DNA of 40,713 nucleotides from Candidatus Agathobaculum pullistercoris (GTDB taxonomy: Bacteria > Bacillota > Clostridia > Oscillospirales > Butyricicoccaceae), in the NCBI GenBank assembly GCA_019114345.1, contig DXFS01000043.1, forward strand, positions 1 to 40,713. Reading direction: 5' to 3'. Made by a program: the position numbers and the translations under genes. Every line of letters starts with the position of its first letter. The first letter of the stretch is position 1. The notes under the pieces are model-generated. The model saw nothing but the letters and a program-made list of their open reading frames with translations, was not told the origin of the DNA and did no database searches. Below, piece after piece: positions 1 through 40,713 of this stretch.

Positions 1-213
1 CACTATATGAACAAGCCCCTCAACTGGGCGGCGCTCGGCAGCCTGGTTGCCACCACTGTTGTCTGCGAGGTCCCCTTCCTCGCCAATGCATTCGGCTTTA
101 CCAGCGTCAGCCTGCATGAGTATCTGATCGCACTTGTGTTTGCGATCAGCGTCATCCCCATTGTGGAGATCGTCAAGCTGATTCAGCGTTCCCTTGCAAA
201 GAACCGGGCCTGA
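1..213 (+). CDS. C-terminal end of a P-type Ca2+-translocating ATPase (partial)
   Basis: The reading frame is open from the first base and ends at TGA 211-213, so only the last 70 codons are here. The residues LNWAALGSL and VIPIVEIVKLIQR, separated by a hydrophobic stretch, match the last two membrane helices (cation ATPase C-terminal domain) of type IIA calcium-pumping P-type ATPases, which end in a short basic tail as here (SLAKNRA). The catalytic DKTGT domain would lie upstream of the window. An ATG at 7 is in frame but is almost certainly an internal Met. A strong terminator follows about 100 bases later, so this gene ends its transcript. Family assignment is good; Ca2+ rather than another cation is inferred from resemblance. 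Confidence 0.75.
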   Translation, partial: HYMNKPLNWAALGSLVATTVVCEVPFLANAFGFTSVSLHEYLIALVFAISVIPIVEIVKLIQRSLAKNRA

Positions 214-317
214 GACGGGAATATCCCGCTGCCTGGCTGCCGGTTTGCAGAGCAGGGCTGTCCCTGTATAGATCCTGCCAAACGGGAAACCACAGGGGAC
301 CCGGCTGATGAGGAAAC

Positions 318-361
318 CTGGATAGACCGGGGCGTCAAACCCCGGTTTATCCAGTTTTTTT
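318..361 (+). terminator. Rho-independent terminator after the P-type ATPase
   Basis: A 15-bp stem (318-332 with 340-354, one G-U pair) closes a 7-nt loop and is followed by seven T residues (355-361). It separates the ATPase transcript from the queuosine unit. The stretch 214-317 holds no gene; only a 5-bp hairpin at 216-228 is visible in it. Confidence 0.9.
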
Positions 362-395
362 CTCATGATCCGCAAGGGAACCGGCCATTTTCCTG

Positions 396-424
396 TTGCA
401 AAAGGCGCGGGGATCGGTTATAAT
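396..424 (+). promoter_or_regulatory. Sigma-A promoter of the queT-queF-queC unit
   Basis: TTGCAA at 396-401, a 17-bp spacer, and a perfect TATAAT at 419-424. The predicted start is near 431, directly before a hairpin and the preQ1 aptamer, so the riboswitch would lie close to the 5' end of the message. Confidence 0.8.
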
Positions 425-431
425 AAATAAC

Positions 432-451
432 CGTCTGAGATAAGGCAGACG
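432..451 (+). other. 5'-end hairpin of the queT leader
   Basis: CGTCTG (432-437) pairs with CAGACG (446-451) around an 8-nt loop. It sits at or within a base or two of the predicted transcription start. A 5'-terminal stem of this kind commonly protects a message from decay; that role is inference. Confidence 0.5.
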
Positions 452-471
452 TTACTTCCAGATATAGAATT

Positions 472-510
472 GACAGTTCGAGACCATCCTGTCGTAAAAC
501 AAAACTAGGG
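472..510 (+). promoter_or_regulatory. PreQ1-I riboswitch aptamer
   Basis: GACAG (472-476) pairs with CTGTC (489-493) around a 12-nt loop that begins TTCGAG. An A-rich tail (494-507) leads into CTAGGG (505-510). This is the H-type pseudoknot layout of class I preQ1 aptamers: a 5-bp P1, a loop containing UUC(U/G)AG, and an A-rich strand whose end pairs back to the loop or P1 side. Loop length equals that of the B. subtilis queC leader aptamer as I remember it. It stands before queT, queF and queC, the expected regulon. Class II and III architectures do not fit. The ligand is inferred from motif and context. Confidence 0.8.
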
Positions 511-602
511 ACAACAAAAAGAACAGATTGCAGGCATTGCCGCATCCCGGCGCATCCGCGCGCGGGCTGCACGACCCCTGCGCAAACAAACGTTGTTGAC
601 AT

Positions 603-639
603 CCCCGGTCTCGCCCAGACGCCGGGGACTTTCTATTTT
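603..639 (+). terminator. Leader terminator (expression platform) of the preQ1 riboswitch
   Basis: CCCCG (603-607) pairs with CGGGG (623-627), and GTCT (608-611) with AGAC (617-620), with a 2-nt bulge. The T-rich run CTTTCTATTTT (629-639) follows and abuts the queT Shine-Dalgarno GGAGGTG (640-646). It could terminate transcription or mask the ribosome site when preQ1 is bound. The antiterminator partner between 511 and 602 could not be settled by eye. Confidence 0.65.
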
Positions 640-653
640 GGAGGTGAACGAAT

Positions 654-1172
654 ATGGATCATGCAAATCATATGAGCCGCTTGCAGAAAATGACCTTTTC
701 CGCTATGGTAATGGCGATTTACATCGTCGTGCTCAGCATCACGTCGGGCTTTTCCTTCGGTGCGTACCAGATCCGCATCGCGACCAGCCTGTATGCGCTT
801 GCATATCTGTTCCCGTTCCTGGTTGTACCTCTTGGTCTCGCCAATTTTATATCCAATATGCTGTTCGGCGGTTTCGGCATCGTAGATATGCTGGGCGGCT
901 GCATCGTCGGCATGGTTGCCGCGGCCTGCATCGTCCTGATCCGCCGGAAAAACTGGAACCGTATGCTGATCGCGGTGCCGATCGTGCTGGTGCCGGGGCT
1001 GGGAGTGGCGACCTATCTGTCTTACTTTCTGGCGATGCCCTATCCGCTGATGGCGCTCAACCTGTGCATCGGCCAGCTGATCCCGTCCATTGTGGGCGTG
1101 GTGCTGGTGCGGGTGCTCGAGCGCGTGTGGCGTCCGTCCGCCGTGGCAGGGCAGGGCAAAAACAGCATCTGA
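654..1172 (+). CDS. queT: Queuosine precursor transporter QueT
   Basis: This 172-residue, strongly hydrophobic protein has about five membrane helices and the QueT-family signature region SGFSFGAYQIRIATSLYALA near residues 31-50, followed by FLVVPLGLANFISNM. QueT proteins are membrane S-type components that import preQ1 or preQ0 for tRNA queuosine modification, thought to work with a shared ECF energizing module, which is not encoded here. The ATG at 654 has an ideal Shine-Dalgarno (GGAGGTG, 640-646). It is the first gene after the preQ1 riboswitch and is followed by queF and queC, which supports the substrate. An antisense frame of similar length over this gene is a shadow. Confidence 0.88.
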   Translation: MDHANHMSRLQKMTFSAMVMAIYIVVLSITSGFSFGAYQIRIATSLYALAYLFPFLVVPLGLANFISNMLFGGFGIVDMLGGCIVGMVAAACIVLIRRKNWNRMLIAVPIVLVPGLGVATYLSYFLAMPYPLMALNLCIGQLIPSIVGVVLVRVLERVWRPSAVAGQGKNSI

Positions 1173-1181
1173 ACCAACCTA

Positions 1182-1207
1182 CCGGAGGGGCGCGCTGCTT
1201 CCTCCGG
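1182..1207 (+). other. Intercistronic hairpin between queT and queF
   Basis: CCGGAGG (1182-1188) pairs with CCTCCGG (1201-1207) around a 12-nt loop. No T-run follows, so it is unlikely to terminate. It may stabilise or partition the queT and queF parts of the message. Confidence 0.5.
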
Positions 1208-1240
1208 CAAAAATATATGATACGATAAGGAGCGATCGAC

Positions 1241-1738
1241 ATGAGCGGACGAGCCAAAGAAGAACTGGAAGGGGTTTCCCTGCTGGGCAACCAGAAAGTA
1301 TCCTATCCGACCGATTACGCCCCGGAAATGCTGGAGACCTTCCCCAACAAGCATCCGGAAAACGATTACTTTGTCAAATTCAACTGCCCGGAGTTCACCA
1401 GCCTGTGCCCGATGACCGGCCAGCCGGACTTTGCAACCATCTACATCTCTTATGTGCCGGGCGAGCGCATGGTGGAGAGCAAGTCGCTCAAGCTGTACCT
1501 GTTCAGCTTCCGCAACCACGGCGACTTCCATGAGGACTGCGTCAACATCATTATGAAGGACCTGATCCGCCTGATGGATCCCAAGTACATCGAGGTGTGG
1601 GGCAAGTTCACCCCGCGCGGCGGCATCTCCATTGACCCGTACTGCAACTACGGCAAGAAGGGGACAAAGTGGGAGCAGGTCGCGTTTGAGCGCCTGACCC
1701 ACCACGACCTGTATCCGGAAAAAGTGGACAACCGATAA
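1241..1738 (+). CDS. queF: NADPH-dependent 7-cyano-7-deazaguanine (preQ0) reductase QueF
   Basis: QueF reduces the nitrile of preQ0 to the aminomethyl group of preQ1, the base inserted into tRNA by Tgt. The 165-residue length fits the single-domain (YkvM-type) form. The catalytic motif [11 protein letters not shown] carries the nucleophilic Cys56 and the acid Asp63, and the NADPH-binding motif VESKSLKLY is at residues 78-86. The ATG at 1241 is preceded by AAGGAG. It lies between queT and queC, and queC starts 13 bases after its stop, so all three share a message. Having both the transporter and QueF suggests that the cell can use either imported precursor or its own preQ0. Confidence 0.95.
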
Positions 1739-1751
1739 GGAGGTCGGAACG

Positions 1752-2438
1752 ATGGCACAAAAAGCGATGGTGCTGTTCAGCGGCGGCGTGGACAGCACGA
1801 CCTGCCTCGGCCTTGCGATCGAGAAATACGGCAAAGAAAACGTGATCCCGCTGTCCATCCACTACGGACAGAAGCATGATAAAGAGGTGCAGGCCGCGGA
1901 GCGCATCCTCGCGCACTACGGCATCCAAGGCATGGAGCTCGACCTGACCCCAGTCTTTGCACACAGCAACTGCTCGCTGCTGACCCATTCGGATGAGGAT
2001 ATCCCGGAGGCCTCTTATGCCGAGCAGCTCGCGGGCGGGGACGGCGCACCGGTCTCGACCTATGTCCCGTTCCGCAACGGGCTGTTCCTGTCCTGCGCGG
2101 CGAGCATGGCGCTGTCGATGGACTGCTGCTGCATCTACTACGGCGCGCACCGGGACGATGCGGCAGGCGCGGCCTATCCGGACTGCAGCGAGGATTTTTT
2201 CCAGAGCATGGACCGCGCGGTGTATGAGGGCAGCGGCAAGGCGCTGCACATTGAAGCACCATTCATCGATAAAAACAAGGCGCAGGTCGTGGCCGAGGGG
2301 CTGCGGCTCGGTGTACCGTATGAGCTGACGTGGAGCTGTTACCAGGGAGGGAACAAGCCCTGCGGCGTGTGCGGCACCTGCATTGACCGCCGAAAGGCGT
2401 TCGAGGCCAACGGGGTCAAGGATCCGGCGGAGGACTGA
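1752..2438 (+). CDS. queC: 7-cyano-7-deazaguanine synthase QueC
   Basis: QueC uses ATP and ammonia to convert 7-carboxy-7-deazaguanine to preQ0. The PP-loop SGGVDS is at residues 10-15, and a four-Cys zinc site lies near the C-terminus (SCYQGGNKPCGVCGTC). The length of 228 residues is normal. AAGGAGG lies at 1737-1743, and the gene starts 13 bases after queF. It is the last gene of the unit, with a strong terminator at 2521-2555. The other pathway enzymes, QueD and QueE, are not in the window, so the locus is incomplete for de novo synthesis unless they lie elsewhere. Confidence 0.95.
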   Translation: MAQKAMVLFSGGVDSTTCLGLAIEKYGKENVIPLSIHYGQKHDKEVQAAERILAHYGIQGMELDLTPVFAHSNCSLLTHSDEDIPEASYAEQLAGGDGAPVSTYVPFRNGLFLSCAASMALSMDCCCIYYGAHRDDAAGAAYPDCSEDFFQSMDRAVYEGSGKALHIEAPFIDKNKAQVVAEGLRLGVPYELTWSCYQGGNKPCGVCGTCIDRRKAFEANGVKDPAED

Positions 2439-2520
2439 CCCGGAAAGCGGTATGCACCGGCCGGGCAGAGCGCATAAAGCAGAAGAGCCGTATCGCGCCA
2501 AATGGATTGATATGGCCAAA

Positions 2521-2555
2521 AGCCATGCCCGAAAGCATTCAGGGCATGGCTTTTT
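2521..2555 (+). terminator. Terminator of the queuosine unit
   Basis: A perfect 10-bp stem (2521-2530 with 2542-2551) around an 11-nt loop is followed by a run of five Ts, the first of which closes the stem. Confidence 0.88.
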
Positions 2556-2627
2556 ATGTATGCTGAGGACGCAGGGCATTTGTCTGACATGACAAACAAA
2601 TATCGGTGTTTTTGTCACTATTTCTGA

Positions 2628-2656
2628 TTGAGATTGGATGGAAAATAATATATTAT
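2628..2656 (+). promoter_or_regulatory. Promoter of the small membrane protein gene
   Basis: TTGAGA (2628-2633), a 17-bp spacer, then TATTAT (2651-2656). The predicted start is about 15 bases before the ATG at 2678, leaving just enough leader for the G-rich ribosome site. Confidence 0.6.
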
Positions 2657-2677
2657 TACAAAAAGGGGGGAAACATC

Positions 2678-3103
2678 ATGCGGAGCAAATGTCTGGGCGC
2701 GCTGTCCGCCGTTCTGAGCATAACGGCGCTGCTTCCGCTGTCCTGTGCGTCTTATCTGAGTTTTGCGCCGGAAGTCGAACAAAGCGGCCTGCGCATCATA
2801 GAGATGCGCCGTATTGCGCTGCTTTTATGCGTGATTTTACTTCCGTTGCTGCGGAAAAAGCTGCTTCCGATTTTTGTGCGCCGGCTGGAGGGCGTTGTTT
2901 CGCGGAGCCGGAGACCTGCGGTCTGGCAATACGCCCCGCTGGCGTTGGAAACGATTCTGGTCTGTGCGCTGATTGCCGCATACCGCACGATCACAGACCG
3001 AACGGCGCAGACATGTTTCATCCTTCTATTTGTGGTGCTCACCATTTTCTCCTATATATGGATTTCCGCCGTGCATCACATCCGCAAAAAAGACGAGGAA
3101 TAG
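2678..3103 (+). CDS. Unrecognised small membrane protein
   Basis: I do not recognise a family. The 141-residue product has about four hydrophobic segments. The first overlaps a possible signal sequence (LGALSAVLSITALLPLSC) with a Cys that could be a lipobox-like residue. The others are near residues 45-60, 88-105 and 112-130, and the charged tail HHIRKKDEE suggests a cytoplasmic C-terminus. The start at 2678 was chosen because AGGGGGG precedes it; an in-frame ATG at 2606 lies upstream of the predicted promoter. It is a single-gene unit with its own promoter and a perfect terminator. No function is proposed. Confidence 0.6.
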   Translation: MRSKCLGALSAVLSITALLPLSCASYLSFAPEVEQSGLRIIEMRRIALLLCVILLPLLRKKLLPIFVRRLEGVVSRSRRPAVWQYAPLALETILVCALIAAYRTITDRTAQTCFILLFVVLTIFSYIWISAVHHIRKKDEE

Positions 3104-3121
3104 AGCGCTGACGCAATCAGG

Positions 3122-3150
3122 ACAGCCTGCACTGCAGGCTGTTTTTCTTT
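3122..3150 (+). terminator. Terminator of the small membrane protein gene
   Basis: A 21-nt perfect inverted repeat (ACAGCCTGCA, C, TGCAGGCTGT; 3122-3142) is followed by TTTTCTTT. Confidence 0.88.
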
Positions 3151-3207
3151 GCGTATCCGACCGTCCCGGTCTGGTGCCTGCCCTCCATCCGGCAGCAGGG
3201 CGGGGCT

Positions 3208-3236
3208 TTGCCACCGCTGCAGGAGGGTAGTATAAT
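3208..3236 (+). promoter_or_regulatory. Promoter of the esterase gene
   Basis: TTGCCA (3208-3213), a 17-bp spacer, TATAAT (3231-3236). The ATG at 3260 follows after AGGAGGAG. Confidence 0.75.
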
Positions 3237-3259
3237 AAAGAGAAAACAGGAGGAGAACG

Positions 3260-3928
3260 ATGGAACAGCACATTCTGACTATGGGGAACTACCGGCTGGC
3301 CTGCCAGCTGCCGCAGCAGGCGGTGCGGCAGCTGGTTTATTTCCACAGCCCTGTGGATGATTTAACGCCGCCCGGGGATCTGCTTGAGCAGGCCGGGGCA
3401 GCTTTTCTCTGCATCACGGGCGAGGACTGGAACGCCGACCTGACGCCCTGGCCTGCTGAGCGTGTGTTCGCCAGAGGCGGGGATTTCGGCGGCGGCGCGG
3501 ACCGCTATCTGCGGGTGCTGACGGAGGAGCTACTCCCCTTTGCCGAGCACAGCCTGCATGCGGAAGGCCTGCCGCGCACGCTCGCCGGAGTATCGCTTTC
3601 CGGCCTGTTCGCCGTGTATGCGGCGCACCGCACGGATGCGTTTCACAAAATATGCTCGGTTTCCGGCTCGCTCTGGTATGACGGCTTCCTGGACTTCATG
3701 GCGCAAAATCCGGTTTCGCCCGCGGTGCGGCGGGCCTATCTCTCGGTCGGCAGCCGGGAGAAAAACGCCAAAAACCCGCGCATGCGCCGGGTGGAGGACT
3801 GCACGCTGCGCGCAGCCGGCCGCCTGCGGCAGCAGGACGTGGATACCCGCATGGAAATCAACCCGGGCGGCCATTATGCCGACGGGGCGGAGCGCCTGCG
3901 CAAGGGCCTGACATACATTCTGGCATAA
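3260..3928 (+). CDS. Alpha/beta-hydrolase, esterase family (Fes/IroE/EstA-like)
   Basis: This 222-residue protein has the nucleophile elbow GVSLSG (about residues 113-118) followed by LFAVYAAHRTDAFHKICSVS, typical of the putative-esterase (esterase D / enterochelin-esterase-like) alpha/beta-hydrolase fold. The general-base His is probably in GGHYADG near residue 207. There is no signal peptide, so it should act in the cytoplasm. AGGAGGAG lies just before the ATG. It is monocistronic and convergent with the next gene. In related proteins the substrate ranges from siderophore esters to acyl esters of sugars; nothing here narrows it, since no siderophore genes are nearby. Confidence 0.75.
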   Translation: MEQHILTMGNYRLACQLPQQAVRQLVYFHSPVDDLTPPGDLLEQAGAAFLCITGEDWNADLTPWPAERVFARGGDFGGGADRYLRVLTEELLPFAEHSLHAEGLPRTLAGVSLSGLFAVYAAHRTDAFHKICSVSGSLWYDGFLDFMAQNPVSPAVRRAYLSVGSREKNAKNPRMRRVEDCTLRAAGRLRQQDVDTRMEINPGGHYADGAERLRKGLTYILA

Positions 3929-3933
3929 AAACA

Positions 3934-3973
3934 GCAGCCGCGATGGACAAAGCCGTCGCGGCTGCGCTTTTTT
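3934..3973. terminator. Bidirectional terminator between the esterase and formate/nitrite-type channel genes
   Basis: GCAGCCGCGA (3934-3943) pairs with TCGCGGCTGC (3956-3965). Six Ts follow on the plus strand (3968-3973), and an A-run before the stem gives a T-run on the minus strand, so it serves both convergent genes. Confidence 0.85.
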
Positions 3974-4045
3974 CGCTTCAGGCGGGCATGGGATGGTCTG
4001 CTGTGCGCCGCGTATCCGCGGGCAGGAAAAAGCCCCTCCGAACGG

Positions 4046-4699
4046 TCATTCCAGCAGCTTTTGCGACAGGCGGCAGCCCTCCGCGGTGATCACCGATCCT
4101 GCGGCATTGCCCAGCACCATCACCAACATGGTCAGCCACGCCCGGCCATCGCCCCACACCCCGGCCATGGAATAATAGTACATATTGGCGATGCAGTGCT
4201 CAAAGCCGGACAGGATGAATACTGTCACCGCGAGAAAAACCGCACCGTACCGGCCGGGCGCACTGTCAAACGTCTGAAAGCCGCTCACGCCCAGATACAT
4301 CAGCACGCCGCAGAACAGCGCCAGCACGAACAGGCTGGGCAGGGAGTCGGTCATTTTGGCTGCGCTCAGCTCGGCTGCGCGCTGCACCAGCCCGTCCGCC
4401 GCCCGCGTCTGCCGCAGCAGCAGCGCGACACACAGCGTACCCGCAAAGTTGCCTGCGAGCGTCAGCAGTAGCTGCACGGCGTAGGTCATGCCGTTTCGGC
4501 ACAGCCAGCCGACCTTGCCGGTGAACAGCCACAGCCGCATGGAAACGACAAAAAACAGCCCGATGCTGAAAAAACAGGCTCCGAGCACCCGGTTTTCGAT
4601 GGATAAATTCACTGTGCCGCCGATGGAGATCAGCACTCCGGCCAGCACACCGGAAAGCGCCGTACCCAGCGCGGCCTTTGCTGTAAGACGGTCAGCCAT
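4046..4699 (-). CDS. Formate/nitrite transporter (FNT) family channel
   Basis: FNT proteins are pentameric channels for small monovalent anions (formate, nitrite, hydrosulfide, lactate). The family signature GFEHCIANMYYYS in TM5 carries the central-pore His, and WLFTGKVG matches the TM2 region of the family. Six helices are recognisable. At 217 residues it is shorter than FocA or NirC (about 270-285) because the termini and loops are short, but no helix is missing. AAGGGGGG precedes the ATG, and a consensus promoter lies upstream, divergent from the deacetylase promoter. No formate lyase, nitrite reductase or sulfite reductase gene is nearby, so the anion is unknown. Confidence 0.85.
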   Translation of the reverse strand: MADRLTAKAALGTALSGVLAGVLISIGGTVNLSIENRVLGACFFSIGLFFVVSMRLWLFTGKVGWLCRNGMTYAVQLLLTLAGNFAGTLCVALLLRQTRAADGLVQRAAELSAAKMTDSLPSLFVLALFCGVLMYLGVSGFQTFDSAPGRYGAVFLAVTVFILSGFEHCIANMYYYSMAGVWGDGRAWLTMLVMVLGNAAGSVITAEGCRLSQKLLE

Positions 4700-4727
4700 G
4701 TCAGTCCCCCCTTGTTGCTATGGATTT

Positions 4728-4756
4728 ATTATAGCAAACCCGCCGCGAAAACTCAA
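4728..4756 (-). promoter_or_regulatory. Promoter of the FNT channel gene
   Basis: On the minus strand: TTGAGT (4751-4756), a 17-bp spacer, TATAAT (4728-4733). The -10 lies 29 bases from the start codon. Confidence 0.75.
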
Positions 4757-4772
4757 ATGTGCAGCGGCCGCA

Positions 4773-4801
4773 TTGACGGCACGGTCCGGCCGCGATACAA
4801 T
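4773..4801 (+). promoter_or_regulatory. Promoter of the SLH polysaccharide deacetylase gene
   Basis: TTGACG (4773-4778), a 17-bp spacer, TACAAT (4796-4801). It diverges from the FNT promoter, with 16 bp between the two -35 hexamers. Confidence 0.78.
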
Positions 4802-4838
4802 AGGGACAGCCATACAGGCGGGAAAGAGAGGGAAAACC

Positions 4839-6587
4839 ATGAAACAGAGACTCTTTGCGATGCTGCTGGCACTTGCCATGCTGCTGACCGCCGTGCCCGC
4901 GGGCGCGGCGGGAGGGGATGCGGCTGCAGCCGCGGCCGGTTCCAAGCTGATCGCCTTTACATTTGACGACGGCCCGTCGCCCTATACCGCCGGGCTGCTG
5001 GACGGCCTCAAGGCGCGCGGCGCACATGCGACCTTTTTTATGACCGGCGTCAACGGCGGCAGCGGCATCGTCAACCAGTCCGCCGTGCTCACCCGCATGC
5101 GGGACGAGGGGCACCAGCTCGCCAACCATACATACAGCCACATCGTGCCTTTCAACACGCAGTCCGCCTCCACGATCAGCAGCCAGGTCAGCCGGGTCGA
5201 GCAGCTGCTGTTCCAGTACATGGGCGGCAGCTACACCGATATGGTGCGCACGCCCGGCGGAGCACTGGGCATAACCGTGCAGAACAATGTCCCCGCCCCT
5301 ATCATCAACTGGAGCGTGGATACCCTGGACTGGAAATACCGCAACGCGGACACCGTGTACAACAATATCATCTCGGGCGCGCGGGACGGCGCGATCGTGC
5401 TGCTGCACGACCTGTACCTGACCAGCATCCAGGGCGCGCTGCGCGCGATCGACACGCTGCAGGCGCAGGGTTATGAATGCGTCACCGTCGCTGAGCTGCT
5501 GCGCCGCCGCGGGATCACGCCGGTAAACGGCCGGTCGTACACCAGCGCGCCGCCGGACGGCGTCAACCTGCCTGCGTACAGCGCACCGGTCATTTCTTCC
5601 AGCACGGGGACGGACGGCGTGCAGGTCACGCTCTCCTCGGCCAATGCAGGCGTACCGCTGTACTACACGACCAACGGTACAATCCCGCATCTCGGCAGCA
5701 TGCGCTACACCGGCCCGGTCACGATCACGCAGGACACGACCTTCACCGCCGCGGGCATTGACCAGTACGGCACCCGCACCCCGGTGACGGTGCAGACGGT
5801 CGCAGGCATGCCGCGCGCGGCTGCTCCGGCGGTCTCGTATCAAAACGGCCTGCTCACCCTGACCACGTCAACCCCGGGCGCGCAGATCTACTATACCACC
5901 GACGGCTCCCAGCCAACCGCCGCCGGCACGCTGTATACCGGCGGCTTTGTCCCCGCCACGACGACCAAATGCATCGCCGTGCGGGACGGGTATCTGGACA
6001 GCCCGGTCGTCACCTGCACACTGACCGCTTACGGCCGCCTGTTCACCGATGTGGCCGCCGATGCGTGGTACTATACCGCGGTCGGCGAGGCAGTCGGACA
6101 GGGGCTGATGAACGGCACGGATCCATACGCCTTCTCGCCCGATACGGCGATGAGCCGCTCTATGATGGCCGCAGTGCTGTACGGCATGGCGGGCAGGCCC
6201 GCTGCCGCGGGAGGCTCCGCTTTCTCCGACGTGCCGGAAGGAGCATGGTATGCGGACGCCGTGCAGTGGGCCGGCGGGGCCGGGATCGTGACCGGCATGG
6301 GCGACGGCACGTTTGCACCCGACGCCGCGGTCACCCGCGAACAGATGGCGGTATTCCTGTACCGCTATGCGCAGGCGCTGGAACAGGATGTGACCATGGA
6401 CGGTGATCCGCTTGCCGGATTTGCGGATGCAGACACGGTCAGCGCCTACGCGGTGGACGCGCTGCGCTGGGCGGCCGGTATGGGTCTGATCAATGGCACG
6501 GATAGTGTAACACTCTCCCCGCGCGGCGGGGCGACCCGCGCCCAGACCGCGGCAATCCTGATCCGCTTCGCAGAACATACACGATAA
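4839..6587 (+). CDS. Secreted polysaccharide deacetylase with two chitobiase-like domains and three SLH repeats
   Basis: The 582-residue product starts with a signal peptide (residues 1 to about 25; basic MKQR, hydrophobic core, AGAAG). A NodB domain (about 36-225) keeps all catalytic motifs: TFDDGP (Asp43, Asp44), NHTYSH (His97, His101), RTPGG (Arg137), NWSVDTLDW (157-165) and LLHD (His190). Two chitobiase C-terminal-like beta domains (about 249-320 and 329-397, each with YYTT(N/D)G) come next, then three SLH repeats (about 401-455, 460-515 and 527-582). It should deacetylate a cell-wall polymer or peptidoglycan while held to the envelope by the SLH domains. The ATG at 4839 was chosen for its signal peptide and GAGAGGG site; the longer in-frame extension upstream lies beyond the promoter. 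Confidence 0.92.
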   Translation: MKQRLFAMLLALAMLLTAVPAGAAGGDAAAAAAGSKLIAFTFDDGPSPYTAGLLDGLKARGAHATFFMTGVNGGSGIVNQSAVLTRMRDEGHQLANHTYSHIVPFNTQSASTISSQVSRVEQLLFQYMGGSYTDMVRTPGGALGITVQNNVPAPIINWSVDTLDWKYRNADTVYNNIISGARDGAIVLLHDLYLTSIQGALRAIDTLQAQGYECVTVAELLRRRGITPVNGRSYTSAPPDGVNLPAYSAPVISSSTGTDGVQVTLSSANAGVPLYYTTNGTIPHLGSMRYTGPVTITQDTTFTAAGIDQYGTRTPVTVQTVAGMPRAAAPAVSYQNGLLTLTTSTPGAQIYYTTDGSQPTAAGTLYTGGFVPATTTKCIAVRDGYLDSPVVTCTLTAYGRLFTDVAADAWYYTAVGEAVGQGLMNGTDPYAFSPDTAMSRSMMAAVLYGMAGRPAAAGGSAFSDVPEGAWYADAVQWAGGAGIVTGMGDGTFAPDAAVTREQMAVFLYRYAQALEQDVTMDGDPLAGFADADTVSAYAVDALRWAAGMGLINGTDSVTLSPRGGATRAQTAAILIRFAEHTR

Positions 6588-6607
6588 AAGAATATCCGCA
6601 CAGGGAA

Positions 6608-6650
6608 AGCAGGGCGCTGCAGGAAACCATCCTGCAGCGCCCTGCTTTTC
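6608..6650 (+). terminator. Terminator of the deacetylase gene
   Basis: A perfect 16-bp stem (6608-6623 with 6631-6646) around a 7-nt loop is followed by TTTC. Confidence 0.85.
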
Positions 6651-6844
6651 TGCGCTTTGCAGCGGATATGCCCTCTGCCGCTCTGCAGATCTGGGGTGTT
6701 TTTGTTTTGCCGCCAGGCATGTTCCCGGCCGTCAGCGGCATACGATAGATTACAGATAGAACGGAATGATAAAAAAATTTTTCAGCAATAAGAAAAAATT
6801 ATATAAAATAACATAAAATGTTTCTAAATAAACAGATAAAATAG

Positions 6845-6873
6845 TTGACTTTGACGAATCACAAGAGTATTAT
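6845..6873 (+). promoter_or_regulatory. Promoter of the larA-like operon
   Basis: TTGACT (6845-6850), a 17-bp spacer, TATTAT (6868-6873). About 100 bp upstream (6765-6843) is very AT-rich against a GC-rich background and could act as an UP element. The leader to the ATG at 7018 is about 138 nt and contains an inverted repeat GCCGCC...GGCGGC near 6909-6941. Nothing else is seen between 6651 and 7017. Confidence 0.78.
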
Positions 6874-6898
6874 GTATACATACGACAGAATACATAAT
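6868..6898 (+). promoter_or_regulatory. Probable GntR-family operator over the larA -10 and start site
   Basis: A perfect 12-bp palindrome TATGTATACATA (6871-6882) overlaps the -10. A 9-bp inverted repeat ATTATGTAT (6869-6877) / ATACATAAT (6890-6898) spans the predicted start. The core GTATAC and the element CAGAATACA (6886-6894) both recur in front of the gntR gene (12136-12150). FCD-type GntR proteins often bind GTATAC-centred palindromes. Repression of larA by that GntR protein is inferred. Confidence 0.6.
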
Positions 6899-7017
6899 GC
6901 AAAACATGCCGCCATACCCGGTGGATATCAAAACGGCGGCTTTGACCGGCAGTTTTCTGCGTATGCAGCGTGCGGCCAGCTATCCGCACACCGCGCAGAT
7001 GAAAGGAATGAGTATCT

Positions 7018-8295
7018 ATGAAAACATTCTCAATCCCCTATTACACCTCGTCGCTGGAGCTGCATGTGGACGAGAAAAACCTCAAGGCAGAGCTGAACTC
7101 CCGCACGGATACCTATGACGCGGGTAAGAGCGAAGCGGATCTGGTGCGCGACGCACTGGCAAACCCGATCGGCACGCCGCGCCTGTCCGAACTGGCCAAG
7201 GGCAAGGACAAGATTGTGCTTGTCACAAGCGACCACACCCGCGCCGTGCCGAGCAAGCTGACCCTGCCGATCCTGCTCGAGGAGATCCGCTCGGGCAACC
7301 CGGATGCGGATATCACCATCCTGATCGCCACCGGCCTGCACCGTGCGACGACCGAGGAAGAGCAGCGCCGCATGTTCGGCGACAACATTGTGGACAATGA
7401 AAAGATCGTGGTCAACAAGGCGTTTGAGGACGATGACTTCGAGCGCGTCTGCGAGCTGCCGTCGGGCGCAGAGCTGTGGGTCAACAAGCTCGCGCTGCAC
7501 TGCGACCTGCTGGTGACCGAGGGCTTCATCGAGCCGCACTTCTTCGCTGGCTTCTCGGGCGGCCGCAAGAGCATCCTGCCCGGCATCTGCAACGCGGTCA
7601 CGGTCAACGAAAACCACTCCTATAAGGCGATTGCCAGCCCGTATTCCACTACGGGCGTACTGGAGCATAACCCCATCCACGAGGATATGGTGTACGCCGC
7701 GCGCGCGGTCAACGTGCAGTTTATCATGAACGTGGCGCTTAACGCGGAGAAAAAAGTCATTGCGGCGTTTGCCGGCGATTTGGAGCAGGCGCATGAAAAA
7801 GGCGTGGAATTCGTCCGCGGCCTGGCGCAGTGCCCGAGCGTGGAGGGCGATATCGTCATCACCTCGAACGGCGGCTATCCGCTCGACCAGAACCTGTACC
7901 AGAGCCCCAAGGCGGTCGCAACCGCGGAGGCCTGCTGCCGCGAGGGCGGCGTGATCATCATGTGCGCCTCCTGCTGCGACGGCATGGGCGGCACGCATTT
8001 TGAAAAGCTGATCGTCAAGGGCACAGTGGATGAGATCGACGATTACCTGTCCAAGATCCCGCCCAAGGAGACCATCCCCGAGATGTGGTGCGCGCAGATC
8101 TTCGCCCGCATCCTGAAAAAGCACAAGGTCATCCTGGTGACCACCTATCTGGATCATGAGCTGGTCCGCAAGGCCAATATGATCCCCGCGTCATCGCCGG
8201 ACGAGGCGCTTGAGATGGCGTATGAGATCATGGGGCGCGACGCCGAAGTGGTCGTTATCCCGGACGGCGTGGCGGTTCTTGCGGTCAAGGAATAA
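7018..8295 (+). CDS. LarA-family nickel-pincer (NPN) dependent racemase/epimerase
   Basis: The family catalyses hydride-transfer racemisation or epimerisation at the alpha carbon of 2-hydroxy acids using a nickel-pincer nucleotide bound to a Lys. This 425-residue protein keeps the lactate racemase residues at the same numbers as I recall for L. plantarum LarA: Asp72 and Arg75 (SDHTR), His108 (TGLH), His174 (EPHFF), Lys184 (GGRK, cofactor attachment), His200 (ENHSYK), Gln295 and Lys298 (YQSPK). It should therefore be active. It is first in an operon with a split UxaA-type dehydratase, 12 bases before the SAF gene, which suggests a sugar acid or other hydroxy acid rather than lactate. The NPN synthesis genes larB, larC and larE are not in the window. 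The substrate is unknown. Confidence 0.85.
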   Translation: MKTFSIPYYTSSLELHVDEKNLKAELNSRTDTYDAGKSEADLVRDALANPIGTPRLSELAKGKDKIVLVTSDHTRAVPSKLTLPILLEEIRSGNPDADITILIATGLHRATTEEEQRRMFGDNIVDNEKIVVNKAFEDDDFERVCELPSGAELWVNKLALHCDLLVTEGFIEPHFFAGFSGGRKSILPGICNAVTVNENHSYKAIASPYSTTGVLEHNPIHEDMVYAARAVNVQFIMNVALNAEKKVIAAFAGDLEQAHEKGVEFVRGLAQCPSVEGDIVITSNGGYPLDQNLYQSPKAVATAEACCREGGVIIMCASCCDGMGGTHFEKLIVKGTVDEIDDYLSKIPPKETIPEMWCAQIFARILKKHKVILVTTYLDHELVRKANMIPASSPDEALEMAYEIMGRDAEVVVIPDGVAVLAVKE

Positions 8296-8307
8296 GGAGG
8301 AAGCGTT

Positions 8308-8619
8308 ATGGAACTTAAGCTGGCGCTCAAGGTAGACGATCTCGACAACGTGGCGACCATCTTTGCCAACGGCATCGTGGACGGCGCCAAGGTCGAGGTG
8401 CGGGACAAGAAGGGCAACATGGAGGAGATCACCGTACACGGGGACGTGCCCTACGGCCATAAGATCGCACTGTGCGATATCAAAAAGGGCGAGCACATCA
8501 TGAAGTACGGCGAAAGCATCGGTGCGGCAAGCAGCGATATCAAAAAGGGCGACTATGTACATATTCATAATCTGGAAGCCCTGCGCGGCCGCGGCGATCT
8601 GGAAGGAGGAAATCAGTGA
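8308..8619 (+). CDS. SAF-domain small subunit of a UxaA-family dehydratase
   Basis: The 103-residue protein is a single SAF domain, shown by PYGHKIALCDIKKGEHIMKY and GESIGAASSDIKKGDYVHIHN. In altronate/galactarate dehydratases (UxaA, GarD) this domain is the N-terminus of one long chain; here it is a separate subunit, as in sulfolactate sulfo-lyase SuyA. AAGGAGG lies before the ATG. Its stop overlaps the ATG of the next gene by one base (TGATG), so the two subunits are probably made together. It would help bind substrate or metal for dehydration of a 2,3-dihydroxy acid. Substrate not determined. Confidence 0.85.
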   Translation: MELKLALKVDDLDNVATIFANGIVDGAKVEVRDKKGNMEEITVHGDVPYGHKIALCDIKKGEHIMKYGESIGAASSDIKKGDYVHIHNLEALRGRGDLEGGNQ

Positions 8620-9800
8620 TGAGCAGCTACACGTTCCAGGGCTACCGGCGTGCAAACGGCAAATTCGGCGCCCGCAATCTGGTTGCCGTTATCCCGAGCG
8701 TTATCTGCGCAAACGACGTCGGTCAGGCGATCTGCCGTCAGGTGCAGGGCACGATCGGCTATTTCCATCATCAGGGCTGCTGCCAGCTGCCGCTTGACCT
8801 CAAGCGCGTGACCGACGTGCTGTCCAATCTGGGCCAGAGCCCGAACGTAGGCGCGGCGCTGGTCGTCAGCCTGGGCTGCGAGGGCACTGATCATGAGCGC
8901 ATCGTCGAGGAGATCCGCGCATCCGGCAAGCCGGTCGAGATCATCCGTATCCAGGAGTTGGGCGGCACCTCACGCGCCATCCAGGCGGGCATCGACGCGG
9001 CGCAGAAGCTGGTGCAGGAGATTTCCGCGCAGCAGCGCGAGCCGGTGGATGTTTCCAATGTCGTCATGTCGATCAAGTGCGGCGCATCGGACACCACTTC
9101 CGGCATGGCCTCCAACGCGGTGATCGGCTATGTGGCGGATAAGCTGGTCGATCTGGGCGGCACGGTCATTTTCGGCGAGACGACCGAGTTCCTCGGCGGC
9201 GAGCATATCCTCGCGCGCCGCGCGGTCGGCGGCGAGAACGGCCCAGTCGGGCAGAAGATTTATGAGATCGTGGACCGCATGGAAAAACGCGCCAAGTCGA
9301 TCGGCGAGGACATGCGCGGCGGACAGCCGACGCCCGGCAATATCGCGGGCGGCCTGTCCAGCATTGAGGAAAAGAGCCTGGGTGCGATCGTCAAGTCCGG
9401 CCACCGTCCGATCCAGGGCGTGCTGGAATACACCGAGCGCATCGACGATAAGAAGGGCCTGTGGATCAAGGACGCGCCCGGCCGCGAGCCCGAGATCCTG
9501 ACCGGTATGGCCGCTACCGGCGCGCAGGTCATGCTGTTCTCGACCGGGCGCGGCGCCCCGCAGGGCTTCCCGTCCATGCCGGTCGTCAAGATCTGCGGCA
9601 ATCCCAATACCTATGAGCGCATGCAGCACGATATGGATCTGAACGCCGGCCGCGTCATCACCGGCGAAAAGACCATCGAAGAGGTCGGCGAGGAAGCGTT
9701 TGAGCTGATGCTGCGCGTGCTCTCCGGGCAAATGACCAAGAACGAGGCGCTGGGCTATTACGGCTCCATGGATATTTTCTGCCTTGGCCCGGTGATCTGA
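8619..9800 (+). CDS. UxaA-family dehydratase, large subunit
   Basis: This 393-residue protein matches the large catalytic domain shared by altronate dehydratase UxaA, galactarate dehydratase GarD and sulfolactate sulfo-lyase SuyB: GYRRANGKFGARN at the start, VSLGCEGTD, SIKCGASDTTSGM and FSTGRGAPQGFP. It lacks the SAF domain, which is supplied by the preceding gene. These enzymes are metal-dependent lyases acting on 2,3-substituted acids. The ATG at 8619 was preferred over GTG 8616 because it gives normal spacing to AAGGAGG (8604-8610). With a LarA-type epimerase before it and a GntP permease after it, an aldonate substrate is the simplest inference; 3-sulfolactate remains possible. Confidence 0.85.
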   Translation: MSSYTFQGYRRANGKFGARNLVAVIPSVICANDVGQAICRQVQGTIGYFHHQGCCQLPLDLKRVTDVLSNLGQSPNVGAALVVSLGCEGTDHERIVEEIRASGKPVEIIRIQELGGTSRAIQAGIDAAQKLVQEISAQQREPVDVSNVVMSIKCGASDTTSGMASNAVIGYVADKLVDLGGTVIFGETTEFLGGEHILARRAVGGENGPVGQKIYEIVDRMEKRAKSIGEDMRGGQPTPGNIAGGLSSIEEKSLGAIVKSGHRPIQGVLEYTERIDDKKGLWIKDAPGREPEILTGMAATGAQVMLFSTGRGAPQGFPSMPVVKICGNPNTYERMQHDMDLNAGRVITGEKTIEEVGEEAFELMLRVLSGQMTKNEALGYYGSMDIFCLGPVI

Positions 9801-9932
9801 GTCGGTTATACTTCCTAAAAACAGCCGGCAGGCCAGCCGGAGGGGAAGGGGGCGTATGAATCGCAGATTATGGTACAAATGAAGGAAAAACGCAGTGAGC
9901 CTGATATGGTTCTATAGGGGGTAAAATTTGTT
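9801..9932 (+). other. Spacer between the dehydratase and gntP genes, with two tiny overlapping ORFs
   Basis: A short hairpin (CCGGC 9825-9829 / GCCGG 9836-9840) has no T-run. A strong Shine-Dalgarno (GGAGGGGAAGGGGG, ending about 9852) precedes an 8-codon ORF at 9856-9882. A 12-codon ORF at 9879-9917 overlaps it by ATGA, and its stop TAG runs into the G-run used by the GntP gene. These could be leader peptides, or chance. No sigma-A promoter is clear here. Confidence 0.3.
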
Positions 9933-11381
9933 ATGATGCTTCATCCTGTAGTAGCTATGTTGATCGGCATCGTCGTCATGATGGTGCTCATCATCTTCAC
10001 GAAAATGCATGCATTCCCGTCGCTGATCATTTCGGCGATCCTGATTGCGGTTCTGGCTATGCCGTTTGGCGATGTGACTACACTGACACAATGCGTTTCA
10101 ACCGTAACCGCCGGCTTCGGCAGCACGATGACCAGTATCGGCGTTGTCATCGGCTTCGGCTGTATCATGGGTATCTTCCTTGAGAAGAGCGGCGCGGCAA
10201 AGTGCATGGCGCTGACCATCCTCAAAGCAGTCGGCGTAAAGAACTGCGATATCGTGCTCGGCCTGACCGGCTGGGTGGTTTCCATCCCTGTTTTCTGTGA
10301 TTCCGGCTTTGTCATCCTGTCCTCCCTGGCCAAGGAGTTCTCCCGTCTGACCAAGAAGTCCATGGTCGGCCTGGGCGGCATCCTCGGCATGGGCCTGTAC
10401 ATCACGCACTTCATGGTGCCGCCGACCCCCGGCCCGCTGGCTGTTGTCGGCACCTTCCAGGAAAACGGCCTGGGCGTTGACCTCGGCATGTTCATCATCT
10501 GCGGCATGGCGATTTCGGTCCCGCTGTTCATCTTTGCGGTTCCGCTGTTCCGCCACTTCGGCAAGAAGTACCCGGACTTTGTCGTTCCGTATGAGATCGA
10601 CCGCTCCAAGTATTCCGAGGCGCAGCTCAAGGTCCTTGACCGCATTAACGAGAAATATCAGAAGCATGAAGACCTGGTCACTGAGGACTTTGCAGAGTTG
10701 CTGGCTGCGGAAAAGCTGCCGAGCGCGTTCCTGTCCTTCCTGACCCTGCTGGTCCCAATTGTGCTGATCTTCGCCAACACGATCGTCGGCCAGATCACCT
10801 CGCTGGACGGCACGGCGGTTGCCAATGTGATCGAATTCCTCGGCCAGCCGGTTATCGCGCTGTTCATCGCGCTGGTGATGGGCGCGTTCCTGCTCTGCAA
10901 GGATTATGACAAGAAGACCTGTGTCGACCTGATGCAGCAGGCCTGCTGCGACGCCGGCCCGATCGCCTTCATCACCGCGGGCGGCGGCGCACTCGGCGCG
11001 GTCATCAATGCGACCGGCGCAGCATCCATCATGGCGGACTGGATCGTTCAGACCGGTATCCCGGCTATTCTGGTTCCGATTATCATCGGCGTTATCATGC
11101 GTTTCCCGCAGGGCTCCGGTACGACCGCAATGATCACCGGTTCCGCGATCGTCGCCCCGATGATTGCAGCTGGTTTGGAAGTCAACCCGTATCTCGCAGC
11201 GCTGGCGCTCTGCCTTGCAACTATGTGCCCGAGCTACCTGAACGATTCTTACTTCCACGTTGTCACCAACTTCTCCGGCATGGACATCAAGACCAGCCTC
11301 AAAACCTGGTCGATCGGTTCGATCCTGGTGCCTGCCTTTGGTTCGTGCATTTTCATCATCCTGTCGTTCTTTATCCACTAA
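9933..11381 (+). CDS. GntP-family organic-acid:H+ symporter
   Basis: The 482-residue protein has about 12 hydrophobic segments and resembles gluconate permeases: MLHPVVAMLIGIVVMM at the start, GFGSTMTSIGVVIGFG, LEKSGAAKCMA, TGWVVSIPVFCDSGFVIL, THFMVPPTPGPLAVVG and FPQGSGTTAMITGSAI. GntP proteins import gluconate, glycerate, fructuronate or related hydroxy acids with protons. It follows the dehydratase genes and points at a gntR gene across a shared terminator. It probably brings in the substrate of the LarA-type enzyme. ATG at 9933 was used; 9936 is equally possible. Confidence 0.88.
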   Translation: MMLHPVVAMLIGIVVMMVLIIFTKMHAFPSLIISAILIAVLAMPFGDVTTLTQCVSTVTAGFGSTMTSIGVVIGFGCIMGIFLEKSGAAKCMALTILKAVGVKNCDIVLGLTGWVVSIPVFCDSGFVILSSLAKEFSRLTKKSMVGLGGILGMGLYITHFMVPPTPGPLAVVGTFQENGLGVDLGMFIICGMAISVPLFIFAVPLFRHFGKKYPDFVVPYEIDRSKYSEAQLKVLDRINEKYQKHEDLVTEDFAELLAAEKLPSAFLSFLTLLVPIVLIFANTIVGQITSLDGTAVANVIEFLGQPVIALFIALVMGAFLLCKDYDKKTCVDLMQQACCDAGPIAFITAGGGALGAVINATGAASIMADWIVQTGIPAILVPIIIGVIMRFPQGSGTTAMITGSAIVAPMIAAGLEVNPYLAALALCLATMCPSYLNDSYFHVVTNFSGMDIKTSLKTWSIGSILVPAFGSCIFIILSFFIH

Positions 11382-11396
11382 GAAGAGAGAGGAAAA

Positions 11397-11430
11397 GCAA
11401 AAGGCTGCCGCGTCAGCGGCAGCCTTTTGC
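11397..11430. terminator. Bidirectional terminator between gntP and gntR
   Basis: A perfect 15-bp stem (11397-11411 with 11416-11430) closes a GTCA loop. The outer A/T pairs provide a T-run on either strand, fitting the convergent genes. Confidence 0.88.
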
Positions 11431-11439
11431 CATATGGAC

Positions 11440-12105
11440 TTACTGTTTCTGCTTTTTTTCAAGCTGTTCCTTGATGCATTCGCGCGCGAGTTCAAGATGA
11501 CGGTGGTTGACCTGCTCGGCCAGCTCGGTCTTCCCTTCGATCAGCGCGTGGATGATCTGCCGGTGCTCCCCGAGCGATTCCTCAAACCGCTGGTGCACCG
11601 AAAGTGAGAGCACACGGAACTGCTGGTTCATCGAGCCGACCCGGTAATAGGTCGAACTGACGATGCTGTTGTCGCCCAGCATGACGATCTCGTTGTGCAG
11701 CTGCTCATCCGCGCGGGTGTATTCCTCAAGCTCGCCCGCCCGGAAGGTGGTTTCCATCCGGTCGAGGATATCCAGAAGCTTTTCGATGCGGGCAGAGGTC
11801 AGGTTGGTGCGGCTGCGGCGGATGGCGTATCCCTCCAGCATGACGCGCATGTCAAAGATCTCATCAATATCCTTGCAGGTAAATTCCTTTACGAAAGTAC
11901 CCCGGTTGGGGATATTGATGACCAACCCGTCCGAAACCAGGCGGCGCAGCGATTCGCGCACGGGACTGCGGCTGACGCCAAGTTGCTCGCACAGTTCCAC
12001 CTCCTGCATCCAGAAGCCGGGAGGATACTGCCCTTCGCAGATATTTTTCCGCAGAATGGAATAAACCTGGTCTGCGATTGTTTGGATCGGCCTTGATTTC
12101 GGCAT
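11440..12105 (-). CDS. GntR-family regulator, FadR/FCD subfamily
   Basis: This 221-residue transcription factor has an N-terminal winged helix (about residues 8-72: LCEQLGVSRSPVRESLRRL, then LVINIPNRGTFV) and a C-terminal FCD ligand domain with candidate metal-binding residues in RADEQLHNEI, GEHRQIIHAL and VNHRHLEL. FCD regulators usually sense a hydroxy or sugar acid. TCAGGAGGAG precedes the ATG. It lies between the GntP permease (convergent) and the glycerate kinase (divergent), and the same GTATAC and CAGAATACA elements lie before it and before the larA operon. It is therefore the likely regulator of the whole module and of itself. Confidence 0.9.
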   Translation of the reverse strand: MPKSRPIQTIADQVYSILRKNICEGQYPPGFWMQEVELCEQLGVSRSPVRESLRRLVSDGLVINIPNRGTFVKEFTCKDIDEIFDMRVMLEGYAIRRSRTNLTSARIEKLLDILDRMETTFRAGELEEYTRADEQLHNEIVMLGDNSIVSSTYYRVGSMNQQFRVLSLSVHQRFEESLGEHRQIIHALIEGKTELAEQVNHRHLELARECIKEQLEKKQKQ

Positions 12106-12135
12106 ATTTTCTCCTCCTGATATTGTGGGAAAACC

Positions 12136-12193
12136 CAGAATACAGTATACTTAAATATATTCACCATTATACCCGATCTTTTACACTTTGCAA
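12136..12193 (-). promoter_or_regulatory. Promoter and probable operator of the gntR gene
   Basis: On the minus strand: TTGCAA (12188-12193), a 16-bp spacer, TATAAT (12166-12171). Just downstream of the start lie GTATAC (12145-12150) and CAGAATACA (12136-12144, plus-strand sense), matching the elements at the larA promoter. This suggests self-repression. No clear plus-strand promoter for the divergent kinase gene was found in this gap. Confidence 0.6.
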
Positions 12194-12247
12194 GCTGTCA
12201 ATGGTAATTCAAATCGATATGGATATAAAGGAAAGGAAGCGAACAAG

Positions 12248-13489
12248 ATGACCATTCGCGAGGATGCCAGGCGTATTATTGATACCTCGATCCGTGCCGT
12301 GCTGCCGGACGCGGCCGTACAGCGCGCGCTGGAGCGCTTTACCCCGCCCGCGGGCAGGCTGGTTCTGGTCGCCCTCGGCAAAGCCGCATGGCAGATGGCC
12401 GCGGCGGCCGCGGACTGCCTGGGGGACGCGGTCTCGGACGGCGTTGTGATCACCAAATACGGACACGCAAAAGGGGATATCCCGCATGTGCGCATCCGCG
12501 AGGCCGGGCACCCGGTGCCCGATCAGAATTCGTTTGACGCCACCGCAGAGGCGGTCTCGCTCGTCAAGCCGCTTGGCGCGCAGGACGGTGTGCTGCTGCT
12601 GATCTCGGGCGGCGGCTCGGCGCTGTTTGAAAAGCCGCTGTGTACGCCGGACGAGCTGACCGGCCTGACCGGACAGCTGCTGCGCTGCGGGGCGGATATT
12701 GTGGAAATGAACACGCTGCGCAAGCGCGTCAGCGCGGTCAAAGGCGGACGGTTCGCGCAGCTGTGCGCGCCGGCAAAGGTATTTTCCATCGTCCTGTCCG
12801 ATATCGTAGGAGACCCGCTGGACATGATCGCTTCCGGCCCGGCCTATCCGGACAGATCGACCGCCGCGGATGCACATGCAGTCGTGGACAAATACAGCCT
12901 GCAGCTGTCGCCGGATATGCTCGCCCTGCTCGACAGACCCACACCGGCCGCGCTGGACAATGTCGAGACCCACATCACCGGCTCGGTGCGCGAGCTGTGT
13001 TCTGCCGCCGCGGCAGAGTGCCGCGCGCTCGGCTACGAAACGCACATCCTGACCGCCAGCCTGGGCTGCGAGGCGCGCGAGGCGGGCAGTTTTCTTGCCT
13101 CGGTTGCGCAGTACCATGCGGATACGGAAAAGCCGCTGGCATTCATTGCAGGCGGCGAGACCGTGGTGCATATCACCGGCACGGGCAAGGGCGGCCGCAA
13201 CCAGGAGCTGGCGCTTTCGGCTGCACGCGGCATCGCGGGCATGGACAATGCGCTCATCTTCTCGGTCGGCTCGGACGGCACGGACGGCCCGACCGACGCG
13301 GCGGGCGGCCTGGCCGACGGCGGCACCTGCGCCGCGCTGGAGGCAAAGGGCATTTCAATTGACCGCGTGCTGGCGGACAACGATGCGTACCATGCGCTGC
13401 AGCAGGCGGATGGATTGATTATCACCGGCCCGACCGGCACAAATGTCAACGATGCAGCGGTGCTGCTGCTGCGCCCGCAGACAAACTGA
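12248..13489 (+). CDS. Glycerate 2-kinase, GckA/MOFRL family
   Basis: This class phosphorylates D-glycerate to 2-phosphoglycerate with ATP. The 413-residue protein has LISGGGSALFEKP (ATP-binding region), NTLRKRVSAVKGG, LSDIVGDPLDMIASGPAYPD and the MOFRL domain with GTGKGGRNQELAL and GSDGTDGPTDAAGG. The ATG at 12248 was chosen because AAAGGAAAGG precedes it; the upstream in-frame TTG at 12188 overlaps the gntR promoter. It is divergent from gntR. In sugar-acid pathways it would collect glycerate made from glyceraldehyde or tartronate semialdehyde after aldol cleavage; no aldolase or reductase is present here. Confidence 0.9.
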   Translation: MTIREDARRIIDTSIRAVLPDAAVQRALERFTPPAGRLVLVALGKAAWQMAAAAADCLGDAVSDGVVITKYGHAKGDIPHVRIREAGHPVPDQNSFDATAEAVSLVKPLGAQDGVLLLISGGGSALFEKPLCTPDELTGLTGQLLRCGADIVEMNTLRKRVSAVKGGRFAQLCAPAKVFSIVLSDIVGDPLDMIASGPAYPDRSTAADAHAVVDKYSLQLSPDMLALLDRPTPAALDNVETHITGSVRELCSAAAAECRALGYETHILTASLGCEAREAGSFLASVAQYHADTEKPLAFIAGGETVVHITGTGKGGRNQELALSAARGIAGMDNALIFSVGSDGTDGPTDAAGGLADGGTCAALEAKGISIDRVLADNDAYHALQQADGLIITGPTGTNVNDAAVLLLRPQTN

Positions 13490-13505
13490 ACGGAAAAAAG
13501 AACAC

Positions 13506-13539
13506 GCCGCCGGCGGCTCATCGTAGAGCCGTCGGCGGC
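13506..13539. terminator. Terminator between the glycerate kinase and ECF S-component genes
   Basis: A 14-bp stem (13506-13519 with 13526-13539, one G-U pair) with a 6-nt loop. An A-run at 13495-13500 gives a T-run on the minus strand, so it best serves the minus-strand ECF gene. Further small hairpins fill 13550-13615 in that gene's 3' trailer. Confidence 0.7.
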
Positions 13540-13630
13540 GCTGCATTTACCGGGGATCGTCTCCGGTACTGCCGCGGATGAGCTGCGGCAGCGGCGCTTC
13601 AGCGCCGGGAAGCGAATATCAACAGGAGTG

Positions 13631-14188
13631 TCAGGTCTGCGCAGCCTCGGTCTTTTTGCGCGAAAAGCGCACGATACCGGTCTTGTCAAGCGCAACCATA
13701 AGCGCCGGGATGAACACCAGCTGCAGGATGATGCCGGGGATCGCGGTCAGCAGCGCGCCGGACAGGAACAGCTGCCACGTAAATGGTTCGCCGGCTACGC
13801 CGGTCATCAGCACTCGTACCACGCCCCATACCACGCGGCCCGCAACCATCGCGGCGAGCAGCGAGCGGTAAAGCGAAAAAATGCACTTCCAGCGCGAGCG
13901 GCTGTACAGCAGGCCGATGACAAGGCCGTAGGTCAGCAGCTCAAAGGACATGGCGACCGCGGTCAGCAGCGGCGGCATGCCGAACAGAACATAGCGTAGC
14001 ATGGGCAGCACCAGGCCCACAACGGCACCGTACTGCCAGCCGCAGAGCAGGCCGCAGAGCAGCACCGGCAGGTGCATGGGCAGCAGCATGCTGCCGATCT
14101 GGGGGATCTGGCCGGTGAAGAACGGGAGTACCAGGCCGATGGCCAGGAACATGGCGGCCAGAACGAGGTTTTTGGTGTTTTGTTTCAT
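13631..14188 (-). CDS. ECF transporter S component, substrate unknown
   Basis: The 185-residue membrane protein has about six helices and the ECF S-component pattern: LVLAAMFLAIGLVLPFFTGQ, then MLLPMHLPVLLCGLLCGW, GAVVGLVLPMLRYVLFGMPP and MSFELLTYGLVIGLLY. S components bind a vitamin or metal and need the shared EcfAA'T module, which is not here. The ATG at 14188 was preferred over 14197 because GAGGAG is 10 bases from it but only one base from 14197. Upstream on the same strand are a two-hairpin leader, a terminator and the DUF3842 gene. I could not assign the vitamin from sequence. Confidence 0.85.
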   Translation of the reverse strand: MKQNTKNLVLAAMFLAIGLVLPFFTGQIPQIGSMLLPMHLPVLLCGLLCGWQYGAVVGLVLPMLRYVLFGMPPLLTAVAMSFELLTYGLVIGLLYSRSRWKCIFSLYRSLLAAMVAGRVVWGVVRVLMTGVAGEPFTWQLFLSGALLTAIPGIILQLVFIPALMVALDKTGIVRFSRKKTEAAQT

Positions 14189-14214
14189 GTGTGTCATTCT
14201 CCTCAAAATAAATT

Positions 14215-14252
14215 GCAGCGTCCTTCTGGAGCCGCACCGCCTTCGTGGCGGT
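14215..14252 (-). promoter_or_regulatory. Structured leader before the ECF S-component gene
   Basis: Read on the minus strand, ACCGCC/GGCGGT (14247-14252 with 14236-14241, loop ACGAA) is followed at once by GCGGC-TCC/GGA-C-GCTGC (14228-14235 with 14215-14223, loop AGAA). Two adjacent hairpins before an importer gene could be part of a ligand-sensing leader, but they match no riboswitch class I know. Confidence 0.35.
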
Positions 14253-14267
14253 ATTTTCAGGAGATGG

Positions 14268-14299
14268 GGAAAGAAAACAGCCCCCTTCTGGCGGGCTGT
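14268..14299 (-). terminator. Terminator after the DUF3842 gene
   Basis: On the minus strand, ACAGCCC (14293-14299) pairs with GGGCTGT (14277-14283), followed by TTTCTTT. It separates the DUF3842 gene from the ECF gene, or attenuates read-through into it. Confidence 0.7.
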
Positions 14300-14321
14300 C
14301 AAAGCAGGAAGCGCAGCGGGC

Positions 14322-14756
14322 CTATTCCGACAGCAGGCGCACCGCAGTATCAGCTGCGCGGTGCAGGTATTCGTCCAGCCGGAGCCCTTCCGCACCGGCG
14401 ACATGGATGCCGCAGGTGGAGGACGGGATGAGTACCTTTTGCGCACGGGCGCCCGAAACCGCGACCGACATCCCGGGCGATACCTCGCCCATGATGCCGT
14501 TGGCCATGATGATGCCCACCGGGCCGACGATCAGGTCGGCCTGCGCGGCGTTGTGGCAGACGGCGTTCTCCCCCGTTGCCCCGCGCGCGGCCCCGGCCTT
14601 GAGCATGGCGTTTGTAGCGAGCGAATTGGTGCCGACGCAGCACAGCTCGCAGTCCGCCGGCAGACGCGACGCAAGCAGCTTGACCAGCTGGACGCCGATG
14701 CCGCCCCCCTGCCCGTCGATCACCAGGACAAGGCGCGCGTTTGAATGGGTACCCAT
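14322..14756 (-). CDS. DUF3842 family protein
   Basis: The 144-residue protein matches the DUF3842 family of uncharacterised clostridial proteins: VIDGQGGGIGVQLVKLL at the N-terminus (a Rossmann-like glycine-rich loop), CVGTNSLATNAMLKAGA, ARGATGENAV, VGPVGIIMAN and KVLIPSSTC. No function is established that I know of. The glycine-rich loop suggests nucleotide or dinucleotide binding, which is inference. It has its own promoter, GGAGG before the ATG at 14756, and lies upstream of the ECF S component on the same strand, so a link to that transporter's substrate is possible. Confidence 0.8.
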   Translation of the reverse strand: MGTHSNARLVLVIDGQGGGIGVQLVKLLASRLPADCELCCVGTNSLATNAMLKAGAARGATGENAVCHNAAQADLIVGPVGIIMANGIMGEVSPGMSVAVSGARAQKVLIPSSTCGIHVAGAEGLRLDEYLHRAADTAVRLLSE

Positions 14757-14796
14757 GGGAAAAACCTCCGCAATTTCTGCTTTATTTTACGTTAAC

Positions 14797-14825
14797 ATTA
14801 TAGCACATCCGCGTCCGGACGTAAA
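14797..14825 (-). promoter_or_regulatory. Promoter of the DUF3842 gene
   Basis: On the minus strand: TTTACG (14820-14825), a 17-bp spacer, TATAAT (14797-14802). Confidence 0.6.
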
Positions 14826-14858
14826 GCGATATCCGGCGTATTCCCTGCGCAGGCGGCT

Positions 14859-15332
14859 TCAGTCGGCCTGCTTTTCACGGAAGAGCAGGCCGAAAATACG
14901 ACGTACAAGCGGGCCTGCGAAAAAGAACTGCCAGATCAGCGCCATGGGGAAGTTGAGGATGGTGGTCTGGAGCCAGGCCGAGACCACGCCCGGCTGGATG
15001 CCGCCCTTGAACAGCAGCGTTGCGATCAGGCTCATGGACGGGCACATCATCCACACGGACGCGGCCGAGACCGCAAGCATGACCGCGGTCGGGCCGGACT
15101 CCGCCGGGTTCACCAGACGGAACGCGACCGCCTTGGACAGGCGGCCGACAAGGATCAGCTCGATCAGTACGGCGGCCAGCGTCATGAGCGGCCATTCGCC
15201 CAGCGCCATGGCGAACACCGCGTCGCGCAGCCCGCCGGTCTCGAGCGAGATGTTGTAGCACACCATCCCGTATACCATAACGGCGGCCATAAGAATTGTG
15301 AAGATCACGTCCTGAAATTTGTTTTTCGGCAT
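14859..15332 (-). CDS. DUF2798 family membrane protein
   Basis: The 157-residue protein has four hydrophobic helices. The opening MPKNKFQDVIFTILMAAVMV followed by YGMVCYNISLE is typical of DUF2798 proteins, and the second half (SLIATLLFKGG to LIWQFFFAGPLVRRIF) looks like a second copy of the same two-helix unit. Function unknown. The ATG at 15332 has GAGGAG 10-15 bases upstream. It stands about 50 bases downstream of a strong promoter-plus-terminator unit, so its expression probably depends on read-through. No clear terminator separates it from the DUF3842 gene. Confidence 0.75.
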   Translation of the reverse strand: MPKNKFQDVIFTILMAAVMVYGMVCYNISLETGGLRDAVFAMALGEWPLMTLAAVLIELILVGRLSKAVAFRLVNPAESGPTAVMLAVSAASVWMMCPSMSLIATLLFKGGIQPGVVSAWLQTTILNFPMALIWQFFFAGPLVRRIFGLLFREKQAD

Positions 15333-15384
15333 AAGTTTGTCTCTACTCCTCTGTATGCAGTGTGATTTGCGGCATGGGGCGCAC

Positions 15385-15450
15385 AAAAAAAGGACGCAGG
15401 GAAACTTTCGTTTCACTGCGTCCTTGGACTCGCTCCACTACCATTAATTG
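15385..15450 (-). ncRNA. Short RNA: transcription attenuator or small RNA before the DUF2798 gene
   Basis: A near-perfect promoter would start transcription near 15449 on the minus strand. After only about 24 nt comes a long hairpin: AAGGACGCAG (15416-15425) with CTGCGTCCTT (15390-15399), a T/C mismatch, then GAAAC/GTTTC closed by a GAAA loop. Seven Ts (15391-15385) follow. The result is a self-contained RNA of about 65 nt. It is either an independent small RNA or a leader attenuator. It matches no family I recognise. Confidence 0.55.
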
Positions 15451-15455
15451 CCCTT

Positions 15456-15484
15456 ATTATACCGAAAAAGCAAGAAGAAGTCAA
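15456..15484 (-). promoter_or_regulatory. Strong sigma-A promoter of the short RNA / DUF2798 unit
   Basis: On the minus strand: TTGACT (15479-15484), a 17-bp spacer, TATAAT (15456-15461). It is one of the closest matches to consensus in the window. Confidence 0.82.
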
Positions 15485-15543
15485 GCCGGCCGGAATTTAC
15501 GCATTTATAACCCGGATTTCATCCAAACCCAACCGGAAGCCGC

Positions 15544-15655
15544 TATAATAAAGCCGGATAACCTCAAACAGGGGTGTAAGGCATGCAGGCAATCGGACGG
15601 ACAACAGGCAGACCACTGGCCAGATCCCCGCATCTCGGGGATCTGGCTTTGCGCT
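15544..15655 (+). promoter_or_regulatory. Leader of the PIN-PhoH gene, with a possible attenuator
   Basis: TATAAT at 15544-15549 has no good -35. The leader of about 130 nt contains an 11-bp stem (15619-15629 with 15637-15647, loop GCATCTC) followed by TTTGCGCTTTC. This is a terminator-like hairpin about 30 bases before the start codon. No known riboswitch is recognised. Confidence 0.4.
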
Positions 15656-15680
15656 TTCTGCCGGGAATGGGAGGCTACCT

Positions 15681-17051
15681 ATGCGGAAAACCTATGTATT
15701 GGATACCAACGTACTGATCCAGGCGCCCTATGCGCTGGACTGCTTTGAGGATAACGACCTCGTGCTGCCGCTCGCCGTGCTCGAGGAGCTGGACGGCCTG
15801 AAAAAAGCCGAGGGCGAGCGCGGCGCGAACGCCCGTGCAGCCATCCGCGCGCTCGAGTGGCACCGCTGCCGCGGCGACCTGCTGGAGGGCGTGCCGCTGG
15901 AAAGCGGGGGCACGCTGCGCGTCGAGTCCAACTGCGTGGACGTCACGCTTCCGGACAGCCTGTCCGACAGCGTGCAGGACAACCGCATCCTGCGCGTATG
16001 CAAGGGGCTGCACGAACAGGGCGGGCAGATCGTGCTGGTGACCAAGGATATCCTGCTGCGGCTCAAGGCGCAGATGCTCGGCCTTGCGGCCGAGGACTTC
16101 ACGACCGAGCAGGCGCCGGAAAACGGAATGGGCTACACCGGCCGCATCGAATGCTATGCGCCCGAGGCGCGGTTCCGGGATTTCCGCAAGCGGGGCGTGC
16201 CGTGCGAGGAGTTGTACCAGACCGACGAGGCGGGCAATGTCATCCGGCCCAGCCTCACGCCCAACCAGTTTGTCGTGCTGCACGCCGACCAGTCGAACAA
16301 AAAGACCCAGCTCGGCCGTGTGTGCGGAGAAAAGGTGGTCGCGCTGGAGTACATCAAACGCACGCCCTACGGGGTCAAGCCGCGCTCGGCGGGACAGTAT
16401 TTTTTACAGGAGGCGCTCATGCAGCCTGCGGAGACCGCGCCGCTCGTCATCGTGCGCGGTATGGCGGGTACAGCCAAGACGTTCTACTCGCTCGCAGTCG
16501 GGCTGGAAAAGCTGTTGTGCGAGGGACAAAACGAGTACCGCCGCATCCTGATCTGCCGCCCGAACGCGCAGTTCGATCTGGATATCGGCTTTTTGCCCGG
16601 CGACGAGCAGGAGAAGATTTCCCCCCTGCTGCGGCCGGTGATGGACAATCTCGAGCAGCTGATCGATTCCAACGACGCCGAGCGCTACCGCGACGAGGCG
16701 GCACTGCAGGACAAGATCCGCGAGATCTTTGCGCGCGGCATCATCCAGGCCGAGGCGATGAACTTCATCCGCGGCCGGTCGATCGCGCAGACCTATCTGA
16801 TCATCGACGAGGCGCAGAACATGACCCCGGCACAGGTCAAGGGTGTGATCACGCGCGCAGGCAAGGGCACCAAGATCATCCTGCTGGGTGACCCGGGACA
16901 GATCGACCGACCCTATCTGGACGAGCGCACCAACGGCCTGAGCTATGCGGCGGCGCACATGCAGGGCAGCCCGCTGTGCTGGCAGCTGACGCTGGACGCC
17001 GGGGAATGTGAGCGTTCGCCGCTCGCGATGGACGCCATCCACAGATTGTAA
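15681..17051 (+). CDS. PIN-PhoH fusion (PhoH2-like RNase/ATPase)
   Basis: The 456-residue protein joins a PIN ribonuclease domain (about residues 4-140; acidic motifs VLDTNVL with Asp8, LEELDGLK, VQDNRIL, VTKD) to a PhoH ATPase domain (about 230-450; Walker A RGMAGTAKTF near 259-267, Walker B YLIIDEAQN near 373, LLGDPGQID). PhoH2 proteins are reported to unwind and cleave RNA in an ATP-dependent way. The Walker A reads GTAKT where GTGKT is common. An HD phosphohydrolase gene starts 22 bases after the stop and probably shares the message. No small antitoxin gene precedes it. GGGAGG lies before the ATG. Confidence 0.88.
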   Translation: MRKTYVLDTNVLIQAPYALDCFEDNDLVLPLAVLEELDGLKKAEGERGANARAAIRALEWHRCRGDLLEGVPLESGGTLRVESNCVDVTLPDSLSDSVQDNRILRVCKGLHEQGGQIVLVTKDILLRLKAQMLGLAAEDFTTEQAPENGMGYTGRIECYAPEARFRDFRKRGVPCEELYQTDEAGNVIRPSLTPNQFVVLHADQSNKKTQLGRVCGEKVVALEYIKRTPYGVKPRSAGQYFLQEALMQPAETAPLVIVRGMAGTAKTFYSLAVGLEKLLCEGQNEYRRILICRPNAQFDLDIGFLPGDEQEKISPLLRPVMDNLEQLIDSNDAERYRDEAALQDKIREIFARGIIQAEAMNFIRGRSIAQTYLIIDEAQNMTPAQVKGVITRAGKGTKIILLGDPGQIDRPYLDERTNGLSYAAAHMQGSPLCWQLTLDAGECERSPLAMDAIHRL

Positions 17052-17073
17052 GCAGGAGCGTGTTACGTTTTTC

Positions 17074-17745
17074 ATGGAATACCAGACCATCACCTATAAA
17101 GAAATCAAAGAAAACCCCGAAGTGACCGCGCTGATGGAGCGCGGCAACGACATGCTGGGCGCGCTGGGCTACACCGAGCACTCAAAAAAGCACGCCTGCA
17201 AGGTCGCCAAAGGGGCGGGGGACATCCTATCGTCGCTCGGATACGATAAGCGCATATGCGAGCTGGCGCGCATCGCGGGCTATATGCACGATATCGGCAA
17301 CTGCGTCAACCGGACCGACCACGCGCACAGCGGCGCGCTGCTCGCGTTCCAGATCCTGCGCGGGCTGGGCATGCCGCCGGAAGAAGTGGCATGCGTGGTA
17401 TCCGCCATCGGCCAGCACGACGAAAAGACCGGTACAGCGGTCGATCCGGTGTCGGCGGCGCTCATCCTGGCGGATAAGAGCGACGTGCGCCGCAACCGCG
17501 TGCGCAACCGGGTCAAGGCGACGTTCGACAAGCACGACCGCGTCAACTACGCCGCTATGACCGCGGAGCTGACCGTGCTGACCGAAAAAAAGACCGTCCA
17601 GCTCGATATCGAGCTGGACGAGGAGATCTGTTCCATCCTGGACTATTTTGAGATTTTTCTGCAGCGCATGCTGATGTGCAAGCGGGCAGCCGAGGTGCTC
17701 GGCCTTAAATTCCGCATGCATGCGAACGGCCATAAAATGTGCTGA
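17074..17745 (+). CDS. HD-domain metal-dependent phosphohydrolase
   Basis: The 223-residue protein contains a classic HD site: His in EHSKKHACKV, MHDIGN, a His in DHAHSGALL, IGQHD, and an Asp in LILADKSDV. HD proteins hydrolyse nucleotides, cyclic nucleotides or phosphorylated small molecules using two metal ions. It directly follows PIN-PhoH. The ATG at 17074 is the only sensible start, but the nearest Shine-Dalgarno (AGGAG, 17054-17058) is 15 bases away, longer than usual. The substrate is not evident. Confidence 0.85.
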   Translation: MEYQTITYKEIKENPEVTALMERGNDMLGALGYTEHSKKHACKVAKGAGDILSSLGYDKRICELARIAGYMHDIGNCVNRTDHAHSGALLAFQILRGLGMPPEEVACVVSAIGQHDEKTGTAVDPVSAALILADKSDVRRNRVRNRVKATFDKHDRVNYAAMTAELTVLTEKKTVQLDIELDEEICSILDYFEIFLQRMLMCKRAAEVLGLKFRMHANGHKMC

Positions 17746-17760
17746 TATCATAAAAAGAAA

Positions 17761-17823
17761 TGCCCCGGACCTTGCAGTCCGGGGCATGATTATCGGCCGG
17801 CACCGGCATAGGATGCCGGTGCC
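17761..17823. terminator. Two tandem hairpins between the HD gene and serA
   Basis: The first is a 10-bp stem (17761-17770 / 17777-17786). It is preceded by an A-rich run that becomes TTTCTTTTTA on the minus strand, so it terminates serC-serA. The second is an 11-bp stem (17799-17809 / 17813-17823) with a 3-nt loop. Confidence 0.75.
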
Positions 17824-17835
17824 GCGGAGAATGGT

Positions 17836-18987
17836 TCAGATCGTGCGTACCGAGATCATGCCGTCGATCGCGCGGAGCGCTGCGAGGATGGCCTCGGTGG
17901 GCTGCTCGGCAACGTCTACGATGGTATAAGCGTAGTCGCCCTTGGAGCGGTTGCCCATGTTTTCGATATTGCTCTTGACCGCCGAGGTGATCGACGCGAT
18001 CATGTTCGGGATGTTCTTGTGGATCATGCAGATGCGGTAGCCGCCTTCGTACGGCACCTTGAGGTTCGGGAAGTTAACCGAGTTGCGGATCGTGCCGGTC
18101 TCGAGGAAGTCGCGGATCTCCTTGACCGCCATCTTTGCGCAGTTGTCCTCGCTCTCCGGGGTGGAAGCGCCGAGGTGCGGCAGGGTGACTGCGTTCTCCT
18201 GCGCGAGGATCTCGTCGGACGCAAAGTCGGACACATACGCCGCGACCTTGCCGCTTTCGAGCGCCGCCGCCATGGCCTTGGTGTCAACCAGCTCGCCGCG
18301 CGCGAGGTTGATGACGCGTACACCGTCCTTCATCTTTTCGATCGCTTCCGCGCTGATGGTGTTGCGGGTATCCGCGTTGAGCGGCACGTGGATGGTGATG
18401 TAATCGCAGTTTGCGAAGATCTGGTCGAGCTCAGTCACATGCTTGACCGAACGGGACAGCGCCAGCGCGCCGTCGACCGACAGGAACGGGTCGTAGCCCC
18501 ATACCTCCATATCCAGACCAACCGCCGCGTTTGCGACCTTGACGCCGATCGCGCCGAGGCCGATGATGCCCAGCTTCTTGCCCGCGATCTCCGGGCCCGC
18601 ATAGGTCGCCTTGCCCTTTTCCGCCGCCGGGCCGATGTCCGGCGTGCCGGCAAGGGACTTGACCCAGTTCGCGCCCTGCACCACCTTGCGGGAGGCCAGC
18701 AGCAGCGCGCACACAACCAGTTCCTTGACCGCGTTTGCGTTTGCGCCCGGGGTGTTGAACACCACGATGCCCTCTTCCGCGCAGCGGTCGAGCGGGATGT
18801 TGTTCACGCCCGCGCCCGCGCGCGCGATGCACTTGAGGTTTTCCGGGAACTGCACGTCGTGCAGCTTGGCCGAGCGGACGAGGACCGCGTCATAGTCCTC
18901 GAAATCCTCCGAGCAGGTGTACTTGGCCGGATCGAGGTCGTCCAGGCCGACCTTGGAAATTTTATTGTAAAGCTTTACATTATACAT
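17836..18987 (-). CDS. serA: D-3-phosphoglycerate dehydrogenase
   Basis: This enzyme starts serine synthesis by oxidising 3-phosphoglycerate with NAD+. The 383-residue protein has the NAD-binding loop GIIGLGAIG, the catalytic-Arg region INLARGELVD, and the catalytic-His region VTLPHLGAST. A short C-terminal ACT-like regulatory domain (from about RICMIHKNIPNMIASI onward) could sense serine. This is the compact form common in clostridia. The ATG at 18987 was preferred over TTG 18996, because GAGGGG is about 10 bases from the ATG but abuts the TTG. It follows serC by 72 bases with a hairpin between; no serB is present. Confidence 0.93.
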   Translation of the reverse strand: MYNVKLYNKISKVGLDDLDPAKYTCSEDFEDYDAVLVRSAKLHDVQFPENLKCIARAGAGVNNIPLDRCAEEGIVVFNTPGANANAVKELVVCALLLASRKVVQGANWVKSLAGTPDIGPAAEKGKATYAGPEIAGKKLGIIGLGAIGVKVANAAVGLDMEVWGYDPFLSVDGALALSRSVKHVTELDQIFANCDYITIHVPLNADTRNTISAEAIEKMKDGVRVINLARGELVDTKAMAAALESGKVAAYVSDFASDEILAQENAVTLPHLGASTPESEDNCAKMAVKEIRDFLETGTIRNSVNFPNLKVPYEGGYRICMIHKNIPNMIASITSAVKSNIENMGNRSKGDYAYTIVDVAEQPTEAILAALRAIDGMISVRTI

Positions 18988-19018
18988 AGGAAACAATCCC
19001 CTCTATTTTGTGTATAGG

Positions 19019-19043
19019 CAGGGCGCGACTGCTGCGCGCCCTG
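19019..19043 (-). other. Intercistronic hairpin between serC and serA
   Basis: A 9-bp GC-rich stem (19019-19027 with 19035-19043) with a 7-nt loop and no T-run. It probably affects message stability or relative expression of the two genes, not termination. Confidence 0.5.
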
Positions 19044-19059
19044 TTCCGGTATTTGCCGT

Positions 19060-20151
19060 TTACGCGTTTTCCGCCGCGAACTTCTTCATGAAGTCGATCA
19101 GATACTCCACGCCCTCGATCGGCATCGCGTTATAGATGGACGCGCGCATGCCGCCGACCGAACGGTGTCCCTTGAGGTTGCTCATGCCGGCTGCCGCGGA
19201 TTCCTTTGCGAACTTTGCGTCCAGCTCGTCGTTGCCGGTGCGGAAGGTGACGTTCATGTGGCTGCGGGACGCCTTCTCGGCAACCGCCTTGTAGAAGTCC
19301 TGGCTGTCGAGGTAGTCATACAGCAGGGCGGAACGCTTTTCCGCGCGCTCCTGCATCACCTTGACGCCGCCCATCTGCTCGACCCACTCGAGCACAAGGC
19401 CGAGCACGTAGATGCCGTACGTGGGGGGCGTGTTGTACATGGAGTCCTTGTCGGCCATGGTCTTCCAGTCCAGCATGACCGGGTACTTTTCCAGCGGGTA
19501 GTTGCCCAGCAGATCCTCGCGCACGATCACGACCGTAACGCCCGCCGGGCCCATGTTCTTCTGTGCGCCCGCGTAGATGACGCCGTACTTGGACACATCA
19601 ACCGGCTTGGACAGGATATTGGACGACATATCCGCAACCAGCGGCACGCCGGCCGGGGTTTCGGGGTCATACTGGTACTCGGTGCCGTAGATGGTGTTGT
19701 TTGCGCAGATGTAGAAGTAATCCGCGTCCGGACGGATGTCCAGCTCGGCCTGCGTCGGCACGCGGTCGAAGTTGCCCTCCTTGGAGGAGAAAGCGACATG
19801 GATATCGCCGAACTTGACGGCTTCCTTATAGGCGTTGTTGGCAAAGTTGCCGGTGATGGCGTAGTCCGCCTTGCCGGTTTTCATCAGGTTCATCGGGATA
19901 GCCGCGAACTGGGTCGTCGCGCCGCCCTGCAGGAACAGGACCTTGTAGTTCTCCGGGATGGAGAGCACGCGGCGAAGCGCCGCCTCGGTCTCCTTGATGA
20001 TGCCGTCATATACCTTAGATCGGTGACTCATCTCCATGACGGACATGCCTGAGCCCTTGTAGTTCAGCATCTCGGACGCACATCGCTCGAGTACGGGTAC
20101 CGGAAGCATGGACGGGCCAGCGGAGAAGTTGTAAATACGATTGTCAGCCAT
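19060..20151 (-). CDS. serC: Phosphoserine aminotransferase
   Basis: SerC transfers an amino group from glutamate to 3-phosphohydroxypyruvate. The 363-residue protein begins RIYNFSAGPSMLP, has the phosphate-binding region FLQGGATTQF, the Asp region LVADMSSNIL and the PLP-lysine motif YAGAQKNMGPAG, all diagnostic for class V SerC. It is first in the serC-serA unit, reading away from the yaaO block. A -10 TATAAT lies at 20212-20217 on the minus strand without a good -35. Confidence 0.95.
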   Translation of the reverse strand: MADNRIYNFSAGPSMLPVPVLERCASEMLNYKGSGMSVMEMSHRSKVYDGIIKETEAALRRVLSIPENYKVLFLQGGATTQFAAIPMNLMKTGKADYAITGNFANNAYKEAVKFGDIHVAFSSKEGNFDRVPTQAELDIRPDADYFYICANNTIYGTEYQYDPETPAGVPLVADMSSNILSKPVDVSKYGVIYAGAQKNMGPAGVTVVIVREDLLGNYPLEKYPVMLDWKTMADKDSMYNTPPTYGIYVLGLVLEWVEQMGGVKVMQERAEKRSALLYDYLDSQDFYKAVAEKASRSHMNVTFRTGNDELDAKFAKESAAAGMSNLKGHRSVGGMRASIYNAMPIEGVEYLIDFMKKFAAENA

Positions 20152-20211
20152 AGTGATAGTTACCTGCCTTTCAATAATCAGCGTGCTGCTCCATATAGGA
20201 ACGCACTATCC

Positions 20212-20217
20212 ATTATA
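20212..20217 (-). promoter_or_regulatory. Possible -10 of the serC-serA promoter
   Basis: TATAAT on the minus strand, about 60 bases before the serC start, inside an AT-rich patch. No convincing -35 lies 16-18 bp upstream, so an activator or another start is possible. Confidence 0.35.
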
Positions 20218-20362
20218 ATATACGCGGCAGCGATTTACTACGGGAATATAGCCCAAAATTCCGTCTGGAAAAGACGAATGTATGCACATTATGGACATAG
20301 ATATCTTGCGTTTTTGCCGCGCTTTGGATGGTTTATGCCGCATGCAGCCGCCCTTCCGGCGT

Positions 20363-20392
20363 TTGCAACTCCGCCTCCCTATGTGGTATACT
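20363..20392 (+). promoter_or_regulatory. Promoter of the yaaO-darA-holB-ricT block
   Basis: TTGCAA (20363-20368), an 18-bp spacer and TATACT (20387-20392) with an extended -10 TG at 20384-20385. The ATG at 20431 follows. Confidence 0.72.
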
Positions 20393-20430
20393 ATGACAAA
20401 ACCATTCCTGCAGGAGAGGAGGCGTCAGCC

Positions 20431-21879
20431 ATGCTGCGGCGCAAATATCCGCCCCAGCGCGCACAACTGACCTACCGTCAGATCAACCGTTTGCTGCCGT
20501 TCACCAGCGCGCCGCTGTTCCATGCGCTGCAGCTGCTCGCTACGGGCGACTCTGCGCGTTTCCACATGCCCGGCCACAAAGGCGAGCCGCTGTTTAACAC
20601 CTATGCCGAGATTTTCGCCATCGACTTTACCGAGACATACGGTACGGGCAACCTTTACACCGGGGAAGGCCCGATCCGCGATGCGGAGGTCGCGGCTGCG
20701 CGCTACTTCAGTGCCGCCGACTGTTTTTTCCTCACCGGCGGATCGACGCAGGGCATCATGGCCATGCTCGCTACCGCGGTTGGACGGGGCGGCAGCGTGC
20801 TGATAGACCGCGAATGCCACAAATCCGTGTGCCATGCCTGCGCGCTGCTCGATATCACGCCCTATTTTGTTTCGGCGCCGCTCATTGAGCCGTTCGCGGT
20901 GTCGGGCGGGCTGCCGAAGGACGAGATCGAGCGCCAGATGATTGACCATCCGGATATCAGGGCCGTCCTCGTAACCTCGCCAACCTATTACGGCGTGCGC
21001 CGCGACCTGCCTGCGCTGGCCGACCTGTGCCGCGCATTCGGCAAGCCCTTGCTGGTGGATGCCGCGCACGGCGCGCATTTCCCGGCGGTCGGCCTGCCCG
21101 CGCCCATCCAGGAGGGGGCGGACATAGCGGTGCTGTCCATGCACAAGACGCTGCCCTGCCTGGGACAAGGGGCGGTTGTGCTGTCCGGCGAGGGGGTGGA
21201 CAAACGTTCGCTGCGCGAGAATACCGCGCTTTTCGGCACCTCCAGCCCGTCTTATCCCATTATGGCGTCCATCGACCTGGCCCGCGCCTATACCGAGGGA
21301 CCGGGCCGCGCGGCCTATCACCGCTCGGCGGAAACCTGCCGTGAACTGCGCGAATATATCACCCGGCGCACGGGTTTTACCGCGCTGTCCGAAGCGCAGT
21401 ATCCTGCGCTCGATCCCTGTCGCCTGACTGTGTGCACCGCGGGCACGGACACGACCGGCCACCGGCTTGCCGATATGCTGTGGAGCGAGTACGGCGTGGC
21501 CTGCGAGATGGTGGATGAACGCAGTGTGGTATTTATCCTGACCGGGGCGGACACCGCCTCGTCCATCCACCGGCTGCGCCGCGGCCTGCGCCGTATTTCA
21601 CACCGGCGGCGCGAAGCGCTGCCGCCCCGGCCTGCGGCTCCCTTCCCGCCCGCCGAGCGGGTGATGCGCGTGCGCGACGCCTGGTTTGCACATACCGGAC
21701 GCGTCGAGCCCGCTGCGGCCGAGGGGCTGGTCTGCGCGCGCCCGGTCACGCCCTATCCGCCCGGCGTGCCGCTGCTCTGGCCGGGTGAGAAAATTACCCG
21801 CGCGCACGTTGAACTTATCCGCGAAAGATGGTACAATGAAATCGGTGAAATCACGGTCGTGATTTCACAAGGCACCTAA
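20431..21879 (+). CDS. Orn/Lys/Arg decarboxylase family PLP enzyme (YaaO-like)
   Basis: This 482-residue, fold type I PLP enzyme has RFHMPGHKG near residues 43-51, YGTGNLYTGEGPI, the PLP-phosphate region LTGGSTQG (101-108), the Asp/His pair VDAAHGAHF (Asp210, His213) and the Schiff-base motif SMHKTLP (Lys239). The C-terminal domain is short, as in B. subtilis YaaO. Family members decarboxylate arginine, lysine or ornithine, so a polyamine role is likely, but the substrate cannot be read. The start at 20431 has AGGAGAGGAGG; the longer frame from 20278 crosses the promoter. It precedes darA, as yaaO does in Bacillus. Confidence 0.88.
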   Translation: MLRRKYPPQRAQLTYRQINRLLPFTSAPLFHALQLLATGDSARFHMPGHKGEPLFNTYAEIFAIDFTETYGTGNLYTGEGPIRDAEVAAARYFSAADCFFLTGGSTQGIMAMLATAVGRGGSVLIDRECHKSVCHACALLDITPYFVSAPLIEPFAVSGGLPKDEIERQMIDHPDIRAVLVTSPTYYGVRRDLPALADLCRAFGKPLLVDAAHGAHFPAVGLPAPIQEGADIAVLSMHKTLPCLGQGAVVLSGEGVDKRSLRENTALFGTSSPSYPIMASIDLARAYTEGPGRAAYHRSAETCRELREYITRRTGFTALSEAQYPALDPCRLTVCTAGTDTTGHRLADMLWSEYGVACEMVDERSVVFILTGADTASSIHRLRRGLRRISHRRREALPPRPAAPFPPAERVMRVRDAWFAHTGRVEPAAAEGLVCARPVTPYPPGVPLLWPGEKITRAHVELIRERWYNEIGEITVVISQGT

Positions 21880-21896
21880 AAAGGGGGAACTCTGTT

Positions 21897-22220
21897 ATGA
21901 AAATGGTACTTGCGATCATCAATTACGATGATGCACAGGACGTGATCAATAACCTGATGAAGGCCGGGTTCCAGATCACCAAGCTGGCGACGACCGGCGG
22001 CTTCCTCAAAGCGGGCAACGTCACCATCCTGATCGGTCTGGACGAGTCCAAGCTGGACGAATGCTTTGCTATCATCCGCGAGCATTCCTCGTCCCGCAAG
22101 CAGATCATCCCCACCACCGCCGAACTTGGCATGGGCTTTTTCCCGTCCACGCCTGTCCAGGTCGAGGTGGGCGGCGCGACCGTGTTCGTGCTGAACGTCG
22201 AGCGCTTTGAAAAGCTTTGA
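21897..22220 (+). CDS. darA: Cyclic-di-AMP receptor DarA (PstA/YaaQ)
   Basis: The 107-residue PII-like protein shows the DarA pattern: MKMVLAIINYDDAQDVINNL, the T-loop region KLATTGGFLKAGNVTILIG and a C-terminal VGGATVFVLNVERFEKL. DarA trimers bind c-di-AMP; the downstream partner is not established. It lies between the YaaO-like gene and holB, as in Bacillus, but tmk and yaaR are missing. Its stop overlaps the TTG start of holB by three bases, which suggests translational coupling. GGGGGAAC lies before the ATG. Confidence 0.92.
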   Translation: MKMVLAIINYDDAQDVINNLMKAGFQITKLATTGGFLKAGNVTILIGLDESKLDECFAIIREHSSSRKQIIPTTAELGMGFFPSTPVQVEVGGATVFVLNVERFEKL

Positions 22221-23095
22221 TCTCGTTTGACAACCTGCCGGGCAACGCGTCGCTCAAGGCCAGCCTGCAGCGCGCGCTGTCCGGCCGTTTTCCGCAGACC
22301 GTCCTGCTCTCGGGGGATGATACCCCGGGCCTGCAGACGCTTTCCACCGTGCTGGCGGCGGGCATCCTGTGCGAAAGCCCGGGCAGCCGCCCGTGCGGGA
22401 CGTGTATCTCCTGCCGCAAGATCGGGCAGGGGGTGCATCCGGACCTGACCGTGATCGACGAAGGCGAAAACGAGCTCAAGGTCGATCTCGCGCGCCGGAT
22501 CAAGGCGGAAAACGCCGTGATCCCGAACGACGGAGCACGCCGCGTGACCGTGATCCATCACGCACAGAACTTAAATCCCATGGCGCAGAACGCGCTGCTC
22601 AAAGAGCTCGAGGAGCCGCCGTCCTATGCGTTTTTTATCCTGACGGCTGAGCAGCCGGACGCACTGCTGCAGACCGTGCGCTCGCGCTGCACCAAATTCG
22701 CGCTCGAGCCGCCGCATGAGGCGGTGTCCGACGAGGAGGCTGCCGCGCTGCTCGCGCCCTATCTGGACGCTGTGGCCGCGCGCCGCGAGGACCGTATGAT
22801 GCTGGCAGCGCTCGCGCTGGAAAAGCCGCCGCGCCGTACGCTGCTGGGCATGCTCGGCGTGCTGCAGGCTGCGCTGCGCGACGCAATTTTTACTGCAGAA
22901 AACCTGCCGCAGGCGCCGCTGCAGCCCGCACTGCGCGGACAGACCGCTGCACTCGCGCGTGCCGTACCGGCCGGGCGGCTGCTGGCATGCTATGATTTTA
23001 TCGACGAACTGACAGACCGCGTGTCCCGCAACGCCGCGTCCGCTGCAGTCACCTGTGCGCTGACGAGCGATGTATACCGCATCTGTTTTCAATGA
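22217..23095 (+). CDS. holB: DNA polymerase III subunit delta' (clamp loader)
   Basis: The 292-residue protein has the opening SFDNLPGNASLKASLQRAL, a four-Cys zinc module (Cys52, Cys60, Cys63, Cys66), VTVIHHAQNLNPMAQNALLK, LEEPPSYAFFIL and the SRC motif (RSRC). There is no Walker A (LLSGDD instead), as expected for delta', the non-ATPase wrench of the clamp loader. The start must be TTG at 22217, because homology begins at once (SFDNL) and no ATG is near. No Shine-Dalgarno is visible, and translation probably re-initiates from the overlapping darA stop. Confidence 0.93.
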   Translation: MISFDNLPGNASLKASLQRALSGRFPQTVLLSGDDTPGLQTLSTVLAAGILCESPGSRPCGTCISCRKIGQGVHPDLTVIDEGENELKVDLARRIKAENAVIPNDGARRVTVIHHAQNLNPMAQNALLKELEEPPSYAFFILTAEQPDALLQTVRSRCTKFALEPPHEAVSDEEAAALLAPYLDAVAARREDRMMLAALALEKPPRRTLLGMLGVLQAALRDAIFTAENLPQAPLQPALRGQTAALARAVPAGRLLACYDFIDELTDRVSRNAASAAVTCALTSDVYRICFQ

Positions 23096-23098
23096 TAC

Positions 23099-23106
23099 AG
23101 GAGGAG
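23099..23106 (+). promoter_or_regulatory. Shine-Dalgarno that fixes the ricT start at a TTG codon
   Basis: AGGAGGAG ends 6 bases before TTG 23113-23115. The only in-frame ATG (23092) lies upstream of this site, so the site would be inside the gene if ATG were used. Confidence 0.8.
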
Positions 23107-23112
23107 CCTTAT

Positions 23113-24207
23113 TTGACGACCATTATCGGAGTCCGTTTCAAATCGAACGGAAAGATGTATTATTTTGACCCGTGCGGGACAGATGTCCCGGCGGGCACCG
23201 GCGTGATCGTGGAGACCGCGCGCGGGCTGGAATACGGCGAATGCGTACAGGGCAACACCGATGTGCCCGAGCAGACCGTTGTGCAGCCACTCAAGCGCAT
23301 GGTGCGCATCGCGACCGACGCTGACCACAAGACCCTCGAGCGCAATAAAAAGCGGGCGGATGAGGCCTTTGTGATCTGCAAGCGCAAGATCGAGGAGCGC
23401 GGGCTGGAAATGAACCTGGTGACCGCGGAATGCACCTTTGACATGAACAAAATGCTGTTCTATTTCACGGCGGACGGGCGTGTAGACTTCCGCGAGCTGG
23501 TCAAGGATCTCGCGGGTATCTTCCGCACGCGCATTGAGCTGCGCCAGATCGGCGTGCGCGACGAGGCCAAGATGATCGGCGGCCTCGGCACCTGCGGACG
23601 GGAGCTGTGCTGCTGCTCCTATCTGGAGGATTTCCACCCGGTCTCCATCAACATGGCCAAGGACCAGAACCTGTCACTCAACCCGGCGAAGATATCGGGT
23701 GTGTGCGGCCGCCTGATGTGCTGCCTGAAATACGAGCATGAGGCCTATGCCGAGCTGCAGAAGGTTACACCCAAGCTGGGCAGCGTGGTGGACACGCCCG
23801 AGGGCCGCGGCAAGGTGATCTCCGCGCAGATGCTGCGCGGCACCTGCAAGGTGCAGCTGGACGACAGCCCGGATCATACGCTGACCGAATTCCAGTGCAC
23901 GGACTGCTGCATGGTCAAGGGCGTCTGCCGCAACCGGCAGAATGCGGCCGCTATGGCCGAGGAGCGCCGCAAACGCGAGGAGCAGGCTGCCGCTGAGTTG
24001 GCGGCAAAGGCGGCAAAGGAAAAACAGGACGCAGCGGATGGCGAAACAGCTGAAACCGCCGCGCAGGAAGCCCAGCCGGAAGAAGGCGCGGCGCCGCCGC
24101 GCCGCCGGCGCCGCCGCGGCGGACGCCGTCGGCACAAGCCGTCTGCAGGCGCGGCAGGCGGAACGGCGGACGGTGCTCCTGCCACCCATCCCGCTGAACC
24201 GCAGTAA
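23113..24207 (+). CDS. ricT: RicT (YaaT), PSP1-domain iron-sulfur regulator of RNA maturation and sporulation
   Basis: RicT is part of the RicA-RicF-RicT complex, which binds [4Fe-4S] clusters and works with RNase Y on mRNA maturation in Bacillus. Using TTG 23113 (see the ribosome site), the protein has 364 residues and opens TTIIGVRFKSNGKMYYFDP. Conserved Cys fall at 161, 166-168, 198 and 203-204 (GTCGRELCCCS, VCGRLMCC), which agrees with the cluster ligands as I remember them for B. subtilis. After about residue 275 there is an Ala/Glu-rich tail and then an Arg/Gly-rich stretch (RRRRRRGGRRRHK), which is not part of the PSP1 core and could bind RNA. RicA and RicF genes are not in the window. 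Confidence 0.9.
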   Translation: MTTIIGVRFKSNGKMYYFDPCGTDVPAGTGVIVETARGLEYGECVQGNTDVPEQTVVQPLKRMVRIATDADHKTLERNKKRADEAFVICKRKIEERGLEMNLVTAECTFDMNKMLFYFTADGRVDFRELVKDLAGIFRTRIELRQIGVRDEAKMIGGLGTCGRELCCCSYLEDFHPVSINMAKDQNLSLNPAKISGVCGRLMCCLKYEHEAYAELQKVTPKLGSVVDTPEGRGKVISAQMLRGTCKVQLDDSPDHTLTEFQCTDCCMVKGVCRNRQNAAAMAEERRKREEQAAAELAAKAAKEKQDAADGETAETAAQEAQPEEGAAPPRRRRRRGGRRRHKPSAGAAGGTADGAPATHPAEPQ

Positions 24208-24237
24208 GCGCAGAACGGAAAGAAAAAACAGGTGATG

Positions 24238-24275
24238 ATCCGCATACCGGCAGAACTGTCCGGTGTGCGGATTTT
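24238..24275 (+). terminator. Terminator of the yaaO-ricT block
   Basis: A 13-bp stem (24238-24250 with 24260-24272, one G-U pair) with a 9-nt loop. Only a short T-run (TTT) follows. Confidence 0.65.
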
Positions 24276-24290
24276 GGCGTGCGGCATCAT

Positions 24291-24318
24291 GCTTTGCACA
24301 GTCCGCTTTGCACAGTCC
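24291..24318 (+). repeat. Perfect 14-bp tandem duplication
   Basis: GCTTTGCACAGTCC occurs twice head to tail (24291-24304 and 24305-24318), ending 12 bases before the -35 of mntP. It is either a recent slippage duplication or a paired binding site. Confidence 0.85.
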
Positions 24319-24330
24319 AGCCGAGGCATA

Positions 24331-24359
24331 TTGACTTCCAGCCCGGTATATGATATACT
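24331..24359 (+). promoter_or_regulatory. Promoter of mntP
   Basis: TTGACT (24331-24336), a 17-bp spacer, TATACT (24354-24359), with an extended -10 TG at 24351-24352. The predicted start is directly before the riboswitch. Confidence 0.82.
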
Positions 24360-24366
24360 TATATAA

Positions 24367-24464
24367 ATAAGGGAGTAGTCAGCGCAGCATGTTCCGGCTG
24401 CGCGGCAGGGCCAACATACTGGGGAGGACGCTCCTCTGGTTTTGCATGAAATGACGAGACTTAT
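24367..24464 (+). promoter_or_regulatory. yybP-ykoY (Mn2+) riboswitch aptamer
   Basis: The conserved pieces of the class are in order: ATAAGGGAGTAGTC at the 5' side, GCAGGGCCAACATACTG in the middle and GACGAGACTTAT at the 3' side. ATAAG (24367-24371) pairs with CTTAT (24460-24464) as P1. The gene it controls is mntP, a known target of this Mn2+-sensing class. Ligand identity is inferred from class and context. Confidence 0.9.
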
Positions 24465-24496
24465 CTGTTTACGCGGCAGATGGGTCTTGTTTTTTT
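24458..24496 (+). terminator. Terminator of the Mn2+ riboswitch
   Basis: GACTTATCTG (24458-24467) pairs with CAGATGGGTC (24477-24486), followed by TTGTTTTTTT. Its 5' arm uses the bases that form the 3' strand of aptamer P1 (24460-24464), so the two folds exclude each other. Mn2+ binding should prevent termination and turn mntP on. Confidence 0.85.
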
Positions 24497-24537
24497 ATGC
24501 CTTTCTGTCGCAGGCTGACAAACCGGGAGGACAGGAA

Positions 24538-25101
24538 ATGAGTTTAGCAGAGCTGTTTATTATTGCGGTCGGGCTGTCAATGGACGCCTTTGCGGTGGCG
24601 ATCTGCAAAGGGCTGAGCGTACGCACCCTGCGGCCGCGCCATGCGCTGATCACGGGGCTGTATTTCGGCGGGTTTCAGATGATGATGCCGCTGGTCGGTT
24701 ATTTGCTCGGCGTGCGGTTCCAATCGCTGATCACCAGTGTGGACCACTGGATCGCCTTTGTGCTGCTGGCGCTGATCGGCGGCAACATGATCCGTGAATC
24801 GCGCGATACGGATGAGGAAAACCTGAGCGATTCCTTTTCGTTTGGCACGATGCTGCCGCTGGCAGTCGCAACCAGCATTGACGCCCTGGCGGTCGGCGTG
24901 ACATTTGCCTTCCTGAAGGTCCGTATTGTGCCGGCGGTAAGCTTCATCGGCGCAACCACATTTATCCTGTCGTGCATCGGCGTCAAGGTCGGCAACGTGT
25001 TCGGGGCAAAGTACAAGTCCCGCGCCGAGCTGTTTGGCGGTGTGGTGCTTATCCTGATGGGGCTCAAGATTTTGCTGGAACATCTCGGGATACTCGGATG
25101 A
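24538..25101 (+). CDS. mntP: Manganese efflux pump MntP
   Basis: The 187-residue protein has six helices and the two internal-repeat motifs of Mnt[17 protein letters not shown] and [16 protein letters not shown], each with the conserved Asp. MntP exports Mn2+ to prevent toxicity. The ATG at 24538 has GGGAGGACAG before it; a frame starting at 24442 runs through the riboswitch terminator and is not real. Control by the upstream Mn2+ riboswitch is strongly indicated. It is convergent with trkH across a shared terminator. Confidence 0.95.
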
Positions 25102-25114
25102 CGGCATACATCAG

Positions 25115-25142
25115 AAAAAGGACGCTGTAAAGCGTCCTTTTT
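25115..25142. terminator. Bidirectional terminator between mntP and trkH
   Basis: A perfect 12-bp stem (25115-25126 with 25131-25142) closes a GTAA loop, with A/T outer pairs supplying T-runs in both directions. Confidence 0.88.
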
Positions 25143-25179
25143 GCTTTTATTTTGCGGTATGGTGCGGCGCACCATCCGC

Positions 25180-26625
25180 TCAGAGCTTCCGGAACCAGGT
25201 GCGCGGTGTAAACAGCAGCAGCATGGGGAACAGCTCCAAACGTCCGGCCAGCATGTCGAACATCAGCACGATCTTGCTGAGCGGGTGCAGAAAGCTGAAA
25301 TTTGCTGCCGGGCCGACCAGCTCGAGGCCGGGGCCGACGTTGTTGAGCGCGGTTGCGACTGCCGTAAAGTTGGTGACCATATCCTCACAGGTCAGGCTGA
25401 CCAGCAGCACGGAGACCACAAAAATCAGCAGGTACGCAATCAGGAATGCGTTGACCGAGCGCATGACTTCATGCTGTACCCGGTGGCCATCCATCTTATG
25501 CACACGGACCACACGCGGATGGATCAGATACTGCATTTCCTTTTTGACGCTCTTAGCCATCAGGACGACGCGCGAGCATTTAATACCGCCGCCGGTCGAA
25601 CCGGCGCAGGCGCCGATGAACATCAGCAGGACAAGCAGAGATTTGCTGAACGCAGGCCAGTAGTTGAAATCTACGGTCGCAAAGCCGGTGGTCGTAATGA
25701 TCGAGGCGACCTGGAACAGCGCGTGATGGAAGCTTTCAAAAAAGCTTCCGAACATATCGCGCACATTCAGGGCGATCAGCACGGTGAAGCCGAGGATCAC
25801 GCCCAGATACAGGCGGATCTCTTCAATGCGGAACGCATCCCGGAATTTGCGCGACAGCACCAGATAGTATGCGCTGAAATTGATGCCGAACAGGATCATG
25901 AAGATACTGGTCACACCCTGCAGGTAGTAGCTGTCGTAGTGCGCCATGGAGTTGTTCCAGATGCCGAAGCCGCCTGTGCCTGCGGTGGCCATGGAGGTGC
26001 AGACCGCATCGAAAAACGCCATACCGCCCAGCACCAGCAGGATGATCTGCAGGACAGTCATGCCGAAATAGATCGCGTACAGGATAAATGCGGTATCGCG
26101 GATATGCGGGGACATCTTGGAAACCGACGGCCCGGGGCTTTCCGCCCGCATCAGATAGATCGTGTGCCCGCCGGCGAGCGGCAGGATGATCAGCATAAAC
26201 ACCAGCACGCCCATGCCGCCGACCCAGTGGGTCAGGCTGCGCCAGAGCAGCGCTGCGTGCGAAAGCGCCTCTACATCGGCGACAATGGTCGAGCCGGTTG
26301 TCGTAAAGCCTGAGATGGTTTCGAACATCGCGTCCACAACCGAAGGGATCTCGCCGCTGAACAGAAAGGGGAGCGCCCCTGTAACGGCGAGCACAATCCA
26401 GCACAGTGCGACGGTTACGAAGCCCTCGCGCGCATAAAAACGCGGGTTTTCCGGCCGCTTGTGGCAGAATAACGCAGCAATTGCAAGACAGATAGCCGCC
26501 GTGCCCAGATAGGCGGCGACGACAGGTTCCTGATAAACGATCGCCGTCAGCGCGGGCAGAAGCAGAAATACCGATTCGACGCCCAGCATCCAGCCGATCA
26601 GGTATCGGATCATCGCATAATTCAT
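25180..26625 (-). CDS. trkH: Trk/Ktr-type K+ uptake channel subunit
   Basis: The 481-residue membrane protein carries four pore-loop repeats of the SKT superfamily: SGFTTTGST, ATAGTGGFG, TTTGFATVD and the less exact fourth ALNNVGPG. Signature stretches LTHWVGGMGVLVF and CAGSTGGGIKCSR are present. It takes up K+ and is gated by the TrkA subunit encoded directly upstream: the ATG overlaps the trkA stop (ATGA, 26622-26625). The Gly of each filter motif supports K+. Confidence 0.95.
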   Translation of the reverse strand: MNYAMIRYLIGWMLGVESVFLLLPALTAIVYQEPVVAAYLGTAAICLAIAALFCHKRPENPRFYAREGFVTVALCWIVLAVTGALPFLFSGEIPSVVDAMFETISGFTTTGSTIVADVEALSHAALLWRSLTHWVGGMGVLVFMLIILPLAGGHTIYLMRAESPGPSVSKMSPHIRDTAFILYAIYFGMTVLQIILLVLGGMAFFDAVCTSMATAGTGGFGIWNNSMAHYDSYYLQGVTSIFMILFGINFSAYYLVLSRKFRDAFRIEEIRLYLGVILGFTVLIALNVRDMFGSFFESFHHALFQVASIITTTGFATVDFNYWPAFSKSLLVLLMFIGACAGSTGGGIKCSRVVLMAKSVKKEMQYLIHPRVVRVHKMDGHRVQHEVMRSVNAFLIAYLLIFVVSVLLVSLTCEDMVTNFTAVATALNNVGPGLELVGPAANFSFLHPLSKIVLMFDMLAGRLELFPMLLLFTPRTWFRKL

Positions 26626-27989
26626 TGCGGCATCTCCTCCGGATGGAAGATATCCTGCAGGTCGTTCATGCCCTTGCGCGTGGAGACCACGATCACCGTA
26701 TCCCCTTCCCGCAGCTCATCTTTGCCGCGCGGGATGATACGTTTGCCCTTTCGGTTGATGCAGCACAGTAGCACGTCCGGCCGGATGGGCATATCCTGCA
26801 GCGGCACGCCGGTCAGGTCGTGCGCCGCAACGCGGAACTCGAGCGCCTCCGCTCCGCCGCCCAGCTGGTGCAGGGTTTCAATGTTCGATCCCATGGAATT
26901 CTGCATCGCGCGGGTGTACTGGCCGATCAGCTCAGCGGTTGTCTGCTTGGGGCGGATGATCGTACCGATGGGAAGGCTGTCGATCACCTCTTCAAAATTG
27001 ACGCGGTTGACCTTGGTGAACAGCTTGGCCCTGGAGTGCTGGCCGGCGTGCAGCGAGAGCAGGATGTTTTCCTCATCCATGCCGGTCAGCGCAACAAACG
27101 CCTCACAGGAAGAAAGTCCTTCCTCTTCCAGCAGGTCGCGGTCGGTGCCGTCGCCGTGGATGATGGTCGCCTCCGGCAGCAGGTCGCTGAGCAGTTCGCA
27201 GCGTTCCAGGCTGCTTTCGATGATCTTGACGGCAATACCCGAAGCGACCAGCATTTTGGCCAGAAAATAGGATACGTTGCCGCCGCCGATGATCATGACC
27301 GAGCCGATCCGGTCATTCGGCACACCGATCTTCTGGAAGAATTCCACCTGCTCGCGCGGCGGGATGATGACCGTGATGTCATCCCCGGCCAACAGGATAA
27401 AGTCGCCCTTGGGGATGTACGTCTGGCCGCCGCGGCGCACCATGCACAGCAGTACGTCTGTATGCAGCAGAGGGTTGACCTCGCAAACCGCCATACCATT
27501 TAAGCGGGATTTTTCCGGGATGCGGATGTCGAGCAGTTCAATGCGTCCCTTCGCAAAGGTGCCCACACCGATCGCGGACGGAAAACGGATGAGACGGGAT
27601 ACCACGCGCGCGGTGGACATCTCCGGATTGATTACCATGGACAGGCCGAGTTCATCCCGGATAAAGCCGACTTCGGAAACATACTGGGGATCACGCACAC
27701 GCGCAATCGTGTGGCAGCCGGATGCCTTGCTGGCGATCAGGCAGGCGAGAAGGTTGATCTCGTCGTGTGTGGTGACCGCAATCAGCAGGTCGGTCTCCTT
27801 TACCCCCGCTTCCTTCAGAACATGATAGCTTGTGCCATTTCCCGTTACTGTGGCAACGTCGAACGTGTTGGCCAGTTCGCTCAAGCGCCGTTCGGACTGA
27901 TCGACCAGCGTCAGGTCGTGCCCGTCTGCAGAAAGCTGCTCGGCCAGTGCAGAACCGACTTTGCCGCAGCCTACAATAATGATGCGCAT
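26622..27989 (-). CDS. trkA: Trk system regulatory subunit TrkA
   Basis: The 455-residue protein has two tandem RCK units. The first starts MRIIIVGCGKVGSALAEQL (NAD-binding Rossmann loop) with the Asp that ends strand 2 (VDQS); the second has MIIGGGNVSYFLAKML near residue 233. Each is followed by an RCK_C (TrkA_C) domain. It binds NAD(H) or ATP to gate TrkH, and its C domains are frequent c-di-AMP targets in Firmicutes. GGAGG lies before the ATG. It is first in the trkA-trkH unit. Confidence 0.95.
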   Translation of the reverse strand: MRIIIVGCGKVGSALAEQLSADGHDLTLVDQSERRLSELANTFDVATVTGNGTSYHVLKEAGVKETDLLIAVTTHDEINLLACLIASKASGCHTIARVRDPQYVSEVGFIRDELGLSMVINPEMSTARVVSRLIRFPSAIGVGTFAKGRIELLDIRIPEKSRLNGMAVCEVNPLLHTDVLLCMVRRGGQTYIPKGDFILLAGDDITVIIPPREQVEFFQKIGVPNDRIGSVMIIGGGNVSYFLAKMLVASGIAVKIIESSLERCELLSDLLPEATIIHGDGTDRDLLEEEGLSSCEAFVALTGMDEENILLSLHAGQHSRAKLFTKVNRVNFEEVIDSLPIGTIIRPKQTTAELIGQYTRAMQNSMGSNIETLHQLGGGAEALEFRVAAHDLTGVPLQDMPIRPDVLLCCINRKGKRIIPRGKDELREGDTVIVVSTRKGMNDLQDIFHPEEMPQ

Positions 27990-28036
27990 GGTGCGCCTCC
28001 GATCTTTTTTCTTTTTCCCTGTAGATATACATAGCG

Positions 28037-28065
28037 ATTATAGACGCTTATCCCATAAAAAGCAA
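28037..28065 (-). promoter_or_regulatory. Promoter of trkA-trkH
   Basis: On the minus strand: TTGCTT (28060-28065), a 17-bp spacer, TATAAT (28037-28042). Confidence 0.75.
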
Positions 28066-28081
28066 TATATTTTGCCGGGGA

Positions 28082-28100
28082 ATTAACGGTGTATTAACGG
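28082..28100 (+). repeat. Paired ATTAACGG boxes upstream of trkA
   Basis: ATTAACGG at 28082-28089 and 28093-28100: a direct repeat with an 11-bp period (TTAACG, 5 bp, TTAACG), 16 bp beyond the trkA -35. Such helix-phased hexamers are typical of OmpR/PhoB-type response regulators (for example PhoP boxes). The regulator is unknown. Confidence 0.45.
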
Positions 28101-28199
28101 GTCTGCGGACAGCGGCGCAGGATGCAGGTTTGCCCGGGAAATTTTCCATCCAAAGAGCACGCTGCAGACGGGATCGGGGAGCCGCGTTTGCTGAGGAAT

Positions 28200-28225
28200 G
28201 AAGGCGCCGGCATGCCGGCGCCTTC
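28200..28225 (-). terminator. 26-bp perfect palindrome after the Cys-rich protein gene
   Basis: GAAGGCGCCGGCA followed by its exact complement (28200-28225), 10 bases past the stop of the minus-strand gene. The T-run is weak, so it is a terminator or 3'-end stabiliser. Confidence 0.55.
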
Positions 28226-28235
28226 AGGGGATCGT

Positions 28236-28571
28236 TTATTCCGGGTCTTCCGCGCGGTTCCCCGCCGCTTCGGCAGCCTTTCGGTCCTCGTAGGCGCGCA
28301 GCGTGCCTTCCGTCATGTGGCTCAGTGCAGCCAGACGCTCATTGACCATGTCCCACATGCACATCGGCAGATGATCCCGATGGCCGCGGTGGAGCGTCAC
28401 ACACTCAAAGCAGTTGCCATGGTGCGGGCAGGCCTCAGGGCAGGGGCAATGGTCGCCCGCCTCGCGCACCTGGTGCAGAAATTCCTGCTTGATTTTCCAT
28501 GCTTCCTGTTTTTTTCCCTGCTGGTCGAGTTCATTCTGCAGGATGGCAAGTTCGTTCCCGTCGATTTTCAT
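28236..28571 (-). CDS. Small Cys/His-rich protein, probable metal or Fe-S binder
   Basis: The 111-residue protein has an N-terminal helical, coiled-coil-like half (LAILQNELDQQGKKQEAWKI). A dense Cys/His cluster follows near residues 40-70: HCPCPEACPHHGNCFECV, then LHRGHRDHLPMC. The CxC-x3-C-x4-C-x2-C spacing plus His suggests a zinc or iron-sulfur site. It resembles short uncharacterised clostridial proteins of the DUF6485 kind, a tentative match from memory. The ATG at 28571 has CGAGGAAA at a normal distance. It stands alone between trkA and the structured RNA region. Confidence 0.65.
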   Translation of the reverse strand: MKIDGNELAILQNELDQQGKKQEAWKIKQEFLHQVREAGDHCPCPEACPHHGNCFECVTLHRGHRDHLPMCMWDMVNERLAALSHMTEGTLRAYEDRKAAEAAGNRAEDPE

Positions 28572-28720
28572 GTGTATTTTCCTCGCTTTCTCTGTATGCC
28601 TATTCAGCATAGCACACAAACCCGGAGGAGGTCAAAAACTTTTCCCAAAGCATGGACGCCTTTGTATGAAATGACGAAAAAGCAAATGTATTTTTGGCAG
28701 GTTGCGCTAAGTCGGGCGGC

Positions 28721-28749
28721 TTGAAAAAAGGATGGTATTTTGTTACAAT
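28721..28749 (+). promoter_or_regulatory. Strong promoter of the structured RNA upstream of HPr
   Basis: TTGAAA (28721-28726), a 17-bp spacer, TACAAT (28744-28749). The predicted start, near 28756, is 230 bases before the HPr gene. Confidence 0.8.
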
Positions 28750-28755
28750 GTTAAC

Positions 28756-28933
28756 GACAAGCGGACACCGCCTTTGGACCCGATTTTTCCGTATCGGCAG
28801 GCAAACCAAATTCTGCATAGCCGGCCTGACAAGTGCTGCCCGGTGGTGTGGGGATTTGGTTCTTTTCATTTGTGGGCCGTGCGGTATCCCTCCTGCAGCG
28901 GGATGCGGGATAGCGGCACGCCGTTCGCTTGCC
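28756..28933 (+). ncRNA. Structured RNA of about 178 nt, 6S-RNA-like candidate
   Basis: The two ends pair: CAAGCG-GAC (28758-28766) with GTT-CGCTTG (28923-28931), and after an internal loop CCGC (28768-28771) with GCGG (28913-28916). Inside are a hairpin CCGAT/ATCGG (about 28780-28796), a long internal stem AACCAAATTC (28804-28813) with GGATTTGGTT (28852-28861), and a hairpin ATCCC/GGGAT (28886-28904 region). A closed rod with a central bubble, a small 3'-side hairpin, a length near 180 nt and a consensus promoter fit 6S RNA (ssrS), the RNA polymerase decoy. It could instead be a long ptsH leader. Not an RNase P, tmRNA or SRP RNA by motif. Confidence 0.45.
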
Positions 28934-28959
28934 TGGAAATGCAGGTCATTTTCAACATG

Positions 28960-28968
28960 TGTTATGAT
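28960..28968 (+). promoter_or_regulatory. Extended -10 promoter of the HPr gene
   Basis: TGTTATGAT: TATGAT at 28963-28968 with TG one base upstream. No good -35 exists. It would give HPr its own short transcript, starting about 12 bases before the ATG at 28987, or it may be chance. Confidence 0.4.
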
Positions 28969-28986
28969 AGAAAGGAAAATGCAGCT

Positions 28987-29244
28987 ATGAAAACGGTAGA
29001 GTACACCATTACCGATGCGCTCGGTATTCACGCCCGCCCGGCAGGCATGCTGGTCAAGGAAGCGGCGAAGTTTACGTCCAGCATCAAGATCGCGGGCCCG
29101 AAGAAGGAAGTCGACGCCAAGCGCATTATGGGTGTGATGAGCCTGGGCGTCAAGCAGAATGATACCGTTCGCCTGACCATCGAGGGAGCGGACGAGGAAG
29201 CGGCGGCAGCGGCGCTCGAGCAGTTCCTGAAGGATAACCTGTAA
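28987..29244 (+). CDS. ptsH: Phosphocarrier protein HPr
   Basis: The 85-residue protein has the active-site motif GIHARPAG with the phosphorylatable His15, so it can pass phosphate from Enzyme I to sugar permeases of the PTS. The usual regulatory motif around Ser46 (KSIMGVMSLG) reads KRIMGVMSLG: position 46 is Arg. It should not accept the HprK-dependent phosphate that drives CcpA catabolite repression in Firmicutes. The gene follows the structured RNA and ends at a strong terminator; ptsI is not adjacent. nagA follows, a fitting neighbour for PTS-imported amino sugars. Confidence 0.95.
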   Translation: MKTVEYTITDALGIHARPAGMLVKEAAKFTSSIKIAGPKKEVDAKRIMGVMSLGVKQNDTVRLTIEGADEEAAAAALEQFLKDNL

Positions 29245-29306
29245 TCGAAAAACCAAGGCGGCCCTCGCGTTCCGGAGTCGGAGCACAGGGGCGTCTCCTG
29301 AAAAGC

Positions 29307-29336
29307 AAAAGGCGGGCATACGCCCGCCTTTTCGTT
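29307..29336 (+). terminator. Terminator of the HPr gene
   Basis: An 11-bp stem AAAAGGCGGGC (29307-29317) / GCCCGCCTTTT (29322-29332) with an ATAC loop and further Ts after. Confidence 0.88.
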
Positions 29337-29373
29337 TCAGCGAAGCGGCAGCATGGGAAAAGAGGGAAACCGG

Positions 29374-29463
29374 ATGAAAAACATCCATGTAAAACTTTCC
29401 GGCATGGCAGCGCATGCGCTGCCGCGGAGGGATGGAATGGTCGTGCAGCGGTATGGAGTTTAA
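29374..29463 (+). other. Candidate 29-codon leader ORF overlapping the nagA start
   Basis: ATG 29374 is preceded by AGAGGG. The frame runs through a perfect 18-bp palindrome (GGCAGCGCATGCGCTGCC, 29406-29423) and stops at TAA 29461-29463, eight bases inside nagA. Because nagA itself lacks a well-placed ribosome site, this ORF could deliver ribosomes to it. It may also be chance. Confidence 0.3.
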
Positions 29464-30568
29464 AAATCTCAGGGTATATCAGCCGGACGGGACGTTCCGG
29501 ACAGGCGGTCTGACCATTTCGGGCGACCGCATTGCCGCGGCGCAGTCCTCGGCGGATGCCTGCGATATGGACGGCCTGTATGCTATTCCCGGGCTGGTGG
29601 ATATTCATTTTCACGGCTGTGCGGGCCATGATTTATGCGAGGGCACGCATGCGGCGCTTGCTGCTATGGCGCGTTATCAGGCGGAGCACGGGATCTGCGC
29701 CATCTGCCCGGCGACGGTGGCGCTGCCCGAAGAGGAGCTGTGCTCGATCATGGAGGCGGCGGCGAGTTACGAGACCGGCCGCCGGGATGCGGCGCTGGCA
29801 GGCGTCAACCTGGAAGGGCCGTTTCTGGCGGAGAGCCGCAGGGGCGCGCAGAACGGGGCGTATCTGCAAAAACCGGACGCCGCGCTGTTCCGGCGTCTGC
29901 AGGAAAAGGCGCAGGGGCTGATCCGGCTGTGCGAGATCGCGCCCGAACTGCCCGGCGCGCTGGATATGATCAGCGAGCTGTCGGGTGAGGTGCGCCTGTC
30001 GCTGGCGCATACGGATGCGGATTACGACACCGCCTGCGAGGCGTTCCGCCGCGGCGCGCGCCAGGTGACCCACCTGTTCAACGCCATGGCGCCGATGACG
30101 CACCGGGAGCCGGGGCTGATCGGCGCGGCATTGGACCATGACCGGGTCGGCGTAGAACTGATTACGGACGGGGCTCATGTCCATCCGGCGGCGGTGCGGG
30201 CGGCGTTCCGGCTGTTTGAGAACCGGATCATCCTGGTTTCGGACAGCATGTCCGCCACGGGAGCGGCAGACGGACGGTACACGCTCGGCGGGATCGAAAT
30301 CACGGCCGAAAACGGCCGCGCAACGGTCAACAACGGCCACACGCTGGCCGGATCGGTCGCCAACCTGTTCGACTGCATGCGCGGCGCAGTGGGGATGGGC
30401 GTGCCGCTCGGGCAGGCGGTGCGCTCGGCTGCGACCAATCCGGCGCGCGCCATCGGTATCCAGTATGACTACGGCTCGCTCGAGCCGGGCAAGCTGGCCA
30501 ATATCCTGCTGCTGGACGAAGACCTCAATATCAATGCGGTTATCCTGCGCGGGCAGATCATCGACTGA
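29453..30568 (+). CDS. nagA: N-acetylglucosamine-6-phosphate deacetylase
   Basis: NagA converts GlcNAc-6-phosphate to glucosamine-6-phosphate and acetate. The 371-residue amidohydrolase has the metal motif DIHFHGCAGHD, the metal Glu in NLEGPFL, His in LAHTDA, THLFNAM and the catalytic Asp in VSDSMSATG. The start at 29453 (MEFKNLRVY) fits the family N-terminus, but its ribosome site is poor: GGAGG lies 21 bases away and directly abuts an alternative ATG at 29432. The start is thus uncertain. nagB is not next to it. HPr upstream fits PTS import of GlcNAc. Confidence 0.92.
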   Translation: MEFKNLRVYQPDGTFRTGGLTISGDRIAAAQSSADACDMDGLYAIPGLVDIHFHGCAGHDLCEGTHAALAAMARYQAEHGICAICPATVALPEEELCSIMEAAASYETGRRDAALAGVNLEGPFLAESRRGAQNGAYLQKPDAALFRRLQEKAQGLIRLCEIAPELPGALDMISELSGEVRLSLAHTDADYDTACEAFRRGARQVTHLFNAMAPMTHREPGLIGAALDHDRVGVELITDGAHVHPAAVRAAFRLFENRIILVSDSMSATGAADGRYTLGGIEITAENGRATVNNGHTLAGSVANLFDCMRGAVGMGVPLGQAVRSAATNPARAIGIQYDYGSLEPGKLANILLLDEDLNINAVILRGQIID

Positions 30569-30593
30569 ACAGCACACGGATGAAGCGTTGCCT

Positions 30594-30618
30594 ACCCCCT
30601 GCCGGCTGCGCAGGGGGT
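30594..30618 (+). terminator. Hairpin after nagA
   Basis: A 9-bp stem ACCCCCTGC (30594-30602) / GCAGGGGGT (30610-30618) with a 7-nt loop. Only a weak T-run follows (TTCGTT), so it may be a partial terminator. Confidence 0.5.
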
Positions 30619-30742
30619 TCGTTGCATCCGGACGGAACATGCGCCCTTCCCCTTTCCGGCAAAATCGTGTATAATATACGGCGGGGCGGATGCCCCATAC
30701 ACCTGATTCCGCATATCCATGGAATAGAGGAGGTTTTCGGCT

Positions 30743-31666
30743 ATGGCGGATTTTGTATCCCATCATCTGTTTGGCGGGCAGGCGCTCGCGGTGTTCCCTG
30801 CATCCGTGCAGGCGCTTGCGCACGCGCGTCCGGCGTGTTTTTTCTGGGGCTGCCAGGGGCCGGACCCGCTGTTTTACCGAAAGATCTGGCTGGGCAGCCC
30901 GCTGCACAAGCTGGGAAACCGCATGCATTCGGAAAAGACGGACGAGCTGTTTGCCGCCTTCGCCCGCGCCGTACATTGCCTGACCGGCGACGCGCACGAG
31001 ATCGCGTCCGCGTATTTCTATGGCTTTGTCTGCCATTACGCGCTGGACAGTGAGATCCATCCCTATGTTTACTGCCGGCAGGAGCAGATCCGTTCGGCCG
31101 ATGCAAAACTGTCCGGCTCGGCGGTGCACTGCCAGATCGAGAGCGACATCGATTACCTGCTGTACGAGCGGGTGCATCACGCGCCTGTGACCGGATTCGA
31201 TCCGGCGGCGCACTATGCCCTCACGCCGGAAGAAAAGGCCGTGCTGTCCGTGCTGCTGCGCGCGGTGCTGCAAAAGGTGTATGCGGTGCGCGTGCCGGTG
31301 CGCGACCTGCGCCGCTCGTTTGACGAGATGCTCGCGTGGGAGTGCTTTTTGTATTCGGACAGCCGCGCGGTCTACCGCGGCGCGCAGAAGCTGGAACGGA
31401 TGGCAGGGCGCGGCGCGCTGCTGACCGGCCACATGAAGATCGAGCGCCCGGGCTGGGACGCGCTCAACGAGCAGCACGCCCCGTGGTGCAACTTGTGGAA
31501 ACCGGATGAGCAGCGCACAGAGTCCGTACCCGAGCTGTTCGGACTGGCGCACATCCGCGCGGCCGCGCTGGCCGGCCAGTACGCCGCCCAGTTTGACGCG
31601 GGCTGGCTGCTGCACTACCATTTTGAGCAGCCGTTTGACAACGGCAGCCCGAAAAAAATATCCTGA
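30743..31666 (+). CDS. Zinc-dependent phospholipase C family protein
   Basis: The 307-residue protein resembles the Zn-dependent phospholipase C fold: MADFVSHHLFGGQAL at the start, ACFFWGCQGPDPLFY, and the His/Asp metal region GFVCHYALDSEIHPYV. Further His occur in KLGNRMHSEKT and GSAVHCQIESDIDY. Secreted bacterial enzymes of this family hydrolyse phosphatidylcholine, but there is no signal peptide here, so this clostridial subfamily is probably cytoplasmic and of unknown substrate. AGAGGAGG lies before the ATG. A -10 TATAAT at 30670-30675 has only a weak -35 (TTCCCC). Confidence 0.75.
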   Translation: MADFVSHHLFGGQALAVFPASVQALAHARPACFFWGCQGPDPLFYRKIWLGSPLHKLGNRMHSEKTDELFAAFARAVHCLTGDAHEIASAYFYGFVCHYALDSEIHPYVYCRQEQIRSADAKLSGSAVHCQIESDIDYLLYERVHHAPVTGFDPAAHYALTPEEKAVLSVLLRAVLQKVYAVRVPVRDLRRSFDEMLAWECFLYSDSRAVYRGAQKLERMAGRGALLTGHMKIERPGWDALNEQHAPWCNLWKPDEQRTESVPELFGLAHIRAAALAGQYAAQFDAGWLLHYHFEQPFDNGSPKKIS

Positions 31667-31722
31667 TGAAAAGACGCGCCTTTCCATGGAAGAGGACGCA
31701 CCGCGCAAAGCGCGGATGAAAG

Positions 31723-31746
31723 CAGGCCGCAAAAGCGGCCTGTTTT
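31723..31746 (+). terminator. Terminator of the phospholipase-like gene
   Basis: CAGGCCGC (31723-31730), loop AAAA, GCGGCCTG (31735-31742), then TTTT. Confidence 0.85.
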
Positions 31747-31808
31747 CTGCTGCCGCACACCGTCCGGCGCGAAAAGGCGTTAGCGGCCGCTATTTTTTTG
31801 AGGAATCT

Positions 31809-31837
31809 TTGCAATGCACGGCTGTATGTGCTAAAAT
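31809..31837 (+). promoter_or_regulatory. Promoter of the DUF1294-CDF unit
   Basis: TTGCAA (31809-31814), a 17-bp spacer, TAAAAT (31832-31837), with an extended -10 TG at 31829-31830. Confidence 0.75.
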
Positions 31838-31870
31838 AGGAAGAAATTTCGCCGGGGAGGTCATGCGTAT

Positions 31871-32155
31871 ATGCGGTATGTCATATACTATCTGGCCGCG
31901 GTCAGCTTGATCGGCGCGGCCGTGTGCATTTACGATAAGCTTGCCGCTCCGCGCGGCTGGAGGCGTGTGCCCGAGCGCACGCTGTTTTTCTGGGCGCTCA
32001 TCGGCGGCGGGCCGGGGGTCTATCTGACCATGCTGCTCATCCGTCACAAAACGCTGCACCGCAGCTTTATGCTCGGGATTCCGGCGATCATGATATTTCA
32101 GGCGGTAATTATTATCGCAATATATAACATTATGTATTCGAGGGGATTGTTATGA
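31871..32155 (+). CDS. DUF1294 family membrane protein
   Basis: The 94-residue protein has about three helices and the DUF1294 pattern: a first helix ending AVCIYDKLAA, RVPERTLFFWALIGGGPGVYLTMLLIRHK and a final hydrophobic helix. No function is established. Its stop overlaps the ATG of the CDF gene (ATGA, 32152-32155), so the two are translated together and may act on the same process. GGGGAGG lies 10 bases before the ATG. Confidence 0.82.
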   Translation: MRYVIYYLAAVSLIGAAVCIYDKLAAPRGWRRVPERTLFFWALIGGGPGVYLTMLLIRHKTLHRSFMLGIPAIMIFQAVIIIAIYNIMYSRGLL

Positions 32156-33318
32156 CCAAGGCGCTTATCCGCCTTTTTATCCGGGATGCGGAAAATACAC
32201 ACGACATGCGCGTGCGCGAGCAATACGGCGTGCTGTCCGGCGCGGTGGGGATCGCGTGCAATGTGTTCCTGTTTATCCTCAAGGTCGTGATCGGTCTGGT
32301 GACCGGATCGATTTCGATTGCGGCAGATGCGTTCAACAACCTGTCCGACGGCCTGTCCTGCCTGATTTCGATCGTGGGCTTCAAGGTTTCCGGCAAGGCG
32401 CCGGACGCCAAGCACCCGTTCGGCTATGGCCGCACCGAGTACATCGCGGGGCTTGTCGTGTCGTTTATCATCGTGCTGGTGGGCTTTGAGTTTTTCAAGA
32501 CCTCGCTCGACCGTATCATCAACCCCGCTCCTGTGACGTTTTCCGCCATACTGGTGGTGATCCTGGCGGTGTCCATTCTGGTCAAGCTGTGGATGGGGGC
32601 GTTTAATGTGCAGATCGGCCGTCGCATCGATTCGCCCGTGCTGATGGCAGCGGGCCAGGACAGCCGCAACGACGTGATCACGACCGGTGTTGTCATCCTC
32701 GGCATGGTGGCGGGGCAGTTCACCACCCTGCCGGTGGACGGTTACGTGGGCGTGCTGGTAGCGGCGTTCATCGTGTGGGCAGGCTTTGGCATTGCGCGCG
32801 ACACGGTTGCTCCCCTGCTGGGCGAGGCAGCCGACCCGGAGATCGCGCGCAGTATTGAGAAGATCGTCATGGAGTCCGACTATATTGTCGGCGTGCATGA
32901 CCTGATCGTCCACAACTACGGCGCAGGGCGCTCGCTTGCCTCGCTGCATGCCGAAGTGCCGAGCGACTCGGACTTTGTCGCCGTGCATGAGGTGATCGAC
33001 GAAGCGGAAAAGCGTGTCTGGCAGCGTACAGGCGTGTATGTGGTCATCCACATGGACCCGATTGACGTCAACAACGAACACGTTGCCGCGCTGCGCGGGC
33101 AGGTGGAAAATGTGCTGCAAGGCATTGATGAAAGCCTGTCCATGCATGATTTCCGCGTGGTGGACGGCGAGCGGCAGATCAATTTGATTTTTGATGTAGT
33201 TATCCCGTTCAGTTATGACAAAGAGGCGCAGCGCGACCTGCTGCTGACCATCCGGAACGAGCTGCAGAAAATCGACTATCGCTATAATCCGGTGGTCACC
33301 TTTGACCATCAGATGTAA
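32152..33318 (+). CDS. Cation diffusion facilitator (CDF) exporter, probably Mn2+-type
   Basis: CDF proteins export divalent metals in exchange for protons. The 388-residue protein has six membrane helices (residues 28 to about 215) and a long cytoplasmic C-terminal domain. In TM2 the metal site reads NNLSD (Asn62 to Asp66), and in TM5 DSRND (Asp170 to Asp174). Zn-specific CDFs use HxxxD in TM5; NxxxD with DxxxD is the pattern described for Mn2+ exporters such as MntE. Mn2+ (or Fe2+) is therefore more likely than Zn2+. At 388 residues it is longer than typical 300-residue CDFs because of the C-terminal part. Confidence 0.88.
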   Translation: MTKALIRLFIRDAENTHDMRVREQYGVLSGAVGIACNVFLFILKVVIGLVTGSISIAADAFNNLSDGLSCLISIVGFKVSGKAPDAKHPFGYGRTEYIAGLVVSFIIVLVGFEFFKTSLDRIINPAPVTFSAILVVILAVSILVKLWMGAFNVQIGRRIDSPVLMAAGQDSRNDVITTGVVILGMVAGQFTTLPVDGYVGVLVAAFIVWAGFGIARDTVAPLLGEAADPEIARSIEKIVMESDYIVGVHDLIVHNYGAGRSLASLHAEVPSDSDFVAVHEVIDEAEKRVWQRTGVYVVIHMDPIDVNNEHVAALRGQVENVLQGIDESLSMHDFRVVDGERQINLIFDVVIPFSYDKEAQRDLLLTIRNELQKIDYRYNPVVTFDHQM

Positions 33319-33324
33319 AGACGC

Positions 33325-33361
33325 AAAGCGGCGGCGCAGGGATTGCCTGCGCCGCCGCTTT
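33325..33361 (+). terminator. Terminator of the CDF unit
   Basis: A perfect 16-bp stem (33325-33340 with 33346-33361) with a GATTG loop. The 3' arm ends in TTT. Confidence 0.8.
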
Positions 33362-33372
33362 AATGGTACAAT
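33343..33372 (+). promoter_or_regulatory. Promoter of the GNAT-pyrC unit, overlapping the preceding terminator
   Basis: TTGCCT (33343-33348) in the loop and 3' arm of the terminator, an 18-bp spacer, TACAAT (33367-33372), with an extended -10 TG at 33364-33365. Confidence 0.65.
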
Positions 33373-33408
33373 AGGGCTATAACAAGCAATGAGGAAAGGC
33401 TGTGACAG

Positions 33409-33849
33409 ATGGAACTGGTGATCAAACGGTTTGACGAACTGACGCTGCAGGAACTGTACGAGATCCTGCGCCTGCGGGTCAACGTGTTTGTGGTGGAGCA
33501 GCATTGCCCCTACCCGGAGATCGACGGCAAGGATGAATTTTCCCACCACCTGTACTACCGGGATGAGGACGGGATACAGGCATACCTGCGTGTCGTGGAC
33601 GCCGGGGTATCGTTCACCGAAGCTTCCATCGGCCGGGTGCTCAGCCGCAAACGGCGGTGCGGCCTGGCGGGCAGCCTGCTGCGCGAGGGGATCCGTTTTG
33701 CCCATGAGACGCTCGGCGTGGATGCACTCCGCATCGAGGCGCAGACCTACGCGCGCGGACTGTATGAAAAAGCGGGCTTCCGGCAGGTGTCGGAGGAATT
33801 TCTGGAGGATGGCATCCCGCATATCCAGATGCTGCTGGATTGGGAATAA
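33409..33849 (+). CDS. GNAT acetyltransferase, ElaA-like
   Basis: The 146-residue protein matches the ElaA subgroup of GNAT enzymes: LYEILRLRVNVFVVEQHCPY followed by EIDGKDEFSHH near the N-terminus, the acetyl-CoA loop RRCGLAGSLL (R-x-x-G-x-A), and EAQTYARGLYEKAGFRQVSEE at the C-terminus. It probably acetylates an amine; the substrate is unknown. The ATG at 33409 follows the promoter by 36 bases. pyrC starts 32 bases after its stop, so they share a message. Confidence 0.88.
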   Translation: MELVIKRFDELTLQELYEILRLRVNVFVVEQHCPYPEIDGKDEFSHHLYYRDEDGIQAYLRVVDAGVSFTEASIGRVLSRKRRCGLAGSLLREGIRFAHETLGVDALRIEAQTYARGLYEKAGFRQVSEEFLEDGIPHIQMLLDWE

Positions 33850-33881
33850 ACGTAACGCGGAAAGAGAGAGGGGAAGCATAC

Positions 33882-35150
33882 ATGCTTTTGATCCGAAACG
33901 GACGGGTACTTGACCCGTATACCAACATCAACGCACAAATGGATATCCTGATCGGGGATGACGGCGTGATCCGGGAGCTGGGTCCGCAGCTGGATGAGCC
34001 GGCGGGCTGCGCGGTATATGACGCCGCCGGACTGACGGTGTCGCCCGGCTTTGTGGACGGGCATGTGCACTTCCGCGACCCGGGACAGACGCAGAAGGAG
34101 GATGTGCTGACCGGAGCGGCGGCAGCGGCGGCAGGCGGCTACGCGACCGTGATCTGCATGGCGAATACCCTGCCGACCTGCGATACGCCCGAGATCATCC
34201 GCTATGTGACCGATAAGGCAAAGGACTGCCCGGTCGAGGTATTGCAGGCAGGCGCGGTGACCAAGGGGCTCAAAGGGCAGGAACTGACCGACTTTGCCGC
34301 CCTGCAGGCGGCGGGAGCCCCCTGCCTGACCGACGACGGCATCAATTTGACAAATGCGGGCCTGTGCCGCGCGGCGATGGAGCAGGCGGCGGAGCGGGAT
34401 ATCCTGCTGTCCTTCCACGAGGAGGAGCCCTCGCTCGTGCCCTCGCCCGGGGTGAACTTCGGGTCGGCGGCGGCGCAGCAGTTCGGCGTGCCGGGGGCGC
34501 GGGCGAGCGCGGAGACCGCGATGATCGCGCGCGATATCGCGCTGGCGCTGGACACGGGCGCGCGCGTGCTGTTCCAGCATGTCAGCTCGGCGCAGTCCGC
34601 GGCGCTTATCCGCGCGGGCAAGAAGCTTGGGGCCAGGATTTATGCCGAGGTCACGCCGCACCATATCTCGCTGACCGAGGACGACGTGCTTGCGCACGGC
34701 ACCTATGCGCGCATGAACCCGCCGCTGCGCAGGGAGGCCGACCGCGAGGCGCTGATCGACGCGCTCGCAGACGGGACGATCGATATGATCGCGACCGACC
34801 ATGCACCGCATACCGCGGAGGAAAAGGCGCGTGAATTTGCCAAGGCGCCGAGCGGCATCACCGGGCTGGAGACCGCGTTTTCCGTCTGCAACACCTATTT
34901 GGTGCAGACCGGGCGGCTGACCCCGATGCAGCTGGTGGACCGGATGAGCAAAGCGCCGGCTGAAATATACGGGTTGACCGGACGTGCAGTTGCAGCGGGC
35001 AATTATGCCCGGCTCGTGCTGCTCGACTGGGACAGCAGAATGGTTTACAAAACGTATCGATCAAAGGCGGTCAACACACCATACACCGGCATGCAGCTGA
35101 CCGGAGCACCGCGTGCGATTGTGACCGGAGCGCGTGTCACTGTGCGGTAA
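33882..35150 (+). CDS. pyrC: Dihydroorotase
   Basis: Dihydroorotase closes carbamoyl-aspartate to dihydroorotate in pyrimidine synthesis. The 422-residue length and motifs fit the class I (B. subtilis-like) form: DGHVHFRDPG (His61, His63, Arg65), CMANTLPTCDTP, CLTDDGI, HVSSAQSA, ITPHHI-like EVTPHHISLTEDD and the catalytic-Asp motif ATDHAPHT. The ATG at 33882 has GAGAGGGGAAG before it; an in-frame ATG at 33840 lies inside the GNAT gene. No other pyr genes or PyrR-type attenuator are seen here. Confidence 0.95.
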   Translation: MLLIRNGRVLDPYTNINAQMDILIGDDGVIRELGPQLDEPAGCAVYDAAGLTVSPGFVDGHVHFRDPGQTQKEDVLTGAAAAAAGGYATVICMANTLPTCDTPEIIRYVTDKAKDCPVEVLQAGAVTKGLKGQELTDFAALQAAGAPCLTDDGINLTNAGLCRAAMEQAAERDILLSFHEEEPSLVPSPGVNFGSAAAQQFGVPGARASAETAMIARDIALALDTGARVLFQHVSSAQSAALIRAGKKLGARIYAEVTPHHISLTEDDVLAHGTYARMNPPLRREADREALIDALADGTIDMIATDHAPHTAEEKAREFAKAPSGITGLETAFSVCNTYLVQTGRLTPMQLVDRMSKAPAEIYGLTGRAVAAGNYARLVLLDWDSRMVYKTYRSKAVNTPYTGMQLTGAPRAIVTGARVTVR

Positions 35151-35165
35151 AGGGGCGCCGGCAAC

Positions 35166-35195
35166 CGGCCTGGGAATTTCCCGGGCCGTTTTTTT
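35166..35195 (+). terminator. Terminator of the GNAT-pyrC unit
   Basis: A 10-bp stem (35166-35175 with 35179-35188, one T-G pair), then seven Ts (35189-35195). Confidence 0.9.
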
Positions 35196-35270
35196 GCAGA
35201 AAAATCCGCGAATATGGAAGGGAATATACATTTCGCGAAAAATCCCGCAAAATTTGCCAAGGCAGCCGCC

Positions 35271-35299
35271 ACATAATTTGCGCGGCCAAAGTCATACTA
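35271..35299 (+). promoter_or_regulatory. Sigma-G (forespore) type promoter of spoVT
   Basis: ACATA (35271-35275), a 17-bp spacer, CATACTA (35293-35299). The -10 is an exact match to the sigma-F/G consensus, and the -35 fits GHATR at four of five places. spoVT is a sigma-G gene in Bacillus. No sigma-A promoter competes in this gap. Confidence 0.65.
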
Positions 35300-35339
35300 C
35301 CTGTACAACCAGAAATTCCGTATGGGAGGGAACGCGTAA

Positions 35340-35882
35340 ATGAAGGCAACCGGCATTGTACGCCGCATCGACGACCTGGGGCGCGTCGTTATTCCGAAAG
35401 AGATCCGCCGCACCTTGCGCATCAGGGAAGGCGATCCGTTGGAAATTTTTACTGATCGAGACGGAGAAGTGATTTTCAAGAAATATTCCCCGATGGGGGA
35501 AATGGGCGCGATCGCGTCCGAACTGGCTGAAGCGCTTGCCCGCACAGCGGGCATGAGCTGCGCGATCTGCGACCGCGACGCGGTGATCGCCGCGGCCGGC
35601 GGAGCCAAGAAGGATATCCTGGAGAAGAGTATCTCCGCAGACCTTGAGCAGATCATGGAGCAGCGCGTCACCTATGAGCGCAGCGTGGGGGAGACGCAGG
35701 AGGTCACGGTATCCGACCGCGATGCGTATAATGTGGTCGTCGCTGCACCGATCATCACGGACGGAGATGTGACCGGCTGCGTGACGTTCCTCAGTGAGGA
35801 TGAGAACGCCGCCGCGGCCGAGGTGACGGTCAAGCTGTGCCAGACAGCGGCGCAGTTTTTGTCCAGACGTGTGGCCGTGTAA
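35340..35882 (+). CDS. spoVT: Stage V sporulation protein T (AbrB-type regulator with GAF domain)
   Basis: SpoVT tunes forespore gene expression late in sporulation. The 180-residue protein has an AbrB DNA-binding domain (residues 1-50: GIVRRIDDLGRVVIPKEIRR, then LRIREGDPLEIF) and a C-terminal GAF-like domain (about 55-178). The length equals that of B. subtilis SpoVT, which separates it from the 95-residue AbrB. GGGAGGG lies before the ATG, and a sigma-G-like promoter is upstream. This is good evidence that the organism forms spores or descends from spore formers. Confidence 0.93.
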   Translation: MKATGIVRRIDDLGRVVIPKEIRRTLRIREGDPLEIFTDRDGEVIFKKYSPMGEMGAIASELAEALARTAGMSCAICDRDAVIAAAGGAKKDILEKSISADLEQIMEQRVTYERSVGETQEVTVSDRDAYNVVVAAPIITDGDVTGCVTFLSEDENAAAAEVTVKLCQTAAQFLSRRVAV

Positions 35883-35894
35883 GGGGGCAGAAAA

Positions 35895-36080
35895 ATGGCA
35901 AAAAGAAAGCATGCAGAGCGCGAACCCAAGCCGTTCCCGCAGTATGACGATGCGGCGCATATTGACTCCGCTGCGGTGGCAGCCGTGCCGCCGTGGGATC
36001 AGGACATGGTGCCGCGGGGCGATCCTGCCGCAACGGCGTATACCGAGAAATACTGTGAGGGCGGGCAGGGACATCGGTGA
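35895..36080 (+). CDS. Unrecognised small hydrophilic protein
   Basis: The 61-residue product is basic at the start (MAKRKHAEREPKP), then acidic and proline-containing (YDDAAHIDSAAVAAVPPWDQDMVP). It has one Cys and no hydrophobic segment. AGGGGG lies 7 bases before the ATG and 1-2 bases after the spoVT stop, so it is probably co-expressed with spoVT in the forespore. No family is recognised, and a spore-specific small protein is only a guess. It is followed by a long hairpin. Confidence 0.55.
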   Translation: MAKRKHAEREPKPFPQYDDAAHIDSAAVAAVPPWDQDMVPRGDPAATAYTEKYCEGGQGHR

Positions 36081-36091
36081 CTGTACTGCTG

Positions 36092-36134
36092 TGACCCGGC
36101 TCTGGCAGCCGTCCGGCCCGCCGGAGCCGGGTCA
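36092..36134 (+). terminator. Hairpin after the spoVT unit
   Basis: An 11-bp stem TGACCCGGCTC (36092-36102) / GAGCCGGGTCA (36124-36134) with a structured 21-nt interior. The downstream T-run is loose (TTCTGCATTGTTTT), so termination may be weak. Confidence 0.6.
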
Positions 36135-36273
36135 TTCTGCATTGTTTTGCATACATTGCGGAAATGACCGGTTTTCCACTTAAATATACAAAACTGGTAG
36201 ATGAATATTCTGCGGGTTTATCAATATCAACAAGATTTTTTTTGTTTTTCGATAATTTTTTTGTAATTTGGAC

Positions 36274-36303
36274 TTGCGTACAGGGGAAGAAAGAAAGTAT
36301 AAT
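36274..36303 (+). promoter_or_regulatory. Promoter of the rnf operon
   Basis: TTGCGT (36274-36279), an 18-bp spacer, TATAAT (36298-36303). The region just upstream (36180-36270) is AT-rich and may increase activity. Confidence 0.7.
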
Positions 36304-36314
36304 CTATGTTGCAA

Positions 36315-36379
36315 GGCTGTGCACAAGCACGGCCTGCGCGTATTTCCTTGAAAAGAGTGACCTGTGCCTTCGGGAGCAG
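36315..36379 (+). other. Structured leader of the rnf operon
   Basis: Two hairpins lie between the promoter and rnfC: GGCTGTGC/GCACGGCC (36315-36334, loop ACAA) and CTGTGCC/GGAGCAG (36362-36379) capped by a TTCG loop. No T-run or known riboswitch is seen. They may stabilise the message. Confidence 0.45.
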
Positions 36380-36415
36380 CGTCTTCTTGCGCAAAAAAAT
36401 GAAGAGGTGAAAAAC

Positions 36416-37810
36416 ATGGTGTACACGTTCCGTGGCGGCATTCACCCCGGCACCCACGCAGATCCGGGTTACAAGGCCGCGACAAACACCAAGCCGATTG
36501 AGAAGCTGGCATTGCCGGACCAGGTCATCCTGCCGGTATCCATGCACATCGGCGCCCCGGCGAAGCCGATCGTCTCGGTCGGCGATACCGTGGATCTGGG
36601 ACAGCCCATTGCAGAAGCCGGCGGCTTTGTCAGTGCGCCCGTCCATGCGACCGTGTCCGGTAAGGTTGTGGCGATCGAGCCCCGCCTGCACCAGAACGGC
36701 AGCAAGATCCTGTCCATCGTGATTGAAAACGATGGAGAAGACCGCCTGCACGAATCCGTGCATCCGTATGACTTCGCTTCCATGTCCAATGAGGAGCGCA
36801 TCGAGTGCATCCGCTCGGCCGGTATCGTCGGCCACGGCGGCGCTACCTTCCCGACCCACGTCAAGATCCAGTCGGGCATCGGCAAATGCGACACGGTGAT
36901 CATCAACGGCGCGGAGTGCGAGCCGTACATAACCTCGGACCACCGCCTGCTGCTCGAGCGTCCGGAGGAAGTGATCGGCGGCCTGAAAATGCTGGCCGAT
37001 ATCATGGGTGTGCAGAACGCGATCATCGCGATTGAGGAGAACAAGTCGGACGTGTTCCCGGGGATCGAAAAGCTGATTGCGGACGATCCGCGCCTCAAGC
37101 TGTACCCGCTCAAGTGCAAGTACCCGCAGGGCGCAGAAAAACAGCTGATCAACGCCTGCACCGGCCGCGAGGTCCCCTCGGGCAAGCTGCCGGCGGACGC
37201 GGGCTGCGCGGTGTTCAACGTGGACACTGCCGGTGCGGTCTACCGCCGCTTTACGACCGGCATGCCGGTCATCCGCCGTGTCGTCACGGTGTCCGGCTCC
37301 GCAGTTGCGGAACCCAAAAACCTGGAAGCGCGCATCGGCACGCCGGTCGAGAAGCTGATCGACGCGTGCGGCGGCTTCAAGGAGCCCCCCAACAAGCTGC
37401 TCGCCGGCGGCCCGATGATGGGCGTCGCCCAGTTCTCGCTGGAAGTGCCGGTCATGAAGGGCACCAACGCGTTCCTGGCCTTCTGCGGCGAGGAGGATAA
37501 GCGCGTGGAGGATCCCCAGTGCATCCGCTGCGGCAAATGCATCAATGCCTGCCCGATGCACCTGCTGCCGATCTATATGAACATCTATGGCAAGCTGGAC
37601 GATCTGGACAACGCCGTCTCCTGCGGCATGATGGACTGCATCGAGTGCGGCTCGTGCGCTTATGTGTGCCCGGCCCGCATCCCGCTGGTCGCGCAGTTCC
37701 GCCTGACCAAGGGTAAGATCCAGGCCAAGCGCGCGGCGGAAAAGGCCAAGGCAGACGCTGAAAAAGCAAAGGCTGAGGCGGAAAAGGCCGCATCTGACGA
37801 GAAAAAGTAA
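36416..37810 (+). CDS. rnfC: Rnf complex subunit RnfC (NADH- and FMN-binding, two 4Fe-4S clusters)
   Basis: RnfC is the peripheral subunit that exchanges electrons with NADH in the ferredoxin:NAD+ oxidoreductase. The 464-residue protein opens TFRGGIHPGTHADPGYK, has the NADH/FMN domain (VGHGGATFPTHVKI, INGAECEPYITSDHRLLLE) and two ferredoxin motifs, CIRCGKCINACP and CIECGSCAYVCP, near residues 370-420. A Lys/Ala/Glu-rich tail (KAKADAEKAKAEAEKA) probably forms a helix. The ATG at 36416 has GAAGAGGTG; an in-frame extension to 36164 crosses the promoter. It is first in rnfCDGEA(B). Confidence 0.95.
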   Translation: MVYTFRGGIHPGTHADPGYKAATNTKPIEKLALPDQVILPVSMHIGAPAKPIVSVGDTVDLGQPIAEAGGFVSAPVHATVSGKVVAIEPRLHQNGSKILSIVIENDGEDRLHESVHPYDFASMSNEERIECIRSAGIVGHGGATFPTHVKIQSGIGKCDTVIINGAECEPYITSDHRLLLERPEEVIGGLKMLADIMGVQNAIIAIEENKSDVFPGIEKLIADDPRLKLYPLKCKYPQGAEKQLINACTGREVPSGKLPADAGCAVFNVDTAGAVYRRFTTGMPVIRRVVTVSGSAVAEPKNLEARIGTPVEKLIDACGGFKEPPNKLLAGGPMMGVAQFSLEVPVMKGTNAFLAFCGEEDKRVEDPQCIRCGKCINACPMHLLPIYMNIYGKLDDLDNAVSCGMMDCIECGSCAYVCPARIPLVAQFRLTKGKIQAKRAAEKAKADAEKAKAEAEKAASDEKK

Positions 37811-37824
37811 GGAGGGGAAACGAA

Positions 37825-38826
37825 ATGTATGATCTGAGTAAAGTCGTCGTCACCTCCTCACCCCATATCAAGGCGGCTGACGATACCCGCAGCATGATGC
37901 TGGACGTGCTGATTGCACTGGTCCCGGCGCTGTGTGTTGCGGTATATACCTTTGGCCCGCGCGCGCTGATGCTGACTGTGGTCTCCATGATCGCCTGCGC
38001 GGTGTTTGAAACCATCTATAATAAAATCGTAAAGCACCCGAACACCATCGGCGACCTGTCCTGCCTGGTGACGGGCGCGCTGATCGCGTTCAACGTACCG
38101 GTTGCGGCATCCTGGTGGATGGTCGTGTTCGGCGCGCTGTTCGCCATCATTGTGGTCAAGATGCTGTTCGGCGGTATCGGCAAGAACTTCATGAACCCGG
38201 CGCTCGGCGCTCGTGCGTTTATGATGGCTTCCTGGGCCGGCATGATGACCACCTGGACCGCTCCGCACAGCGACCTGCCGCTCTTCGGCACGGTCACCGT
38301 GACCGACGCGATCTCCACTGCAACCCCGCTCTCTGCGATGAAGAACGGCGCCCTGCCGGATGCGACCATCCTGGAGATGTTCCTCGGCCAGCACGGCGGC
38401 GTCATCGGCGAGACCTCTGCGGCTGCCCTGATCATCGGCGGCCTGTACCTGCTGTGGCGCAAGGTCATCACCATCAACATCCCCGCAGCTTATATCCTGA
38501 CCGTTGCGGTCATCACCTTCCTGTTCCCGATGGGCGACGTATCCCGCATCGACTGGATGCTGTCCCAGGTGCTGTCCGGCGGCCTGATGCTCGGCGCGAT
38601 CTTCATGGCGACCGACTATGTGACCAGCCCGGTCACCCCCAAGGGCCAGATCATCTTCGGCATCGGCTGCGGCCTGCTGACCGTATTTATCCGTTACTTC
38701 GGCGGCCTGCCGGAGGGCGTATCCTACTCCATCCTGATCATGAACACGCTGGTTTGGGCGATTGACAAGATTACCCATCCGCGCAAGTTCGGTTATGCGC
38801 TGGATAAGAAGAAGGAGGCACAGTAA
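37825..38826 (+). CDS. rnfD: Rnf complex subunit RnfD
   Basis: The 333-residue membrane subunit has about nine helices. SSPHIKAADDTRSMMLDV at the N-terminus and the covalent-FMN motif STATPLSAM (Thr) are typical of RnfD/NqrB. KNFMNPALGARAFM and FMATDYVTSPVTPKG are further family marks. It carries part of the electron path and the ion (Na+ or H+) path. It starts 14 bases after rnfC, with AAGGAGGGG. Confidence 0.95.
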   Translation: MYDLSKVVVTSSPHIKAADDTRSMMLDVLIALVPALCVAVYTFGPRALMLTVVSMIACAVFETIYNKIVKHPNTIGDLSCLVTGALIAFNVPVAASWWMVVFGALFAIIVVKMLFGGIGKNFMNPALGARAFMMASWAGMMTTWTAPHSDLPLFGTVTVTDAISTATPLSAMKNGALPDATILEMFLGQHGGVIGETSAAALIIGGLYLLWRKVITINIPAAYILTVAVITFLFPMGDVSRIDWMLSQVLSGGLMLGAIFMATDYVTSPVTPKGQIIFGIGCGLLTVFIRYFGGLPEGVSYSILIMNTLVWAIDKITHPRKFGYALDKKKEAQ

Positions 38827-38829
38827 GTT

Positions 38830-39417
38830 ATGGAAAGCAGCAGAAAAGAAGGCGGCATCGTACAGCTTGTCGTCGTACTGGGCCTGATCACCTTTGTATG
38901 CGCCCTGCTTCTGGGCTTCATCAACGCAGTAACAGCGGACAAGATCGCTCAGAACAATGAGAATACCCGCAACGAAGCGATGGCGGTCATCATGCAGGAT
39001 GCCGAGAGCTTCGAGGCGGTCGAGGTCGGCGAGGAATGGACCGCGCCGGAGGACAAGGGCCAGCCGCCCATTTCCGGTGTATATGAGGCGCAGGCCGGCG
39101 GCGAGACCATCGGCTACTGCGTAGAGGTCAACCCGAGCGGCTTCGGCGGCACGCTGACCATGATCGTCGGCATCAATCTGGACGGTACGGTCGCGGGCGC
39201 GCAGGTCACCGCGCACGGCGAGACCCCGGGCCTGGGCGCGAAAGCGCAGTCCGACCCGAACTGGATCACCCAGTTTGCGGGCCAGCCGGCGGACGGCAGC
39301 CTGGCGGTTACCAAGGACGGCGGCACGATCAATGCCATCACCGGTTCGACCATCACGTCCCGTGCGGTAACGCTCGGCGTGAACACTGCGGCCAACTGCG
39401 TCGCAAGCCTGGGTTAA
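38830..39417 (+). CDS. rnfG: Rnf complex subunit RnfG (covalent flavin)
   Basis: The 195-residue protein has one N-terminal membrane anchor (LVVVLGLITFVCALLLGF) and an extracytoplasmic FMN-binding domain. The flavin attachment motif is GSTITSRAV near residue 171, where the second Thr should carry FMN by phosphoester bond (S/T-G-A/S-T-x-T). GETPGLGAK, a conserved loop, is also present. It starts 3 bases after the rnfD stop. Confidence 0.95.
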   Translation: MESSRKEGGIVQLVVVLGLITFVCALLLGFINAVTADKIAQNNENTRNEAMAVIMQDAESFEAVEVGEEWTAPEDKGQPPISGVYEAQAGGETIGYCVEVNPSGFGGTLTMIVGINLDGTVAGAQVTAHGETPGLGAKAQSDPNWITQFAGQPADGSLAVTKDGGTINAITGSTITSRAVTLGVNTAANCVASLG

Positions 39418-39430
39418 AGGAGGAAGCCAA

Positions 39431-40081
39431 ATGAATTTCAAAGAGCAGTTGAAGGCGGGCGTCATCCTCGATAACCCGATCTTCATGCAGACCATCGGCC
39501 TGTGCCCGACACTGGCCACCTCGACCTCGCTGTCCAATGCTATCGGCATGGGCGTTGCGGCAACGGTCGTACTGATCTGCTCCAATATTGTTATTTCCGC
39601 GCTGCGCCGGTTTATTCCGGATAAGGTGCGTATTGCGGCATTTATCACCATTATCGCGGCGTTCGTTACCACGATCGACCTTGCGCTGCAGGCATTCGTG
39701 CCCAGCCTGGCCGCATCGCTCGGCCTGTTCCTGCCGCTGATCGTTGTTAACTGCATCATCCTCGGCCGCGCCGAGGCGTATGCATCCAAGAATGCGGTTC
39801 TGCCCTCTGCGGTGGACGGCCTTGTCATGGGCCTGGGCTTTACCTTCGCGCTGGTGCTGATGGGCTTCTTCCGTGAGCTGCTCGGCGCAGGCACCTTCCT
39901 GTCCGGCCTGTCCACGCTGCTGCCGTTCCTGTCCGGTGTGATCCCGGCGGAGGGCTTTGCCATCCCGTTCTTTAACAGCAATCCCATGGTTATGATGATC
40001 CTGCCTGCCGGCGGCTTCCTCATGCTGGGCTTTATCTTCGCCGCGATCCAGAAGATCATGGCCGGAAAGGAGGACAAGTAA
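39431..40081 (+). CDS. rnfE: Rnf complex subunit RnfE
   Basis: The 216-residue integral membrane protein has about six helices. NPIFMQTIGLCPTLATSTSL and FLPLIVVNCIILGRAEAYAS are family signatures; the conserved Cys of each half (LCPT, NCII) help hold an intramembrane Fe-S centre together with RnfA. It starts 13 bases after rnfG, with AAGGAGG, and rnfA begins right after its stop. Confidence 0.95.
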   Translation: MNFKEQLKAGVILDNPIFMQTIGLCPTLATSTSLSNAIGMGVAATVVLICSNIVISALRRFIPDKVRIAAFITIIAAFVTTIDLALQAFVPSLAASLGLFLPLIVVNCIILGRAEAYASKNAVLPSAVDGLVMGLGFTFALVLMGFFRELLGAGTFLSGLSTLLPFLSGVIPAEGFAIPFFNSNPMVMMILPAGGFLMLGFIFAAIQKIMAGKEDK

Positions 40082-40696
40082 ATGCCTTTCGTATTTCCTG
40101 ATTCCATGGGCCTGACCGAGATCCTTTCGCTCGCTGTGGCGTCCATCCTGGTCAACAACTACATCCTGGTTCAGTTCCTGGGCTGCTGCTCGTTCTTCGG
40201 TGTTTCCAAGAAAACCGATACGGCGATCGGCATGGGCATGGCGGTTGTATTCGTTATGGCCCTGTCCAGTGCGGTTACCTGGGCGGTACAGTATTTCATC
40301 CTGGAGCCGCTCAACCTGCAGTACATGCAGACCATCGCGTTTATCCTGGTTATTGCAACGCTCGTCCAGTTCGTTGAGATGTTTATGAAGAAGTCGATGC
40401 CTGCGCTGTATTCCGCGCTCGGTATCTTCCTGCCCCTGATCACCACCAACTGCGCGGTGCTCGGCGCGGCTATCTCGAACATCGACAACAGCTATTCGTT
40501 CATCGGCTCGATGGTATACGGTGTCGGCTCCGGCCTGGGCTATACGCTGGCGATCGTCCTGTTCTCCTCGATCCGTGAGCGTCTGGACGCAACCTCGAAG
40601 TGCCCCAAGTGCTTTGAAGGCTTCCCGATCGCGCTGGTTTCCGCCGCGCTGCTCGCGATGTCCTTCATGGGCTTCTCCGGCCTGTCGATCTGGTAA
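40082..40696 (+). CDS. rnfA: Rnf complex subunit RnfA
   Basis: The 204-residue integral membrane protein mirrors RnfE in topology. VNNYILVQFLGCCSFFGVS and LPLITTNCAVLGAA carry the paired Cys that ligate the intramembrane [2Fe-2S] centre with RnfE. The ATG directly follows the rnfE stop; its ribosome site (AAAGGAGG) lies inside the end of rnfE. The C-terminal FEGFPIALVSAALLAMSFMG is typical. Confidence 0.95.
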   Translation: MPFVFPDSMGLTEILSLAVASILVNNYILVQFLGCCSFFGVSKKTDTAIGMGMAVVFVMALSSAVTWAVQYFILEPLNLQYMQTIAFILVIATLVQFVEMFMKKSMPALYSALGIFLPLITTNCAVLGAAISNIDNSYSFIGSMVYGVGSGLGYTLAIVLFSSIRERLDATSKCPKCFEGFPIALVSAALLAMSFMGFSGLSIW

Positions 40697-40698
40697 GC

Positions 40699-40709
40699 AA
40701 GGGGGAAAG
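40699..40709 (+). promoter_or_regulatory. Ribosome site of the next gene, presumably rnfB
   Basis: AAGGGGGAAAG lies 3 bases after the rnfA stop. The window ends four bases later, before a start codon. In clostridial operons of order CDGEAB the next gene is rnfB. Confidence 0.55.
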
Positions 40710-40713
40710 ATAA

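Follow-up and report, generated by a model that had tools for sequence, protein, structure and literature searches.

What reaction would be served by a LarA-type racemase encoded beside a split UxaA-type dehydratase, and where would its nickel cofactor, NPN, come from? This question is raised by a six-gene locus in the window, the whole 40,713-nucleotide stretch of Candidatus Agathobaculum pullistercoris DNA analysed here. Our analysis favors, with modest confidence, a gene set for breaking down a small 2-hydroxy acid, which combines a LarA epimerase with a SAF/UxaA dehydratase and uses NPN that is probably taken up. The protein families are known, and the pairing of larA with a split dehydratase appears to be new with respect to the main texts of the literature covered.

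Gene content and transcription signals

The six genes proposed by the sequence-only reading are all intact open reading frames at the positions it gave, and Pfam confirmed their families. On the forward strand, larA (7018..8295) encodes a LarA-type 2-hydroxyacid racemase/epimerase, a P297/E356/C359 variant of the LAR group according to Pfam, NCBIfam and PDB matches and its residues. It is followed on the same strand by the SAF-domain small subunit (8308..8619; PF08666, 22.8 bits versus the Pfam cut-off of 21) and the UxaA/GarD-type large subunit (8616..9800; PF04295 and PF20629) of a dehydratase, the SAF stop overlapping the large-subunit ATG at 8619 (TGATG, 8617–8621). A GntP-family carboxylate permease comes next (9933..11381, forward; PF02447, 296 bits), which scores 241 bits on the TIGR00791 gluconate model, short of its cut-off of 293. 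Between gntP and the convergent gntR lies a strong, terminator-like hairpin (11396..11431). The latter gene (11440..12105, reverse) encodes an FCD-type GntR regulator (PF00392, GntR, 66 bits; PF07729, FCD, 82 bits), the probable repressor of the larA module. The last gene (12188..13489, forward; likely ATG start 12248) codes for a glycerate 2-kinase of the DUF4147/MOFRL type (253 and 125 bits in Pfam), whose best solved relative is the T. maritima glycerate kinase 2b8n (415 bits), and which stays below cut-off on the NCBIfam glycerate 2-kinase equivalogs (227 versus 550 and 203 versus 670). The earlier statement that no aldolase or dehydrogenase is present holds for these six genes.

A motif match on the forward strand gave a promoter-like site upstream of larA (6845..6882), with TTGACT at 6845–6850, TATTAT at 6868–6873 and a spacer of 17; the region described here thus starts, at 6845, with its −35 box. 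Five promoter-like sites occur in the region versus 3.3 expected, so the match by itself is weak. Its −10 box is overlapped by an operator-like palindrome, ATGTATACAT (6872–6881). Among 67 loci of the P297/C359 clade, which are related to each other and not independent, the TGTATACA core stands upstream of larA in 33, against 0.4 expected from shuffles, and 34 are without it; the window has one match, with 0.12 expected. Four loci (L081, L082, L083 and L086) have a kinase palindrome in common with a divergent larA, and the kinase gene has an upstream palindrome of its own, separate from that of larA, in L087 and L090. The GTATAC core at 12145..12150, in the gap that separates gntR from the kinase gene, is a weak candidate, the hexamer occurring nine times in the window; it is absent upstream in 7 of 16 kinase loci.

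The larA–SAF–uxaA triplet

The larA product matches Lar_N (212 bits) and LarA_C (183 bits) in Pfam and exceeds the NCBIfam cut-off for nickel-dependent LarA (NF033504; 594 versus 460 bits). In LarA1 numbering, D72, R75, H108, H174, K184, H200 and K298 are all present, bearing out the claim that every catalytic residue is kept, as are the pocket residues F175, F176 and W358; relative to LarA1, V297 is replaced by Pro, D356 by Glu and T359 by Cys. The LAR-group signature, F/F/W plus E/Q (T in LarA1) at 175/176/358/359, is therefore kept in F, F and W and reads Cys at 359, which among the characterised LarA enzymes is found in LarAH42 only. Position 359 in 67 other LarA proteins with downstream sequence is E/Q/T in 57, N in five, C in three, A in one and K in one, and 68 of 70 P297/C359 proteins have the full set of seven NPN and catalytic residues. 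By residue number, this Cys is 358 in most triplet LarA proteins, 357 in three P297/C359 ones (L103, L120 and L128) and 359 in three distant P297/C359 ones that lack the SAF/uxaA pair; linking the clade to LarAH42 by Cys position 357 was tried and given up, as the numbering does not settle membership. Hexonate epimerase (34 bits on that model versus a cut-off of 500) and malate racemase (LarAH5 and LarAH6 models below cut-off) were rejected as identities. A partial LarA from an Agathobaculum MAG (L117) has H174 changed to Tyr, and gntP is in two pieces there.

The genes for LarA, the SAF subunit and the UxaA-type large subunit form one conserved unit, above chance. SAF and uxaA adjoin larA in 62 of 65 distinct P297/C359 genes (at least 58% identity, at least 1.4 kb of downstream sequence) versus 1 of 67 other larA genes, the loci again being related rather than independent. 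This adjacency is seen in Bacillota, Actinomycetota, a Desulfovibrio MAG and a Planctomycetaceae MAG. It gives this LarA clade a conserved and testable partner, the clade being marked by the P297/C359 signature and the operator-like palindrome. We know of no measured activity for any member of this clade.

The co-occurrence of all six genes expected in relatives was borne out for the near-constant triplet only: GntP, FCD GntR homologues and glycerate 2-kinase lie near 22, 24 and 13 of 48 triplet loci, respectively, and near none of 21 non-triplet LarA loci. These three are the set of one branch, and other loci have other neighbours, including MR_MLE proteins, a DUF1537 kinase with PdxA, PatB-like C–S lyases with RidA, Cys/Met PLP enzymes, and fumarase with malic enzyme and PrpD. 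With 18 protein queries, no enzyme family was found near more than 13 of the 48 triplet loci. In L247 (same MAG as L141), a tartronate-semialdehyde reductase lies between gntP and gntR (NF008592, 424 bits versus a cut-off of 397; TIGR01505, 382 versus 341). Neighbouring genes were called by codon usage; longest-ORF calls picked up antisense frames.

The SAF subunit can be aligned to both the SuyA reference and the N-terminal part of E. coli UxaA. In the large subunit, GD_AH_second (118 bits) and GD_AH_C (289 bits) are found, and the match to GarD (6u7l) reaches E 1.5e-58; an identity as galactarate dehydratase GarD itself was rejected (TIGR03248, 239 bits versus a cut-off of 731). The conserved cysteines of UxaA/GarD are 134, 173, 208 and 276 (PMC6336799); a P. 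denitrificans relative has them at 133, 172, 207 and 275, with the published spacing, and C31, C55, C88 and C155 of the large subunit occupy all four columns. Thus, the large subunit is of the dehydratase type and not SuyAB: a SuyB reference (from Paracoccus versutus, assigned by its gene neighbours) retains a single one of the four, and this test led us to drop the sulfo-lyase reading. Of the parallel with SuyAB drawn earlier, the layout of a small SAF subunit plus a large subunit stands, whereas the cysteines, three of which are missing from the SuyB reference, set the two apart; furthermore, neither a sulfate exporter nor a sulfite oxidase is among the six genes. Compared with E. coli UxaA and GarD 6u7l, the pair shares both Pfam domains, the four cysteines and the SAF motifs, but it consists of two separate, larA-adjacent subunits and would act on a smaller substrate. 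The AlphaFold model of the large subunit alone had a mean pLDDT of 36 and was left aside.

Supply of the nickel cofactor

Profile searches found no LarB, LarC or LarE over cut-off in the window genome (G000, 77% complete), in Agathobaculum massiliense (G012; two contigs, 100% complete by estimate) or in 11 further triplet genomes, the total being 12 of the 39 triplet genomes tested and the LarE model being not fully sensitive (in the Corynebacterium glutamicum control LarB and LarC matched and LarE stayed below cut-off). The sequence-only reading had named the absence of larB, larC and larE from the same genome beforehand as a refuting outcome; this is what the window genome and A. massiliense show, and nickel dependence cannot simply be assumed here. 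Such species must obtain NPN from elsewhere, make it through some unrecognised pathway, or put LarA to another use. In five close pairs of the window and LarBCE-less relatives, larA has a dN/dS of 0.03–0.07 and ranks first or second in constraint among the genes compared, and the NPN-contact residues do not differ from those of LarBCE-bearing relatives. Retention of larA in near-complete genomes with no detected NPN-making gene makes cofactor exchange or an unknown NPN route directly testable in a cultured gut species. We propose that LarA would still depend on NPN, the cofactor or a late precursor coming from neighbouring gut bacteria, probably by uptake. ECF plus DUF3842 was rejected as the importer, being beside the cluster, the window apart, in only L079, L117 and L123 of 80 loci. 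LarC occurs without LarB or LarE in 10–13 kb stretches (L208–L211).

Proposed reaction and its alternatives

The best reading is the one proposed earlier, in which inversion of C2 by LarA makes the acid usable by the dehydratase, since LarA and the split UxaA-type dehydratase are conserved as a unit; there is good support for a C2 epimerase that supplies a stereospecific dehydratase. From the genes, residues and palindrome we infer a scheme of chemistry and repression. GntP would import a 2-hydroxy acid, LarA would invert its C2 centre, and the iron-dependent SAF/UxaA pair, accepting one C2 configuration, would remove water from C2–C3 to yield a 2-keto-3-deoxy acid. FCD GntR would repress the operon at the palindrome over the larA −10 box, and in this branch D-glycerate may also be converted to 2-phosphoglycerate via glycerate 2-kinase.

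Given the lactate-racemase-group pocket of LarA, an acid of 3 to 4 carbons is expected, and the leading candidate is glycerate, racemised and then dehydrated to pyruvate; this direct route to pyruvate would account for a pathway that requires no aldolase. Glycerate is among the acids that LAR-group enzymes racemise (PMC11770544). The glycerate branch suggested earlier gained support from the kinase, found near triplet loci only, from operators upstream of the kinase in some genomes and from the tartronate-semialdehyde reductase of one relative. Against a glycerate module, LarAH42 of Enterocloster asparagiformis, also with Cys at the T359 position, works poorly with glycerate (12 per M per s, versus 200 on lactate and 610 on 2-hydroxybutyrate; PMC11770544), the kinase lies near no more than 13 of 48 triplet loci, and other contexts point elsewhere. 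It is rather doubtful that the locus encodes a dedicated glycerate racemase and dehydratase (yielding pyruvate and water), the first natural pair of its kind, running on NPN from other gut bacteria as a shared vitamin-like cofactor whose synthesis was lost several times while its user was kept. According to PMC6982167, no enzyme had been described by 2020 for specific, high-activity D-glycerate dehydration. A specific glycerate dehydratase is wanted in cell-free chemistry.

The same coupling might act on a four-carbon or larger sugar acid, e.g., threonate or erythronate, with glycerate arising only further downstream, which we regard as somewhat unlikely. Aldonates and aldarates are substrates of UxaA/GarD relatives (PMC6336799), and the L248 triplet (genome G843) adjoins a DUF1537 kinase, PdxA, a second GntP-like gene and a DeoR regulator. 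This kinase finds its best model in D-threonate kinase, below cut-off (239 versus 450 bits), and MR_MLE proteins, with galactonate dehydratase as the best model and also below cut-off, lie near 6 of 48 triplet loci but also 1 of 21 others. Moreover, no enzyme family recurs beyond the 13 loci given above, LarA keeps the small pocket of the lactate group, and 4-deoxytetronates are slow for LAR enzymes (PMC11770544). Alternatively, LarA might racemise sulfolactate or mercaptolactate, from which the UxaA pair would free sulfite or sulfide in the manner of SuyAB, whose split layout it shares. PatB-type proteins in L094, L095, L098 and L103, RidA in L094, L095 and L103, and Cys/Met PLP enzymes in L130 and L132 are consistent with such a substrate, and 2-hydroxybutyrate, preferred by the Cys-bearing LarAH42, would resemble mercaptolactate in shape. 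However, although the L098 protein exceeds the PatB cut-off of 340 bits (384), the L094 protein does not (245), and the four cysteines retained, together with the lack of a sulfite-handling gene among the six, render a sulfur substrate highly improbable.

LarA might simply be a lactate racemase that happens to neighbour a dehydratase unrelated to it, which would agree with the NCBIfam equivalog 'nickel-dependent lactate racemase', whose cut-off LarA passes; we consider it the least probable of all, as the adjacency held across the lineages named above and P297/C359 separates the clade from other LarA proteins, mostly E/Q/T at 359. LarA of the LarBCE-less species might also have ceased to be an NPN racemase, being an apo-protein, decaying or moonlighting, so that the dehydratase and kinase alone act. 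The 12 genomes with no LarB/C/E over cut-off and the H174Y change in L117 would fit this, but the strong constraint on larA and the identical NPN-contact residues make it unlikely.

The preferred module, a C2 epimerase feeding a dehydratase, can be set beside known systems. With the LAR group (LarA1, LarAH42, LarAH43 and LarAH51), the window LarA has in common the fold family, the catalytic His pair, the NPN-binding residues and the F175/F176/W358 pocket, but it differs in P297, E356 and C359, in its operon with a split dehydratase and in a genome where NPN synthesis genes were not found. The E. coli galactarate/glucarate route comprises GarP, GarD, GarL, GarR and GarK. It likewise contains a dehydratase, a permease and a glycerate 2-kinase, and a GarR-type reductase appears in one relative of the window; in contrast, the six genes include no aldolase and have the LarA epimerase instead, and their permease and kinase presumably belong to other families. 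Within the same genome, contig C95 carries a group-22 LarA with GntP, SAF and UxaA, so that a split UxaA again accompanies a LarA-type isomerase, and a Sporomusa termitida plasmid has a similar LarA + SAF + UxaA set with MR_MLE and TctABC in addition. Both differ from the window in that their LarA proteins fall into a different LarA group, in which a distant alignment places Glu opposite K184.

Pairing of LarA with a split dehydratase

Six intact genes at 7018–13489 of the window (contig C7 of a 2.06-Mb genome of 102 contigs, 77% complete) encode LarA, an SAF small subunit, a UxaA/GarD-type large subunit, a GntP permease, an FCD GntR regulator and a MOFRL glycerate 2-kinase. Searches against Pfam, NCBIfam and PDB confirmed these families, bearing out the sequence-only reading of the cluster. 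Among the matches listed, the closest larA genes belong to a congeneric genome (G017, 96% identity) and to Agathobaculum massiliense (94%). The cluster is adjoined at 13631–14756 by genes for an ECF transporter S component and a DUF3842 protein, which also stand beside it at L079, L117 and L123, in Agathobaculum and in the distant Sedimentibacter saalensis.

Scanning genome contigs and taking the best 80 LarA loci, we found larA followed by SAF and uxaA-large genes in 54. Bacillota and Coriobacteria-type Actinomycetota are represented among these 54, as is one MAG each under the titles Desulfovibrio, Planctomycetaceae and Dehalococcoidia. The 26 loci with no full pair comprise L122 (contig end after larA and SAF), L087 (contig end), L108, L120, L125 and L133, together with 20 loci whose identity is under 58%. 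All fetched LarA loci collapsed to 145 distinct proteins, of which 70 carry Pro297 and Cys359 (LarA1 numbering) at ≥58% identity. Given at least 1.4 kb downstream, the pair directly follows 62 of 65 larA genes of this P297/C359 clade (not L120, L180 or L215) versus 1 of 67 others (L232, Ala359). Three distant LarA proteins with Pro297, Asp356 and Cys359 (L237, L238, L240) have no pair; the signature is therefore one of the clade and not of the pairing alone.

Furthermore, a second module at 9211–13478 of L168 (contig C95 of the window genome) comprises a group-22 LarA (NF052515, 521 bits against a cut-off of 400), GntP, SAF and a UxaA large subunit that retains each of the four superfamily cysteines. 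The LarA of a Sporomusa termitida plasmid, lying beside SAF, UxaA, TctABC and an MR_MLE gene, aligns with this group-22 protein. That a split UxaA accompanies two different LarA groups raises the likelihood of functional coupling. The proposal that LarA inverts C2 of an imported acid for the dehydratase, glycerate leaving via 2-phosphoglycerate, is strongly supported as to coupling, by adjacency and the parallel module. Our literature search found no paper on lactate racemase together with UxaA, and only unrelated papers, judged by listing, on its combination with altronate dehydratase or GntP.

Of the 70 clade proteins, 68 have the full set of seven NPN and catalytic residues, the exceptions being L137, which is partial, and L117. 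In Candidatus Agathobaculum merdipullorum (L117 and L009; genome G014), LarA is partial at the contig end and has Tyr at H174, and gntP matches in two pieces, reflecting either decay or assembly error. At L110 (Pseudoflavonifractor Marseille-P3106) larA and SAF match at full length, unlike the uxaA large subunit at 11611–12172, which matches in pieces and lacks a large internal part. L010/L170 (G027), L108 and L125 encode LarA with Asn359 and have no SAF/UxaA downstream; in G027 and the L125 genome none of LarB, LarC and LarE exceeds the cut-off.

Neighbouring genes and palindromic sites

GntR, GntP and kinase genes homologous to those of the window lie within 7.5 kb at 24, 22 and 13 of the 48 triplet loci with enough flank and at none of 21 non-triplet LarA loci, counts inflated by kinship of the loci. 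Co-occurrence of the six genes therefore holds for the triplet and only in part for the other three. A family of ~595-aa proteins adjoins the module in L098, L104 and L122; those of L122 and L104 had no Pfam match, and that of L122 no NCBIfam match.

A palindrome, ATGTATACAT, spans the −10 box of a promoter-like site of larA, one of five such sites in the region against 3.3 expected. TGTATACA precedes larA by no more than 300 bp at 33 of 67 clade loci (0.4 in shuffles) and at 1 of 75 others, L023, which is one half of a split Agathobaculum larA. For the kinase gene, GTATAC occurs in the 260 bp upstream or just inside the gene at 9 of 16 loci, and at 7 it does not. In L081, L082, L083 and L086 it is shared with a divergent larA, and L087 and L090 have a separate copy; it lies in the gntR–kinase gap in L077 and the window, and inside the kinase gene in L096. 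The window copy, at 12145, is weak evidence, because the window holds nine copies versus 2.4 expected.

Dehydratase type and candidate acid

According to a superfamily study (PMC6336799), four cysteines (134, 173, 208, 276) are conserved except in sulfolactate sulfo-lyase. A Paracoccus denitrificans relative has cysteines with identical spacing at 133, 172, 207 and 275. Window residues C31, C55, C88 and C155 align with the latter, and E. coli UxaA has all four, whereas a Paracoccus versutus SuyB-like protein, named from its neighbours only (a sulfate exporter family protein and a sulfite oxidase), keeps one. Judged from these residues, the window pair is thus of the dehydratase type in a SuyAB layout: the suggested parallel with SuyAB stands for the split into SAF and large subunit and fails for sulfo-lyase type. 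A Desulfovibrio MAG (L115, 2112–3600) has a second SAF and UxaA-like pair, in which three of the four cysteines are absent; a TctA-type permease and the triplet follow downstream.

The window LarA pocket retains the lactate-group residues F175, F176 and W358. According to PMC11770544, enzymes of this group act as racemases on lactate, glycerate and 2-hydroxybutyrate; LarAH43 (Gln359) shows some preference for glycerate, and LarAH42 (Cys) converts every acid tested slowly. For one branch, glycerate is indicated by the kinase, by its palindromes and by a tartronate-semialdehyde reductase encoded between gntP and gntR in a single Lachnospiraceae MAG (L141 = L247). UxaA chemistry on glycerate would yield pyruvate, so no aldolase would be needed. 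The varied neighbours at other triplet loci count against glycerate: MR_MLE proteins with TRAP or TctABC transporters, D-2-hydroxyacid dehydrogenases, PatB/RidA or Cys/Met PLP enzymes, DUF1537 kinase with PdxA, and fumarase with malic enzyme and PrpD. On balance, we regard glycerate as a plausible substrate, at slightly less than an even chance.

Cofactor synthesis genes

LarC and LarE profiles were run on 60 genomes of relatives and the genomes of 50 of the best 80 loci, and LarB on 59 genomes; the genomes are mostly MAGs. No LarB, LarC or LarE exceeded the cut-off in the window genome, G003, G005, G012, G014 or G017; G012 (Agathobaculum massiliense, L077) is an estimated 100% complete in two contigs. 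Because no cofactor-synthesis gene was found in the 77% complete window genome, nickel dependence is put in question for this species. Among the 39 triplet genomes of those 50, all three proteins are present in 23 (LarC of L112 being partial and below cut-off) and none exceeds the cut-off in 12 (L077, L078, L079, L082, L088, L089, L099, L100, L103, L107, L113, L130), of which L107 is titled a complete genome; the LarE model has nothing over cut-off in C. glutamicum, a control in which LarB and LarC match. LarC occurs alone in four (L094, L101, L106, L134), LarB and LarE being absent within the stretches around it. L208, L209, L210 and L211, from four triplet genomes, have LarC but neither LarB nor LarE above the cut-off, a partial NPN pathway. 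Weak LarB-model matches (43–55 bits against a cut-off of 175) in 6 of the 16 triplet genomes with none of the three or with LarC alone (L088, L089, L099, L094, L101, L106) are probably PurE-like proteins.

The available text of PMC7583248, PMC11770544, PMC12611868 and PMC11796402 describes neither LarA–UxaA pairing nor a LarA lacking LarBCE; the mBio paper among them reports the opposite case, LarBCE without LarA. A weak search on NPN salvage or cross-feeding gave, among the matches listed, none on the nickel-pincer cofactor.

Besides the window genome, 391 same-class genomes at least 95% complete were sampled, 74 having LarA at E ≤ 1e-60. Of these, 6 of the 9 with clade LarA (≥60% identity) and 15 of the remaining 65 lack LarC (Fisher p 0.013); LarA without LarC is thus not rare, yet commoner in the window LarA clade. 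A quickly built tree of 47 LarA proteins, with SH-aLRT support only and three long branches, requires eight changes for the no-LarBCE state, at least three of them forced by starred branches, and does not distinguish gain from loss. In lineages without LarBCE, larA is under strong constraint, with a rough dN/dS of 0.03–0.07 over five pairs (synonymous differences 0.43–0.59).
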